A stretch of DNA of 64,000 bases from Gammaproteobacteria bacterium (GTDB lineage: Bacteria; Pseudomonadota; Gammaproteobacteria; SZUA-140). Both the position numbers and the translations under genes were made by a program. Below the pieces are notes generated by a model, which saw only the letters and a list, made by a program, of their open reading frames with translations, had not been told where the DNA came from and searched no databases. Every line of letters begins with the position of its first letter. Position 1 is the stretch's first letter. This document shows positions 1 through 64,000 of the stretch, one piece after another. The stretch is from contig WFVD01000021.1 of the NCBI GenBank assembly GCA_015491865.1, forward strand, positions 1 to 64,000, in the 5' to 3' direction.

Positions 1-3000
1 GGCCTCTGAATTAAACCAAGCGGGTCAGTAAAGTTCTGCGGCGAGTTCCCCACATAGGTATACGGATTCAAACCACCACGAAATCCAATCGGATCACGCT
101 GGGTAAAACGCCCCATGGTGGAATCGTAATAACGGGCTCGGAAGTAACTCAATCCCGTCGCATCCATCTCACGCCCGGTAAAACCAAACGGTGTACTACC
201 GGTACTGGCAATCACACTGCCCCAGGCATCAAAACGTGTACTGGCCTGAGTTACCCCTGCTGTGTCACTCACGGCAACCACAGAACCCAGGCCATCGTTA
301 TGATAATAACTGGCATCACCAGCGGTGCTACGGATGATGCGTTTATCTAATCCGGTATAGGTGTAATGAGCTAGCGCAGCGCCCCAGCTAGCGCTGTATT
401 CTGACCAAATACTCGGGCCACTGTAAACATAACGATTGGAGGTTCCACCGGATGTTTTTTCGATGCGACGGCCTTCATGATCATAGGCGTAGGTTTCGGT
501 GCTGATGTTACTACCCGACACCTGCACCAAACGTTCCTGCGCATCATAGGTCAGCGCTCGTGTCACACCACTCTCATTTTTACTAATCATATTGCCACTG
601 TCATCATAGCCAAAACTGGCGACAACCGTGCCGGTATCTGAATCGCTACGGATTTCGTTCAGCTGTTGGGCACTGTCATATAGATAGTGGTAAGCCGAAC
701 TACCATTAGGCTGACGAGTACGGCGGTTGTTAAACTGATCATAACCATAAGATTCAACCAGAGTAGTCCCGCCATTTTGATAGACAGATGACATGCGGTC
801 GAGGTTGTCATAGTTATAGGTATATGAGGTCGTAGTGCCGACGATATTTTCGACATGGCTGGTACGGCGACCCACGTTGTCATAACCATACTGATGCTGA
901 CTGATCTGCCCCTGGCTGGTGCTATTGGTCAACAGCTGGAGCTTATTGCCAGTATCGTAGCTATATTTAGCACTAACACCATTGGCCATGCTGGTTTCTT
1001 GCAGTCTGCCACCGGCATCGAAGAGGAAGTTAACCCGTTCACCATTCGGCGCAAGGATCGCTGTGAGACGGCTGGCAGCATCATAGAGGAAGTCACTGCG
1101 TTTATCTTCACTGTCTGCAATACTATTGAGCTGGCCACCGGGGCTGAAGTCATAATTGAGGGTCTTGTTACCTCGGCTATCAGTGATTGCGTTCAGCCGC
1201 TGCGCCTCATCATAGCCATAGGTGTAGCTCACCTCCGGCGCGGTGACCAGGGTAAGTTGGCCCAGCGGGTTATATTGGTAGCTAGTGATATGCGGACTTG
1301 GGTCTGATGCATTGAGTTTCGCAGTTTTGGTAGTCATCAACCCATTACGTGCGTGGTCGTAATCGAGACTCACAATATGACCATTGGCCTTTTGTGTGCT
1401 GACCAAGTTGCCGTGGTCATCATAAACGTTACTGGTGGCCTTGCCGTTAGCATCGGTTTCGGTCACCAGGCGACCGAAATCGTCATAGGTGTAAGTGGCT
1501 TGTACGGCCAACACATCGGCACCCGAGGCACCACTGGCATTTGCGGTGTAACCCGCTTCAATCATTTCAACAAAGCCCAGAGTTGTGTAGGTAGTCACGG
1601 TGACCTGACGAATGGAATTGAGGCCATAGCTGTTATGCACAGGGCCGACCTTCCTTACCGGGCGATTGAGCGCATCATATTCGGTCAGATTTTCACGGCC
1701 GATGTTATCAACCGTTCTAACCACATTACCGCTATTGTCGTAGAAATACTCCAGCGTACGACTATCGGGACTGGTGGTAAGCCTGAGCTGACCATTTTGT
1801 GCAGCGCCGTAGTAGTCCGAATAGGTCGTATTGCCATTTGGATCGGTGACCGAGACCGGGCGACCGCCAATATCATATTGGGTATGAACGGCACGACCAT
1901 GTTCATCATAAGCACGAGTGAGGCGGTTAAGGCCATCATACTCAAAGTGGACGCTGTAACCATCCGGGTTGGTGACCTTCAGTGCATTACCAATCTCATC
2001 ATAAACCGTTTCTGTTCGATGGCCTGCAATATTACGCTTATTCACAGGTCGGTTCAGTGAATCATACTCGACAGTATCGTGCAGATAAAAGGCGGTTTTC
2101 CCCGTTGAGTCCAGTGCAATCAGGTGTTCCGCAGTTGGATTACCATTTTCATCGTAATCGTAACCACGCCACTGATTGGTGGCATCCGTTGAGCGCGAGA
2201 CCGCGCCATTTTCATTGTATTCAACTGCGGAGGTATAGAAGTTGTCATTGACCTTTTGAGTGAGGCGACCTAGCTCATCAAAGATTTGAGTGGCTGTAAC
2301 ACAACGATCTACCAGCGTGCCACTTCCATCCTGTTGCAAGCCACAGCGGTTGATTGTGACAGGATTCAGGCCAGTGGCATCGTAGATATATTCGACATAA
2401 GGGCCAGCCTGTGTAGTGAAATCACGGACGTTTTTATTACGAGTGAGGTTGCCGTAACCATCGTACTCATTAACCACCCAGGATTGTATATCCGTGCTTG
2501 CTGGAACATAGGCGCAATCCACCGCTGCGGGTACAATGCCTGTTTTGAGTGCGATGGTGTCGGTGGGCTTACCGTTGGCATCATAACGCTTCAACGTATA
2601 GTTGTTATTGGTGTCTTTGACAGTGCAGTGCTGATCAAGCGCATTGAAACCAGAGTAAGCTATAAAGCTTCCATCCGGCTGCGTGGTTTTGATTAAATTG
2701 CCATCTACATCGTATTCATGCAGTGTCTCATAACCTAGCGACTGTCGAACCACCGTCTCCAGACGTGGATTATTAACATCGTTGTATTCATAAATCCGGC
2801 GCGAACCATCCCCTTGAATATGTTGAATTTGCTGACCATATTCATTGAATAGGTAAGTTTGGCTAATACCTTTTTCATCAATGGCAGTGGTTTCACGACG
2901 GAAACGGTTATAGCGGAAGGTATGTGACTGCCCCATGCTATTGATATGCCTAAATACTTTACCATTAGTATAATACTCAAAAGTCATGCTTTCACCATTG

Positions 3001-6000
3001 GGGCGAGTGAATGACTTCATGGCACGATCAAGGTTAGTGCCATCAGCAGCGGTATAATAGGCATATGTTGTAGCGGCCTCTTGACCGACAACGGCAAGCG
3101 GGGTTTCATAACTCGTCAGGTTGTTATTGGCATAGGTATAGCGATAGGTTCTGCCGCTCCAATCTTCGACACGAGTAATGTGTTGATCGACATCGTCGTA
3201 ATAAAAAGTGAGTGCTCGACCCAAATCATCTGTAACGGTGCTCAGCGCTTCGCCATTATATGCAAAGAAAGTGCTGTTACCATTTCGGTCAGTAACGCGG
3301 GTTAACTTAGCCAGTTGATCGAGCGTGCCTGGTATATTTTCGAAATAATAGGTTAGCCCACTCTTCTCTCTAATGGTGTACTCACCATTAGACTCTCTCT
3401 GGGCCGTAACCTTTAGTTCCTCAGAAAAGCTTGAAAAAGAGGTACCAACAGGGACTCCCGTTACCTGCCCCGCAACACTAAATGTATTGGTGGCACCGCT
3501 GCCGTTCATCCAGACAACCTGGCTGGTCTGGCCATCACCATTATCATCCATAAAAACGAGGTAATGGTTAAGACTGTGCGTCCAACCATAACCCAGCGGG
3601 CCATCCTTTCGGACATTAGAGTTATAGGTACGCTCGAATACGAGATCAAGTCCACCTCGCCCCTTCAGGTGAATATCCCGCTCTGGGTGGTACATATTTC
3701 CTGATACAAGATTGACGGGGTCGCCTGCGAGTGTGGTAAAACCATCGTTAAAACCGGTATACGCACCAAAACCGGGGTCAAATCGAAGAATGTCTACTGA
3801 ACTGCTGGTTCCCTGGTCTCCAAAAAGGCTAACGCTTGTAAACGAGGGGAGCGGAGGGCCATAGCTACCTGTGTTTAGTGCCGGGTTAAAACCGTACCCA
3901 ATTGGGCCGTTACCAACGGTATAGCCGCCTTCTGCAACATAATCACCACTGATAGTGGCATAAATAAAATATGCTGACTCACCATTAACAACCTGATTGT
4001 ATTCCGCCAACCAGACACCCCCACTCCAGTTTTCATAGTTAAACAAACAAACAGGCAGTGTTATTTTATTATAGCCACTATTCAGTAACGCTCTTAATTC
4101 GTTTTTTGTGTTCTCACTGTAGTTAAGGTTATTTGGCGTCGTTGGGCATGACTGATTAAGCATGGCATCAACATCAGCAGCACTCGACAGTTCAACTGTG
4201 GGTAACGCACTTTCATTAACATACTGTAGACCACGTGTAGTGCTAATCGCGTCCATCTGTGCATGCTCCTGCCATACATACGACTCGTATGCCGATGCAT
4301 TCAATGCATTCACCTTGAATGCCTCAAAACTTGAGGCTGGCGTAGCACTATTATTATCGATATTTACATGTCTAAATCTTGCACCCTTGACATCAATCAG
4401 CAGGCCTTCCCCAGAAACAGCAAAAGGGAGATCGAACAGGTAGCTGACCTTCATCGCAGTCGAAACTGTGCCAATATGGTGGCCAGCATCACCCGTTTCA
4501 CCATATAAGCCACCTATGACGTGACTGGAATTGTCTATGTAATTAAAGAATCTATGGCCAATGATATTCAGATATTCACCTAATATTTCATCATGAAGGT
4601 CATTAGGATCTGGTGTTGCTCCCACGCTCGCAAGTAAGCTGCTGGCACGCTCCTCAATCAAGCGATCTGACGACTGAAAAGCAGAAATCATCAGTGTGTA
4701 ATAATTATGCCCTGTAACTTCACTAGCAATACTATTCAGTGGTATTGCTCCGTCACTCACAGTTACTGATATATCAAGGTTATTGTCTTCGCTACATAAG
4801 CCAACCGTAATCGATGACGATGCACTGATAATAGTGCCACCAAGCTTTATGACCGGTTTAACATTAGTTGTCGAGCAGGGTGCTTCGCCTTCTGTATCTA
4901 ACCATGTATCAATATTCGTTTGATCGTTTGCAGTTGCGCCCACAAACGACAAGGTCAGGCGCTTATTGGCCAACTCTGGGAAGTCAATCACTACTGGTGA
5001 AAAAAATGGCTGATCAGTTGCGTTTGAAAGATTAATTGTTGCCTTAACACGATAGGTGCTGGGTATAGTGGTCACATCGGTTGCAGTTCCTGCGCCATAC
5101 CAGCCGACATTGGTGACGACAGTATATGGAAGGGTAGAGGGTAGAATCTCAATATCTGTTTGTACTATTGATCCCTTGTAACCTCCTCCATAGGCTAATG
5201 CGCTCCCAAATGCTTGCTCCATTTGGTCTTGCAACGCTTCGTACGGCATGGTGGTCGAACGTTGATTTAAATAGGCATCAAAATCAAACGAAAAGGATTG
5301 AATATCTGAAACAGTAGTACCATCGGTATACTCCATTTTCTTAAAACTAGGGTCTAGTTCAATCCAATGATATCCACTATTGCTATCCTCTGAACCTCGA
5401 TAGTTATCATATGGAATACACGCAGCCACCCACATATGAACCAGGGACATATTATTACCAGCGTCTAACTCAGAAACCGTATCCAACATGTTCGCCCTCT
5501 GTGTGGCCGAATATACTGTTTTAGTTCCCATCCAATTTAATATTTGATTTTCATCATCAACAAGAACCTGACCAATCATATATCGTGATGGAATATTGGA
5601 GGCCCGGAATAAGGCTATCAGGAGAGAAGCCTGATCTAGTGAATTACCTGAACGGCTTTTCAGTGTTGCCAATGCTCCCTTAACAGAGGCAAAGTAAGGC
5701 ACAAATCGAATATTATTCTTCACATACGAATAGATTTTCACAGCGGAATAATCAAGTTCCTCAGCAAGCGCCATAATTTCAGAGTCAGTGATATCCACTT
5801 CAGGTAACGAACTAGAGACATCAGCTGTCGTATAGCTATAACATGACTGAGTTGCATCAGAAGATACTGGGGGGGGGAGGCGCAGCATTGGCACTTGGAA
5901 TACCTACCGAAGAAAGCAACCTCTTGAGCATTTGCTCATTCAGTTCATCAACCGGAACCACATCTATCTGTGGGGCTGAGTCCAGCACCGGGGTATTCCC

Positions 6001-6687
6001 TTGATCCCTTTCAAATGAAGGAGGAAGTCCTTTCGGATAATCACTTAAATTCCTTTGTATAGGTCTGTCTAACGAAAACCCAGGTTCAGACTGACCGCTA
6101 ACATTGATCCGTGGCGGCATAAGTGCAGCCAATAGTTCTCTGGTACTGTTAATTGCCAACTGCCGCTCATCAGACGTCGAAGCAGAAACGACACTATTCA
6201 GCGAGTTCATTACGCTTAAAAAGCGACCAGAGATTTCTCTCTCCAACTCGGAATTATTTAGGTCATGATCCGATAGCCAGTTCGATACTTCGTCTTCAAT
6301 TGTCAGTAACTCGGCCTGCTTTGACTCCAGCAGGTTGTTGATATGATCAACTTTATCGTTATTTGCATTATCTAGTTTTGCTAGTAACGCGACGGTGTCA
6401 GAAAGATGAAAATCAAGTGATTTACTCAATTCAGTTGAGCGGGTGTTTCCACCCTGCCTGATCCAGGCACCACCAACTTTTGTTACAATGTCATCTTCGC
6501 TTAATACGGCCAGATCTATTTTACTAGTGCCGGAGCTATCGACCTCATTCTCAGACACAGATAAAATTTCATCGTTAGATTGCATGGCTAATCTGTCATA
6601 ACCAAACAGGCCAATGACGACTAATGTAATAAGTACTAAAGAAAAGCGGCCAGAAATGATTTATAGCCAGCCTTGTCGATGATTCAT
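1..6687 (-). pseudogene. Rhs/YD-repeat surface protein, N-terminus interrupted, C-terminus beyond the window edge
   Basis: One minus-strand frame stays open from about 5870 to position 1, so the protein exceeds 2,200 residues. In order it shows a coiled-coil-like N-terminal part (6585-5880), a transglutaminase-like domain (about 5700-5340; GNSLDQASLLIALFRA, then HMW and LDPSF, with the usual catalytic Cys apparently replaced), a DUF6531 module (about 3735-3560; DPVNLVSGNMYHPE) and some 25-30 YD repeats. It reaches the Rhs core terminus with ARYYD, GRFTQRDPIGFRGG and DPLGL at 180-10. The variable toxin tip would lie left of position 1. The best start is ATG at 6687, nine bases after AAGGGA. 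It reads MNHRQGWL and then a TAA stop at 6663-6661, before an intact hydrophobic anchor (FSLVLITLVVIGLFG). A second lesion is a C9 tract (5877-5869) that sends the upstream frame to a stop at 5857; eight Cs would restore it. The gene is either decayed, phase-variable or mis-assembled here. The Rhs identity is certain; the functional state is not. Confidence 0.9.
5869..5877 (-). repeat. C9 homopolymer causing a frameshift in the Rhs gene
   Basis: Nine Gs on the plus strand read as nine Cs in the Rhs coding strand, inside a run of proline codons (NAAPPPP). With nine Cs the upstream frame stops 10 bases later at 5859-5857. With eight Cs it joins the frame that carries the transglutaminase, DUF6531 and YD-repeat parts. 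Tracts like this slip during replication and are also a common sequencing error, so both readings are open. Confidence 0.85.
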
Positions 6688-6773
6688 TGTTTTTAATCCC
6701 TTTTTCAATTTCTTTAAAGGCAATAGATCAACGCCTCCACCCCATTCAACACAGAACCAAATACAATTTAGTA

Positions 6774-6792
6774 CTGTTCACTGAGTGAACAG
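6774..6792. promoter_or_regulatory. 19-bp perfect palindrome upstream of the Rhs start, possible operator
   Basis: CTGTTCACT and AGTGAACAG are exact inverted repeats around a single G, centred about 96 bases upstream of the Rhs ATG. Size and symmetry resemble operators of dimeric repressors such as the TetR family. No regulator gene is nearby, so the role is inferred only from position and symmetry. Confidence 0.35.
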
Positions 6793-7379
6793 AAAATTAT
6801 TTAACAATCCGGGTATTTCACGAAATTAATATTTAGCGATTTCAACGCAACATCAAAATATTATTAAGACTATCGCTCCCTAAAACATTAACACTTCGTT
6901 CCCATTTTTTATTTTCGAGTAACCAGATAAGACTAAGGTACCTCGCATGTAACTTTGCACACCCCCTATAACCACAGGAATGCAGTGGCTAAATTAGCCT
7001 ACATGCGCACAGAATTAATATCAAGGCGGAAAATGCTTATTTTTGCGTACGATTTTGATTATAAATTTGACTTAGGAAACATCTGAACAATCTTAATTAT
7101 TAAGCGAGGTACTAAATTCTTTTGCACTCTTTACGCATGCATTCTGCCCATTTACCAGTAATTAGCGAAGCTTAAACAGACAACTCCTTCTTGTGCATAT
7201 ACAGACTCGTCAAAGCAAAGACCTGCTCCGCATTTTTTGCGGACCCTTTGTTGTGCATCATTCCACAACCTCATAAATTTTTCACTATCTCAGCGTGCGC
7301 TTGTTATTGCGATTGCGATTGCCTGCTCCATTAAATTAGATCTAGTACTTATTTACGAACGACCTCGCGCCTCATACCG

Positions 7380-7632
7380 CTAACTTAGAAACCTAGCGAC
7401 TTGTTGTCCAACAACAAAGATAAACACCAGCTACTCCACCTGCTCTCGCGAATAATCATCAATGACATTAAGCACGTAAAATCGTCGCCTATTACTTAAT
7501 TGATCAGAGACAAAGCCCATTGACCAGCGTTGATTTGTGAACAACGGCATGTCTAGTGGCTCAAGGAAACTGAAGCTTCTTTCTCTTCTCAGTACGCACC
7601 TGAAGCCCTTCCTCGTGTATATCTGACAGGTT
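7380..7632 (-). mobile_element. Remnant of an IS3-family transposase (OrfB)
   Basis: Two minus-strand frames give pieces of an IS3-family OrfB integrase core: EEGLQVRTEKRKKL (7620-7565), then after a stop and frame change FTNQRWSMGFVSDQL and RRRFYVLNVIDDYSREQ (7550-7440). A further frame change gives GQQVARFLS (to about 7385). The motif normally written WSMDF has Gly in place of the first catalytic Asp. Frameshifts, stops and the lack of flanking inverted repeats show that the element is dead. The family call rests on the well-known WSMDFVSD and VIDDYSRE signatures. Confidence 0.75.
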
Positions 7633-8105
7633 CTCTTTTTGTTAGTTAAATTAACTCAGGCATAGTCGAAGGTCATTTAACTTGTTCTTCTGAATGACCA
7701 TGAATAGCAAAGGGATGACTAGTAACCCTCGATAGATCACGCCCCCCCTTAGAGCACTAGCGAGTGGTTACGAAATGCAGAAGCTGTTTTGGCAAACGTA
7801 GAAGTTCTGATACTGTGCATAGCAAGGAAACAACAGCGGACAATGTGATGGAAAAACACCATTGATATTGATGCAGAGAAATCGGAGAAAAGAAATTAAC
7901 GATCACATTTGTGAATGTTTTTTTGACGCGAAAGCAAAACGACTTCTGTTGGAGTAGCGGTACAATCGAAATTTTTATACCACGCGTTAGATAAGAAGCA
8001 CCTCGATTATTAAGCTACCGCAGCAAGAACAATAAATAACCCCAAGACAGAGTCCTTGCAGGGATTTTCTTGCATTCTAAACTGAACACCTACACCAACC
8101 CGCAC

Positions 8106-8140
8106 AAAAAAAGCCCATATACCATTGATGTATATGAGCT
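8106..8140 (-). terminator. Rho-independent terminator of the tRNA operon
   Basis: On the minus strand AGCTCATATAC pairs with GTATATGGGCT around a seven-base loop and is followed by seven Ts. It lies 12 bases after the 3' end of tRNA-Glu. Confidence 0.8.
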
Positions 8141-8151
8141 TTTCAGATATA

Positions 8152-8228
8152 TGGCGTCCCCAAGGGGATTCGAACCCCTGTTACCGCCGTGAAAGGGCGG
8201 TGTCCTAGGCCGTCTAGACGATGGGGAC
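8152..8228 (-). tRNA. tRNA-Glu (anticodon TTC)
   Basis: The minus strand folds as a complete cloverleaf. The acceptor arms are GTCCCCA and TGGGGAC, the anticodon loop is CTTTCAC with TTC in the middle, the T arm is GGGGTTCGAATCCCC, and CCA is encoded. It is the second gene of a two-tRNA operon and sits beside gltX, whose product charges it. Its 3' end faces the low-GC Rhs block. Confidence 0.95.
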
Positions 8229-8265
8229 CAGGATTTACTGCATCGCTTGATTGAGTGTCATAATC

Positions 8266-8341
8266 TGGTGGAGCTAGGCGGGATCGAACCGCCGACCTCT
8301 ACACTGCCAGTGTAGCGCTCTCCCAGCTGAGCTATAGCCCC
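8266..8341 (-). tRNA. tRNA-Ala (anticodon GGC)
   Basis: The minus strand gives a 76-base cloverleaf starting GGGGCTATAGCTCAGCTGGG. The anticodon stem CTACA/TGTAG encloses CTGGCAG (anticodon GGC), the T arm is GGCGGTTCGATCCCGCC, and CCA is encoded. It lies 37 bases upstream of tRNA-Glu and is probably co-transcribed with it. Confidence 0.95.
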
Positions 8342-8357
8342 TCAAAAGCGAAGGCGC

Positions 8358-8387
8358 ACTTTACGATAAAGCACGCGCCAGTGTCAA
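8358..8387 (-). promoter_or_regulatory. Sigma-70 promoter of the tRNA-Ala/tRNA-Glu operon
   Basis: On the minus strand a consensus TTGACA is followed after 18 bases by TAAAGT and then a GC-rich discriminator, GCGCC. The tRNA starts 17 bases after the -10. A GC-rich discriminator is typical of stable-RNA promoters under stringent control. Confidence 0.7.
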
Positions 8388-8406
8388 TATAAAACAGCAA
8401 TAAAAA

Positions 8407-9828
8407 CTAAGCGGCTGCCGCTTTTTCTTCAATAATTTTCAACGCATGGTCAAGACGCTGTAAAACGCGCTCGCGGCCGATCAGGAACAGTGTTTTATCT
8501 ATCGATGGTGAAACAGTGCCGCCTGTCACCGCCACACGTAGCGGCTGTGCTAACTTCCCGAGTTTCAGCCCCTGCGCTTCGGCTGTTGCCTTAACCACTT
8601 CATGAGTGCTCTCGGGCGTCCATTCAGCCAGCGCTGCAAGATTATCACGCAGCGCGCTTAATCCATCCCGAATCGCCGGTTTAAGCTGTTTAGCGACCGC
8701 CTTCTCATCATAGACCTCGATCTCTTTATAAAAGTAGCGGCTCGCCTCGGCCATCTCTACCAGAGTCTTGCAGCGCTCCTGTTGAACCTTTACCAGTTCG
8801 ATCAGCTCCGGGCCGCTATCCGTTGCGGGGTCGATGCCGACATTCCCCAGATGCCAGCTCAGGTGGTGTGCGATATGTTCTGCTGCTCCCTCTTTAATAT
8901 AGTGCTGATTGAGCCACAGTAACTTGCCACTATTAAAGGCCGATGCAGAGCTGTTGATATCTTCAATGTCAAACAGGTTGATCATCTCGTCAAGACTAAA
9001 AATCTCCTGGTCTCCATGAGACCAGCCGAGCCGCACCAGATAGTTGAGTAGTGCCTCTGGCAGAAAACCCTCTTCACGGTACTGCATCACACTCACCGCG
9101 CCGTGACGCTTGGAAAGGCGCTTGCCATCGTCACCCAGGATCATCGGCAGATGAGCGTAGACCGGTGCCTTGCCGCCCAGCGCGTCAAGAATATTAAGCT
9201 GGCGCGGGGTGTTATTAAGGTGATCATCACCTCGAATCACATGCGTCATCTCCATATCGAGATCATCCACCACCACCGTTAAATTATAGGTGGGGCTGCC
9301 GTCAGAGCGAGCGATGATGAGATCATCCAGCTCGCTGTTATTAAATACTACGCGGCCGCGCACCAGATCTTTCACCGTCACCGCCCCTTCGGTCGGATTA
9401 CGGAAACGCACCACCGGGCTACCACTCCCTGCCGGCGGCACGGTGAGCTCACGGCAGCAGCCGTCGTAACGCGGTTTCTGTTTACTGGCCATCTGACCCG
9501 CACGCAGCGTCTCCAGCCGCTCTTTAGAACAGTAGCAGTAGTAAGCCTTCCCTTCGTCGAGCAGCTTATGAATCACCTCTTGGTAACGATCCATCCGTTC
9601 GGTCTGGCGAAACGGGCCTTCATCGTACTCCAGCCCCAGCCAGGTCATCCCTTCGAGGATGGCGTTGACGGATTCAGCAGTGGAGCGTTCAAGATCAGTA
9701 TCTTCGATACGCAGAACAAAGCGGCCGCCATGTTTACGTGCATATAACCAGGAATAGAGTGCGGTGCGCGCCCCGCCAACATGCAGATAACCCGTTGGGC
9801 TGGGGGCAAAACGTGTACGTATAGTCAT
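8407..9828 (-). CDS. gltX: Glutamate--tRNA ligase
   Basis: A class I aminoacyl-tRNA synthetase of 473 residues, normal length, that charges tRNA-Glu in the cytoplasm. The HIGH-type motif is in [11 protein letters not shown] (residues 9-19) and the KMSKS-type motif in GKRLSKRHG (about 235-243). In the zinc-binding insert Cys98, Cys100 and Cys125 are present, but the residue at 127, His in the E. coli enzyme, is Glu here. Cys124 is an additional candidate ligand, so the metal site may be altered. It is followed immediately by the tRNA-Ala and tRNA-Glu genes on the same strand, but those have their own promoter. Identity is secure. Confidence 0.97.
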
Positions 9829-10014
9829 AATCTCCAGTAAAACATTGAAACCAGGGGCGCTATTTTAACAGCATCGGAAAAAAAAGCAGGTAATTCATCT
9901 GTAAAGAAAGGGAGACCCAATACCAACAGCTCACTCTAATTTTAGCCGAACCTTGATTACTTTCCGCTTTCACCCTCTGAGCCGCTGAATTGTCTGCCAC
10001 ACCCCACTAAAAGC

Positions 10015-11745
10015 TCAAGGGTACATCGGTGCGAGCACTGGTTCGGAGGAGGCGGATGAGCGCTCATGCTGCGCCAGCTCACTCTTAAACAGCCCCCATA
10101 ACTCACCCCCATGCCAGGCGGTAGCATTCTGTTGAGCGGCACGACTATATAACTGCCGGTTGAGCACCATCACCGCTTCTGAAAACGGCTCACTGACACG
10201 CCCGGCAAGTTCAGCGAGCGACCCTGGCGCATCATCAGGCCAACGGAGGCGACCCCAGGCTAGCAGCGCCTCCTTGGCTGCGGCTGCATCATTGCCGTGG
10301 CAGGCCGCCTGCAGCGCTTTTCTCACCGCACTAAAATCAGCCACCCTCTCCTGAACCGTCACACCACTGCTGCGTGTGCCCTTTCTGCGCGTGACCCACC
10401 ACGCGACCGCTGTCAATAACCACCCTAGCCCCAGCAGAGCGGCGGCAATCTGCCAGCCGTTATCCTGCGGCGATGAGGTAACTGTCGCCACAGGCGCCAT
10501 CTCAACACGCTCCCCGTTATCGATCGGCGCCACCGCACTGGCCGCCCCCCCTGGGGCTGTCACCACTTTCAATGTCCGCGCAGGCAGGCGCGCCACTTCA
10601 CGTCTGTTGCTCTGGGTATTCCACCACGGCACTGCAATTGCGGGCAGCTGGTATTCTCCCGCCCGGGTTGGAATCAGCGCGATTTTTTCCTGGCGTATAC
10701 CGATCAATCGATCCTGCTTTTTATCGTTCAACTGCCGCGCCTGGTCAGGGTAACCCTTTAGCCCGTCTGGCATGGGTGGTGTAATCGCTGGTAGTTGCGC
10801 TGCTGTCAGACCGTCGGCGATCAATGTTAACGTCCATGTCAGTGGCTCGCCGGCCGTCACCGCCTGCGTCAGATCGACCCCTTCCGGCCACGACTCGATT
10901 AGCTGCACCTCGCGTGCAGGCAGCCACTGCTGGCCATCTTCTGTCGCAGGGACCCCCTTAACATTGAGTTTAATCCCGTCGGAACGGACGCGCCGAATCG
11001 GCCCGCCCTGATCAAACAGATCAAACATGTTGCGAGAACGGTTCACGACCTGCCCCTCAAAGGTCAGCGGTTCGATCGTCAGCGGCCCACTCTGCTGCGG
11101 AAAAATAGCGTAGCTGCGCTCCAGCACCACATACCGTCGCCCATCGCGAGTTGTCTCAAACTCGCGGTCATCGCCAAGCTTTTCGATCACCGCATCGGCA
11201 TCGCTGACCACCGGCTCCGAAAGTCGTGCGTTCGCGACATTCACAGCACGAAACAGGCGCGCCTTATAAATCAGCTGCGACTGTACATAGAGCGCATCAG
11301 AATCGGCCGCAGGCGCGACACTCACTTCAATAAAGAGTGCCGCGTTACTGGTCGCAGCCGTCGCTGCTGCCTGCTCTTTAACATTGATCACCAGCGGGTC
11401 GCTTTTATCGCGGCCAAAGGGGATCTGGGGTATCACCAGACGCCCGCTGCGTTTCGGCATCAGCACCACTGTCCACTGACGTGACTGCGTGACCTCACCG
11501 TTGATGATCTGCATCGTCGTACCCTGGCTCTGTTTCATTATCTCAAAGGATTGCGCCAGCCCTTTAAAATCAGGCTCATCATCAACACTGCCATCTGCCT
11601 CAAAGATCAGGCGAAAGGATTCATTCATCGCAACCGGGTTGCGGTCACTCTTAACCGTAATTGTCGCCGCCCATACCGGCGACACCAACAGCAGCACGAG
11701 CGCACATATCCACCACCGTACTGCTCTACTGTTACCTATCACCAT
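10015..11745 (-). CDS. batD: BatD-family protein (last gene of the MoxR/Bat operon)
   Basis: 576 residues. An N-terminal signal peptide (residues 1 to about 26, LVLLLVSPVWA) precedes a long periplasmic beta-rich region and a membrane segment near residues 435-455 (AALLGLGWLLTAVAWWV). A short cytoplasmic tail follows. This is the architecture of BatD, an 'aerotolerance' protein of Bacteroides and many proteobacteria, with its periplasmic part probably contacting the VWA proteins BatA and BatB. Its ATG overlaps the stop of the upstream batB/C gene by seven bases, so translation is coupled. The biochemical role is not established for this family. Confidence 0.88.
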   Translation of the reverse strand: MVIGNSRAVRWWICALVLLLVSPVWAATITVKSDRNPVAMNESFRLIFEADGSVDDEPDFKGLAQSFEIMKQSQGTTMQIINGEVTQSRQWTVVLMPKRSGRLVIPQIPFGRDKSDPLVINVKEQAAATAATSNAALFIEVSVAPAADSDALYVQSQLIYKARLFRAVNVANARLSEPVVSDADAVIEKLGDDREFETTRDGRRYVVLERSYAIFPQQSGPLTIEPLTFEGQVVNRSRNMFDLFDQGGPIRRVRSDGIKLNVKGVPATEDGQQWLPAREVQLIESWPEGVDLTQAVTAGEPLTWTLTLIADGLTAAQLPAITPPMPDGLKGYPDQARQLNDKKQDRLIGIRQEKIALIPTRAGEYQLPAIAVPWWNTQSNRREVARLPARTLKVVTAPGGAASAVAPIDNGERVEMAPVATVTSSPQDNGWQIAAALLGLGWLLTAVAWWVTRRKGTRSSGVTVQERVADFSAVRKALQAACHGNDAAAAKEALLAWGRLRWPDDAPGSLAELAGRVSEPFSEAVMVLNRQLYSRAAQQNATAWHGGELWGLFKSELAQHERSSASSEPVLAPMYP

Positions 11746-13682
11746 GACTCATCTCCACGAGGCGGCTGGCCGCCGCTGCGATCTTTTGCGCGTTGTGACT
11801 GATATTGAAATTTACGCCGCAACAGCCCACCCGGGTCATCAGGAATACGGCGCAGCCATTGATCATTTGCGCTCTGGATCTCTGCCTGCGCCTCACTCAG
11901 CTCACTGGCAGTCGCACTGACCCTCTCATCAGATGGCGGCCTATCGCCTTTACTATCTTCAGACGGCTGCCCATTATCCGCCATCGCCTCACCATTTTCA
12001 GCGGGTGGTGGCACCATTTCATTTTGTGATGCTGCCTGCTGTGATCCCTCTTGCGACTCACCCGTTTCACCCTGCGGTGACGATTGCTGTGGCTCCATCG
12101 CGTCTGACAGATCGCCACTCGAGCCGCCAGAGCGCGACTGCTGCTGGGTATTTCCCTGCTGCGACTCGCCCGACTGTGACGGCTCTCCTTCTTCATCCGA
12201 TGCGTCGGATGGCGACTCATCAGACGTGGACTCACCCGAGTCGCCCGACTCCTCCGACTCCTGCTCCAGCTGTCGCTTTACCAGCTCGAGATTATATTTT
12301 GCATCGGCATGTTCTGGCTCTCGCTTCAGCGCCTGCTCATAGGCGTCGATCGCAGCCTGCCACTGTTTGAGCTGTGCGTAAGCATTGCCTTTGTTATAAT
12401 AGGCATCTGCGCTTTCAACCCCCGCCAGCGCGTCGATCGCTTGCTGGTAATCACCATTACGATAGTGAGCCGCAGCCTGCCACTCCCTGTTCTCAAATAG
12501 CGCGGCCGCCTGTGCAGCATCACTGTTTTTAAAAGCCTGTGAAGCGCGCTGATCCGGTGTTAACCAGAGTGCAGCCCACCACGATGAAGGTTGCTCTGCC
12601 GCCGTCGCTTGCGCGTCGTGCGGTACTGTTGCGATCACTGGCAGTAGTACCAGGCAGACCATCAACAGCTGACCACGACGAAAGACCACCAGCACCAGCG
12701 GTATTACCAGCAGCAGCAGCCATGGCCCCTCTTCATACCACTGATCCGCCTTGAACCCCTGCGACGCTTCTAATGAGAGTTCGCTCTCAAGCCACGCCCC
12801 ATCGAGCAGGGTTGCGATATCGAGATCATCAACCCGCATCGTCTGATAATGGCCGCCCCCCTGCTGAGCAAGATCACGCAGCGCCTGCTCATCCAGTCGC
12901 GGGATCACAATCGCACCGCTGCTATCTTTTAAAAAGCCACCTTCAGGCAGGGCAATGGGAGCCCCTTCAGCGCTACCGACACCCAGTATCGAGAGGCGGT
13001 AGCCAGCCTCCGTTAATGCCGCAACAGCACTTTCAAGCTTATCGGTGGGGACGTTCTCCAGCCCATCTGAGATCAGCAACAGCTCTCCATGCTGTGCGCC
13101 TGCCTGGATTAACAGCTGCTGCGCCATGTCGATCGCAAGATCGGGACGACTCCCCTGCTGCGGCATCAATGTTGTCTTTAACGAGCTGACCTGTGCAACG
13201 ATCGTTGCTGCATCTTCAGTTAATGGCGAGACAACAAAGGCGTCCGCAGCGTAAACAATCAGCGCCGACTGCCCCTCTTTACGCTGGTTAAGAATATCGA
13301 TCAATTTCAGTCGGGCGCGCGTCAGCCGTGTCGGTTTCACATCGGTAGCATCCATTGAGCGTGATAGATCCAGCAGCAGTACCTGCGCCGACTGGTCACG
13401 AAAGACCGGCTGCTCAAGCTGTTTCCACGCCGGGCCGGCCAGCGCGGTGATCGTCAGCAGACCGACCAGGGCAACTATCAATAACATGCCGCGTCGCTGG
13501 CGCGCACCACGCTCACTAATCAGCAAATGGGGCAGTAGCGCCGCATCACACACCGTTTGCCAGCGACGACTCTGCAGGCGGGAACGCCGTAATTGCCAGA
13601 GCATGAACAGCAGCAGTGGCAGTAGCAGTAGCCACCACGGCCGCAGAAAATGAAACCCCTGCGCTATTTCATTCAGGTTCAT
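11739..13682 (-). CDS. BatB/BatC fusion: membrane VWA protein with TPR repeats
   Basis: The best start is ATG 13682 (MNLNEIAQGFHF), which overlaps the batA stop as ATGA; this gives 647 residues. Two membrane segments (about 14-30 and 66-84) precede a von Willebrand A domain with the MIDAS motif DLSRSM (Asp105, Ser107, Ser109). A third membrane helix lies near residues 305-335. Two or three TPR units follow (NKGNAYAQLKQWQAAIDAY), then a long tail of Ser, Glu, Gln and Gly, probably disordered. BatB and BatC are separate genes in some bacteria and fused in many gammaproteobacteria. VWA proteins of this type are thought to work with the MoxR ATPase in assembling or maturing envelope targets; the target is unknown. 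Confidence 0.9.
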   Translation of the reverse strand: MNLNEIAQGFHFLRPWWLLLLPLLLFMLWQLRRSRLQSRRWQTVCDAALLPHLLISERGARQRRGMLLIVALVGLLTITALAGPAWKQLEQPVFRDQSAQVLLLDLSRSMDATDVKPTRLTRARLKLIDILNQRKEGQSALIVYAADAFVVSPLTEDAATIVAQVSSLKTTLMPQQGSRPDLAIDMAQQLLIQAGAQHGELLLISDGLENVPTDKLESAVAALTEAGYRLSILGVGSAEGAPIALPEGGFLKDSSGAIVIPRLDEQALRDLAQQGGGHYQTMRVDDLDIATLLDGAWLESELSLEASQGFKADQWYEEGPWLLLLVIPLVLVVFRRGQLLMVCLVLLPVIATVPHDAQATAAEQPSSWWAALWLTPDQRASQAFKNSDAAQAAALFENREWQAAAHYRNGDYQQAIDALAGVESADAYYNKGNAYAQLKQWQAAIDAYEQALKREPEHADAKYNLELVKRQLEQESEESGDSGESTSDESPSDASDEEGEPSQSGESQQGNTQQQSRSGGSSGDLSDAMEPQQSSPQGETGESQEGSQQAASQNEMVPPPAENGEAMADNGQPSEDSKGDRPPSDERVSATASELSEAQAEIQSANDQWLRRIPDDPGGLLRRKFQYQSQRAKDRSGGQPPRGDESW

Positions 13683-14686
13683 ACGGCCCCTCGCGTACGG
13701 CCATGTCGCCACAGCAGCAGCGAGGCGATCAACATCGCACCAGCCAGCGGCCAGGGGTAAAGGGCGTGGCGCGGGCGGAAAAACTGCTTCTCCTGCGCTA
13801 CCGGCTCCAGTTCATCCAGTAGCCGATAGATCTCTTCCAGCTGCATCAGGTCACGCGCACGGAAGTAGCGCCCCCCAGTAGTGGTGGCAATGGCCGTTAA
13901 CGTCGCCTCATCGAGATCGACCGACGGGTTAACCTTGCGTGACCCAAACAGTGAGCGCACCATCATCTCATCCGCACCGATACCGATAGTGTAAATCTTT
14001 AGCCCTTCACTGGCTGCCAGCTCTGCCGCTTTCAGCGGTTCGATCTCACCTGCGGTGTTTGCGCCGTCGGTTAATAAAATCAGTACCCGGCTGGCGCTGC
14101 TATTCTCGCGCAGGCGCTTGACGGCCAGACCGATGGCATCACCTATCGCGGTCGCCTGCCCCGCCAACCCTATCACCGCCTCATCCAGCAGCGTCCTGAC
14201 AGTGGTACGATCAAAGGTCAGCGGTGTCTGAAGATAGGCCTGCTGACCAAAGAGTATCAGCCCCAGCCGGTCGCCCACCCGACGCTCAATAAACTCACCC
14301 GCCACCAGCTGCGTGGCGACCAGACGGTTGACCATGCGCCCCTGCCACTCAAAGTCTTCCACCTCCATGCTGCCGGAGAGATCCACCGCCAACATCAGGT
14401 CGCGACCGCTTACCGGCAGTTCAACCGCGTCACCCTGCCACTGCGGTCGTGCAGTGGCGATCACCAGTAACATCCACGCCAGTAGCGCTAACCACAACGC
14501 CCAGCGAGCACCCGTCAGGGTGTTTGATCGGGTCGTCGCAGCGGCTTTAAAATCATTAAAAAAAGGGACTCGCAATACCGCGTCGTTGTCACTCGCCGCT
14601 GCTGGTAGCAGCCAGCGCACCAGCAGTGGTAACGGCATAAGCCACAGCAGCCACGGCCACTCAAATTGAAGCGGCAGTTCACTCAT
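13679..14686 (-). CDS. batA: BatA: membrane-anchored VWA-domain protein
   Basis: 335 residues. The N-terminus has two hydrophobic segments (about 11-28 and 61-79), typical of the aerotolerance BatA family. The VWA domain starts near residue 96 and has an intact MIDAS motif (VDLSGSM, Asp102, Ser104, Ser106) for binding a divalent metal. A C-terminal membrane segment (PLAGAMLIASLLLW) follows. It overlaps the DUF4381 gene upstream by eight bases and batB/C downstream by four, so the operon is tightly coupled. Confidence 0.92.
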   Translation of the reverse strand: MSELPLQFEWPWLLWLMPLPLLVRWLLPAAASDNDAVLRVPFFNDFKAAATTRSNTLTGARWALWLALLAWMLLVIATARPQWQGDAVELPVSGRDLMLAVDLSGSMEVEDFEWQGRMVNRLVATQLVAGEFIERRVGDRLGLILFGQQAYLQTPLTFDRTTVRTLLDEAVIGLAGQATAIGDAIGLAVKRLRENSSASRVLILLTDGANTAGEIEPLKAAELAASEGLKIYTIGIGADEMMVRSLFGSRKVNPSVDLDEATLTAIATTTGGRYFRARDLMQLEEIYRLLDELEPVAQEKQFFRPRHALYPWPLAGAMLIASLLLWRHGRTRGAV

Positions 14687-15191
14687 TGCAGCCCCGTTCC
14701 ACTGCCGGCAGCGCCCTTAACCACTCACCACACAGCGCATGTAGCGCCAGCACATCGCCTTTTGTCTGCTGCTGATAAGGGGCATCAAGCAGCAGACGTC
14801 CAACACCTTCACTAAAGGGGTTTGTCTGCGGCAAAGGGAGTGCGCTATCCAGATAACGTAACCACGCCTCGCCAGTGAGCCCGGCCACCGTGGTACGTGG
14901 GTAGTAGCTGAGGCAGACACGGCGCAGCAGGATGGAGAGCTCCCGTACCAGCCGACTGGCATCTTGCTGCTGCTGAAACTCAACCAGCAGGCGCTGCCAC
15001 TCATTCAATGCTACAGCACGCACACGCACGGCTGCCTGATGTGCGCGCCACCACCACACCAGCAGTGCGCCAGTCAACATTATCGCCAGCAATAGCCACC
15101 ACCCCGGTGCTGGCGGCCACCATGATATCGCCTCTGGCAGATGAATATCTCGCAGCGGCAGCGCCGTATCCTGCACACCCTCGCCCATCAT
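14679..15191 (-). CDS. DUF4381 membrane protein of the MoxR/Bat operon
   Basis: 170 residues with one membrane segment near residues 30-48 (WWLLLAIMLTGALLVWWW) after a short N-terminal part, then a helical cytoplasmic domain. The position between DUF58 and BatA genes and the LPEAISWWPPAPGWW start match the DUF4381 family, found almost only in this operon type. It overlaps both neighbours (ATGA with DUF58). Function unknown; probably a scaffold of the VWA complex. Confidence 0.85.
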   Translation of the reverse strand: MMGEGVQDTALPLRDIHLPEAISWWPPAPGWWLLLAIMLTGALLVWWWRAHQAAVRVRAVALNEWQRLLVEFQQQQDASRLVRELSILLRRVCLSYYPRTTVAGLTGEAWLRYLDSALPLPQTNPFSEGVGRLLLDAPYQQQTKGDVLALHALCGEWLRALPAVERGCNE

Positions 15192-16228
15192 GCAGTACCA
15201 CGCAGACCCAGACCGTCACGCAATCGCTGCGCTAACGGCTGCGTCGTTTCGCAGGGGATAAAGCAGATTCCGTGGCGGCGGCATAACGCCTGTAAAGCAT
15301 CGCGACGTTGAATAAATCGCTGATGATAACGGTCGCGCGTGGCAGCCGCCGTCGTGTCGAGTGTGACGCTCTGCTCACCATCACCCACTCGGTAAAGTCC
15401 GGCTGGCGGCAGGTGCGCCTCCAGCTCATCATAAATAAAAAACATCACCACATCGTTGTGACGCGCCAGCTGAGCAAGATGCAGCTCACTACGCTCATCG
15501 ACATCACGAAAGTCACTTAACAGCACAACCAGGCTGCCAGGGCGTGCGACCCGACGCAGACGCAGAAGCGACTGCAACGCCGCCTCGCTTGCCGTACGCG
15601 CATCATGCACGCGCTTTAGCTGCAACCAGCTCGCCTGCTCCTGTGCAACCAGCCGCTGAATAAGATGCAACACTGCATGTTTGCCACCCTGCGGACGCAG
15701 CTCCTCATGTTGCTGCTCTGAAAAGATCAAGCCGCCAATGCGATCCCCCTGTTTCACTGCTGCCCACGCCAGCAGTGCGGCTGCACGCGCTGCAATCACA
15801 GACTTAAAGGCACCTCTTGTTGCAAAAAACATCGCACTACGGCTATCGACCCAGAGCAGCACCGCCCGCTCACGCTCTTCACGAAACAGTTTGGTGTGCG
15901 CCTTTCCCGTCCGCGCCATCACACGCCAGTCGAGTGTGCGTACATCATCCCCGGACTGATAGGGGCGCACCTCATCAAACTCCATACCGCGACCACGAAA
16001 GGAGGAGAGATACTGCCCGCTCTGCACCGCACGCACCTTTAATGCCGTTAACGACAGGCTTGCGGCCTGATGGTGCAGTGCGATCAGTGACTGCTTATCG
16101 AGTCGAACCGGATTGAAGGGCGCAGCATCGATAGTGGAGGAAGTAACAGCTAAAGCGCCTGCACCATCTGCCGCATCGTCCCGCAATGCCGTGCGATGCC
16201 ACCATTGTGCAATAGATTTAAACACCAT
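15188..16228 (-). CDS. DUF58 protein of the MoxR/Bat operon
   Basis: 346 residues, soluble. The DUF58 signature is clear near residues 78-120 (RGMEFDEVRPYQSGDD, then RTLDWRVMART). The C-terminal half is a VWA-like fold without a classical MIDAS. DUF58 proteins almost always sit beside a MoxR ATPase and are proposed to be its partner. The gene starts nine bases after the moxR stop. Confidence 0.92.
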   Translation of the reverse strand: MVFKSIAQWWHRTALRDDAADGAGALAVTSSTIDAAPFNPVRLDKQSLIALHHQAASLSLTALKVRAVQSGQYLSSFRGRGMEFDEVRPYQSGDDVRTLDWRVMARTGKAHTKLFREERERAVLLWVDSRSAMFFATRGAFKSVIAARAAALLAWAAVKQGDRIGGLIFSEQQHEELRPQGGKHAVLHLIQRLVAQEQASWLQLKRVHDARTASEAALQSLLRLRRVARPGSLVVLLSDFRDVDERSELHLAQLARHNDVVMFFIYDELEAHLPPAGLYRVGDGEQSVTLDTTAAATRDRYHQRFIQRRDALQALCRRHGICFIPCETTQPLAQRLRDGLGLRGTA

Positions 16229-16237
16229 GATGATCGT

Positions 16238-17206
16238 TCAGGGCACTGCGACATGCGCCAGCAGCATCTCAATAAAGCGACCGGGGGTGACACCATCGGC
16301 CTCCGCCTCATAACTCAACAGTATCCGATGGCGTAGTACATCGTAAGCCACCGCCTGCACATCCTCCGGGCCGACAAAGTCACGGCCATCCAGCCACGCA
16401 TGGGCGCGCGCGCAGCGATCCAGCGCGATGGTGGCGCGCGGGCTGCCGCCGAATTGCAACCAGCGTCCGAGCTGCTCGTCATAGGCTGCCGGGTTACGTG
16501 TCGCAAGCACAATCTGCATCAGATACTCTTCAACATTTTCGGCCATGTAAACATCAAGCACCTCTTTGCGTGCGGCAAAGAGCGCTTTCTGTGTCACCAG
16601 CGGTGCTGCCGTATCGGTGTGCGTGATACCGTCACGCGCCTCGCCACGCGCCAGATGCAGGATATCGCGCTCGGCAGCCGCATCCGGGTAACCGATGGTG
16701 ACATGCATCAGAAAGCGGTCGAGCTGCGCTTCCGGCAACGGGTAGGTCCCCTCCTGTTCGATCGGGTTCTGCGTCGCCATCACCAGAAACAGTTCTGGTA
16801 ATTGATAGGTGACTGAGCCGACGGTGATCTGGCGTTCCGCCATCGCCTCCAATAGTGCCGACTGCACCTTGGCCGGGGCACGATTGATCTCATCGGCCAG
16901 CACCAGGTTGTGAAACAGCGGCCCCTGCTGAAAGGTAAAAGAGCCGTCCTGCGGCCGGAACACCTCGGTACCCGTGAGGTCTGCAGGGAGCAGATCAGGG
17001 GTAAACTGCACCCGATGGAAATCCCCTTCGATCCCTTCACCCAACACCTTGATGGCGCGCGTCTTGGCCAGACCCGGCGCACCTTCAACAAGTAGATGAC
17101 CGTCCGCCAGCAGCGCAATCAGGAGGCGGTTAACCAGCCGCTGCTGTCCAATAATGTGCCGATTAATCGATTGATAAAGCTTCTGTATACTCTGCTGGTG
17201 AGACAT
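16238..17206 (-). CDS. MoxR-family AAA+ ATPase
   Basis: 322 residues, the usual length. Walker A is GAPGLAKT (residues 42-49), Walker B LVLADEINRAP (about 105-115), and sensor 1 lies in VMATQNPIEQEGTYPLPEAQLDRF. MoxR ATPases act as chaperone-like machines that help activate or insert metal cofactors or assemble complexes, together with VWA partners. It is the first gene of the six-gene operon. The reading frame opens after about 180 bases without a gene, where the promoter should lie. Confidence 0.95.
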   Translation of the reverse strand: MSHQQSIQKLYQSINRHIIGQQRLVNRLLIALLADGHLLVEGAPGLAKTRAIKVLGEGIEGDFHRVQFTPDLLPADLTGTEVFRPQDGSFTFQQGPLFHNLVLADEINRAPAKVQSALLEAMAERQITVGSVTYQLPELFLVMATQNPIEQEGTYPLPEAQLDRFLMHVTIGYPDAAAERDILHLARGEARDGITHTDTAAPLVTQKALFAARKEVLDVYMAENVEEYLMQIVLATRNPAAYDEQLGRWLQFGGSPRATIALDRCARAHAWLDGRDFVGPEDVQAVAYDVLRHRILLSYEAEADGVTPGRFIEMLLAHVAVP

Positions 17207-17389
17207 AAACGGCCTTTGTTTTTAAGGTTATCATCTACAGTGAATTATAAATTGAGCGCTTTGCAAGAGACAATCACGAGCAAAAATGGCTAATATTTCT
17301 TTCATGTCTGTAACGTGCAAGGGGCTCAAATTCTAGAAATTATTTCTGGCTTTGCCAAGTGAATAGAGAGAGCCAGCCATGACTCGCCC

Positions 17390-17983
17390 TCATTCACGCA
17401 ACACAGCCATCGCTGCGTTGATCATCTGCAGGCGCGCAGTATCGCCACCACGATCAGGGTGATGCGCCATCACCAGGCGTCGATAATGCTCTCTGATTTC
17501 AGTTGCACCAACAGGGTCACTCAGCCCCAGCACCGCCAGCGCCTGATGCCGCCGCGCTGAACCATTTAGTCGCGCCCAGAATTTATCGAGCATGTGCGCT
17601 AACGCTTGTGGGGTCGTCTGCTCCAGCTGGGTGTTATCGAGATAGTAGTCACGCAGCGCATCGACTTCACCCAGATGATTTTTATTTACCAACAGAGCAT
17701 CATACGGACGGACAATTATCAGCAATGGAGTAATTTCAAGCAGGCCGCGCTGCTGTGCCCATAGCTTTTCACGCAGACGGTAGAGCGCATTAAAAAGGCG
17801 AAAATGAGAACAGAAAAGTGCAAAGGTGTCATGAAGCGCTGAGATATCGAAGCGGCTATCACCTCTTTTACTGAGCAGAGCAAAGAGATCATATTCACTT
17901 AGCCCGGCTGGGTTTTCGCGCAACAGAATCCACAACTGCTCATCAAACTCATCGGCAGCGCCACCTTTAGTCGATGAGGGCAT
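17390..17983 (-). CDS. DnaJ-related protein with C-terminal J domain
   Basis: ATG 17983 is preceded by AGGGA at a good distance, giving 197 residues (MPSSTKGG); an ATG 24 bases upstream has no ribosome binding site. The N-terminal three-quarters match the DNAJ-related N-terminal family (FDEQLWILLRENPAGLSEYDLF). The last 60 residues are a short J domain with HPD intact (AHHPDRGG). J domains stimulate Hsp70 ATPase activity; the client is unknown. It lies next to an FKBP isomerase on the same strand, so the pair may be co-transcribed. Confidence 0.85.
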   Translation of the reverse strand: MPSSTKGGAADEFDEQLWILLRENPAGLSEYDLFALLSKRGDSRFDISALHDTFALFCSHFRLFNALYRLREKLWAQQRGLLEITPLLIIVRPYDALLVNKNHLGEVDALRDYYLDNTQLEQTTPQALAHMLDKFWARLNGSARRHQALAVLGLSDPVGATEIREHYRRLVMAHHPDRGGDTARLQMINAAMAVLRE

Positions 17984-18033
17984 ATCATCCCTGCCATGCC
18001 CGACCATCAGAACAGACGCTATTTAGACCGCTG

Positions 18034-18708
18034 TTATTTAACGCTCAACAGTTCAACATCAAACATTAACATTGTATTTGGACCGATATTGCCGCCCGCA
18101 CCGCGAGAATCGTAGGCCAGATCTGAAGGGATAAACAGCTGCCACTTTGCCCCCTCTTTCATGAGCTGTAGCGCCTCCGTCCACCCTTTTATCACGCCAT
18201 TAACAGGAAACGTGGCCGGCTCGCCGCGCTTAAATGAACTATCAAACTCAGTACCATTAATCAATGTACCGCGATAGTGAACCGTGACGGTATCCGTTGC
18301 AGTTGGCTGCTTGCCTGTACCGGCAGTAATTACTTTATACTGCAACCCACTTGGTAGCTCAACAACTCCCTCTTTACCTTTATTCTCGGCAAGAAATTTT
18401 TCGCCCTCTTCTCTGTTCATCTTCCCTGCCAGCTCTTTTTTGGCCGCTTCGCGCTTCTGAAAATCTGCAAACAGTGCCTGCATCTCGGGAACCGTCAATT
18501 TAGATGGCTTACCAGAGAAGACATCATCGATCGCCATTGCAACGGCATCGGCTTCAATCTCCATACCGTTACGTTTTAAGTCCTGCCCAATCTGTACACC
18601 CACTGCATAACTGAATTTCTGTTTTTCACTCTCCAGACCACCCGCGGCATGTACCACCGAGATCGCTGACGCCATAACTAATGATGTAACAAGCACTTTA
18701 GATTTCAT
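18034..18708 (-). CDS. Periplasmic FKBP-type peptidyl-prolyl isomerase (FkpA/Mip-like)
   Basis: The start ATG 18708 follows GAGGAAAGAT; 224 residues. A signal peptide (KVLVTSLVMASAISVVHA) is followed by the helical dimerisation region of the FKBP_N type (about 25-120) and a C-terminal FKBP domain (about 125-224). That domain has the conserved VHYRGTLINGTEFDSS and GVIKGWTEALQLMKEGAKW. Such proteins catalyse proline isomerisation and act as chaperones in the periplasm. The gene is preceded by the terminator at 18764-18793, so its own promoter must lie in the short gap or rely on readthrough. Confidence 0.93.
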   Translation of the reverse strand: MKSKVLVTSLVMASAISVVHAAGGLESEKQKFSYAVGVQIGQDLKRNGMEIEADAVAMAIDDVFSGKPSKLTVPEMQALFADFQKREAAKKELAGKMNREEGEKFLAENKGKEGVVELPSGLQYKVITAGTGKQPTATDTVTVHYRGTLINGTEFDSSFKRGEPATFPVNGVIKGWTEALQLMKEGAKWQLFIPSDLAYDSRGAGGNIGPNTMLMFDVELLSVK

Positions 18709-18763
18709 ATCTTTCCTCATAGATTATTTGTTGCTTTCCACACTCAGACACTATCTCACAGAT

Positions 18764-18793
18764 AAAAAAAAGGGATAGGTTTCACCTACCCCT
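18764..18793 (-). terminator. Strong Rho-independent terminator facing the FKBP gene
   Basis: On the minus strand AGGGGTAGGT and ACCTATCCCT form a ten-base-pair stem (one G-U) around a three-base loop, followed by eight Ts. No known gene precedes it on this strand, so it must end a transcript from the 18.8-18.9 kb region. Confidence 0.8.
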
Positions 18794-18866
18794 CATTTAA
18801 CGCGCACTCCGTGCTGAGTTTCCATTTCCGTTATACTATTGACTCTTCCATGGGAAGCCTTAGTAG
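18764..18866 (-). ncRNA. Candidate small RNA (about 100 nt) with its own promoter and terminator
   Basis: A promoter (TTGACG, 17 bases, TATAAC) at 18900-18872 and the strong terminator at 18793-18764 bracket about 100 transcribed bases on the minus strand, between fkpA-like and lolA-like genes. This is the layout of an independent small RNA. A 25-codon ORF overlaps it but its ATG (18870) falls just before the expected transcript start, so RNA and peptide readings compete. No known RNA family is recognised. Confidence 0.45.
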
Positions 18867-18870
18867 ACAT
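18793..18870 (-). CDS. Possible 25-residue small ORF
   Basis: GGGAGGAG lies seven bases before an ATG that opens a 25-codon frame, MSTKASHGRVNS to GVRVK, with TGA at the base of the terminator stem. The ribosome binding site is near perfect. The peptide is hydrophilic and basic, with no signal or membrane segment and no family I recognise. For it to be made, transcription must start upstream of 18886, not at the TATAAC promoter that overlaps its ribosome binding site. Confidence 0.4.
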   Translation of the reverse strand: MSTKASHGRVNSITEMETQHGVRVK

Positions 18871-18871
18871 A

Positions 18872-18900
18872 GTTATACTCCTCCCATCTACGGCCGTCAA
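18872..18900 (-). promoter_or_regulatory. Sigma-70 promoter of the small RNA/ORF
   Basis: TTGACG (18900-18895), a 17-base spacer and TATAAC (18877-18872) on the minus strand are close to consensus. Start of transcription is expected near 18866. Confidence 0.6.
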
Positions 18901-19065
18901 ATCCAGCAAAACCGCTATTCTCAGGCACATTTATAGACCAGCTAATAACAGGAAAAGTTCATTTAACCGAATATTATTTGATAGCCAAATGGCCGTCTCA
19001 TTTGTAGACTGCATTAAAGACGAGCTGATTCAGACAACCTTAGCACTATCAACCGGGGAGCCATC

Positions 19066-19887
19066 ATGAACAAGCAGGCGATTGCTGGAACACTTTGCAC
19101 AACATCATTACTCTCACTCTGCACGCTCATTAGCACAACTGTAGCGGCCAATCATCCCTCCTCTGTTGATGAGATTATTAACCAGTGCTACTACAAATAT
19201 GCTGGTGATGATCAGCGTTCACAGATGCAGATCACCCTCAAGGCGGCCGGGGGAAAAGAGCAGGTAAGTGAATACACCCGCCTATGGAAATATTATGGCG
19301 GTGCAGGCGGGGTTGTAGACAAGGTGCTGCTCTTCACCGAGACACCACTCAAAGACAAAGGGCTTGCCTTTATGCGCTGGGGGCATACAGGAGCCAGTGG
19401 AAAATCAACAGCGCAGTGGATCTACCTGCCCGATCTGAGAAAGGTGCGCCGTATCACCCCGCGTGATCCGGAGACCAAAGAGTGGATCATCAAAGATGAA
19501 GATCTACGACTGCGCGAACCTCACGAGGATACGCACACCTTCGCCGGTGAAAAAACCGTAGAAGGGCGATCCTATTACCTGGTCGATTTTAAGCCAGCAG
19601 AAGACCCCGTCTACAGCAAGCGCACTTTCTGGTTCAACAAAAGCAGTAATCCTGACGACTGCTCACTATACAGAGTTGATTTTTATGATAAACGCAACGA
19701 TAAAACCAAACAGCAGTTTATTAAATGGCGGCGCGATGGCAAGGCGTGGATCTGGGACCGGGTCGCGATCGAAGATACAAACAGTGACGCCTTCATTCAC
19801 TACGACATGAAAAAGATAGAGGTCAACGTCGGACTGGATGATGCGCTATTCACACAGCGCTCAATGAAAAAAGGATATAATAGATAA
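19066..19887 (+). CDS. Periplasmic LolA-like 'outer membrane lipoprotein-sorting' protein
   Basis: 273 residues. The start ATG follows GGGGAG. A signal peptide (1 to about 27, ending TTVAA) precedes a single domain rich in beta strands with WIYLPDLRKVRRITPRD, SYYLVDFKPAEDPVYSKRTF and WRRDGKAWIWDRV. These are hallmarks of the LolA-fold family often annotated as outer membrane lipoprotein-sorting protein. Members usually sit by RND transporters; none is present here. The substrate is unknown. It is a single-gene unit with convergent neighbours. Confidence 0.85.
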   Translation: MNKQAIAGTLCTTSLLSLCTLISTTVAANHPSSVDEIINQCYYKYAGDDQRSQMQITLKAAGGKEQVSEYTRLWKYYGGAGGVVDKVLLFTETPLKDKGLAFMRWGHTGASGKSTAQWIYLPDLRKVRRITPRDPETKEWIIKDEDLRLREPHEDTHTFAGEKTVEGRSYYLVDFKPAEDPVYSKRTFWFNKSSNPDDCSLYRVDFYDKRNDKTKQQFIKWRRDGKAWIWDRVAIEDTNSDAFIHYDMKKIEVNVGLDDALFTQRSMKKGYNR

Positions 19888-19901
19888 TGACTCGACTTAC
19901 T

Positions 19902-19951
19902 GGCGCAGCCTTTCAAAGCCCAGAAGGCTACCAGAGCGCTGCGCCTGTTTT
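19902..19951 (+). terminator. Possible terminator after the LolA-like gene
   Basis: GGCGCAGC at 19902-19909 pairs with GCTGCGCC at 19938-19945, with an inner AGCC/GGCT pairing, followed by TGTTTT. The loop is large, so this is tentative. Confidence 0.4.
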
Positions 19952-19964
19952 ACCCGCTTATTCA

Positions 19965-20816
19965 TCACACTAACGGGTAAGGGTGTGTGCCATCACACCC
20001 TTTCTGACGCACACGGCAGGCGGACTTTAACGACTGGCGTAGCGACCGGCCTGCATTTGAAAAGGCGCGGCTCAACCCTTCATAAAGCACGCGGTTATAT
20101 CGCCTGCCGACACCCGACTCAGCAAACTCAAGATACTGGTCAAGCTCTGCATCGCTCAACCCCTGATAGGTAAATAGATACATCATCACCACCACCTGGT
20201 CCAGCTCATCCCACATGGGGGCCATTGCACGCGCCATGTTGTCACGTGTAGCACCATAGCTAACAGGCTGCGTTGTACCTCTTTCTGCAACCATAGCCAT
20301 ACCAAAAAAGGTCTGGATATTGATCATCAGATCCCTGGTGCGCTCTTTGGATAACACAGCCTCACCAAGGCGATGCACACGCTCAACCCGACCGGGGCGC
20401 GCGCGCTCCGTCTGAGAGACATTAAACATCTTCGACATCATCTCTGGCTGCGAGGCATGAATCTCCATCGCCACAACCTTCTTACCCAGAGGCGACTCCA
20501 GCCACGCCATTACCTGCCTGATCTCATCAAAAGAGATCTGCTCCACAAGATACGTCTGCAGATCTCGATTTAGCGATTTTGTGTCGAGCGATCCAATCAG
20601 TTTATCCTGAATCACCACATCCATCGGCGCACCCCGACGCGCTGAGTCGCGGATACCCATTTTGACCTGCTCCGGGATCAACTCAATCTGCGCGGCCATG
20701 CCCGACTGCTGCATCAATGATGCCACTAGCGAAGCCTTGTTCCGCTCCGCACCCACACCCACTGCACTGAATGCAACGAGCACAAATGTCACCAGTAACT
20801 TGCTCAGCTTGCGCAT
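19965..20816 (-). CDS. Exported protein, DUF2059-like
   Basis: The start is ATG 20816, preceded by AAGGAGG; 284 residues. A signal peptide (KLLVTFVLVAFSAVGVGA) precedes an alpha-helical periplasmic domain. The segment EIRQVMAWLESPLGKKVVAMEI is like the DUF2059 core (helical 'W-x-SP-x-G' motif), and a second copy-like segment occurs near ELDQYLEFAESGVGRRYNRVLYEGL. The tail has two cysteines. The family assignment is by motif memory and moderately sure; function unknown. The gene faces the LolA-like gene tail to tail. Confidence 0.65.
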   Translation of the reverse strand: MRKLSKLLVTFVLVAFSAVGVGAERNKASLVASLMQQSGMAAQIELIPEQVKMGIRDSARRGAPMDVVIQDKLIGSLDTKSLNRDLQTYLVEQISFDEIRQVMAWLESPLGKKVVAMEIHASQPEMMSKMFNVSQTERARPGRVERVHRLGEAVLSKERTRDLMINIQTFFGMAMVAERGTTQPVSYGATRDNMARAMAPMWDELDQVVVMMYLFTYQGLSDAELDQYLEFAESGVGRRYNRVLYEGLSRAFSNAGRSLRQSLKSACRVRQKGCDGTHPYPLV

Positions 20817-20944
20817 CGTTAATCCTCCTTGTCCTGCAGAAAACGACAGCCGGTTCGCGACGAGGCAAAAAACCACTCTTACCTTATATGGCGGACAATT
20901 CGGGGTTTTTCTATAGTCAAAAGAGGGGCAAGTGGAGATAGCAA

Positions 20945-20975
20945 CGCGCCTGTTTGACCATGCAGAACAGGCGCG
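20945..20975. repeat. Perfect 10-bp inverted repeat between ilvD and the DUF2059-like gene
   Basis: CGCGCCTGTT and AACAGGCGCG are exact inverted repeats around an 11-base loop. No T-tract follows on either strand, so it is not a classical terminator. It may stabilise the ilvD transcript end or be an operator for the downstream gene. Confidence 0.4.
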
Positions 20976-21062
20976 CAGCTAACTTAATATTAATCAATGG
21001 GTTTAAGAAAAAACGGAACAGCGCTCACATCGTGAAGGAAGGGGAACGCTCGACCAGCAGCC

Positions 21063-22913
21063 TTACCGCTCCAGCTGCGACACATCCCTCACCGCCCCTT
21101 TTGAGGCGCTGGTCGCCATCGCGGCATAAGCGCGCAGCGCTGCGCTCACATGGCGCTCACGAGCAGCCGGCTTCCACGCAGCAGCCCCTTTCGCCTCCAT
21201 TGCAGCTCGGCGAGAGGCAAGCTCGTCATCAGAGATCGCAACATTGATGGTGCGATTCGGAATATCGATCTCTATTGTATCCCCCTCTTCCACCAGCCCG
21301 ATTGCCCCCCCTTCAGCCGCCTCGGGTGAGGTGTGACCGATCGATAGCCCCGAGGTGCCACCAGAGAAGCGGCCGTCGGTGATCAACGCGCACGCCTTGC
21401 CGAGCCCTTTCGACTTTAAATAGCTGGTGGGATAGAGCATCTCCTGCATTCCCGGCCCGCCACGCGGCCCTTCGTAGCGGATCAACACCACATCACCCGC
21501 TTTAATCTCATCGCCGAGGATTGCGGCCACCGCATCGTCCTGACTCTCAAAGATACGCGCCTTGCCACTAAAGGTAAGGTTATCATCATCAACACCGGCT
21601 GTTTTTACCACACAGCCATCGGTTGCGATGTTACCGTAAAGTACGGCGAGACCACCTTCGCGGCTGTAGGCGTGCGCCATGTTCCGAATGCAGCCCCCTT
21701 CGCGATCCAGGTCAAGCGTCTCCCAGCGTTTATCCTGACTAAATGCCTGCTGGGTCGGCACATTGCCTGGTGCGGCTTTATAAAAACTGTGGAGCGGTGG
21801 AGCATCAGAGTTAACCACATCCCATTTTGCCAGCGCATCACCCATTGTTGCGGCATGTACAACATTGACATCACGATTGATCAGACCACCACGATCCAGC
21901 TCGGCGAGGATGGCCATCACACCACCGGCACGGTGCACATCTTCCATATGGTAAAGCTGTGTGCTCGGCGCGACCTTGCAGAGTTGCGGCACCTTGCGCG
22001 ACAGACGGTCGATATCGTCCACGGTAAAATCCACACCCGCCTCCTGCGCCGCCGCCAGCAGATGGAGGATGGTGTTGGTCGAACCACCCATCGCAATATC
22101 GAGGCACATCGCATTTTCGAACGCCGCCTTTGTCGCAATGTTACGTGGCAGCACCGACTCATCACCGTGCTCGTAATAGTTTTTCGCCAGCGTCACCGCA
22201 AGCCGACCAGCGCTGAGAAACAGCGCCTCTCTGTCGGCGTGCGTTGCCAACATCGAACCATTTCCCGGCAGCGACAGACCCAGCGCTTCGGTCAGACAGT
22301 TCATCGAATTGGCGGTAAACATGCCGGAACAGGAGCCACAGGTTGGACAGGCGGAGCGCTCCATCGTCGCCACATCTTCATCGCTAACACTGGCATCAGC
22401 CGCCGACACCATCGCATCGACCAGATCAAGGTGGACCACCTTGCCCTGAATAACCGCCTTGCCCGACTCCATCGGGCCACCTGAAACAAACACAACAGGA
22501 ATATTGAGGCGCAGCGCAGCGTTCAGCATGCCCGGCGTGATCTTGTCGCAGTTGGAGATGCAGACCAGCGCATCGGCGCAGTGAGCGTTGACCATGTACT
22601 CCACCGAATCCGAAATCAGTTCACGCGAAGGCAGTGAGTAGAGCATGCCGTCGTGACCCATCGCGATGCCGTCATCGATCGCGATCGTATTAAACTCCTT
22701 CGCGACACCGCCCGCCTTTTCGATCTCGCGCGCCACCAGCTGCCCCATATCTTTCAGGTGGACATGGCCCGGTACAAACTGGGTAAAGGAGTTGGCGACC
22801 GCGATGATCGGTTTGCCAAAGTCATCATCTTTCATACCGGTGGCACGCCACAGTGAGCGGGCACCGGCCATGTTGCGGCCGTGGGTGGAGGTGCGGGAAC
22901 GATATGCGGGCAT
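21063..22913 (-). CDS. ilvD: Dihydroxy-acid dehydratase
   Basis: 616 residues, full length. It catalyses the third step of valine and isoleucine synthesis in the cytosol, forming 2-oxo acids, and carries an iron-sulfur cluster. The cluster and active-site motifs are present: [12 protein letters not shown] (about 118-129), [17 protein letters not shown] (about 192-208) and [11 protein letters not shown] (near 520). The ribosome binding site is AGAGG. It is a single gene, divergent from ttcA. Identity is certain. Confidence 0.98.
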
Positions 22914-23089
22914 TGGAAACCTCTGATTAATCTCTGCGCTAAAAGGGGCAAAGATAGCAGATTTGCCCTGCTGTTGCGATGCAGACCACGGCTGGCACGC
23001 TGATAACCCGGACAGGAGCAGAGGAATTGCTGTGCCAGATAGCGTAAAATCCTCCGCTTTAAATGCACCACCCAGGGCGACAGACAGCT

Positions 23090-23938
23090 ATGCCTCCATC
23101 CAGAATAGAAAAAAAATTACTGCACTACACCGGCAAGGCGATCGCCGATTACAACATGATTCAGCGTGGCGACCGCGTGATGATCTGCCTCTCTGGCGGC
23201 AAAGATTCGTTCACGCTGCTAACGCTGCTCAACAAACTGCGTATTCGTTCGCACAACAGGTTTGAGCTGTTTTCCTATACGCTCGATCAGTCGCAGCCGG
23301 GATGGGACGATAGCGCACTGCGCGCATGGCTGGCGGAGAGAGAGATCCCTCACTATATCGATCGCCAGGACACCTACTCGATCGTGATCGACAAAGTCCA
23401 ACCGGGCAAGAGCTACTGTTCAATGTGTTCACGCCTGCGCCGCGGCAACATCTATCGCTATGCGGGTGATCACGGCTTCAATAAAATCGCCCTTGGCCAC
23501 CACCGTAACGACCTGATCGAAAGCACACTGATGTCGATGCTCTATAGTGGCGAGATCCGTTCGATGCCACCCAAGCTGCTGACCGATAGTAAACGCCACA
23601 TCGTAATCCGGCCGCTGGCGCTCTGTCAGGAGCAGGATATTGCAGCCTATGCTGAGGCACAGCAGTTCCCGATCATCCCGTGCAACCTCTGCGGCTCGCA
23701 GAAGAACATGACCCGCGCCAAAGTAAAGGCGCTGATTCATGAGCTTGCTGCCGATAACCCCAAGGTGCCCAGTAATATGTTAAACGCGCTAGGGAATATC
23801 CAGCTTTCGCAGATGCTGGACAGCCGCCACCAGGACTTCATCAACCTGGAGTCTCAGATGATTCGAGACGACAACACATCACCAGTAGATAAAACTGGGC
23901 GCCACAGCAACAAGTTGGGTAAAATCAGTCAGCGCTGA
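23090..23938 (+). CDS. ttcA: tRNA 2-thiocytidine(32) synthetase TtcA
   Basis: PP-loop ATPase of about 282 residues that thiolates cytidine 32 of tRNAs using an iron-sulfur cluster. The PP-loop [10 protein letters not shown] (about residue 40), the first CxxC ([11 protein letters not shown]) and the second CxxC ([12 protein letters not shown]) are all present, as is GHHRND. An ATG 27 bases upstream is an alternative start; the chosen one begins at [18 protein letters not shown], which matches the family N-terminus. It is followed by argA with a short gap. Confidence 0.95.
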
Positions 23939-23969
23939 TATCACACGATAATTGACCACGGAGCACCCC

Positions 23970-25310
23970 GTGCCAGACAAGACCCAGGATAAAAAAGAGA
24001 TGCAGCAGTTTGTGGACGGCTTTCGCCAGTCAGCCCCTTACATCAACGCCTTTCGTGGCCGCACCTTTGTGATCGTCTTCGGCGGCGAAGTGGTGGCTGA
24101 CAAACAGTTCGCGACGCTGACCCACGACCTCGCGCTACTCAACAGCCTGGGCATCCGCCTGCTGCTGGTGCATGGCGCACGCCCCCAGATCGAGCAGCGC
24201 CTCAGGGCGCGCAAAAGTTCATTCAAGTATGTTAACGGGCTACGCATTACCGATGATGCCGCACTCGCCTGCGTCAAAGAGGCGAGCGGCACCGTGCGGC
24301 TTGAGATCGAAGCACTGCTCTCGATGGGGCTCGCCAACTCACCAATGGCAGGGGCGCGCATCCGGGTCGCCTCCGGCAACTTCGTGACTGCGCGGCCGCT
24401 CGGTATTCGTGATGGTGTGGATCACCTGCACACCGGCGAGGTGCGGCGTATCGATCATGAGGCCATCGAACATCAGCTCAATGATGGTGCGATTGTACTG
24501 CTATCCCCCACCGGCTATTCACCGACGGGCGAGATCTTTAACCTCACTGCTCTCGAAGTGGCAACGGCGGCAGCCGCGGCGGTGAAGGCGGATAAACTGA
24601 TCTGCCTGGTCGATGGCAAAGGGCTGCTCGATTCCAGAAAACGGCTGCTACGCCAGTTGACACTGAGCGAAGCGGAGGCGACGCTCAGCGGCAGGCGCAA
24701 ACTACCCGTCGAGATCATCGAGCCGTTCAAGGCTGCGGTACAGGCGTGCCGTAACGGTACACAGCGCGCCCACCTGATCGACCGCCATCGCGACGGCGCG
24801 CTGCTACAGGAGCTATTCACCCGCGACGGCGTCGGCACACTGATTACTGCGGATGAGTATGAAGGGATGCGGCGTGCAACCATCGACGATGTCGGCGGCA
24901 TCCTGGCGTTGATTGAACCGCAGGAGGCCGCCGGGCTGCTGGTGCGGCGCTCACGCGAAAATATTGAGATGGAGATTAGTGACTTCACTATCGTCGAGCG
25001 CGACGGCATGATTATCGCGTGTGCCGCCCTCCACCCACTGTGTGATAATGCGGTGGGTGAACTCGCCTGCCTGGTGGTTCATGCCAATTACCAAGGGATG
25101 GGGTACGGCGACAGCCTGCTCAATGCGATTGAACGTAGCGCCACGGAACAGGGGCTATCGCAGCTGTTTACATTAACGACACGTGCCGCTCACTGGTTTC
25201 GCGAACGCGGTTTTGTGAACAGTGATGTTAAATCGCTGCCGGTTAAACGGCGTGAACTCTATAATCTGCAGCGAAACTCGAAAGTGCTGTTGAAACCCAT
25301 TAGCCGCTGA
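23970..25310 (+). CDS. argA: N-acetylglutamate synthase (amino-acid N-acetyltransferase)
   Basis: About 446 residues: an amino acid kinase-like domain (about 30-290) fused to a C-terminal GNAT acetyltransferase domain (about 300-440; ACLVVHANYQGMGYGDSLL is the acetyl-CoA loop). It makes N-acetylglutamate, the first arginine precursor; the kinase-like part usually binds arginine for feedback. GTG 23970 has CGGAG six bases upstream and is preferred over the TTG at 23952. ArgJ, which can also acetylate glutamate, is present at 48.8-50.0 kb, so the organism carries both routes. Confidence 0.95.
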   Translation: MPDKTQDKKEMQQFVDGFRQSAPYINAFRGRTFVIVFGGEVVADKQFATLTHDLALLNSLGIRLLLVHGARPQIEQRLRARKSSFKYVNGLRITDDAALACVKEASGTVRLEIEALLSMGLANSPMAGARIRVASGNFVTARPLGIRDGVDHLHTGEVRRIDHEAIEHQLNDGAIVLLSPTGYSPTGEIFNLTALEVATAAAAAVKADKLICLVDGKGLLDSRKRLLRQLTLSEAEATLSGRRKLPVEIIEPFKAAVQACRNGTQRAHLIDRHRDGALLQELFTRDGVGTLITADEYEGMRRATIDDVGGILALIEPQEAAGLLVRRSRENIEMEISDFTIVERDGMIIACAALHPLCDNAVGELACLVVHANYQGMGYGDSLLNAIERSATEQGLSQLFTLTTRAAHWFRERGFVNSDVKSLPVKRRELYNLQRNSKVLLKPISR

Positions 25311-25369
25311 TTTTAACGCTGCTTAGCAGGCAGCTCTCGATGCACATCATGGCGCCCACTAAAGTGGCG

Positions 25370-25375
25370 TATAAT
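25370..25375 (+). promoter_or_regulatory. Candidate -10 element of ygiQ with overlapping inverted repeat
   Basis: A perfect TATAAT lies 52 bases before the ygiQ ATG. A small inverted repeat (CGCCCACT and AGTGGCG) sits directly upstream, where a -35 would be, and no good -35 is seen. The repeat could be an operator. Confidence 0.4.
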
Positions 25376-25426
25376 GCCGACTATTAGCTGACAAACAGCA
25401 CCTTGTCGCATCACACCCGGTCCATT

Positions 25427-27595
<2,169 letters not shown>

Positions 27596-27612
27596 CAATG
27601 AAACCAGGGGGA

Positions 27613-28008
27613 TTATCGGATCGTGGTTTTGCGAACGATCGGCAGCGCTTCATCAACCGTCCTGAGTCGCAGCAGTATCACCACGGGAATAATCAGCATC
27701 ACCGCCACAAAGAGCTTCAGATAGAAACCCTCTATCAGATAGACCGAGAAAACCCCAACCGTGCCGATCATCAACAACGCCATCTTTCGCGCACGACGCG
27801 GGATCGCCCGGTTTTTTTCCCAGTGATAGATCACCGGCCCAAAGAGCCTGCTTTCGAGCAACCAGTGGTGCAGTGCGGGACAGGATTTGGCAAAGCAGGC
27901 AGCTGCCATCAGGATAAAAACCGTCGTTGGTAGACCCGGTACGACCACCCCAATGCCGCCCAGGGCGACAAAAAAGAGTCCGGCAATGATCAGAAAATAG
28001 CGCTGCAT
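27613..28008 (-). CDS. ybaN: DUF454 (YbaN-family) inner membrane protein
   Basis: 131 residues with three or four membrane segments (1-20, 25-42, about 80-115). The diagnostic start LFFVALGGIGVVVPGLPTTVFILMAA and FAKSCPALHHWLLESRLFG are conserved in DUF454. Function unknown. It is convergent with ygiQ, with a gap of only 17 bases. Confidence 0.9.
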   Translation of the reverse strand: MQRYFLIIAGLFFVALGGIGVVVPGLPTTVFILMAAACFAKSCPALHHWLLESRLFGPVIYHWEKNRAIPRRARKMALLMIGTVGVFSVYLIEGFYLKLFVAVMLIIPVVILLRLRTVDEALPIVRKTTIR

Positions 28009-28123
28009 GTTATCCCTTATCGCATTTCGTGCGCATCAGGCACACATAAACTCATTATCGGCGTACCTGCCAAACAACTGTAGCAAAAAACCACGCTTTT
28101 AATAATGTTTTATTCGGGTGAGA

Positions 28124-28525
28124 TCAGCCCGCCTCAAACAGCCCGGCGATCTCCGCGGGCAGAAAAGGTCGCCCCCGCTCATTAATTGAGGTGCCGGTAA
28201 TTTTTGCCCTCATCACAAGCCGGTTGTCCGAACGACGGTAGATATCCTGTAGAAATTCGAAGCGCACCTTTGAGCTTTTCCGGGTATTGAGGCCGATCCA
28301 GAACTCATCGCCACTCTGCAGCGGAATCTTGTAGTCGAGTTCCGCTCGTACCACCACCAGATTGATTTTATTTCTGGCCAGTGCTGCAAAATCGACCCCG
28401 GAGACAAGCAGATATTCGTGCCGTGCGTGCTCCAGGTAGTTCTGGTAGACACCGTTATTGACAATCCCCTGAATATCGCATTCGTAATCGCGCACCTTGA
28501 AATCGAGCTTAAACGCATATTCCAT
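28124..28525 (-). CDS. Acyl-CoA thioesterase, hot-dog fold
   Basis: 133 residues, the length of the 4-hydroxybenzoyl-CoA thioesterase/YbgC group. The motif DIQGIVNNGVYQNYLEHARHEYL (about 17-39) matches the catalytic helix region of the family, although the usual aspartate in D-x-x-G-x-x-N-N-x-x-Y is at DYECD-IQGIVNN. It likely hydrolyses a short-chain acyl-CoA; the substrate cannot be named. It is divergent from fusA2. Confidence 0.8.
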   Translation of the reverse strand: MEYAFKLDFKVRDYECDIQGIVNNGVYQNYLEHARHEYLLVSGVDFAALARNKINLVVVRAELDYKIPLQSGDEFWIGLNTRKSSKVRFEFLQDIYRRSDNRLVMRAKITGTSINERGRPFLPAEIAGLFEAG

Positions 28526-28926
28526 CTGAATTCCTTTAACGTGAGAGCCTTGAAAATATTGCCGATTAAAAACAACAAGTTACAATCAGACTGGTGAATA
28601 GTCAAAACCTGTGAGGAAAATCCACTACATAATATCCACCAATATTGATGAAAAGCCTCTGTTTTTACAAAGTTTTCAGGTAAAATGCGCCCTTTTCAAA
28701 TGCTGGCCGCCCGAGCAATTCGCGACCAGCTGCCACTGGCATCTGATAGATCATCATCCGCGAGGCATCGGCTGATCACTGTTTTGCCCCCTGGGCAGAG
28801 GTTTTGGGGCAGAGGTTCTGGGTGGCGATATATTTTACTCGATGGCGACTGCCGGCTACTGATTGTCGTCCATCTGGAACGTTTTTATTATTAACCGAAC
28901 CTTTATTTAAACATTAGAGTACTAAC
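28526..28926 (+). promoter_or_regulatory. Promoter and long leader of fusA2
   Basis: 400 bases without a gene. TAAAAT followed by GCGCCC at 28681 looks like a -10 with a GC-rich discriminator, but no -35 is clear. If used, the fusA2 leader would be about 230 bases. It contains two copies of GGGCAGAGGTTNTGG at 28793 and 28807. No known riboswitch or leader class is recognised. The ATG is preceded by an AT-rich stretch with no strong ribosome binding site. Confidence 0.4.
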
Positions 28927-31011
28927 ATGACAGACCTATCGCTATACAGAAACATCGGGATCTTCGCACACGTCGATGCCGGCAAGACCACCACCACTGA
29001 ACGTATCCTTAAACTGACCGGTAAAATTCATAAACTGGGCGAAGTGCATGATGGTGCGGCGACCACCGATTTCATGGAACAGGAGCAGGAGCGTGGTATC
29101 ACGATTCAGTCGGCGGCGACCACCTGTTTCTGGAACAATCACCGCTTTAACATCATCGATACCCCAGGACACGTTGACTTCACCATTGAAGTTTACCGCT
29201 CACTGAAAGTGCTCGATGGTGGCGTCGGTGTCTTCTGTGGCTCAGGCGGGGTAGAGCCTCAATCTGAAACCAACTGGCGCTATGCCAATGAGTCAGAAGT
29301 GGCGCGTATTATCTATGTCAACAAACTTGACCGCATGGGCGCAGACTTCTACCGCGTCGTTGATCAGGTCAAAAAAGTACTCGGTGCCAACGCGCTGATC
29401 ATGACGCTGCCGATCGGTATTGAAGATGATTTTGTTGGCATCATCGACCTGATGGAAATGAAGGCGTGGATCTGGGATGACTCCGGTGATCCAATGAAAT
29501 ATGAGATCACCGATATTCCAGATGAATACAAAGAGAAAGCGGAAGAGTATCGCGAAATGATGGTCGAAACTGCGCTAGATCAGGACGACGATCTAATGGA
29601 AAAATATCTTGAAGGTGAACAGCCTTCGATTGATGACCTTAAGCGCTGCATCCGCAAGGGCACCATCAACCTCGATTTTTTCCCAACATTCTGTGGTTCA
29701 GCTTTTAAAAACAAAGGGGTTCAGCCAATGTTGAACGGTGTGGTTGATTACCTGCCGAGCCCTACCGAAGTAAAACCGCAGCCTGAAGTGGATATGGAAG
29801 GTAATGCCACCGGTGAATTTGCAACCGTCGATGTCAATAAGCCTTTCCGCGCACTCGCATTCAAAATTATGGATGACCGCTTTGGCGCGCTGACCTTTAT
29901 CCGCATCTACTCCGGTAAGCTGAATAAAGGCGACACCATTCTGAACACCTTCACCGGCAAGACCGAGCGTATCGGCCGGCTGGTCGAGATGCATGCAGAT
30001 GACCGCATTGAGCTGGATAGTGCTCAGGCGGGTGACATTGTTGCCATCGTTGGCATGAAAAATGTTCAGACCGGTCACACCCTGTGTGATCCAAAAAATC
30101 CGGCGACACTGGAACCAATGGTCTTCCCGGATCCCGTTATTTCGATCGCGGTTGCGCCAAAAGATAAAGGTGGATCTGAGAAGATGGGCATTGCCATCGG
30201 CAAGATGGTTCAGGAAGATCCGTCATTCCGCGTCGAGACCGACGAAGATTCTGGCGAGACCATTCTAAAGGGAATGGGCGAGTTACATCTTGATATTAAG
30301 GTCGACATCCTGAAGCGTACTCACGGCATCGAACTGGAGGTGGGTAAGCCACAGGTTGCCTACCGTGAAACCATCACCCAGACCACTGAAGATTCATACA
30401 CCCATAAGAAACAGTCGGGTGGTTCGGGTCAGTTCGCGAAGATCGATTACATCATCGAGCCGGGCGAACCGGGTAGCGGCTTTGAGTTTGAGTCGAAGGT
30501 AACCGGTGGTAACGTTCCGCGCGAATACTGGCCTGCAGTGCAGAAGGGCTTTGAGCTGAGCATGGAGAAGGGTGTTCTGGCCGGTTACCCACTACTCGAC
30601 ATCAAGGTTACGCTGATGGATGGTGGCTTCCACGCAGTCGATTCATCAGCTGTGGCGTTTGAGATTGCAGCTAAAGCGGCTTACCGTCAGACCATTCCGA
30701 AGGCGGGACCTCAGCTGATTGAACCCATCATGAAGGTCGACGTATTCACCCCGGACGACCATGTTGGTGACGTGATCGGCGATCTTAACCGTCGTCGCGG
30801 CATGATCAAATCTCAGGAAGCGGGCGTGACCGGCGTACGCATCAAGGCTGACTGCCCACTGAGCGAGATGTTTGGCTACATTGGTGATCTGCGCACCATG
30901 ACCTCCGGCCGTGGCCAGTTCTCAATGGAGTTTTCACATTACCTGCCATGTCCAAAGAACGTTGCGGACGAAGTGATCAAAGAAGCTCAGGAACGTAACG
31001 CGAAGAGTTAA
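28927..31011 (+). CDS. fusA2: Elongation factor G, second paralogue
   Basis: 694 residues. It is a translational GTPase with G1 [12 protein letters not shown] (14-25), G3 DTPGH and G4 NKLD, then domains II to V complete. The G domain carries [23 protein letters not shown] in place of the usual [23 protein letters not shown], a mark of the second EF-G paralogue of gammaproteobacteria. It stands alone, not in the rpsL-rpsG-fusA-tuf operon. Paralogues in other bacteria act in ribosome recycling or under stress; which applies here is unknown. Confidence 0.93.
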
Positions 31012-31056
31012 TCTGCGCATCACCAGACCAGCAACTTCACTCGAGGTTGCTGGCAC

Positions 31057-31094
31057 AAAAAAGGCCGGGATCATGAATGATCCCGGCCTTTTTT
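31057..31094. terminator. Bidirectional terminator between fusA2 and sspB
   Basis: AAGGCCGGGATCA and TGATCCCGGCCTT form a 13-base-pair stem with a four-base loop, flanked by A and T runs on both sides. It serves both convergent genes. A second hairpin (CCAGCAAC/GTTGCTGG) lies just upstream at 31028-31053. Confidence 0.93.
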
Positions 31095-31127
31095 ATTCTC
31101 AGCGCAACAAAGCCTACAGCTGAAAAA

Positions 31128-31508
31128 CTATTTCACCACCTTCAAATGGGAACGATCAGGCTTTTTCTCCGGCGGCGGTGGCGGGAGATCATCATCCTCT
31201 TCCTCCAGCACCATCCCCTGCCCATTTTCACGCGCATAGATCGCCAGCACTGCACCAGTTGGCACACTCACCGTCATTGACTGCCCATCAAAGCGGGCAT
31301 CAAACTGAATCCACTCATTACCCAGCTCAAGGCCACGCACCGCTGAGCTATTGATATTAAGAATGATACGGCCGTTCTCAATATATTTTTCCGGCACAAC
31401 AATATCGGGCACCATCGCATTGACGAGGATGTGTGGTGTTAGATCGTTATCAACAATCCATTCATGAATCGCACGAATCAGATAAGGTCTACTTGGGGTC
31501 ATTTCCAT
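31128..31508 (-). CDS. sspB: ClpXP protease specificity-enhancing factor SspB
   Basis: 126 residues. The SspB core is plain: PYLIRAIHEWIVDNDLTPHILVNA, NINSSAVRGLELGNEWIQFDARFDG, and a flexible acidic and proline-rich linker (EEEDDDLPPPPP). It ends in the short basic ClpX-binding tail HLKVVK. It delivers ssrA-tagged proteins to ClpXP. It is the second gene of the sspA-sspB operon. The start may be the ATG two codons later. Confidence 0.96.
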   Translation of the reverse strand: MEMTPSRPYLIRAIHEWIVDNDLTPHILVNAMVPDIVVPEKYIENGRIILNINSSAVRGLELGNEWIQFDARFDGQSMTVSVPTGAVLAIYARENGQGMVLEEEDDDLPPPPPEKKPDRSHLKVVK

Positions 31509-31589
31509 GAATACAAATTTCAGCGATAATTAAAGTAAGTCACAGCCGCAGAACCAGATGGCGAGCCGTCACAGATAGCGCCCAGACAA

Positions 31590-32216
31590 CTAACTTCCGA
31601 TCTCTTTCTCTGCCTCTGTCAGACTGGCCTGAAAGGCTTCACGAGAAAAGAGGCGATCGGCATACTCCTGCACCGGCTTTGCCTGTGCTGGCAGCTTAAT
31701 ACCGTAGTGAGAGAGGCGCCATAACAGGGGGGCCAATGTGCAGTCGATCAACGAGAAATCATCACTCATGAAAAATGCTTTCTTAACAAAGATCGGTGCA
31801 ATCAGCGTTAATCCATCCTGAATCGTCTTGCGCGCAGCCGCCACTTTTGTGCTGCTCCCGCCAGTCAGATCACCCAGTACACCATACCAGTCCAGCTCGA
31901 TACGGTGCAGCATCATGCGACTGCGTGCGCGTGACACAGGGTCCACCGGCATCAGCGGGGGGTGGGGATAGCGCTCATCAAGGTATTCGACGATGATCTG
32001 TGAGTTATAAAGCACCAGATCACGATCAACCAGTGTCGGCACAGAGCTGTACGGATTAAGATCGATCAGATCTTCCGGCAGATTGTTTTTATCAACACTA
32101 ATCACATCTGCGGTAATGCTTTTTTCTTCAAGCACAATACGAACGCGATGACTCAAAGGACAGTTGTCCTCTGAATACAGGGTCATGACAGGTCTTCTGG
32201 TGGCAACTGTGGCCAT
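31590..32216 (-). CDS. sspA: Stringent starvation protein A (GST-like)
   Basis: 208 residues with an N-terminal thioredoxin-like domain (MTLYSEDNCPLSHRVRIVLEEK) and a helical C-terminal GST domain (FFMSDDFSLIDCTLAPLLWRL), the layout of SspA. SspA is a RNA-polymerase-associated protein induced by starvation. It is followed by sspB after 81 bases, as in E. coli. Identity is secure. Confidence 0.95.
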   Translation of the reverse strand: MATVATRRPVMTLYSEDNCPLSHRVRIVLEEKSITADVISVDKNNLPEDLIDLNPYSSVPTLVDRDLVLYNSQIIVEYLDERYPHPPLMPVDPVSRARSRMMLHRIELDWYGVLGDLTGGSSTKVAAARKTIQDGLTLIAPIFVKKAFFMSDDFSLIDCTLAPLLWRLSHYGIKLPAQAKPVQEYADRLFSREAFQASLTEAEKEIGS

Positions 32217-32269
32217 TTAAGGGACTCTCCTAAAGCAGTAACAAGCGAAAAAACCGAACTGGGGCGCAG

Positions 32270-32278
32270 ATAATAGCA
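32270..32278 (-). promoter_or_regulatory. Extended -10 promoter of sspA-sspB
   Basis: On the minus strand TGCTATTAT carries a TG one base before the -10, the extended type, and lies about 55 bases before the sspA ATG. A weak -35 (TGACTT) lies 17 bases upstream. Confidence 0.5.
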
Positions 32279-32332
32279 TACTTGACACAAACAAGTCACA
32301 GACGGGTGTTTTTCTTTTTTAAATTCATAAGG

Positions 32333-33088
32333 TTACATTCCACGCTCTTTTTTAATCAGCTCATACGCGGTGCGGATTTCATGCGTCTTATCGGCGGCAA
32401 TCTTCATCATCTCCTCCGGTAGCCCTTTTGCCACCAGCTTATCCGGATGGTGCTGGCTGGTCAGTTTTCGATACGCTTTTTTCACCTCGGCATCGGTCGC
32501 ATTTTTTGAGAGATCAAGGATTTTATAGGCGTCATCCAGCAGCATTCCACCACTGCGCCCCCCTCTGCCACCACCGCGCAACATCGCCTCAATCTGATCA
32601 AACTCGGCGCGGGAAAAACCAAGGCGCTCACAAATATGCAACAGGATCCGTTTTTCAGCCTGCTCAAGGCTGCCATCTGCATAACAGGCCTGTAGCTGGA
32701 TCTCAAGAAAAACGCGCATCAGATCGTGCCGTCTCATGCATTCACGCCTGAGTTGATCCAGCACATCATCCAGTGGAAAATCTTCCGCCTTACCTTCATT
32801 GAAGAGCTTGATCGCCATCTTCTTTAGTGTTGGGTTGAGCTGCATCTGATCCATCAGAGTGCGCGCCATCTGAATCTCACTCTCAGAGACCCTTCCGTCG
32901 GCCTTGGCCAGATGGCCCATCACTGAAAAAGTGGCGGTAAAAAATGCCGTCTGCACCCGCTGACGGCCACGGATATGCCCCACCTTATTATCCAGGCCGT
33001 GCCCCAGTGCCGCACCCAGTAGCGCCCCGAGCGGCCCTCCCAGCATAAAACCAAAGGTGCCGCCAAACAGTTTTCCCCACCAGCTCAT
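32333..33088 (-). CDS. djlA: Membrane-anchored co-chaperone DjlA
   Basis: 251 residues. A glycine-rich N-terminal membrane anchor (LFGGTFGFMLGGPLGALLGAALGHGL) precedes a TerB-like helical domain (about 45-165) and a C-terminal J domain (about 185-251) with HPD in SQHHPDKLVAKG. This order is specific to DjlA, which recruits DnaK at the inner membrane. A basic and glycine-rich linker (GGGRGGRSGG) separates the domains. Confidence 0.95.
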   Translation of the reverse strand: MSWWGKLFGGTFGFMLGGPLGALLGAALGHGLDNKVGHIRGRQRVQTAFFTATFSVMGHLAKADGRVSESEIQMARTLMDQMQLNPTLKKMAIKLFNEGKAEDFPLDDVLDQLRRECMRRHDLMRVFLEIQLQACYADGSLEQAEKRILLHICERLGFSRAEFDQIEAMLRGGGRGGRSGGMLLDDAYKILDLSKNATDAEVKKAYRKLTSQHHPDKLVAKGLPEEMMKIAADKTHEIRTAYELIKKERGM

Positions 33089-33292
33089 TGCATACTCTCT
33101 TTAAGTTTGATCTGACTGTATTATTTAAGAAGACAGGATTATTCCGCTCTGGATAGCGAATAAAGCAGCCTTTTTATTTAGTGAACAATAAGACTGCCAC
33201 GATACATCTGCATCTGGCAAATAAAGCGCTGTTACCATGCGTGAATGGTCTCACCTGAACCTCACTCTGTTCACCGAACAGCCAGCGCATGG

Positions 33293-33385
33293 CTACTCAC
33301 CTTTCTCCCGTGGGCTGGAGAGCAAGAACCACCAGACAATAAAGCCCATCAGGGCCACGGCGAGTAGATTGACGATAAAGGTCAT
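33293..33385 (-). CDS. 30-residue single-pass membrane microprotein coupled to copA
   Basis: The ATG overlaps the copA stop as TGATG, so it is probably translated by coupling. The peptide begins [15 protein letters not shown], has one hydrophobic helix ending IVWWFLL, and a short positive/negative tail (SSPREKGE) before TAG at 33293. Tiny one-helix proteins often follow membrane ATPases and act as subunits; CcoS after CcoI is the known parallel, but this sequence does not match CcoS. It is shorter than most gene finders accept. Function unknown. Confidence 0.6.
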   Translation of the reverse strand: MTFIVNLLAVALMGFIVWWFLLSSPREKGE

Positions 33386-35619
33386 CACGACTGCGCCCCT
33401 GAAGGCTTGAAAAAACGCAGGCGATTGGCGTTGGAGACGACCGTCAGTGACGACATCGCCATCGCCCCACCAGCAACAATGGGGTTAAGCAGGATCCCGA
33501 ACAGTGGAAAGAGGATACCGGCCGCGACTGGGATGCCGAGCGAATTATAGATAAACGCACCAAAGAGATTCTGTTTGATGTTGCGGACCGTCGCCGTTGA
33601 GATCGCAATTGCATCGGCCACACCGTGTAGCGAGCCGCGCATCAGCGTCACATCGGCGCTCTCGATCGCAACATCGGTGCCGGTGCCGATTGCAAAGCCA
33701 ACATCGGCACGTGCCAGTGCAGGCGCATCGTTGATGCCATCACCGACCATGCCAACCACTTCGCCTTTTTTCTGTAACGCGGCCACCCTGGCCGACTTGT
33801 CTGCCGGTAGCACCTCGGCGATCACCTCATCGATCCCGACCTGCTGCGCGACCGCAGCCGCAGTCGCGGCATTGTCACCGGTCAACATCACTACCTTGAT
33901 TCCAGTTGCGTGCAGACGCGCAATTGCCTCCTTTGAATCTGGCTTGATGGGATCGGCAACAGCCACAACCCCCACCGCACTGCCAGCGACGGCAAGAAAC
34001 ATCGCTGTTTCGCCATTGGCGGCAAAGCGGGCGGCCTCACGAGGCAGCTCGGCCAGATCGATATGGTGGTCATCCATTAGCCCCCGGTTGCCAAACAGCA
34101 GCGGCTGCCCATCAACCTCTGCCCGCACCCCGCGGCCTGAAATCGCCTCAAACCCCTCGACTTGTGATAGTGACAGGCCGCGCGCTTCCGCTGCCGCCAC
34201 AACCGCCTCCGCCAGCGGGTGCTCTGAGCCGGTCTCGATCGATGCGGCAAGGGTCAGCAGTGTCGCCTCATCCCAGCTGTCACTCACCACCAGGTTTGTC
34301 ACGGCTGGCGCCCCTGCGGTCACGGTGCCGGTTTTATCAAGCACCACGGTGGTGATCTGACCGGCACGCTGTAGCGCATCACCATGACGGATCAACACCC
34401 CATATTCAGCCGCCTTGCCCACCCCGACCATAATCGAAATCGGCGTCGCCAGCCCCAGTGCGCAAGGGCAGGCGATGATTAAGACCGTCATCGTCGTCAG
34501 CAACACATAAGCGCTTCTGGGTTCAGGGCCAAAGTTAAACCAGACCAGAAAAGTGGCCACTGCGATCAGTAACACAACCGGCACAAAAACCGCAGCGATC
34601 TTATCGACCAGCCGTCCGATTGCGGGTTTGGCGTTCTGCGCCTGACGCACCATCTCAATGATCTGTGCCAGCGCAGTATCTTTACCGATGCGGGTCGCGC
34701 GAAAAAGAAAAGTGCCGGACTTGTTGAGTGTGCCGCCAATCACCTCATCTCCTTCACTTTTCTCAAGCGGCAGCGGTTCACCGCTAATCATCGACTCATC
34801 AATATTAGAGCGCCCTTCGATGATCACCCCATCGACCGCGATCTTTTCACCGGGGCGCACCCGCAATGTTTCGTTTAACCCTACCTGCGCAATCGGCACG
34901 TCGATCTCTCTCCCTTCACGCACCACGCGCGCAGTTTTCACCTGCAATCCAATCAACCGTTTAATCGCTTCAGAGGTCTTGCCACGTGAGCGCATCTCCA
35001 GCGCCCCGCCAAGATTAACCAGTGCGATAATGATCATCGCCGCTTCAAAATAGAGATGGCGCGCCTCGGGCGGTACAAGCGCAGGCCAGAGCAGAATCAG
35101 AAAGGAGAAGAGCCACGCGGTGCCGGTACCCAGTGCGATCAACGTATCCATATTGGCGTTATGCGCCTTGAACGCCTTCCATGCTCCGGAAAAAAAACGG
35201 CCACCGGAGTAGACCAGCACAAACAGGCTGATGGCCGCAACAGCAGCCCAGAAGAGACGGCCACCGCCTTCAAGCGGCGGCGCAACACCAAACAACATCA
35301 TGCCAAATAATGACGAACCGACCAGCCCGGCAACTGCTGCCTTTTTAAGCAGCAGGCCGTAGTAGGCAAACGCAGCCGCCTCTTGCTCTTCCGCCTCCTC
35401 TTCGGTGCCGCGTAGCTCAGCCGCCTCATAACCGCCAGCAACCACCGCATCGATCAACGCCTGCGCATCAACCCTGCCGCTCACCTCGGCGGTGTGTTCA
35501 GCAAAATTAACCGCGGCGCTCTCGACACCCGGCACCGCCTGCAGTAGCCGCTCGACCGATGCAACGCAGCCCGCACAGCTCATGCCGCCAATGGAGAGAT
35601 GGATCTGTTTTTCTGTCAT
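33385..35619 (-). CDS. copA: Copper-translocating P1B-type ATPase
   Basis: About 744 residues from ATG 35619 (MTEKQIHL); an ATG 30 bases upstream is possible. One N-terminal metal-binding domain (GGMSCAGCV, about 10-70) is followed by eight expected membrane helices. The copper-binding [11 protein letters not shown] motif is in helix six. The phosphorylation loop [18 protein letters not shown] (P1B-specific HP) and [16 protein letters not shown] complete the set. It exports Cu(I) from the cytosol. The VOC gene lies upstream at 183 bases. No CueR-like operator is obvious. Confidence 0.96.
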
Positions 35620-35802
35620 TTGGTTATATTCATTACCGCGTGATGACAAGCAGCGAGTGGCAACACCATCGCCAACCTCGACAGCTACAGGCTAAAAAGG
35701 CGAGGGTTACGGTGAACTGCTCGTCATGAGAATTACAAGATTTTACCGCTTAGTTTACCACGACAGAGAGGGCATGGATGAGGGCCAGACAATCCCTTCA
35801 CC

Positions 35803-36213
35803 CTACTCATTGCCTGGGTTCTGGTGGAACTCGATCACATTCCGGTCCTGATCCCGGATAAACAGCATCACACCACCATCGGGGAGGGTCACCGGCCCTT
35901 CCGTGATCTCAATGCCTCGCTCATTTAACCCAGCCTCGACAGCTTTAATGTCCGAAACATCCAGCGCAATATGGGTATAGCCGGGGTGTTTTTCAGCAAC
36001 ATCCATCAGAATGTTTTGCGACACTCCCGCTGTCGCATTTAGAATAAAGTTTATAGTTACCCCCGAAGGGTGTTCCATAATCGCAACCGGTTCAGGGCCA
36101 AGAGGCCCGGCGATAAAGAGAAAACCGAGCTGCTCATAAAATGCCCTGGCCGCATCAAGGCTGGCAACACGAATCCCGACGTGGTTAATTCCAGTGATCT
36201 CTTTCATCTGCAT
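35803..36213 (-). CDS. VOC-family (glyoxalase-like) protein
   Basis: 136 residues, one VOC domain with the beginning INHVGIRVASLDAARAFYEQLGF and the end FIRDQDRNVIEFHQNP. Metal-ligand positions (His near 10, His near 93 of YTHIALDVSD and Glu in VIEFHQ) look intact, suggesting a metal-dependent lyase or dioxygenase. The substrate cannot be told. Start is MQMKEITG with GAGG upstream. Confidence 0.85.
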   Translation of the reverse strand: MQMKEITGINHVGIRVASLDAARAFYEQLGFLFIAGPLGPEPVAIMEHPSGVTINFILNATAGVSQNILMDVAEKHPGYTHIALDVSDIKAVEAGLNERGIEITEGPVTLPDGGVMLFIRDQDRNVIEFHQNPGNE

Positions 36214-36281
36214 TGATCCTCTCTATGTCGATTCTGGCACTGCCTCATCTCGCACTCATCCAAGCGCATCTCCATAACCTG

Positions 36282-36749
36282 CTAGCGACGTAGTGCACGC
36301 TGATCAATCTCATACCACGCAGCGTAGAGCTGGTCAGGCCATTGTGACTGAAACCATGCGATCACGGCATCGATCTCTTTTTCATTCAGTTTGCTACCCC
36401 AGGCAGGCATGTTTCCTCCACCTGCTGTACTACCGTTTTTGATGCGGTTTTGAAGAAATGCCGTCGGGTGGTGCCAGGCGTGACCAGTACCATTTAATGG
36501 CGGCGGCGGGAAGAGGCCGTCGGCACCACGTTTGCGCCATTCGGGATCACCTTCACCATTTTTACCGTGGCACGACGCACAATATTGCTGAAAAATCTCG
36601 CCTCCCTGCGCAACCAGATCAGGTGGGTGATAACGGTTGATCTGCTCTCCACTCTGATTGGTGATCGCTCTGCCTTTGACAGGCTCGGGCGCGTCACAGG
36701 CAGCTAGCAACAGCAGTATCAAAGAAAAAACGGGATAACGACTCTTCAT
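36282..36749 (-). CDS. Class I cytochrome c lipoprotein
   Basis: About 155 residues. A lipobox (LILLLLAAC) makes the N-terminus lipid-attached. The haem site CASCH (near residue 58, in FQQYCASCHGKNGEGDP) and a distal Met in GGGNMPAWGSKLNEKEIDAVIAWFQ complete a mono-haem c-type fold. A periplasmic electron carrier; no partner oxidase or dehydrogenase is in the window. ATG 36749 (MKSRYPVF) is preferred. Confidence 0.9.
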   Translation of the reverse strand: MKSRYPVFSLILLLLAACDAPEPVKGRAITNQSGEQINRYHPPDLVAQGGEIFQQYCASCHGKNGEGDPEWRKRGADGLFPPPPLNGTGHAWHHPTAFLQNRIKNGSTAGGGNMPAWGSKLNEKEIDAVIAWFQSQWPDQLYAAWYEIDQRALRR

Positions 36750-36849
36750 CGGCAAAACATCTCAAAGCGGCAGAAAGCACACAGGTGAAAGCGAGAATCA
36801 AACAACCCGCAGCAGTATCTATTTACAACCACCCGATAGCGCCCTGTCG

Positions 36850-38907
36850 TTAACGCAGCTCACTCATAAAGGCCTGCTGATTAACGGGTAGAGCTTCCGC
36901 ATCGGACTGAGACCATAAAATCAGCGCATCGCCCGAGTTATCCATGGCAATCGCTGGCGTGGATGAGACATTCGCACTAACACCCGGGTTAATTGAGTCC
37001 AGTAGACTCACCGGGTGGCGCCATGAAGCAGCCCGGTACTCGCTCTTATAAAGTCGCCATTTAAAGCCATCAAACTGTCGCCAGGCAATAATGGCATTGC
37101 TATTGTCATCCATCGCCAGCGCACTATTTGCCACGCCGCCACCGTTCGGAGTAAAGTGATCGGCAAGGCTTGCTGGATACGTCCATGCGTTCAGACGATA
37201 TTCACTCTTAAACAGTTGCAGCGTTTGCGACTCATCGGGCTGCTCCCAGGTGATGATCGCCTCACTGTTATCATTCATCACGACTTGTGGGTTCACTGCA
37301 TTCAGCCCGGCGGGGCTAATATTGTCCGCCTCGTTGGCAGGGTGTACCCAGATACCATTTCTGTACTCACTTTTATAAATATGGGTAATTTCAACCGGAT
37401 CGCTACCTGGGTAGTAGGGGTGCGGCTGCGCCTCGGATACCGCCTGATCCCAGACCATAATTGCGTTGCCGTTGTTATCCATGGCCACCCTGGGGCTCGA
37501 GAAATTACCGGATCTTCGCGGTGAAATAGAGAGATTATTATAAGGGTCAACCAGAGCTGACCACGCCCCGCCCCTGTACTCGCGCATATTAATCAGGAAT
37601 TTTCCACTATTACCATCACCCGAATGCTGACGCCAGACGATGATGGCATTGCCACTGTTATCCATTGCGACATCCGGTGAAGCCTGCACTGGACGACCGG
37701 GCCAGCTAAAACGATCTGTTAAACCCGCTGGATGATTCCAGCTGCCCCCCCGGTATTCACTAACATAAAGCTGGGGGGCATCGATGATCGGCGTAGTGCC
37801 ATCCAGCTGGCGCCAGACAATAATAGTATTCCCCAGATCATCCATTGCCACCGCTTTATCTTCGAAAGCTTCCACTCCAGAGGCTGGAAAACTGATATAC
37901 GATGTTAATGCCGCCGGGTGAACCCATGTGCCACCCCGGTATTCGCTCATATAGATATGAGGCTTGCCAAAAGTCGGGCTTGAATGGTGTTGCTGTGTCC
38001 AGACAATTACCGCATCATTATTACTGCCATTACGCCCCATCGCAACCTGCGGGCTTTTGGCGTTCGTACCAGCAACACTGATGTGGTCTGCGAGACCGGT
38101 CGGATGGGTCCAAGCATTGGGTGTCGTTAGATTGTAATCACTCATATAGATCTGGGTATGAGTACCATCCGACTGCGACCATACCGCAATCGCATTACCA
38201 TACTCATCCATCGCCACCTGGGGTGCAATCTGATCTTGCGCCATCGCCAAGGGCGAGGCGACGAGCTTTCCGGCAAGATCCGCCGGGTGGTTCCAGCCAT
38301 CCGTAGTACAGCTCACGCTCACGCTGGCAACGGTGCCGCTCACGGTGCCACTGGCACCACTCACTGTGCAGTCCTGATTGGCAGGTTCGTCATACACCGT
38401 TACCTGATAGCCGCTTCCGCTCGCAAGTGGCGTGGCAAACGAAAAAGCGCCGTTTGAAGTGAGCGAAAGATCATCACCACCGTTATTTCTTAAGACTAGC
38501 GTACCGTTGAGGCCGCTGATAGAACCACCTACCGCATAGGACGGAGGCGGTGCAGAGCAGGTAATCATCACATCACTCACATCACGACTCACCGTCCCGC
38601 TACCATTACTCACGTAGCAGACCTGGTTATTGGGGCTGCTGTCCACTGTCACCTGAAAAGTACTACCGCTCGCTATCTTGCGAGAAAATGTGAAAGTGGT
38701 ATCGGTTCTGAGTATCAGAAAATTACCACCATTATTACTTAATGTAACGCTCTCTCCGCTCTCGAGTCCGGTGACAGCCCCACCCACTGAATATGGGCCG
38801 GGATCAGGTTCTGTCGTCGAACTGCCGCCACACGCGGCAAGTGACGCCATCACCAGCAGCAATACAGAGGTGTGTACACCTCTGGCGACATTGAACGCTC
38901 TGATCAT
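36850..38907 (-). CDS. Large lipoprotein with eightfold propeller-like repeat
   Basis: 685 residues. A lipobox (SLAACGG) is followed by two copies of an about 80-residue beta domain (YSVGGAVTGLESGESV, then YAVGGSISGLNGTL). Eight repeats follow of about 60-70 residues with the core VAMDNSGNAIIVWRQ and SEYRGGSWNHPA. Equal-length repeats of this type usually form a beta-propeller, here with perhaps eight blades. The protein is probably on the outer membrane. The ribosome binding site is a run of eight Gs, four bases before the ATG, unusual in that slippage could change the spacing. Function unknown. Confidence 0.88.
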   Translation of the reverse strand: MIRAFNVARGVHTSVLLLVMASLAACGGSSTTEPDPGPYSVGGAVTGLESGESVTLSNNGGNFLILRTDTTFTFSRKIASGSTFQVTVDSSPNNQVCYVSNGSGTVSRDVSDVMITCSAPPPSYAVGGSISGLNGTLVLRNNGGDDLSLTSNGAFSFATPLASGSGYQVTVYDEPANQDCTVSGASGTVSGTVASVSVSCTTDGWNHPADLAGKLVASPLAMAQDQIAPQVAMDEYGNAIAVWSQSDGTHTQIYMSDYNLTTPNAWTHPTGLADHISVAGTNAKSPQVAMGRNGSNNDAVIVWTQQHHSSPTFGKPHIYMSEYRGGTWVHPAALTSYISFPASGVEAFEDKAVAMDDLGNTIIVWRQLDGTTPIIDAPQLYVSEYRGGSWNHPAGLTDRFSWPGRPVQASPDVAMDNSGNAIIVWRQHSGDGNSGKFLINMREYRGGAWSALVDPYNNLSISPRRSGNFSSPRVAMDNNGNAIMVWDQAVSEAQPHPYYPGSDPVEITHIYKSEYRNGIWVHPANEADNISPAGLNAVNPQVVMNDNSEAIITWEQPDESQTLQLFKSEYRLNAWTYPASLADHFTPNGGGVANSALAMDDNSNAIIAWRQFDGFKWRLYKSEYRAASWRHPVSLLDSINPGVSANVSSTPAIAMDNSGDALILWSQSDAEALPVNQQAFMSELR

Positions 38908-38911
38908 TGGT

Positions 38912-38919
38912 CCCCCCCC
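38912..38919 (-). repeat. G8 tract forming the ribosome binding site of the propeller lipoprotein gene
   Basis: Eight Gs (minus strand) sit four bases before the ATG at 38907 and provide the only Shine-Dalgarno-like sequence. Change in tract length would alter the spacing to the start codon. Confidence 0.7.
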
Positions 38920-39047
38920 TCAACAACAATACCCATCTGAGTTGCACCCTTCAGGCTATGAGCGTGAAGCAGGCACGTCCCCCGGTTACCCAGATTCACA
39001 CCGCAGCCCCAACCAACGGTCATCTATAAGTCAACCTAACAGTCAGA

Positions 39048-39260
39048 GAACCTCTGATTAAGTCATGAACCATCATCTTGGGGCCAGGCCATCCAGCTTT
39101 TTCGTTGCTAATCTTCGCAATAGTTCCGCTACGGAGCTATTACGCGCGATTAGCCCCTCGCACCCAAAGGGCATCACAAAATTGGATATTTTGAATCACA
39201 ATCTTTATTGCCCAGACTTAAATTATCAGACTTAAATTATTCAGACTTAATCAGGGGTTC
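39048..39260. mobile_element. 213-bp MITE-like element with 17-bp terminal inverted repeats
   Basis: GAACCTCTGATTAAGTC at 39048-39064 and GACTTAATCAGGGGTTC at 39244-39260 are inverted repeats with one mismatch. The inside has no ORF. It ends with CAGACTTAAATTAT twice in tandem and a partial third copy. This is the form of a miniature inverted-repeat element mobilised by a transposase elsewhere. No target-site duplication is evident, so age and family are unknown. Confidence 0.6.
39213..39250 (+). repeat. Tandem 14-bp repeat inside the MITE-like element
   Basis: CAGACTTAAATTAT occurs at 39213-39226 and 39227-39240 and begins a third time at 39242 (CAGACTTAA), where it merges into the right inverted repeat. 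Confidence 0.75.
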
Positions 39261-39567
39261 GCTGGGATTAATCGTAACACAGTATTTATGAGGCAGGATA
39301 CACCACCGATGGGCGAGCAGACACCCCAGAAAAACAGAAAATCTTGCTACAAACAACCCCGAATATTGCTCACCACGAGATTACACCCCATTTCACTGCT
39401 ATCTCGTTATTATGCGGCTTTCTCAACGGCAGCCTCTCTTTAGCGAAAAGCAGCCTGATGACAACCCTTTGCGTAACACCAAAGCGGACAAGCCATACTG
39501 GCACAGTTGCATGTTATCAACACTTCGCACAAGATACGCTACCGAATTTCCTTAAAGGGCCAGGCAG

Positions 39568-40206
39568 ATGAAATACCAGATCATCCCGGTTACGCCACTG
39601 CAGCAGAACTGCTCACTACTCTATTGTGAAGAGACGATGCGTGCTGCCGTTATCGACCCTGGCGGCGAGGTCGACCGTATTCTGCAAGTTGCGCAGATCA
39701 CAGGGGTCAAGATCGAAAAGATCCTGGTGACACATCCACACCTGGACCATATCGGGGGCGTTGCGGAGCTTGTCGAGCGGCTTCAGCTACCCATTGAGGG
39801 GCCACACAAGGCGGATCAGTTCTGGATCGACGCCATCCCGCAGCAGTGCGAGATGTTCGGTTTCCCGCCACTCAAGGGGTTCACACCAGATCGCTGGCTA
39901 AATCAGGGCGATCAGGTAACCTTTGGCAACGTTACCCTGGAAGTGCTGCACTGCCCGGGACACACCCCAGGCCATATCGTCTTTTATAACAGGGATGACG
40001 CCATTGCCATCGTCGGCGATGTGCTGTTTCAGGGGTCGATTGGCCGCTCTGACTTCCCGCGTGGCGACCAGAAAACACTCGTCAATGCGATTAAAACGCG
40101 CTTACTGCCGCTCGGCGACCATGTGAAATTTATCCCTGGCCACGGCCCCATGTCGAGTTTTGGAGAGGAGCGACGAAATAACCCTTTCATTCAGAACCAG
40201 GGCTAG
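39568..40206 (+). CDS. MBL-fold hydrolase, glyoxalase II-like (YcbL group)
   Basis: 212 residues. The metal-binding motif THPHLDHIGG is present (about residue 52), followed by CPGHTPGHIVFY, GDVLFQGSIGRSDFPRGD and PGHGPMSSFGEE. These give the full set of His/Asp ligands for two metals. Length and motif spacing match the short YcbL/glyoxalase II group, not the longer GloB with its C-terminal domain. Likely hydrolyses a thioester such as S-lactoylglutathione. Confidence 0.92.
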   Translation: MKYQIIPVTPLQQNCSLLYCEETMRAAVIDPGGEVDRILQVAQITGVKIEKILVTHPHLDHIGGVAELVERLQLPIEGPHKADQFWIDAIPQQCEMFGFPPLKGFTPDRWLNQGDQVTFGNVTLEVLHCPGHTPGHIVFYNRDDAIAIVGDVLFQGSIGRSDFPRGDQKTLVNAIKTRLLPLGDHVKFIPGHGPMSSFGEERRNNPFIQNQG

Positions 40207-40281
40207 TTGTATTAACAACATTCAATGCTCTTTGAATACGAAACTGATTTCTTTATCCACCATTTCCATTACAATCAGACC

Positions 40282-40491
40282 ATGCAGCAGACCGATGAAA
40301 AATCAGCTATAAAACTCCGTCTTGAGACACTTCGCCTTGAACATCGTGATCTAGACGCACTCATCACGCAGCTCACTTCAGAGATTAAAGCGGACCAGCT
40401 ACAGTTAAGCCGCATGAAAAAACGCAAGCTGTGGCTCAAAGATATGATCACCAGACTAGAGAGCAAGCTCATTCCAGATCTTAATGCCTGA
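40282..40491 (+). CDS. DUF465 (YdcH-family) coiled-coil protein
   Basis: 69 residues from ATG 40282 (MQQTDEKSAIKLRLETLRLEHRDLDALI). The highly helical protein ends LSRMKKRKLWLKDMITRLE, the diagnostic C-terminus of DUF465. A longer start at 40225 adds residues not seen in the family. It overlaps the GIY-YIG gene by eight bases (ATGCCTGA). Confidence 0.85.
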   Translation: MQQTDEKSAIKLRLETLRLEHRDLDALITQLTSEIKADQLQLSRMKKRKLWLKDMITRLESKLIPDLNA

Positions 40492-40792
40492 CACTCCCCT
40501 CCCGTTAACCGAAGCAGTGCAGCTCAGCACCTGGTATGTCTATGTTGTTGAATGTAGTGACGGCACCTACTACACCGGGATCACTACCAATATTGAGCGA
40601 CGTTTAACAGAACACAACAGCAGTGCACTCGGCGCACGCTACACTCGCTCGCGTCGCCCGGTAAAGCTTCATTATCACGAGACCAGCAGCAGCCGCTCCG
40701 ATGCGCTCAAACGCGAACTACAGATAAAAAAGCTCTCGCGTCGCAATAAACGCTTGCTGGCTACCCCCATCCCGATAAGCTCTGCGGGTTAA
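40484..40792 (+). CDS. GIY-YIG domain protein (UPF0213)
   Basis: 102 residues with WYVYVVECSDGTYYTGITTNIERRL as the GIY-YIG core and EHNSSALGARYTRSRRPVKLHYHE following, as in UPF0213. These are small structure-specific nuclease-like proteins of unknown target. It is coupled to the DUF465 gene. It ends four bases into the downstream pseudogene, convergent with it. Confidence 0.9.
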   Translation: MPDTPLPLTEAVQLSTWYVYVVECSDGTYYTGITTNIERRLTEHNSSALGARYTRSRRPVKLHYHETSSSRSDALKRELQIKKLSRRNKRLLATPIPISSAG

Positions 40793-42305
40793 ATCCCTTC
40801 ACGACAGGTTTCAACCACCTTGAGCAGTCGCTGATAGCTTCTGTTATTTTGTAGTGCCCTTTCCCGTTGACTCAGGGATGACCGCTTCTCTTTCGCCGCC
40901 GGGATCAGCACCTGCTGCTCAACAAAGTCCTCAAATATCTGATGCAGTAGCGTTTTGCTAACGCTTCTGTTGAGCTTGATTAGCTGCTTCGCTACATAAA
41001 TCAGCGCATCCCCGGTCACACGCTCATAACGATTGATCACTGCCGACCTGAACACCATCTCATCTAATAACTCACTCATGGAGTCCCCTGCCTGCAGCGC
41101 CACCTGCTCAATGATCGTCCAGTAGTGTTTCTGAAAAGCGCGTGTCTGTCGTCTTCGGTAGGGGGTTATCTTCAGATCTTTATCATCAGCATAATCAGAA
41201 CGCATCACCTCAATAAAGTGTTCGGCGCTCATCCAGTCGCTACCCGACTGAAACCAGGGCGGTAATTCGCGCAGAATATCGCGCATACAGAAAACGGCAT
41301 CCCAGCTAATGCCATCACCAACGGCATACAGTCCGCGGCAGGATTTAGCCCGTTCAAATGTTGAAAAGATCCGACGAAACTCATCCACCAGCCCGATACT
41401 TTTCTTATCGCACTGGAACTGCTCAATATGAAAATCACTGAAACCCATTTTATTCAGCAACAACTCGTTCCTTATCCGCGCATATTGATCAAGAAAAGTG
41501 CGCTGCTGCGGCTTGGGCGAACGCCTTAATGGGGCGTTTTACACCCTGCTGTAAATAGTCGGTAAGCTGTGCAAAGGCCTGCACAATATATTTCGCTTTA
41601 TTTTTCTGCTCTGTGATGGTGGTTGACATTCGTTCGGCATCATCATAACGGTATTCATGATGGAAAAGCCCAAACTGACGCAACGAACCGTAATTGATAA
41701 TACCGCCATCAGAGAGGATCTTATCGCCGTCCCACACCATCCAGCAAGTCGCCTCGCCCACTTCCATATGAGGCGTTCTTATCACCGCTCCGGGAATGTC
41801 GCCCTTCATGGGCCGTTGCAGAACTCAGTGCTGTCACTCCGGTTCCGCAACTTGAAATATCCCACGTGATCCCTTTCGCCGTAAAACAGCCGTTCCAGAT
41901 GCTACGCCCATCGCCCGAGGTTTGCCCCGACCGACCGGGGTGTTGCAGCTGAAGGTAGCGGATCGCCATATATTTTTCTTTGCGGATCTCCTCAATGGGT
42001 ACCTCGACACCTTGCTCAATATCATACTCATTGATCACTTCAATGCTAAATATCTGTAGCAATTTATCACTCAGCTTCTTATTCAAGTGGCGACGATGAC
42101 CCGCCGGCAGCAACCCCATCTCTTCCGTGAGTGAAAAATTGAAATAGAAAACCTCTCCGCCGTGTCGCGTTTTAACCGCATAATCGATATACTCCCCAGG
42201 CACTGCAGAACGCAGAGGGTGGCGGCCGCAGATGCGATCAAACAACTCGTATTGTCGTGGCTTCGGCCTTTTACCGCCACCATTCTGGTGATTGTTTTTA
42301 CTCAT
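40789..42305 (-). pseudogene. Broken SelO-family (pseudokinase, AMPylase-like) gene
   Basis: Three minus-strand frames hold parts of one protein. The first (from 42305) reads YELFDRICGRHPLRS, YMAIRYLQLQHPGRSG, TSGDGRSIWNGC and ITWDISSCGTGVT, then SGDKNASYGSGRGDLLDG and a stop at 41721. The second resumes with WMVWDGDKILSDGGIINYGS and RQFGLFHHEYRYDD. The third (from about 41510) reads PKPQQRTFLDQYARIRNELL, FERAKSCRGLYAVGDGIS and CMRDILRELPP to the end. These match, from memory, a divergent SelO/YdiU-type family, in which the DGD-I-DGG-DYGS part lies well over 100 residues after LLDG. That spacing is gone here. The junction (41731-41750) shares TGCTGGATGGTG with both sides, suggesting a deletion by microhomology. 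The Asp of the metal-binding DYG is Asn (NYG). A single-base shift lies near 41515. Family moderately sure, broken state sure. Confidence 0.7.
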
Positions 42306-42433
42306 ATTTCCAATATCGGGTATCGCCTGATCTCCTTTAGAAAAGGCGACTCAGCGATGTGAAGATTTCTTCAGAAGTTTTATTGATGGCCGCTAAAATA
42401 AGCAACATATTTCATAGAACTTTGAACCATCAC

Positions 42434-42844
42434 ATGAGCACACGCATAGAGAATATCCCCAGGCTTCGAACTGTTCAGACATCGATTGATGCGCCTCTTT
42501 ACAACACCGTACTGCTGGCAACACTGAAACTCGAAGCGCCTCTTCGTATACGCTTACCAGGGCTTAGAACGATCGATGTGATGTTAAGCAGAAACGCCTG
42601 GATCTGTATTGATCGCGCCATGTATGAGCTCCCGGCGCTGGCGTGGACACAGATCAACAGCGGAAGGCGCGACGCACTACATGCGCCGGTCGAATGTGAA
42701 CTACATTATTACCATATCCACGCAAACATTTCGGCACATAAAGTTCTGGACAGCCTTCACGCCGTACTGGAAGAGATGCTCGCTGACGCTGCCACGCCAG
42801 AGCAACCTGGAAAAGTCATAACGCTCCCTCTATCGACCAGGTAA
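42434..42844 (+). CDS. Unrecognised protein of 136 residues
   Basis: The open frame begins at GTG 42359, but ATG 42434 (MSTRIENIPRLRTVQTSIDA) starts the part that looks folded. Neither has a good ribosome binding site. The sequence has no signal peptide or membrane segment and shows alternating beta and helix (TVLLATLKLEAPLRIRLPGL, HAVLEEMLADA). It is divergent from the broken SelO-family gene. I do not recognise the family; it could be a real cytoplasmic protein or an overlong frame. Confidence 0.5.
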   Translation: MSTRIENIPRLRTVQTSIDAPLYNTVLLATLKLEAPLRIRLPGLRTIDVMLSRNAWICIDRAMYELPALAWTQINSGRRDALHAPVECELHYYHIHANISAHKVLDSLHAVLEEMLADAATPEQPGKVITLPLSTR

Positions 42845-42930
42845 ACGCGATACGAATCCAGCACGAAGAATCGCCTGGAAAATCAGGAAAGTGAAGGAAG
42901 TGTATCGCTGAAGTTTATATGAAGGCGGAA

Positions 42931-43248
42931 CTAGCCAAAGAGCGCGCGCTGCTTACGCCCTCTAATTTTATTGATGCGCTCCCGCAGAATGCGCATCTTT
43001 TTCGCCTTCTCTTTTTCAAAAACAGTGGCCGCTTCATTCAAGCTAATCGAACCACTTTCAACCTGCTGGCACAGCCCACTACGCAAGCGGTGTAGACTTT
43101 TCCAGGTAGAGAAGTATTTATATTTTGAAACAACACGCTCCCACTGTTGACTACCTTTTGCTTCATTACAGTAGTCACTGCTCTCAGCCAGAGCAGTATA
43201 AGAGAAAAAAGAGAATAAAATAGTTATGGCGATAGCTTTAATCTTCAT
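42931..43248 (-). CDS. Small exported basic protein
   Basis: 105 residues. A clear signal peptide (MKIKAIAITILFSFFSYTALA) is followed by a helical, Lys- and Arg-rich mature part with two cysteines (YCNEAKG, SGLCQQ) that may form a disulfide. It ends RINKIRGRKQRALFG. No family recognised. Single gene downstream of argB on the same strand, after 140 bases. Confidence 0.7.
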   Translation of the reverse strand: MKIKAIAITILFSFFSYTALAESSDYCNEAKGSQQWERVVSKYKYFSTWKSLHRLRSGLCQQVESGSISLNEAATVFEKEKAKKMRILRERINKIRGRKQRALFG

Positions 43249-43388
43249 ACCTGGTTATATCGTCCATTCCCCTTGCTTCTAAACAGGGGGGAGACAAAAA
43301 ACCAGTCAGGAAACAGCTACTAACCGTAGCCCCATTGATAGCTACATGTTTTGCAAATAAAAAAACCTGATTATCAATTTCTAAATGG

Positions 43389-44297
<909 letters not shown>

Positions 44298-44351
44298 TTA
44301 ATAAAGCTTCAAAAAAGGTTCTTTAACTACCGTCTTAAATCAAATATCAGA

Positions 44352-45737
44352 CTAGAATGGCAGCTCAAGGTCTGACGAGATGCTCAGCATCGCCGCTTTA
44401 AATAGACCCTGAATACGTTTCAGCGACGCTTCACTATCGGCTTCGAAACGAATCACCAGGCAGGGTGTTGTATTTGAAGCGCGCACCAGCCCCCAGCCAT
44501 CGTCAAAATCAACACGCATGCCGTCAATCGTCGTCACTTTGCCATCATCAAAACTGACTTCCGCAAGAAACTGCTTAATGAAGGCGTGATGTGCTCCTTC
44601 CGCCATCTTCACCTGCAGTTCCGGGGTACTAAAAGCTTCCGGTAATGTCGCAAATTGCTCATCTGGGGTCATATCACTGGCTGTCAAAATCTCGAGTAGG
44701 CGCGCCCCGGTATAGAGGCCATCATCAAACCCGTACCAACGCTCCTTGAAAAAGATATGGCCACTCATCTCACCCGCCAGTAACGCCCCACTCTCTTTCA
44801 TCTTCGCCTTGATCAATGAATGACCAGTCTTCCACATCTGCGCCTTGCCGCCATGCGCTTCAATCACGCTTCCGAGATGATTGCTACATTTAATGTCATA
44901 AATAATTTCTGCGCTAGGATGACGAGAGAGCACATCGGCGGCATATAACATCATCTGCCGATCCGGCCAGATCACATGCCCTCGGCCATCCACGACACCG
45001 AGTCGATCACCATCACCATCAAATGCAAAGCCGAGATCGGCTCCATGTGCTGTCACCGCCGCGATCATGTCTTTCAGGTTTTCAGGCTGGCCAGGGTCAG
45101 GGTGATGGTTGGGGAAATTACCATCCACGTCACAAAAAAGTTCTATCACATCGCACCCAAGCTTTCTGAATAACGCCGGCGCAAGAACCCCAGCCACCCC
45201 GTTACCACAATCGACCACAACTTTAAGCCGACCGGATAGTTTAATCTCACCCACCACCCTCGCCACATAGTCGGGAATGATATCGAGCGCGCGATACTTG
45301 CCTTCATCAGCGATATAGTAGTCGTCCTGTTCGATACGGCGCCTTAGCCCCTGAATCGCCTCTTCGGCCAGCGTTTCATCACCCAGCACCATCTTAAAAC
45401 CGTTGTAGTTGGCCGGGTTATGGCTACCGGTGACCATCACACCCGAACCGGTACCGAGATGGTGTGTGGCAAAATAGAGCAGTGGTGTGGGCACCATGCC
45501 GACATCGATCACGTCACGGCCAGTATCACGTAACCCCCGCGTTAATGCGGCAGCAAATAACTCGCCCGAGAGCCGCCCATCACGCGCGACAATCACACCC
45601 TTCTGTTGACGCACCTGCGCTTCACTGCCGATGGCGCGCCCAATATTATAGACAGCCTCTTCGTCCAATGTTTCGCCGACAATGCCACGAATATCGTACG
45701 CCTTGAAAATTGAAGCGGGAACTTTATTACGACTCAT
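44352..45737 (-). CDS. algC: Phosphomannomutase/phosphoglucomutase
   Basis: 461 residues. The phosphoserine loop VTGSHNPANYNGFKM (about 102-116), the metal-binding loop FDGDGDRLGVVD and the substrate loop GEMSGHIFFKERW are all present. It interconverts hexose 6- and 1-phosphates for lipopolysaccharide and exopolysaccharide precursors. Position between dut and argB is the same as in Pseudomonas. ATG 45737 or the GTG next to it is the start. Confidence 0.96.
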   Translation of the reverse strand: MSRNKVPASIFKAYDIRGIVGETLDEEAVYNIGRAIGSEAQVRQQKGVIVARDGRLSGELFAAALTRGLRDTGRDVIDVGMVPTPLLYFATHHLGTGSGVMVTGSHNPANYNGFKMVLGDETLAEEAIQGLRRRIEQDDYYIADEGKYRALDIIPDYVARVVGEIKLSGRLKVVVDCGNGVAGVLAPALFRKLGCDVIELFCDVDGNFPNHHPDPGQPENLKDMIAAVTAHGADLGFAFDGDGDRLGVVDGRGHVIWPDRQMMLYAADVLSRHPSAEIIYDIKCSNHLGSVIEAHGGKAQMWKTGHSLIKAKMKESGALLAGEMSGHIFFKERWYGFDDGLYTGARLLEILTASDMTPDEQFATLPEAFSTPELQVKMAEGAHHAFIKQFLAEVSFDDGKVTTIDGMRVDFDDGWGLVRASNTTPCLVIRFEADSEASLKRIQGLFKAAMLSISSDLELPF

Positions 45738-45770
45738 CACCCTGCATCACTCCCTGTCAAAATATAACGT

Positions 45771-46226
45771 TTAATGACGCCCCGAATGGCCAAAACCACC
45801 AGTACCTCGATCACTGCTGTCAAACTCATCGACGATTTCAAAACCTGCCTGTACCACCGGAACAAACACCATTTGAGCAATGCGCTCGCCGACATTAACC
45901 GTGAACGGCGTGTCGCTACGGTTCCAACACGAAACAAACAGCTGCCCCTGATAATCTGAATCGATCAGCCCCACAAGGTTTCCCAGCACAATGCCATGTT
46001 TATGACCCAGCCCGGAACGGGGCAACAATACCGCCGTCAACGAAGGGTCTGCGATATGAATCGCTAACCCGGTCGGTATCAGCTGCGTCTCGCCCGGTTT
46101 GATCTCCAGCGCCTCATCGAGACAGGCGCGCAGATCCATCCCCGCCGACCCTTCAGTGGCGTAAGCGGGCAATGGCAGCTCATTGCCAACACGTGGATCA
46201 AGAATTTTTAGTTGAACCTTTTGCAT
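45771..46226 (-). CDS. dut: dUTP diphosphatase
   Basis: 151 residues. All dUTPase motifs are seen: AGMDLRA (motif 1), [10 protein letters not shown] (2), [11 protein letters not shown] (3), ERIAQMVF (4) and the C-terminal arm [10 protein letters not shown] (5). It hydrolyses dUTP to keep uracil out of DNA and supplies dUMP. It overlaps coaBC by 29 bases, so the two are co-translated. AGAGG precedes the ATG. Confidence 0.98.
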
Positions 46227-47415
46227 CAAACCTCTCCGCTACTATTTCAATTAATAAACGCGCCAGCTTTTCTTTGGATACCATTGGCAACGTCACGCCG
46301 CCCCCCTGCCACAACACGCTCAACGCATTCTCATCACTATCGAAGCCGCCCTGCGCTTCACCGACCCGGTTGGCAGCGATCATGTCGAGTGACTTTTTCT
46401 CCAGTTTCAGGCGCGCATTTGCTTCGAGCTGCTCGGTCTCTGCCGCAAAGCCAACGACAAAAAGATCGCCCTTTTCTGCGCTAATTGTCGCGAGGATATC
46501 CGGCGTCTGCTCAAGTGAAAGCTGCGCGCTGCCAGCCTGTTTTTTGATCTTCTGTGTCGCCACCTGCAGTGGGCGATAATCAGCCACCGCCGCTGCTGCG
46601 ATCAACATATCCTGCGATTCAATATTAGCCTGCACCGCGGTCAACATCTCTTCTGCAGAACGCACATCAATGCGCCTCACCCGCTCCGGCGTCGCCAACG
46701 CCACGGGACCACTGATCAAAGTGACCCGTGCACCCGCCTCAACCGCCGCCGCTGCGAGCGCAAAACCCATCTTGCCAGAGCTACGGTTTGAGAGGTAACG
46801 CACAGGGTCGATATCTTCCTGCGTAGGCCCTGCGGTGATCAGGAGACGTCGGCCTGCAAGCAACCCCACCTTAAATTGCTCAGCACACATGGCGACAATC
46901 TGATCTGGCTCCAGCAGACGCCCCTCGCCCACTTCGCCACACGCCTGCTCACCCGCTGCAGGGCCCAAGAGTCGCACGCCGCGTGCAGCGAGCGTCGCCA
47001 CATTTTTCTGTGTAGCGACACTCGCCCACATCTGTCGATTCATCGCCGGGGCGACCGACAGCGGCGCCTCACTCGCGAGACAGATCGCCGAAAGCAGATC
47101 ATCCGCCTCACCCTGCACCAGCTTCGCAATAAAGTTGGCGCTTGCAGGGGCGATCACAATCAGATCGGCCCAGCGGGCCTGCTCGATATGGCCCATGGAT
47201 GCCTCAGCATCAGCATCCATCAACGCGGTATGAACAGGCCGCCCCGACAGCGTCTGCAACGTGAATGGTGTCACAAAGGCCTGGGCCGCATCGGTCATCA
47301 CCACCTGCACAGTCGCCCCCGCCTCAACCAGGCGACGCACCAGCTCCGCACTTTTGTATGCTGCGATGCTGCCGGTCACCCCCAACAGGATCCGTTTATT
47401 CGCCAAACTACTCAT
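46198..47415 (-). CDS. coaBC: Bifunctional CoaBC (phosphopantothenoylcysteine decarboxylase/synthetase)
   Basis: 405 residues. The N-terminal flavoprotein CoaC (1 to about 180) has [12 protein letters not shown], the active-site His in [11 protein letters not shown] and PAMNRQMW. The C-terminal CoaB (about 185-405) has [20 protein letters not shown] and SGKMGFALA. It catalyses two middle steps of coenzyme A synthesis. It is the first gene of the run and divergent from radC. Confidence 0.97.
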
Positions 47416-47552
47416 AGAATCAAATACCGCCAGCCATCCAGATAAAGCCCGCAGAAAGCCCCTGTAAATAAAAGGCGTAAGATAACATTTAATCAGCGCG
47501 ATGACTTGTACTATAGTGCGACTTAATAACAGGCATTCACACGGAGGTGACT

Positions 47553-48230
47553 ATGCCACCCATCACAGACTGGCCCGTCGCTGAACGCCCACGGGAGAAA
47601 CTGCAACTGCGCGGTGCAGAAGCGCTTTCTGATGCTGAGCTGCTCGCAATCTTTCTCCGCACCGGGATTCGCGGCAAAACGGCGGTGGACCTTGCCCGCG
47701 ATCTGCTAGGCGAATACGGCACATTGCGTTCACTACTCAGTGCCGACCATGACCGTTTCTGCCAGAGCGCCGGACTCGGCACCGCCAAATTTGTACAGCT
47801 GCAAGCGGTACTGGAGATGAGCAGACGCTATCTGCGTGAAACGCTGGAACGGAGCGATCCGCTTAGCTCGCCGGACGACACACGCCGCTTTCTGCTCGCT
47901 CAGCTTCGCGATTATGATTTTGAACTCTTTGCCTGTCTCTTTCTCGATAGCCGCAACCGTGTCATCTGTTTCGAAACACTCTTTAACGGCACCATCAACG
48001 GCGCCAGCGTTCACCCACGTGAGGTGGTAAAAAAGTGCCTGCAACACAACGCTGCTGCGGTGATCTTTGCCCACAACCACCCATCCGGTGTCGCAGAACC
48101 GAGTGGCGCCGATAAACAGATCACGCAACAGCTGAGCAGTGCGCTGGCCTTAATCGACACCCGAGTGCTCGATCACCTGGTGGTTGGCGACGGCCATGTG
48201 CTCTCATTTGCCGAACACGGACTCCTGTAA
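47553..48230 (+). CDS. radC: RadC (JAMM/MPN-domain protein)
   Basis: 225 residues. The start ATG lies five bases after GGAGG. An N-terminal helix-hairpin-helix region ([28 protein letters not shown]) precedes the MPN core. The JAMM metal motif [18 protein letters not shown] (about 175-192) is intact with the upstream acidic residue. The link to DNA repair claimed for early E. coli work is not supported; the true role is unknown. Confidence 0.95.
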
Positions 48231-48263
48231 GTCATTGACCCATAAAGAACATGTTTTTTAGAC

Positions 48264-48292
48264 TTGCTTCGCCCCTGGCGTTTTGGTATAAA
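48264..48292 (+). promoter_or_regulatory. Promoter of rpmB-rpmG
   Basis: TTGCTT and TATAAA are 17 bases apart, 45 bases before the rpmB start codon. Confidence 0.6.
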
Positions 48293-48337
48293 GTCCGGCT
48301 TCGCTTATGCAGTTCTCGTTTTGGAGGCTTTAGAACA

Positions 48338-48574
48338 ATGTCCAGGGTATGTCAGGTCACAGGCAAACGACCAATGGTGGGAAATAACGTTTCTCACGCA
48401 AACAATAAAACAAGGCGCCGTTTCCTTCCTAACCTCTCGACCCATCGTTTCTGGGTTGAAGGCGAAAACCGCTGGGTTCGTCTGCGCATCAGCTCAAAGG
48501 GGATGCGCATCATCGACAAATGCGGTATCGATAAAGTCCTGGGCGACATTCGCGCCCGCGGCGAAAAAGTTTAA
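48338..48574 (+). CDS. rpmB: 50S ribosomal protein L28
   Basis: 78 residues starting [21 protein letters not shown], a full-length bacterial L28 of the type with a single N-terminal cysteine. GGAGG lies 11 bases before the ATG. It is followed 12 bases later by rpmG, the standard pair. Confidence 0.98.
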
Positions 48575-48586
48575 AGGGGTAGAGAG

Positions 48587-48742
48587 ATGCGTGAAAAAAT
48601 CAGACTCGTTTCCAGCGCCAAAACCGGCCACTTCTACACCACCGACAAAAATAAGCGCACCATGCCTGAAAAGATGGAGATCAAAAAATTTGATCCGGTC
48701 GTGCGCAAACATGTGATGTATAAAGAGGCTAAAATCAAGTAA
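48587..48742 (+). CDS. rpmG: 50S ribosomal protein L33
   Basis: 51 residues, [20 protein letters not shown] to MYKEAKIK, the non-zinc form lacking the paired cysteines of the CxxC type. The zinc-free form is usual in gammaproteobacteria. AGGGGTAGAG precedes the ATG. It is too short for common size cut-offs. Confidence 0.98.
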
Positions 48743-48780
48743 TCCAGCTCAATCTGGATAGACGGTTTCTGCCGCTAACT

Positions 48781-48805
48781 AGCCCTCTCTTAAGAGGGCT
48801 TTTTT
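48781..48805 (+). terminator. Terminator of rpmB-rpmG
   Basis: AGCCCTCT and AGAGGGCT form an eight-base-pair stem with a four-base loop, followed by five Ts after the final T of the stem. Confidence 0.9.
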
Positions 48806-48826
48806 ATGGTTACCGTTTAGCTGATG

Positions 48827-50050
48827 TCAGCTGCGGTACTCCGCATTGATACGCACGTAATCATATGAGAAGTCACAGCTCCAGAGCTGGGCGTAATGAG
48901 GCTCATCGCCCAGTACAATTCGCACAGTGATCTCCTCCTGTCGCATCACAGCTTCACCCGCCGCCTCGCGATATTCTTCGGCGCGCCCTCCATCACGCAC
49001 AATACAGACGTCATCAAGGTAGATCGCAACGCGCTCAACATTCAGCGTCTCGATATCCGCACGGCCAACTGCCGCCAGGATTCGCCCCCAGTTGGGGTCA
49101 CTGGCAAAAAAAGCGGTCTTGACCAGCGGTGAATGCGCAACGGTATAGGCAACCTGGCGACAATCTGCTTCGCTCGCACCCCCTTCAACATCGATCGTAA
49201 TAAATTTTGTCGCCCCCTCACCGTCACGAATAATCGCCTGCGCCAGGGCAATGCACACCTCTGTAAGCGCCTCACAGAACTGCTGATAGGCGCCACTCTG
49301 CTCATCATCGATCACAGATGCCATCGCCTCTCCAGTTGCCACCAGGACGCAGGCGTCGTTGGTCGACGTATCACCATCGACTGAAATGCAGTTAAAGGAG
49401 CGATCTGCCGCCTGCTGTAGTAATTGCTGCAGCAGTGCCGGAGCGATATTTGCGTCAGTCGCGACATAGGCCAGCATCGTCGCCATATTGGGACAGATCA
49501 TCCCCGACCCTTTGGCGATGCCGGTAATGGTGACCCGCTCACCGCCGACCGCGAGCTGGCGTGACACCCCTTTCGGTAACGTATCGGTCGTCATAATGCC
49601 GTAAGCGGCCGCATGCCAGTTATCCGCACCAAATGCGTTAGCGAGTAACGGCATGGCGGTTTTGATTTTACCCATCGGCAGCGGCTCACCAATCACGCCA
49701 GTCGAAAAGGGGAGCACTTCATGAGCACTGCAACCCACCGCATCTGCCAGCCACGCACAGCTGTTCAGCGCATCGTGATAGCCTTGTTCACCTGTACCGG
49801 CGTTGGCGTTACCTGAGTTGACCAGCAGCAGACGTGGTGTAGCGGTCGCAAGGTGTTCGCGCGCAACGGTGACCGGCGCGGCACAGAAGGCGTTGCGGGT
49901 GAAAATGGCGGCACACTGGGCCCCTTTAGCCAGCTCAAAGGCGACAAGATCGGTACGGTCAGGGTATTTGATGCCAGCAGCGGCGGTCGCAATACGCACA
50001 CCCGCGACGGGGTGCAATTCAGGTAGTTCCAAGGGGAGATTAACGGCCAT
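48827..50050 (-). CDS. argJ: Bifunctional ArgJ (ornithine acetyltransferase / N-acetylglutamate synthase)
   Basis: 407 residues. It transfers the acetyl group from N-acetylornithine to glutamate, recycling it, and may also use acetyl-CoA. The self-cleavage site is at the Thr in KGSGMICPNMATMLAYV (about 187), as in the Ntn-hydrolase OAT family, and VNSGNANAGTG (about 78-88) is present. Terminal VDFSYDYVRIN is normal. Together with ArgA the cell has both linear and cyclic entry to arginine. Confidence 0.97.
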   Translation of the reverse strand: MAVNLPLELPELHPVAGVRIATAAAGIKYPDRTDLVAFELAKGAQCAAIFTRNAFCAAPVTVAREHLATATPRLLLVNSGNANAGTGEQGYHDALNSCAWLADAVGCSAHEVLPFSTGVIGEPLPMGKIKTAMPLLANAFGADNWHAAAYGIMTTDTLPKGVSRQLAVGGERVTITGIAKGSGMICPNMATMLAYVATDANIAPALLQQLLQQAADRSFNCISVDGDTSTNDACVLVATGEAMASVIDDEQSGAYQQFCEALTEVCIALAQAIIRDGEGATKFITIDVEGGASEADCRQVAYTVAHSPLVKTAFFASDPNWGRILAAVGRADIETLNVERVAIYLDDVCIVRDGGRAEEYREAAGEAVMRQEEITVRIVLGDEPHYAQLWSCDFSYDYVRINAEYRS

Positions 50051-50068
50051 CGCGGAAGTATAATCGAC

Positions 50069-50097
50069 AGCCCCTCTCCATTACCAGTGAGGGGGCT
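50069..50097. repeat. Hairpin in the secA-argJ gap
   Basis: AGCCCCTCTC and GTGAGGGGGCT can form a stem of six or more base pairs. There is no T-tract on the secA strand, so it may be a weak terminator or an mRNA stabiliser after secA. Confidence 0.35.
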
Positions 50098-50128
50098 TGA
50101 TCAATGTTGACCAGGGAATGTCAAGCGA

Positions 50129-52867
50129 TCAGCTCACCTTGCCGTGACACTGCTTATATTTTTTACCAGAACCACAGGGACAGGGTTCATTGCGCCCGAT
50201 CTTGCGCCCTTCACGAACAAACGGCTCATCCGGCTCATTGCGCTCCCCCTGCGCCAGGCGTTGACCATCGGCACCGGCGGCCATCGCTTCCGCTTCTGCG
50301 TGCTGAAACTGCATCGGCGGCATCTGACTGCGACGCTGCGCCTCAATCGCCTCGACATCCTCTTCTGCTCGAATCTGCACCCGCGATAGAATTTTGACCA
50401 CCTCCAGTTTGATGCGATCCAGCAACTGGGTAAACATCTCAAACGATTCGCGCTTAAACTCCTGCTTTGGGTTCTTCTGCGCATATCCACGCAATCCGAT
50501 GCTCTGGCGCAGATAATCCATCGCCGCGAGGTGCTCTTTCCATAAACCGTCCAGCACCTGCAACATCGCCGCTTTCTCAAAATGACGAATCACCTCAGTC
50601 CCCACCTGGGCCTCCTTCTCGGCGTAGGCCTGCTCAATCTCTTCAAGCACACGTTTACGCAGTGTCTCTTCATGCAGCGTATCGTCCTGCTCTAACCACT
50701 CTGCGATCGGCATGCGTTGTGAAAACTCATTTTCCAGCGCCTCTTCAAGCCCCGCCACATCCCACTGCTCTTCAAGGCTTTGTGGTGGAATGTAAGTGTC
50801 GATCACTTCATTCACTACGTCATACCTGATCTCCTTGATGGTATCGGAAATATCATCCGCCTCCATCAATTCGTTGCGCTGATCATAGATCACCTTACGC
50901 TGATCATTGGCCACATCATCAAATTCGAGTACCTGCTTACGAATATCAAAGTTATGCCCTTCGACCTTACGCTGTGCGTTTTCAATCGCCTTGCTGACCC
51001 AGGGATGCTCTATCGCCTCGCCATCTTCCATCCCCAGTTTCTGCATCATGCTGGAGACACGATCCGATGCAAAGATCCGCATCAGGCTATCCTCCAACGA
51101 AAGGTAGAAACGGCTTGAACCGGGGTCACCCTGTCGCCCTGCGCGACCACGCAACTGATTGTCGATGCGGCGAGACTCATGACGCTCAGCACTGATAATA
51201 TAGAGGCCACCGCTCTCCAGTACCTGATCATGGCGTTTCTGCCATTCACTTTTCACGCGATTAATCGCCACCTCATCAGTAGAGTTAAGTGCCGCCAGCT
51301 CTACCTCAAGATTGCCACCCAGGACGATATCGGTACCGCGCCCCGCCATATTTGTGGCAATGGTCAGCGCGCCGGGACGACCCGCCTGCGACACAATCTC
51401 CGCCTCACGCTCATGCTGCTTGGCATTCAGCACTTCGTGCTTGATACCCGCCTTCGTCAGGGCTCTTGAGAGCAGCTCTGAAGACTCAATCGATGCGGTG
51501 CCGACCAGTACCGGCTGCTGGCGCTTATTACAGTCTTTTAGATCTTCGATAATCGCATTGTATTTTTCATTGATGGTCAGATAGACCAGATCCCCATGAT
51601 CAATACGCTGCATGGGGCGATGGGTTGGAATCACCAGCACCTCAAGCCCGTAGATCTGCTGAAATTCAAACGCCTCGGTATCCGCTGTGCCGGTCATACC
51701 GGAAAGTTTTTCATACACACGGAAATAGTTCTGAAAGGTGATAGAGGCCAGCGTCTGACTCTCCGTCTGGATCGGCACCCCTTCTTTGGCCTCAACAGCC
51801 TGATGAAGCCCGTCAGACCAGCGACGCCCCGGCATAGTGCGCCCGGTAAACTCATCGACAATCACAACTTCATTATTTTTGACGATGTAATCAACATCTT
51901 TCTGAAACAGGGCGTGCGCCTTGAGTGCCGCATTGAGATGATGCATCAGACTGATGTTGGCCGTGTCATAGAGGCTCTCACCACTCTGTAACAGCCCTGC
52001 CGCTTCCAGCATCTCTTCAACTCTCTGGTGCCCCTCTTCGGTGAAAAAAACCTGCTTCGCCTTCTCATCGACAGAGTAGTCACCCGGCCCTTCCGCCTCT
52101 TCACCCTCTGGGCCAACCTCCTGGCGTTTCAACTCAGGAATCAGTTTGTTGATCTCCTGATAACGATCAGAGCTATCTTCCGCAGGGCCAGAAATAATGA
52201 GCGGAGTACGCGCCTCGTCGATCAGAATAGAGTCAACCTCATCAACAATCGCGTAGTTCAGCCCTCGCTGTACCTTATCTGCGATGCTGAAGGCCATATT
52301 GTCTCGCAGGTAATCAAAACCGTATTCATTGTTGGTACCGTAGGTGATATCGGCGGCGTAGGCGGCCTTTTTCTCAGCATGATCCAGCCCGGAGACTGTC
52401 ACACCGGTCGTCATACCCAGAAAACTGTAAAGTTTACCCATCCACTCTGCATCACGCCTGGCGAGATAGTCATTGACGGTGACGACATGGACACCCTTAC
52501 CGCTAAGCGCATTTAGATAAGCCGGCAGGGTCGCGACCAGGGTTTTACCTTCACCTGTACGCATCTCGGAGATCTTACCCTGATGCAGCACCATGCCGCC
52601 AATCAGCTGCACATCGAAATGGCGCATGCCGAGCACGCGCTTGCCCGCTTCCCGTACTACCGCGAAGGCTTCGGGCAGCAGTTCATCAAGCGTCGTTCCT
52701 TCGCGATAGCGCTGACGAAATTCGTCCGTTTTCTGACGCAACTCATCATCCGAAAGCGCCTCAAAAGACGATTCCAATGCATTTATCTTATCCACAATGA
52801 CATTCAGCTTTTTTAGCTGGCGATCATTGCGGCTTCCAAATACCTTTCCGAAAACCTTATTAAGCAT
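50129..52867 (-). CDS. secA: Preprotein translocase ATPase SecA
   Basis: 912 residues, full length. It drives Sec-dependent export through SecYEG. Walker A is [11 protein letters not shown] (about 102-112) and the DEVD box is in [17 protein letters not shown]. The preprotein cross-linking domain and helical wing follow, and the C-terminal zinc site [14 protein letters not shown] for SecB and phospholipid binding is intact. Followed by argJ, preceded by the M23 gene. Confidence 0.99.
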
Positions 52868-52957
52868 GAATACCCAAGGGCGACTGATATGCGTCGCGTC
52901 GACTAGTTTTTATCATTTTTAATGACTACGGCCTGAACTAAATCTAAAGAACTCAGT

Positions 52958-53881
52958 CTAGCGCGAAGCATTTATGTATTTAATTGGATCAACTACACGT
53001 CCATTCTTCCACACCTCATAGTGTACGTGCGGCCCGGTTGAGCGTCCACTGGATCCCATTAATGCGATACGCTCTCCCTTCTCCACTTCTGATCCTGCCT
53101 GAACCAGAATCTTACTATTATGACCATAGCGTGTCACATATCCATTGCCATGATTGATCTCAACCAGTTGACCATAACCATATCGAGCCCCTGCCCAGGT
53201 CACAACCCCGGCAGCAGAAGCGATCACATCCGAACCCTTTTTCCCTGCAAAATCAACACCTTTATGTCTTGCCTGCATACCTGTAAAAGGGTCAACGCGC
53301 ATCCCGTAGTAAGAGGAGATCCAGCCCTTCTTAATTGGGCGACCAGCAGGAAAAACCTCCCCTTCCAGTTCACGCCCCATATAGAAGGCCTCCATTACTC
53401 GCAACTGCTGTTCACGATCATCCAGCTGCGCGGCAAGCTGGTCCAGTGAACTCAAAAAATCGGGGATTTCCATCTCGGCTAAACCCTGTAATTCCCCTTC
53501 GGGACCACCCTGCGCCGGTGGCTTGGTGAAATTAAACTCGCCTTTGTCGAGACTCGCCTTTTCCGTTAGGCGACGCCCAAGGGCATTCAGCCTGACCGTG
53601 TGGGCCTGCAACTCCCCCAGGCGTACTGCAAGCGCGTTCATATTTTCACGGGCAGTACGGGTTGTTTCTGCCAGCTCGTCACGGTGGCGTAACATTTCCA
53701 CCTCCCAGTTGCCCGGCAGAAGCTGGCTTTCCACCTGAGACCTGCCCATCTCATATCCACCATACATCACCCCACCAGGCAGGAGGACAATAAAAAACAG
53801 CATCATAAACAGCAGTTTATTTTTTCCCAAATAGATAATGGAAGATTTCTTTGCTTTCTTTGAAAACAGAATGATGTTCAT
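52958..53881 (-). CDS. Membrane-anchored M23 (LytM) metallopeptidase
   Basis: 307 residues. A membrane anchor (LLFMMLFFIVLLPGGVMYGG, about 24-43) is followed by a helical linker (about 60-175) and a LytM domain. The catalytic HxxxD is in RHKGVDFAGK (about 210), and the HxH motif in STGPHVHYEVWKNGRVVDP is present, so it is probably an active peptidoglycan endopeptidase or a close EnvC/NlpD-like regulator. This gene lies beside secA and lpxC in many gammaproteobacteria. Confidence 0.93.
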   Translation of the reverse strand: MNIILFSKKAKKSSIIYLGKNKLLFMMLFFIVLLPGGVMYGGYEMGRSQVESQLLPGNWEVEMLRHRDELAETTRTARENMNALAVRLGELQAHTVRLNALGRRLTEKASLDKGEFNFTKPPAQGGPEGELQGLAEMEIPDFLSSLDQLAAQLDDREQQLRVMEAFYMGRELEGEVFPAGRPIKKGWISSYYGMRVDPFTGMQARHKGVDFAGKKGSDVIASAAGVVTWAGARYGYGQLVEINHGNGYVTRYGHNSKILVQAGSEVEKGERIALMGSSGRSTGPHVHYEVWKNGRVVDPIKYINASR

Positions 53882-53930
53882 CTATCCTTACTCACTATCA
53901 ATCTTTCCTAAAGTCGCTGAAACTACGAAA

Positions 53931-54380
53931 ATGCGTTATACAAACCCTGTCAGTAAGCTCCTGGTCAATGGAAAATCCAGGCGATTACAGCGACTCTCTC
54001 AGTTCTCAAACCAACTGGCGGAGCTTAGCGCACTTGTGCAAAGTTGCCTACCCACACCCTTGCAAGGACACTGCCAGGTGATCAATATCCGGGGAAAAGC
54101 CCTTATCCTGCAAACGGAGAGCGCTGCCTGGGCATCTCAACTCCGCTTTTATACGCCGGCCATGCTATCGACCCTGACCCACCACCACTGTAACCATATA
54201 AAAGAGATTCAGATCCGAATTAAACCTGTATCGGCGAAAAAAGAGGGTGACGCAAGGTGTAATCTTGCGATTTCTTCTCAATCTGCGACCTTGATCACCG
54301 GCCTTGCAGAAATGACCCCTCACCGCAAATTAAAGGAGTCCTTGCTGCGGCTTGCCAGCCGCAAACAGAACAACCCCTGA
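53931..54380 (+). CDS. dciA: DciA (DUF721), predicted DnaB-helicase loader
   Basis: 149 residues from ATG 53931 (MRYTNPVSKLLVNGKSRRL). The KH-like DUF721 domain shows LIQTESAAWASQLRFYTP in slightly changed form (ALILQTESAAWASQLRF), the hallmark of the family. DciA loads DnaB in bacteria without DnaC. It is divergent from the M23 gene and convergent with lpxC. Longer starts would overlap the M23 start and are rejected. Confidence 0.9.
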   Translation: MRYTNPVSKLLVNGKSRRLQRLSQFSNQLAELSALVQSCLPTPLQGHCQVINIRGKALILQTESAAWASQLRFYTPAMLSTLTHHHCNHIKEIQIRIKPVSAKKEGDARCNLAISSQSATLITGLAEMTPHRKLKESLLRLASRKQNNP

Positions 54381-54398
54381 TTGACTGCTCAATATTAC

Positions 54399-55313
54399 TC
54401 AGCCCGCCGGTATCGGCTGGGCAAATGAAATGGGGGCCAGCGCACCTTCTTCTTCAAAGGTCACCAGCTCCCACGTCTCTTTATCCGCCATCAGCGTGCG
54501 CAGCAGGTGGTTATTGAGATCATGGCCCGATTTGTGGCCACTAAATGCACCGATCAAACTGTAACCTAGCAGGTAGAGATCTCCAATGGCATCCAGCACC
54601 TTATGCTTCACAAACTCATCGTCATAACGCAGGCCATCTTCATTCAGAATACGATCATCATCGACCACAATCGCATTTTTCATGCTACCGCCCAGTGCCA
54701 GATTTTTTTCTCTTAACCACTCGATATCACGCATAAAGCCAAAGGTACGTGCACGACTCACCTCTTTCACAAATGAGGTCGTGGAAAAGTCGACGGTCGC
54801 CTCTCGTGCCTTACCATCAAATGCTGGATGTTTGAAGTCGATCGCAAATGAGACCTTAAACCCCTCAAACGGGTCAAAGCGGGCCCATTTGTCACCATCC
54901 TGCACGATAACAGGCTTCTTAATACGGATAAAACGTTTGGGAGCCGACTGGCTTTCGATACCTGCAGACTGAATTAGAAAAACAAACGGTCCTGCGCTGC
55001 CATCCATAATCGGTACTTCAGAGGCACTCAGTTCCACATAAGCGTTATCGATCCCCAGCCCGGCAAATGCTGACAGCAGGTGCTCAACCGTTGAGATCCG
55101 CACACCATCTTTAATCAATGTGGTGGAGAGCCGTGTATCTCCAACGTTCTCTTCTTTTGCTTCAATTTCAACAGGTTCGTCAAGGTCAATGCGGCGAAAA
55201 ACGATCCCTCTGTCCACCGGGGCCGGCCGCAGGGTCAGGTAGATCTTTTCACCCGTATGCAGCCCCACACCAGTGGCCCGAATAACGTTTTTCAGTGTAC
55301 GTTGCTTAATCAT
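54399..55313 (-). CDS. lpxC: UDP-3-O-acyl-N-acetylglucosamine deacetylase
   Basis: 304 residues from ATG 55313 ([19 protein letters not shown]). It is the committed step of lipid A synthesis and a zinc enzyme. The zinc-site residues are in [15 protein letters not shown] and [20 protein letters not shown] longer frame upstream (44 residues) is not family-like. It follows ftsZ after about 210 bases, the usual place at the end of the dcw cluster. Confidence 0.97.
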
Positions 55314-55524
55314 CTTACCTATTTTCCCACCCGCGCCACACGCTGACAGATCACGAGCCAAATTAATTCCAGACGGCCATCTGCCGATCCCGGCGGATAT
55401 TAGCATAGACACCCTATACTGCATAGAAACAGGAACGCCCAATACCCCGGTTCTGGCCAGAAAAACCCGCCGGAATTCATGGGAAAATCACGGTTTTACA
55501 CCTCCCCTGCCTGACCTGGCACAA

Positions 55525-56676
55525 TTAGTCCGCCTGGCGTCTCAGGAAAGCCGGTACATCGAGATAATCAAGATTGGTGCTATCTGCTGGAATCACATTC
55601 TGATCTGTTGCCGTCGTCTGGTTACGCATCACAGTTGGGCGATCTAGCTTATTGTAATCTACCTCTCCTGCATTTGTTTTGGAGATCAACTTAACAGGCT
55701 TTGCCTCAAGCTTCACCGAGGCCTGCCCCAGACCAGTCGCCACGACGGTAACACGCAGCTCGTCTTCCATTTCAGGGTCGATAACGGTGCCCACCACCAC
55801 TGTGGCATCATCAGAGGCAAACTCTTTCACGGTGTTACCCACCTCTTCGAATTCACCAATGGTCATGCTCAGGCCAGCCGTCACATTGACGAGGATACCG
55901 TGTGCGCCGGCAAGGTTAACATCCTCCAGCAGTGGGCTTGCGATCGCCGCTTCAGCGGCCTCACGTGAACGGTGCTCACCGGATGAACTACCAGAGCCCA
56001 TCATCGCCATGCCCATTTCAGACATCACCGTACGCACATCCGCGAAATCAACATTGATCAGGCCAGGACGCGTGATCAGCTCAGCGATCCCCTGCACTGC
56101 CCCCAGCAACACATCGTTAGCCGATTTAAAGGCGTCCAGCAGCGACGCATCTTTACCCAATACAGAGAGCAGCTTCTCATTTGGAATAGTGATCAGCGAA
56201 TCGACATGTTCACCCAGCGCCTCGATCCCCTCGTCTGCAATTCTGGCGCGCTTTTTACCTTCAAACGGAAAGGGTTTGGTCACGACGGCAACCGTTAAGA
56301 TCTCCATATCTTTTGCCACCTGGGCAACGATTGGCGCAGCCCCGGTACCAGTACCACCACCCATGCCGGCGGTGATGAAAACCATATCCGCCCCCTCAAT
56401 CACCTCAGCAATACGATCACGGTCTTCCATCGCAGCCTGACGGCCAACCTCAGGATTTGCGCCAGCGCCCAGCCCTTTTGTTACCGTATTCCCAAGCTGC
56501 AGGGTGGTGCGTGCCGAGGAGTTCTTCAGCGCCTGGGCATCGGTATTGGCGCAGATAAAATCAACACCATCGATGTTTGCAGAGACCATATGCTCCACCG
56601 CATTGCCGCCACCACCCCCAACACCGATCACTTTGATTACTGCGTTCTGGCTATATGCATCCATTAGTTCAAACAT
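55525..56676 (-). CDS. ftsZ: Cell division protein FtsZ
   Basis: 383 residues. The tubulin-like GTPase signature GGGTGTGAAP (about 107-116) and the T7 loop NVDFADVRTVM are present. A short linker leads to the C-terminal peptide LDYLDVPAFLRRQAD that binds FtsA and ZipA. It forms the Z ring. Downstream of ftsA by 53 bases. Confidence 0.99.
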   Translation of the reverse strand: MFELMDAYSQNAVIKVIGVGGGGGNAVEHMVSANIDGVDFICANTDAQALKNSSARTTLQLGNTVTKGLGAGANPEVGRQAAMEDRDRIAEVIEGADMVFITAGMGGGTGTGAAPIVAQVAKDMEILTVAVVTKPFPFEGKKRARIADEGIEALGEHVDSLITIPNEKLLSVLGKDASLLDAFKSANDVLLGAVQGIAELITRPGLINVDFADVRTVMSEMGMAMMGSGSSSGEHRSREAAEAAIASPLLEDVNLAGAHGILVNVTAGLSMTIGEFEEVGNTVKEFASDDATVVVGTVIDPEMEDELRVTVVATGLGQASVKLEAKPVKLISKTNAGEVDYNKLDRPTVMRNQTTATDQNVIPADSTNLDYLDVPAFLRRQAD

Positions 56677-56729
56677 ACTTTTTCTCCTTGGTTCTTTAAT
56701 TCACTACAATTGTTTTGATGACTACAAAC

Positions 56730-57962
56730 TTAAAAATTACCCTGAAACCAGCTCTTCATCCTCGCCCAGATACCACCTCCACCCGTCTCCCCACGATTCG
56801 GGCTTTTCACATGTTGCTGCGTATGCCCATACAGCAGCAACCCTACACCTGTCGCATGGATGGGGTTGCGTACCACATCAACCAGCCCCTCCACATATTG
56901 CGGAACACCCAGACGAACCGGGGTGTGAAAGATCTCTTCCGCCAACTCGATCACCCCTTCCATCTTTGATGTCCCACCAGTCAATACAACGCCTGCCGCA
57001 ATCAAATCATCAAAGCCACTTCTGCGTAGCTCTGCCTGAATCAGTACAAACAGCTCTTCATATCTTGGCTCCACCACCTCGGCCAGGGTCTGTCGTGCCA
57101 ACCGCCTTGCGGGGCGATCGCCAACACTCGGCACTTCAATGGTCTCTTCAGGACTGGCCAGCTGTGTTAATGCGCAGCCATATTTAATTTTGATCTCTTC
57201 TGCGTATTGCGTCGGTGTGCGCAGCGCAACAGCGATGTCGTTGGTGACCTGGTCACCGGCAATGGGGATCACCGCGGTATGCCGAATCGAACCATCGGTA
57301 AAAATAGCGATATCGGTGGTGCCTCCACCAATATCAACCAGACAGACACCGAGCTCTTTTTCATCATCCATCAAGACGGAATAGCTGGAGGCCAGCTGTT
57401 CAAGAATCACATCATCGACCTCAAGCCCACAACGGCGCACACACTTGATAATGTTTTGTGCCGCACTCACCGCGCCGGTCACCATATGCACCTTCGCTTC
57501 GAGGCGCACTCCTGACATGCCAATCGGCTCTTTGATGCCATCCTGATTATCGATAATGAACTCCTGCGGCAGGATATGCAGGATCTTCTGATCTGCCGGA
57601 ATCGCGACGGCGCGTGCCGCATCGATCACTCGATCAACATCACCAGCGGCAATCTCGCTATCACGAATTGCCACAATACCGTGCGAGTTCAGACTGCGGA
57701 TATGGCTGCCTGCAATACCGGCATAAACGGCATGAATCTCACACCCGGCCATCAACTCCGCCTCTTCTACTGCGCGTTGAATCGACTGCACCGTCGATTC
57801 AATATTCACCACCACCCCTTTTTTAAGCCCTTTTGATGGGTGTGAACCGATACCGATAATTTCGATCTTGTCGCTATCGGTAATCTCGCCCACAATCGCC
57901 ACCACCTTGGAGGTACCGATATCGAGTCCGACAATCAGATCTTTTTCATCTTTTTTAGACAT
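56730..57962 (-). CDS. ftsA: Cell division protein FtsA
   Basis: 410 residues from ATG 57962 (MSKKDEKDLIVGLDIGTSKV). Actin-like ATPase with VDIGGGTTDIAIF and VLTGGTSKMEGVIELAEEIF. The C-terminal amphipathic membrane-targeting helix IWARMKSWFQGNF is present. It anchors FtsZ to the membrane. Confidence 0.97.
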   Translation of the reverse strand: MSKKDEKDLIVGLDIGTSKVVAIVGEITDSDKIEIIGIGSHPSKGLKKGVVVNIESTVQSIQRAVEEAELMAGCEIHAVYAGIAGSHIRSLNSHGIVAIRDSEIAAGDVDRVIDAARAVAIPADQKILHILPQEFIIDNQDGIKEPIGMSGVRLEAKVHMVTGAVSAAQNIIKCVRRCGLEVDDVILEQLASSYSVLMDDEKELGVCLVDIGGGTTDIAIFTDGSIRHTAVIPIAGDQVTNDIAVALRTPTQYAEEIKIKYGCALTQLASPEETIEVPSVGDRPARRLARQTLAEVVEPRYEELFVLIQAELRRSGFDDLIAAGVVLTGGTSKMEGVIELAEEIFHTPVRLGVPQYVEGLVDVVRNPIHATGVGLLLYGHTQQHVKSPNRGETGGGGIWARMKSWFQGNF

Positions 57963-57982
57963 AATGTTGTCTCTCTCTACTC

Positions 57983-58765
57983 TCAACCTTGCGCAATTTC
58001 ATGCTGCTTCCTGCCCACCGCATGCCAGCGAACGGCAAAGCCATTGGTGTAACGTAAATCGACTTCATCAATGGACTGCTCCCACGCCTGCAACACCTCG
58101 GGATAAAGTTCAACAAAACGCGCCAGCCGCGCCTCACTCTCTTTCCGCCCCAGCAGTAACTTCACACCACTGCTCAGCGTTACCACCCATGCACGCCGCT
58201 CATCCTGCGTAAGCCGTATTACAGACAAACTGTGCCCGGCCAGCATCTCACGCACCTTTAAATATTTCGCCAGCACCGCCACACCATCGCTACTCGGACC
58301 ACTCAGTTCAGGGTAGTTATCAAAACCAGTTCTATCCTGGGGAAAAAAGAGTTCACCAGATGGACTCACCAGCCCCGCATCGCGCCAGCGCGCTGCAACC
58401 GTCTGCTCCTGTAGCGAGACATACAGCGTACCGGGCCAGACACGGCGTACCGAGGCGTACCTGACCCACGGCAACGCCTCAATCGCCCGTTTAACCTGCG
58501 CCACATCGACACCAAGAAAACCCTGCTCACGAAAACTGGCCACGACTCGCTTTACACTCACTGGCTGCACATGTTCAAACGCCCCTTCAACCTGCACAGA
58601 TGTAATCTGAATCGACTGCGGGTCGATCAGTTTCGCCGCCAGGCGCTCACCCGCAATAACAATCACCACCACTATCAACGACACGCCAGCGACACGCGGC
58701 AACCAGCGCCGACAGATCTCAACGACGGGGCGCTGCTGCTGTTTTTCGCTGCCTTTATTCGCCAT
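57983..58765 (-). CDS. ftsQ: Cell division protein FtsQ
   Basis: 260 residues from ATG 58765, which overlaps the ddlB stop by 11 bases (ATGGCGAATAA). A short cytoplasmic tail, one membrane helix (VAGVSLIVVVIVIAG), a POTRA domain (about 48-120; ALPWVRYASVRRVWPGTLYVSLQEQ) and the FtsQ beta domain follow. It joins FtsB and FtsL in the divisome. Confidence 0.95.
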   Translation of the reverse strand: MANKGSEKQQQRPVVEICRRWLPRVAGVSLIVVVIVIAGERLAAKLIDPQSIQITSVQVEGAFEHVQPVSVKRVVASFREQGFLGVDVAQVKRAIEALPWVRYASVRRVWPGTLYVSLQEQTVAARWRDAGLVSPSGELFFPQDRTGFDNYPELSGPSSDGVAVLAKYLKVREMLAGHSLSVIRLTQDERRAWVVTLSSGVKLLLGRKESEARLARFVELYPEVLQAWEQSIDEVDLRYTNGFAVRWHAVGRKQHEIAQG

Positions 58766-59708
58766 CCCCCCTCCCCGCCTCAACCACGCTACTCTCAAGA
58801 ATACGCCACACCAGCAGATCGAAACTGATCCCTGCCGCCTTTGCTGCCATCGGTACAAGGCTGTGGTCGGTCATCCCCGGTACGGTGTTCACCTCAATCA
58901 ACCACGCCTCCCCCTGCACATCACACATCAGATCAACCCGCCCCCAGCCACGGCAGCCAACCGCATCAAAAGCGCGCAGCGCTAGCTGCTGCAAAAGGGA
59001 TTCCTGTCGCTCATCCAGCCCACACGGAGAGAGATAACTCGTCTCATCAGATTGATACTTCGCTTCATAATCATAAAAGTCTCGCACTGTTTCGACTCGA
59101 ATCAGCGGCAGTGCGGTCCCCTGCAAAATCGCAACAGTGTACTCCGCACCATCAACCCACTGCTCCGCCAGGACCGTCGCGCCACCTTCGGCTGCCTTCT
59201 GCCACGCAGACGGTAACTCAGTGGCCAGTGTCACTTTACTCATGCCGATACTGGAACCTTCCGTCGCTGGCTTAACAATCATTGGCAGACCGATCTCAGC
59301 CGCTACCTTTTCAAAATCACAGCCATCGCTTAACACTTGATAGGCGGGCGTCGGAAGCCCGTTCCCCTGCCAGAGCTGTTTGCTACGCAGCTTATCCATC
59401 CCTAATGCAGAGCCCATCACACCCGTTCCGGTATAGGGCAGACCGATCGCTTCCAGCGCTCCCTGAATCACACCATCTTCGCCGCCACGTCCATGCAGCA
59501 TGATAAAGGCGCGATCAAACCCCGCCTGACGAATCGACAATAGATCTTCTTTCGCAGGGTCTACCGCATACGCATCGACACCGCTGCGCAGCAGTGACTG
59601 CAACACAGCATCACCACTCTTTAGCGAGATCTCACGCTCTGATGAGTTGCCGCCCATCAATACGGCGACCTTTCCAAAGCTTGCAGCTTGATCAACACAG
59701 TGCATCAT
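58755..59708 (-). CDS. ddlB: D-alanine--D-alanine ligase B
   Basis: 317 residues. ATP-grasp ligase with LMGGNSSEREISLKSG at the N-terminus, the serine loop KPATEGSSIGMSKV (about 148-161) and EVNTVPGMTDHSLVP near the end. It makes D-Ala-D-Ala for peptidoglycan. Confidence 0.97.
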   Translation of the reverse strand: MMHCVDQAASFGKVAVLMGGNSSEREISLKSGDAVLQSLLRSGVDAYAVDPAKEDLLSIRQAGFDRAFIMLHGRGGEDGVIQGALEAIGLPYTGTGVMGSALGMDKLRSKQLWQGNGLPTPAYQVLSDGCDFEKVAAEIGLPMIVKPATEGSSIGMSKVTLATELPSAWQKAAEGGATVLAEQWVDGAEYTVAILQGTALPLIRVETVRDFYDYEAKYQSDETSYLSPCGLDERQESLLQQLALRAFDAVGCRGWGRVDLMCDVQGEAWLIEVNTVPGMTDHSLVPMAAKAAGISFDLLVWRILESSVVEAGRGDGE

Positions 59709-59713
59709 CGGCT

Positions 59714-60643
59714 CTATTTCTCTCCGACAGGCGCAACATCGCCAACGATATGTACCTCAGGCACCAGCTTAACCCCCTGCTCTTCCTCTACCCGCCTCAT
59801 CACAAACTGAATCAGCCCCTCAATATCTGCTGCGGTGGCAGTACCGTTATTAATAATAAAATTGGCATGTTTCTCTGACACAACGGCGCCACCCATTGAG
59901 TGCCCCTTTAACCCACAGGCCTCAATCAGACGACCAGCGTGGTCACCCTCGGGATTACGAAAGACAGAACCACAACTCGCCTGCCCTGTCGGCTGCGTTT
60001 CATTACGTTTTTCAAGTAGCGCCCTGGTACGCGCCAGACCATCTTCACGCGCGACTCTCAGACGAAAGTGAGCTGCGAGAAACCATTCATCCTTTGGACC
60101 CGTTACAGTACGGTAGCCAATCTGATACTCCTCCGGAGTGCGTAGATAACGTCGTCCCTGCCGGTCTATCGTCTCCACCACTTCGACGATCGGCCAGGTC
60201 TCACCACCAAAGGCGCCGGCATTCATCGCCAGCGCACCGCCTACAGTACCCGGAATACCGATCAGAAATTCGGCCCCTGCCAGACCAAAACGCACACTAA
60301 AACGGGCAAGCTTGGCGCAGGGGACGCCCGCTTCAGCACGAATCAGGTCACTCTCTAATAACGCCAGTTTGCCAAGCACCCCACTAGTACAGATCACCGC
60401 GCCATTAATACCCCCATCACGAACCAGCAAATTACTACCCAGCCCAATCCATACGACCGCTTCTTCAGGGGGTATCTGGGCCAGAAAGGTTGCCAGCTCC
60501 TCAACCGTGTCAGGCTTAAAAAATCGCTTTGCTGCACCGCCAACACGCCATGAAGTGTGACGTGACATCGATTCACTGCATCGCAACTCACCCATAAAGA
60601 CCTCGCCTCCACCTGATGCTGTTGCCGCTAAAATAATAGTCAC
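59714..60643 (-). CDS. murB: UDP-N-acetylenolpyruvoylglucosamine reductase
   Basis: 309 residues. The frame starts at GTG 60643, which overlaps the murC stop (GTGA) and is preceded by a strong purine-rich site (AGAGGGGAGGGG). FAD-binding [30 protein letters not shown] and the proton-donor serine region SCGSVFRNP are present. Type I MurB. It reduces the enolpyruvyl intermediate to UDP-MurNAc. Confidence 0.97.
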
Positions 60644-62091
60644 GACCCCTCCCCTCTCTTCTCGTGCCGCAATGTTTTTTCCAGGCGTGCCGCGACTGCC
60701 CCCACATCTCCCGCCCCTAACGTTAGCAACACATCGCCCTGCTGTAACAGACCAGCGAGGATCGTCTCCAGCTCATCATTATCTTCAATAAAGACAGGAT
60801 CGACCTGATTACGGGCACGGATCGTTCGACACAGTGCGCGCGAATCTGCGCCTGCAATCGGCCGCTCCCCTGCTGCATAGACATCCAGCATCAGTAGCAC
60901 ATCCGCCTCAGAGAGCTCCCTGGCAAAGTCATCAAACAGCTCCTGGGTGCGGGTATAGCGGTGCGGTTGAAACACAACGACCAGACGGCGCTCCGGCCAG
61001 CCATCGCGAATGGCTGCAATCGCAGCGGCGATTTCACGCGGGTGATGACCGTAATCGTCAATCATCAACACCTCACCCAGCACCGTATTCAGCTCACCAT
61101 AAACATGGAAGCGACGCCCGATCCCCTGAAAGTTCTCCAGCCCTTTCAGAATTGATGCATCATCCACTCCCAACTCATGCGCTACGGCAATCGCCGCAGT
61201 CGCATTCAGGACATTATGTTTGCCTGCCATGTTGAGTGTGACATCAAGCCACTGCGGTTTGCCTGCACGTGAGACTTTAAATCGGGTAATCGCCTGCTGC
61301 TGACAAATATCAGAGATGGTGATATCCGCCTTATCTGATGTACCGTAGGTCATCAACGGACGCGAGAGCTCTGGCAACACCTCCTTAACAACCGGGTCAT
61401 CAAGACAGACCACCGCCAGCCCATAGAAAGGGAGGTGGTGCAGAAACTCAACAAAGGTTTGTCGCAGCACGGCAAAGTCACCACCGTAGGTACTCATATG
61501 ATCCGCATCAATATTGGTCACCACAGCCAACACCGGTTGTAGGTGCAAAAAGGAGGCGTCACTTTCATCGGCCTCCGCAACCAGATACTGCCCAGCACCA
61601 AGGCGCGCATTGCCGCCGGTACTATTTAACCGACCGCCGATAACGAAGGTTGGATCAAGCCCACCCTCTGCCAGCACACTGGCAATGAGACTCGTGGTGG
61701 TTGTTTTACCGTGGGTCCCCGCCACTGCAATACCGTAGCGAAAGCGCATCAACTCGGCCAGCATCTCTGCACGTGGAATAACAGGGATGTGCAATCTGTT
61801 AGCTGCGACGATCTCAGGGTTATCACGTTTGACCGCTGTCGATTTTACCACCACGTCACACCCCTCAACCGCCGATGCATCATGACCAATAGAGAGTTTC
61901 ATACCGCGGGCGACCAGTCGCCGGGTCATTGCACTCTCGTGCATATCTGAACCGCTCACCTGGTAACCGAGGTTGAGTAACACCTCCGCGATGCCACTCA
62001 TACCGGCACCACCGGCACCGATAAAGTGGATGCGCTTAACCCGCGCCATCCATTTATTGCTGTCAGGCTGCACCAGCACCGTATCAGCCAT
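60640..62091 (-). CDS. murC: UDP-N-acetylmuramate--L-alanine ligase
   Basis: 483 residues from ATG 62091 (MADTVLVQ), whose start overlaps the murG stop by eight bases. [17 protein letters not shown] (Rossmann N-terminus), ATP loop [11 protein letters not shown] (about 123-133) and the C-terminal [10 protein letters not shown] are all present. It adds the first amino acid of the peptide stem. Confidence 0.98.
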
Positions 62092-63184
62092 GCGCCACCT
62101 CCATACAGATATCAGCCACCCGCCTGACCGCATCGGGCTTCGCCAGCGAGCGACCTTTTAGCGCCATTTCCAGCAGGTGCGCCCTGACACCGGCGTGGTC
62201 ACCGTACTGCCGGTAAAGCGCCTGCCACCGCAACGCAAGCTGAGCGGCGTTAAACGCCTCCTGACGAATCAGCAGCGCCGCGCCACCTTCGACCAGAAAT
62301 GCCGCGTTATGTGCCTGGTGGTCATCCACCGCATGGGGGTAGGGCACCAGCCATGCGGCAACACCGGCGGCGCTCAGTTCAGAGATGGTTAACGCCCCGG
62401 CACGACACAGCACCAGGTCGGCCCAGCCGTAGGCCGCTGCCATATCTTCTATAAAGGGTTCGACACGCGCTTCCACTGCAGCAGCGTGGTAGCCGTCACG
62501 CGCCTTATCAATCAGATGCTCACCGGCCTGATGCCATATCACTGGGCGCTGCTCCGCTGCAATAGCCGCCATCGCAGCAGGCAGCACACGATTCAATGAT
62601 TGCGCACCCAGACTCCCCCCCAGCACCAGCAGCCGTAGCGCGCCCGCGCGCTTTTCATAACGCGCTGACGGCGGCGGCAGTGCCGCAATCGCATCGCGTA
62701 CCGGGTTGCCAACCAGTTGAGGATCACTCTTTTTCTGTAATGCGCCCGGAAAGGCCTGCAGGGTTCTTGTCGCGACTCGCGCCAGCAGGCGATTGGTTAA
62801 ACCCGCAACGGCGTTCTGCTCATGAATCACCAGCGGCTTATGCAACAGCCAGGTCACCACCCCACCAGGACCTGCAACAAAGCCGCCCATACCGAGCACC
62901 GCCATCGGGCGACAGCGCATGATGATCACCAATGACTGGTAGAGCGCCGAGAGCAATTTGAAGGGTGCCAGTAACCAGCTTACCGCCCCCTTGCCGCGCA
63001 GCCCGCTGATACTCACCCACTCGACTGGAATGCCTGCGGCGGGCACCAGCTTCGCTTCGATGCCGCGACGCGTTCCCATCCAGATCACTTCAACACCGCG
63101 GGCCTGTAGCGCCTGCGCCACTGCCAGTGCCGGGAAGACATGTCCGCCGGTACCACCCGCCATGATCATGATCCGAGTCACCAT
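62084..63184 (-). CDS. murG: Undecaprenyldiphospho-muramoylpentapeptide N-acetylglucosaminyltransferase
   Basis: 366 residues. GT28 glycosyltransferase with the N-terminal [17 protein letters not shown] and the C-terminal donor site ([34 protein letters not shown]). It makes lipid II on the inner face of the membrane. It overlaps ftsW by seven bases. Confidence 0.98.
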
Positions 63185-64000
63185 CGTACAGTCCCCTCGG
63201 TCACCCCATCTTGCTTACTGCCTACGGCCTTTTTATGGTTGTCGTACTCAACCAGGCGGCGCTCATAGTCAACACGCAGCAGCAGCGCAACCGCAATACA
63301 CATCACCAGCACACTACTGCCACCATAACTCATAAAAGGCAGCGTCAACCCCTTGGTCGGTAACACACCCATGTTCACGCCGATGTTGATAAAGGCCTGT
63401 ATGCCGATCCAGATACCGAGACCATAGGCAAGATAGGATGCGAAATGCATCCCCACCTTTTCAGCCAGCCGCCCGATCATAAAGGCGCGGACCACCACAA
63501 ATGCGAAAAGGGCGATGATCGTGAGCCCACCGACAAAACCAAACTCTTCCGAAATCACTGCAAACAGGAAATCCGTATGCGCCTCTGGAAGATAGAACAG
63601 TTTCTGTACACTCCCCCCGAGGCCAACGCCAAACCATTCACCCCGCCCAAAGGCGATCAGCGCCTGGGTTAACTGGAAGCCGCTATTAAATGGATCGGCC
63701 CATGGATCCATAAAGCCGGTAATCCGCTCCATGCGGTAAGGTGATGAGACCGCGAGGGCGGCCAGTGCCAGCGCCATCAACACCAGCAGTACCAGAAATT
63801 GTGAAAAGCGAACACCGCCAAGAAACATCATCGCCATTGCCGTCGCCAGAATCACCGCTGCGGCACCGAAGTCTGGCTCTGCCAGTAACAGCACACTGAC
63901 CAGCACCAGCACTGCCATCGGGCGAACAAAGCCACCCAGCGCTGTCTGCATCGAATCGCCGTGACGTACCAGGTAACCGGCCATGTAGACAATCACAAAT
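63178..64000 (-). CDS. ftsW: Lipid II polymerase FtsW (C-terminal part)
   Basis: The frame runs off the right edge; about 274 C-terminal residues are seen. They include AEPDFGAAAVILATAMAMMFLGG, the loop ERITGFMDPWADPFNSGFQLTQALIAFGRGEW of the SEDS family with its conserved Asp-containing segment, and the end GLTLPFMSYGGSSVLVMCIAV. FtsW is the septal glycosyltransferase. Only the N-terminal membrane helices are missing from the window. Confidence 0.96.
   Translation of the reverse strand, partial: FVIVYMAGYLVRHGDSMQTALGGFVRPMAVLVLVSVLLLAEPDFGAAAVILATAMAMMFLGGVRFSQFLVLLVLMALALAALAVSSPYRMERITGFMDPWADPFNSGFQLTQALIAFGRGEWFGVGLGGSVQKLFYLPEAHTDFLFAVISEEFGFVGGLTIIALFAFVVVRAFMIGRLAEKVGMHFASYLAYGLGIWIGIQAFINIGVNMGVLPTKGLTLPFMSYGGSSVLVMCIAVALLLRVDYERRLVEYDNHKKAVGSKQDGVTEGTVRW

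What the first reader, a model, noticed from the sequence alone, without database searches (positions are those of the whole stretch)
5850..6690. Rhs giant gene with a dead start: in-frame TAA in the signal anchor and a C9 slip tract
Seen: the ribosome binding site and ATG at 6687 give MNHRQGWL and then TAA, followed in the same frame by an intact hydrophobic anchor and a coiled-coil region. A C9 run at 5877-5869 then ends this frame, while the next 5.8 kb stay open in the frame that eight Cs would give. An intact 5.8-kb frame behind two lesions suggests recent loss, or on/off switching by the C tract. The nonsense codon argues for decay rather than switching alone.
Basis: partly seen in the sequence, partly recalled or inferred. 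Interest (0 to 1): 0.6.

Follow-up and report, generated by a model that had tools for sequence, protein, structure and literature searches.

The report
Recently broken giant Rhs gene
A giant, probably horizontally acquired Rhs (toxin-type) surface gene has been disabled near its start by a stop codon and a frame break so recently that the rest of it is still intact, which is an ordinary case of gene loss rather than a new kind of switch.

Summary
ATG 6687 reads MNHRQGWL then TAA (6661-6663), and a C9 tract (5877-5869) puts the anchor/coil part out of frame with the 5.86-kb Rhs part. Relatives show this is one gene. The nearest (L035, Ectothiorhodospiraceae MAG) has one 2427-aa frame with the same start, and 40 of 42 readable relatives have a full N-terminus in frame across the junction. 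The gene continues on contig C3 (151-base exact overlap) into a variable tip with a normal stop. Constraint was strong until recently (dN/dS about 0.08 and 0.25 against L035). The lack of further lesions in 5.86 kb caps neutral decay at about 0.25-0.67% divergence. C-tract switching is unsupported: no relative has a C/G run above 6 at the junction, the TAA would still block expression, and the genome's other 24 C/G runs of 9-11 mostly lie inside unbroken frames. That last point also argues against homopolymer assembly error. The locus is a low-GC insertion at the 3' end of tRNA-Glu, and nine congeners lack its N-terminal part. Verdict: recent pseudogenisation of an accessory polymorphic-toxin-type Rhs gene. 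Real but ordinary. Reads were not available.

The parts
6685..6687 (-). start codon of the giant Rhs gene, with upstream AAGGG ribosome-binding-like site
   Evidence: homologous start and upstream context in L035 (MNNQKGWLK...)
6661..6663 (-). in-frame TAA, codon 9; a sense codon in L035
   Evidence: no ATG/GTG/TTG between it and ATG 6585
6586..6660 (-). hydrophobic signal anchor behind the TAA, still in frame
   Evidence: aligned with the N-termini of relatives
5881..6585 (-). coiled-coil-like N-terminal region (dN/dS of the whole 5' part 0.25 against L035)
5869..5877 (-). C9 tract in the proline linker where the reading frame breaks; only run of 8 or more in the gene
5857..5859 (-). TGA that ends the upstream frame after the tract
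3795..5864 (-). transglutaminase-like domain (PF01841, E 1e-13) with the catalytic-Cys position read as Ser, plus a following conserved region
3..3794 (-). DUF6531, RHS/YD repeats and Rhs-associated core; the frame runs off the contig at the core/tip junction
   Evidence: the 3' end lies on G000:C3 (L168 12425-13125, minus strand)
7444..7640 (-). remnant of an IS3-type transposase in the ORF-poor stretch between tRNA-Glu and the Rhs gene
8152..8228 (-). tRNA-Glu whose 3' end is the boundary of the variable island in this genus

Best explanation
This is a single giant Rhs gene of about 2,400 codons: signal anchor, coiled coil, degenerate transglutaminase-like domain, DUF6531, YD repeats, core, and a variable toxin-type tip followed by a candidate immunity gene. 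It entered an accessory island at the 3' end of tRNA-Glu. It was maintained under purifying selection and then recently inactivated at its 5' end by two disabling changes, a nonsense codon in the leader and a frame break at a slippery C9 run. Either change alone removes the full-length exported protein, and the second is then neutral (order inferred). The rest is intact because too little time has passed. Shown: both lesions, intact relatives, past constraint, the island position. Inferred: that no functional protein is made, the order of events, and the reason for loss (cost, or loss of the benefit of an antagonism factor).
For: The nearest relative L035 has an uninterrupted 2427-aa frame with the same start and a homologue of the downstream protein found on C3. 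Of 43 relatives, 42 can be read upstream and 40 have a full-length N-terminus in frame across the junction. dN/dS against L035 is 0.12/1.44 for the 3' part and 0.24/0.95 for the 5' part. Zero further stops or frame breaks in 5862 bases caps neutral decay at about 0.25-0.67% divergence for indel/substitution ratios of 0.2-0.05. The N-terminal part is absent from nine congeners. Congeners carry unrelated cargo at the same tRNA-Glu site, and GC is 40-51% against 58-60% beyond gltX. Other members of the family are also broken (L042, L050, L057, L071, L073), so loss recurs.
Against: No reads or sister strains were available, so a consensus error or a mixed population is not excluded. Relative-rate tests show only a weak excess of changes on the window branch in the 3' part (30 vs 14, p 0.02, one of several tests) and none in the 5' part (5 vs 4). 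Some expression of the 3' part from an internal start (GTG 5894) cannot be ruled out from sequence.
Confidence: 0.8

Rival explanations
1. Phase-variable gene: the C9 tract slips during replication and toggles the Rhs gene on and off, and the assembled cell is in an off state.
For: C9 in coding sequence is a typical slip substrate and is the only run of 8 or more in the gene. The frame behind it is fully open. C/G runs of 9 or more are about twice the first-order Markov expectation in this genome (25 vs 13).
Against: The TAA at codon 9 keeps the gene off whatever the tract length. No relative has a C/G run above 6 at the junction; L035 reads CTCCAATAACC there. The genome's other 24 runs mostly lie in unbroken frames, several housekeeping-like by local sequence, not in recognisable contingency genes.
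Confidence: 0.06
2. Assembly or consensus error at one or both sites, with an intact gene in the organism.
For: The genome is a draft of 31 contigs, and the Rhs gene itself is broken by a contig end at the core/tip junction, which hints at population variants.
Against: About 20 other runs of C/G 9-11 in this assembly sit in long unbroken frames, at least 12 of them with some 80 or more codons open on both sides, so run lengths appear well called. A nonsense substitution is not a usual assembly error, and two independent errors in one gene are unlikely.
Confidence: 0.08
3. A split but functional locus: a 242-aa protein from ATG 6585 and a 1964+ aa Rhs protein from GTG 5894, translated by coupling across the overlapping frames (or by low-level slippage on the C run).
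For: Both frames are open and overlap by 38 bases (5857-5894), and a TAGGT lies 7 nt before GTG 5894. There is no sign of relaxation in the 5' part.
Against: Both products would lack the N-terminal anchor or signal that nearly all relatives keep. The only relative broken near this point is L050, and its break lies further upstream.
Confidence: 0.05

Closest known systems
Rhs/YD-repeat polymorphic toxins (DUF6531, RHS_repeat PF05593, Rhs_assc_core TIGR03696)
   Same: DUF6531, YD repeats, associated core ending ...DPLGL, variable C-terminal tip, small gene directly behind it
   Different: N-terminal anchor, coiled coil and degenerate transglutaminase-like domain rather than a PAAR-type leader (the latter from general knowledge); dead at the 5' end in this genome
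L035 orthologue, Ectothiorhodospiraceae MAG FCS_M_Gamma_062.3
   Same: Same architecture, same start, homologous downstream protein; 64% (5' part) and 81% (3' part) amino-acid identity
   Different: One uninterrupted 2427-codon frame, no C run at the junction, a different tip, and a large transposase-like gene upstream instead of tRNA-Glu
Phase-variable genes with poly-C/G tracts (as known from Neisseria and Campylobacter; general knowledge)
   Same: A C9 run inside the coding sequence
   Different: Tract not conserved in relatives, TAA upstream, other runs of the genome lie mostly in unbroken ordinary frames

Membership tests
Rhs/YD-repeat polymorphic toxin gene | RHS/YD repeats | tested here: met
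   PF05593 E 4e-60, 7 stretches; 8 hits in the genome, all in this gene
Rhs/YD-repeat polymorphic toxin gene | Rhs-associated core followed by a variable tip | tested here: met
   TIGR03696 E 1e-23; the tip on C3 has no significant Pfam or NCBIfam match, and the L035 tip finds no match in this genome
Rhs/YD-repeat polymorphic toxin gene | immunity gene next to the tip | tested here: inconclusive
   A 198-aa gene directly follows the tip, with a Transgly-domain match (PF00912, E 2e-10); immunity not tested
Rhs/YD-repeat polymorphic toxin gene | toxic activity of the tip | not testable with these tools
   needs experiment
Pseudogene | disabling lesions relative to intact relatives | tested here: met
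   TAA and frame break against L035 and 39 other relatives
Pseudogene | no functional product | not testable with these tools
   needs transcripts or peptides
Phase-variable contingency gene | repeat tract conserved at the same site in related alleles | tested here: not met
   longest C/G run at the junction in 43 relatives is 6
Phase-variable contingency gene | a change of tract length alone switches expression | tested here: not met
   the upstream TAA keeps the frame closed
Phase-variable contingency gene | tract length varies within a clone | not testable with these tools
   no reads available

The most novel reading that the evidence does not exclude
The population is mixed: cells with and without these lesions, and with different tips on a common core, coexist, so that the giant Rhs gene is kept as an on/off and tip-switching diversity locus. 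The contig break at the core/tip junction is the only hint.
Probability: 0.06. Interest if true: 0.45.

Novelty: new member of a known kind. Interest (0 to 1): 0.2.

Why it matters
It is a clean snapshot of early loss of a large antagonism-type gene: two lesions at the 5' end and a still intact body of more than 6 kb. It warns that annotating the 5.8-kb frame as an active Rhs toxin would be wrong. It also documents an Rhs family with a degenerate transglutaminase-like domain whose copies are broken in several genomes. It does not reveal a new mechanism.

Tried and rejected
Searched viral contigs (no relatives), phage records with the 5' region (none) and plasmids (distant Rhs proteins only). 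Looked for sister alleles in the nine other genomes of the genus and the rest of the order: none carry the N-terminal part. Looked for L035's tip in this genome: absent. Looked for standard starts between the TAA and ATG 6585: none. Tested relaxation by relative rates: weak and inconclusive. Considered that both lesions falling in the first 11% of the gene is meaningful (uniform p 0.013). This is post hoc, and the C9 run is the only long homopolymer, so its place is set by the sequence. Literature searches for Rhs phase variation or Rhs with transglutaminase gave nothing to the point.

Full report
WHAT IS THERE. The minus strand reads ATG (6687) AAT CAT CGA CAA GGC TGG CTA TAA (6663-6661). It then continues without a stop through a hydrophobic stretch (IISGRFSLVLITLVVIGLFGYDRL) and a coiled-coil-like region to a C9 run at 5877-5869, and ends at TGA 5859-5857. 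Another frame is open from 5894 down to the end of the contig (1964 codons). All coordinates of the finding are right.

ONE GENE, NOT TWO. Pfam and NCBIfam give, from 5' to 3' behind the tract: a Transglut_core domain, DUF6531, seven RHS repeat stretches and the Rhs-associated core. The closest relative found, L035 (Ectothiorhodospiraceae MAG), encodes the whole arrangement in one 2427-codon frame. It starts MNNQKGWLKHIPPGLLSFNYFALMTVVLVAIGWIGYEKF, against MNHRQGWL*IISGRFSLVLITLVVIGLFGYDRL here, with the same AAAGGGATTAAAA leader. Of 43 relatives examined, one (L036) is cut by its contig end. Of the other 42, 40 have a full-length N-terminus (at least 200 residues) in frame with the transglutaminase-like region, most with a clear hydrophobic segment. 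Two (L050, L071) are broken upstream. Three more (L042, L057, L073) are broken further down, and L047 ends early without being looked into. Broken copies therefore occur elsewhere too.

THE 3' END. The window starts at base 1 of contig C21. Its first 151 bases are identical to the last 151 bases of contig C3. C3 carries the end of the gene: a tip of about 180 residues after ...DPLGL, a normal stop, a 198-aa gene with a partial but significant transglycosylase-domain match, and a large secreted cadherin/CBM/malectin protein whose homologue also follows the Rhs gene in L035. The tip has no significant Pfam or NCBIfam match. The rest of the gene is therefore intact up to its stop.

HOW OLD ARE THE LESIONS. 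Against L035 the 3' part has dN 0.12 and dS 1.44, and the 5' part dN 0.24 and dS 0.95. dS is near saturation, so the two copies parted long ago and were kept as protein for nearly all that time. If the 3' part had evolved neutrally since inactivation, a further stop or frame break would be expected with 95% probability after 15-39 substitutions in 5862 bases, i.e. 0.25-0.67% divergence. None is seen. The lesions are therefore recent, or the 3' part is still under some selection. Relative-rate tests give at most a weak excess on this branch (30 vs 14 in the 3' part, p 0.02; 5 vs 4 in the 5' part; several tests were made).

SWITCH, ERROR OR DECAY. The C9 run is the only run of 8 or more in the gene and lies in a proline linker that varies among relatives. 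L035 has CTCCAATAACC there, and the longest C/G run at the junction in any of 43 relatives is 6. The genome holds 25 distinct C/G runs of 9-11 (about 13 expected from a first-order model of the window). The other 24 were inspected. Most lie inside long unbroken frames, several with the local sequence of ordinary metabolic genes (judged by eye, for example a PPIase-like and an ABC-F-like context), and none was seen to break a gene as this one does. This argues against a set of switch genes and also against homopolymer miscalls in this assembly. A switch at the tract alone could not express the gene while the TAA stands.

WHERE IT SITS. The gene lies beyond the 3' end of tRNA-Glu. In congeners DNA similarity stops within a few bases of that tRNA end, and three of them carry unrelated cargo there. 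Nine congeners lack the N-terminal part; one of them, G004, has a different, distant Rhs-type gene. GC of the stretch is 40-51%, against 58-60% beyond gltX. The 1.4 kb between tRNA and gene has no substantial ORF and holds a decayed IS3-like transposase piece. This is an accessory island, so loss of the gene is unremarkable.

VERDICT. The likeliest reading is recent inactivation of a horizontally acquired giant Rhs gene, about 0.8. Reads are needed to exclude a mixed population. Interest is modest.

Noticed in passing
window 1-151; L168 (G000:C3) 12975-13125: Contigs C21 and C3 overlap exactly by 151 bases and C21 ends right at the Rhs core/tip junction; the assembler may have met more than one tip on this core.
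   Followed up: partly
window 3795-5864 (near 5630): The transglutaminase-like domain keeps conserved His and Asp positions, but the catalytic Cys position reads Ser here and Ala in the nearest relatives (alignment with 3isr: GVCRDFA vs GNSLDQA), so the domain is probably not an active enzyme in this family.
   Followed up: partly
L168 11814-12410: The gene directly behind the tip encodes a 198-aa protein with an N-terminal hydrophobic segment and a partial transglycosylase (PF00912) domain, a possible immunity protein for a cell-wall-directed tip.
   Followed up: partly
L148, L149, L150 (congeners): The 3' end of tRNA-Glu behind gltX is an insertion hot spot in the genus: by eye a DNA-sulfur-modification-like cluster (L148), a site-specific recombinase-like gene (L149), or ABC-transport genes (L150).
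   Followed up: partly
whole genome G000: 25 distinct C/G runs of 9-11, about twice the first-order expectation, mostly inside unbroken frames.
   Followed up: partly
window 7444-7640: Degenerate IS3-type transposase remnant on the minus strand in the stretch upstream of the Rhs gene.
   Followed up: no
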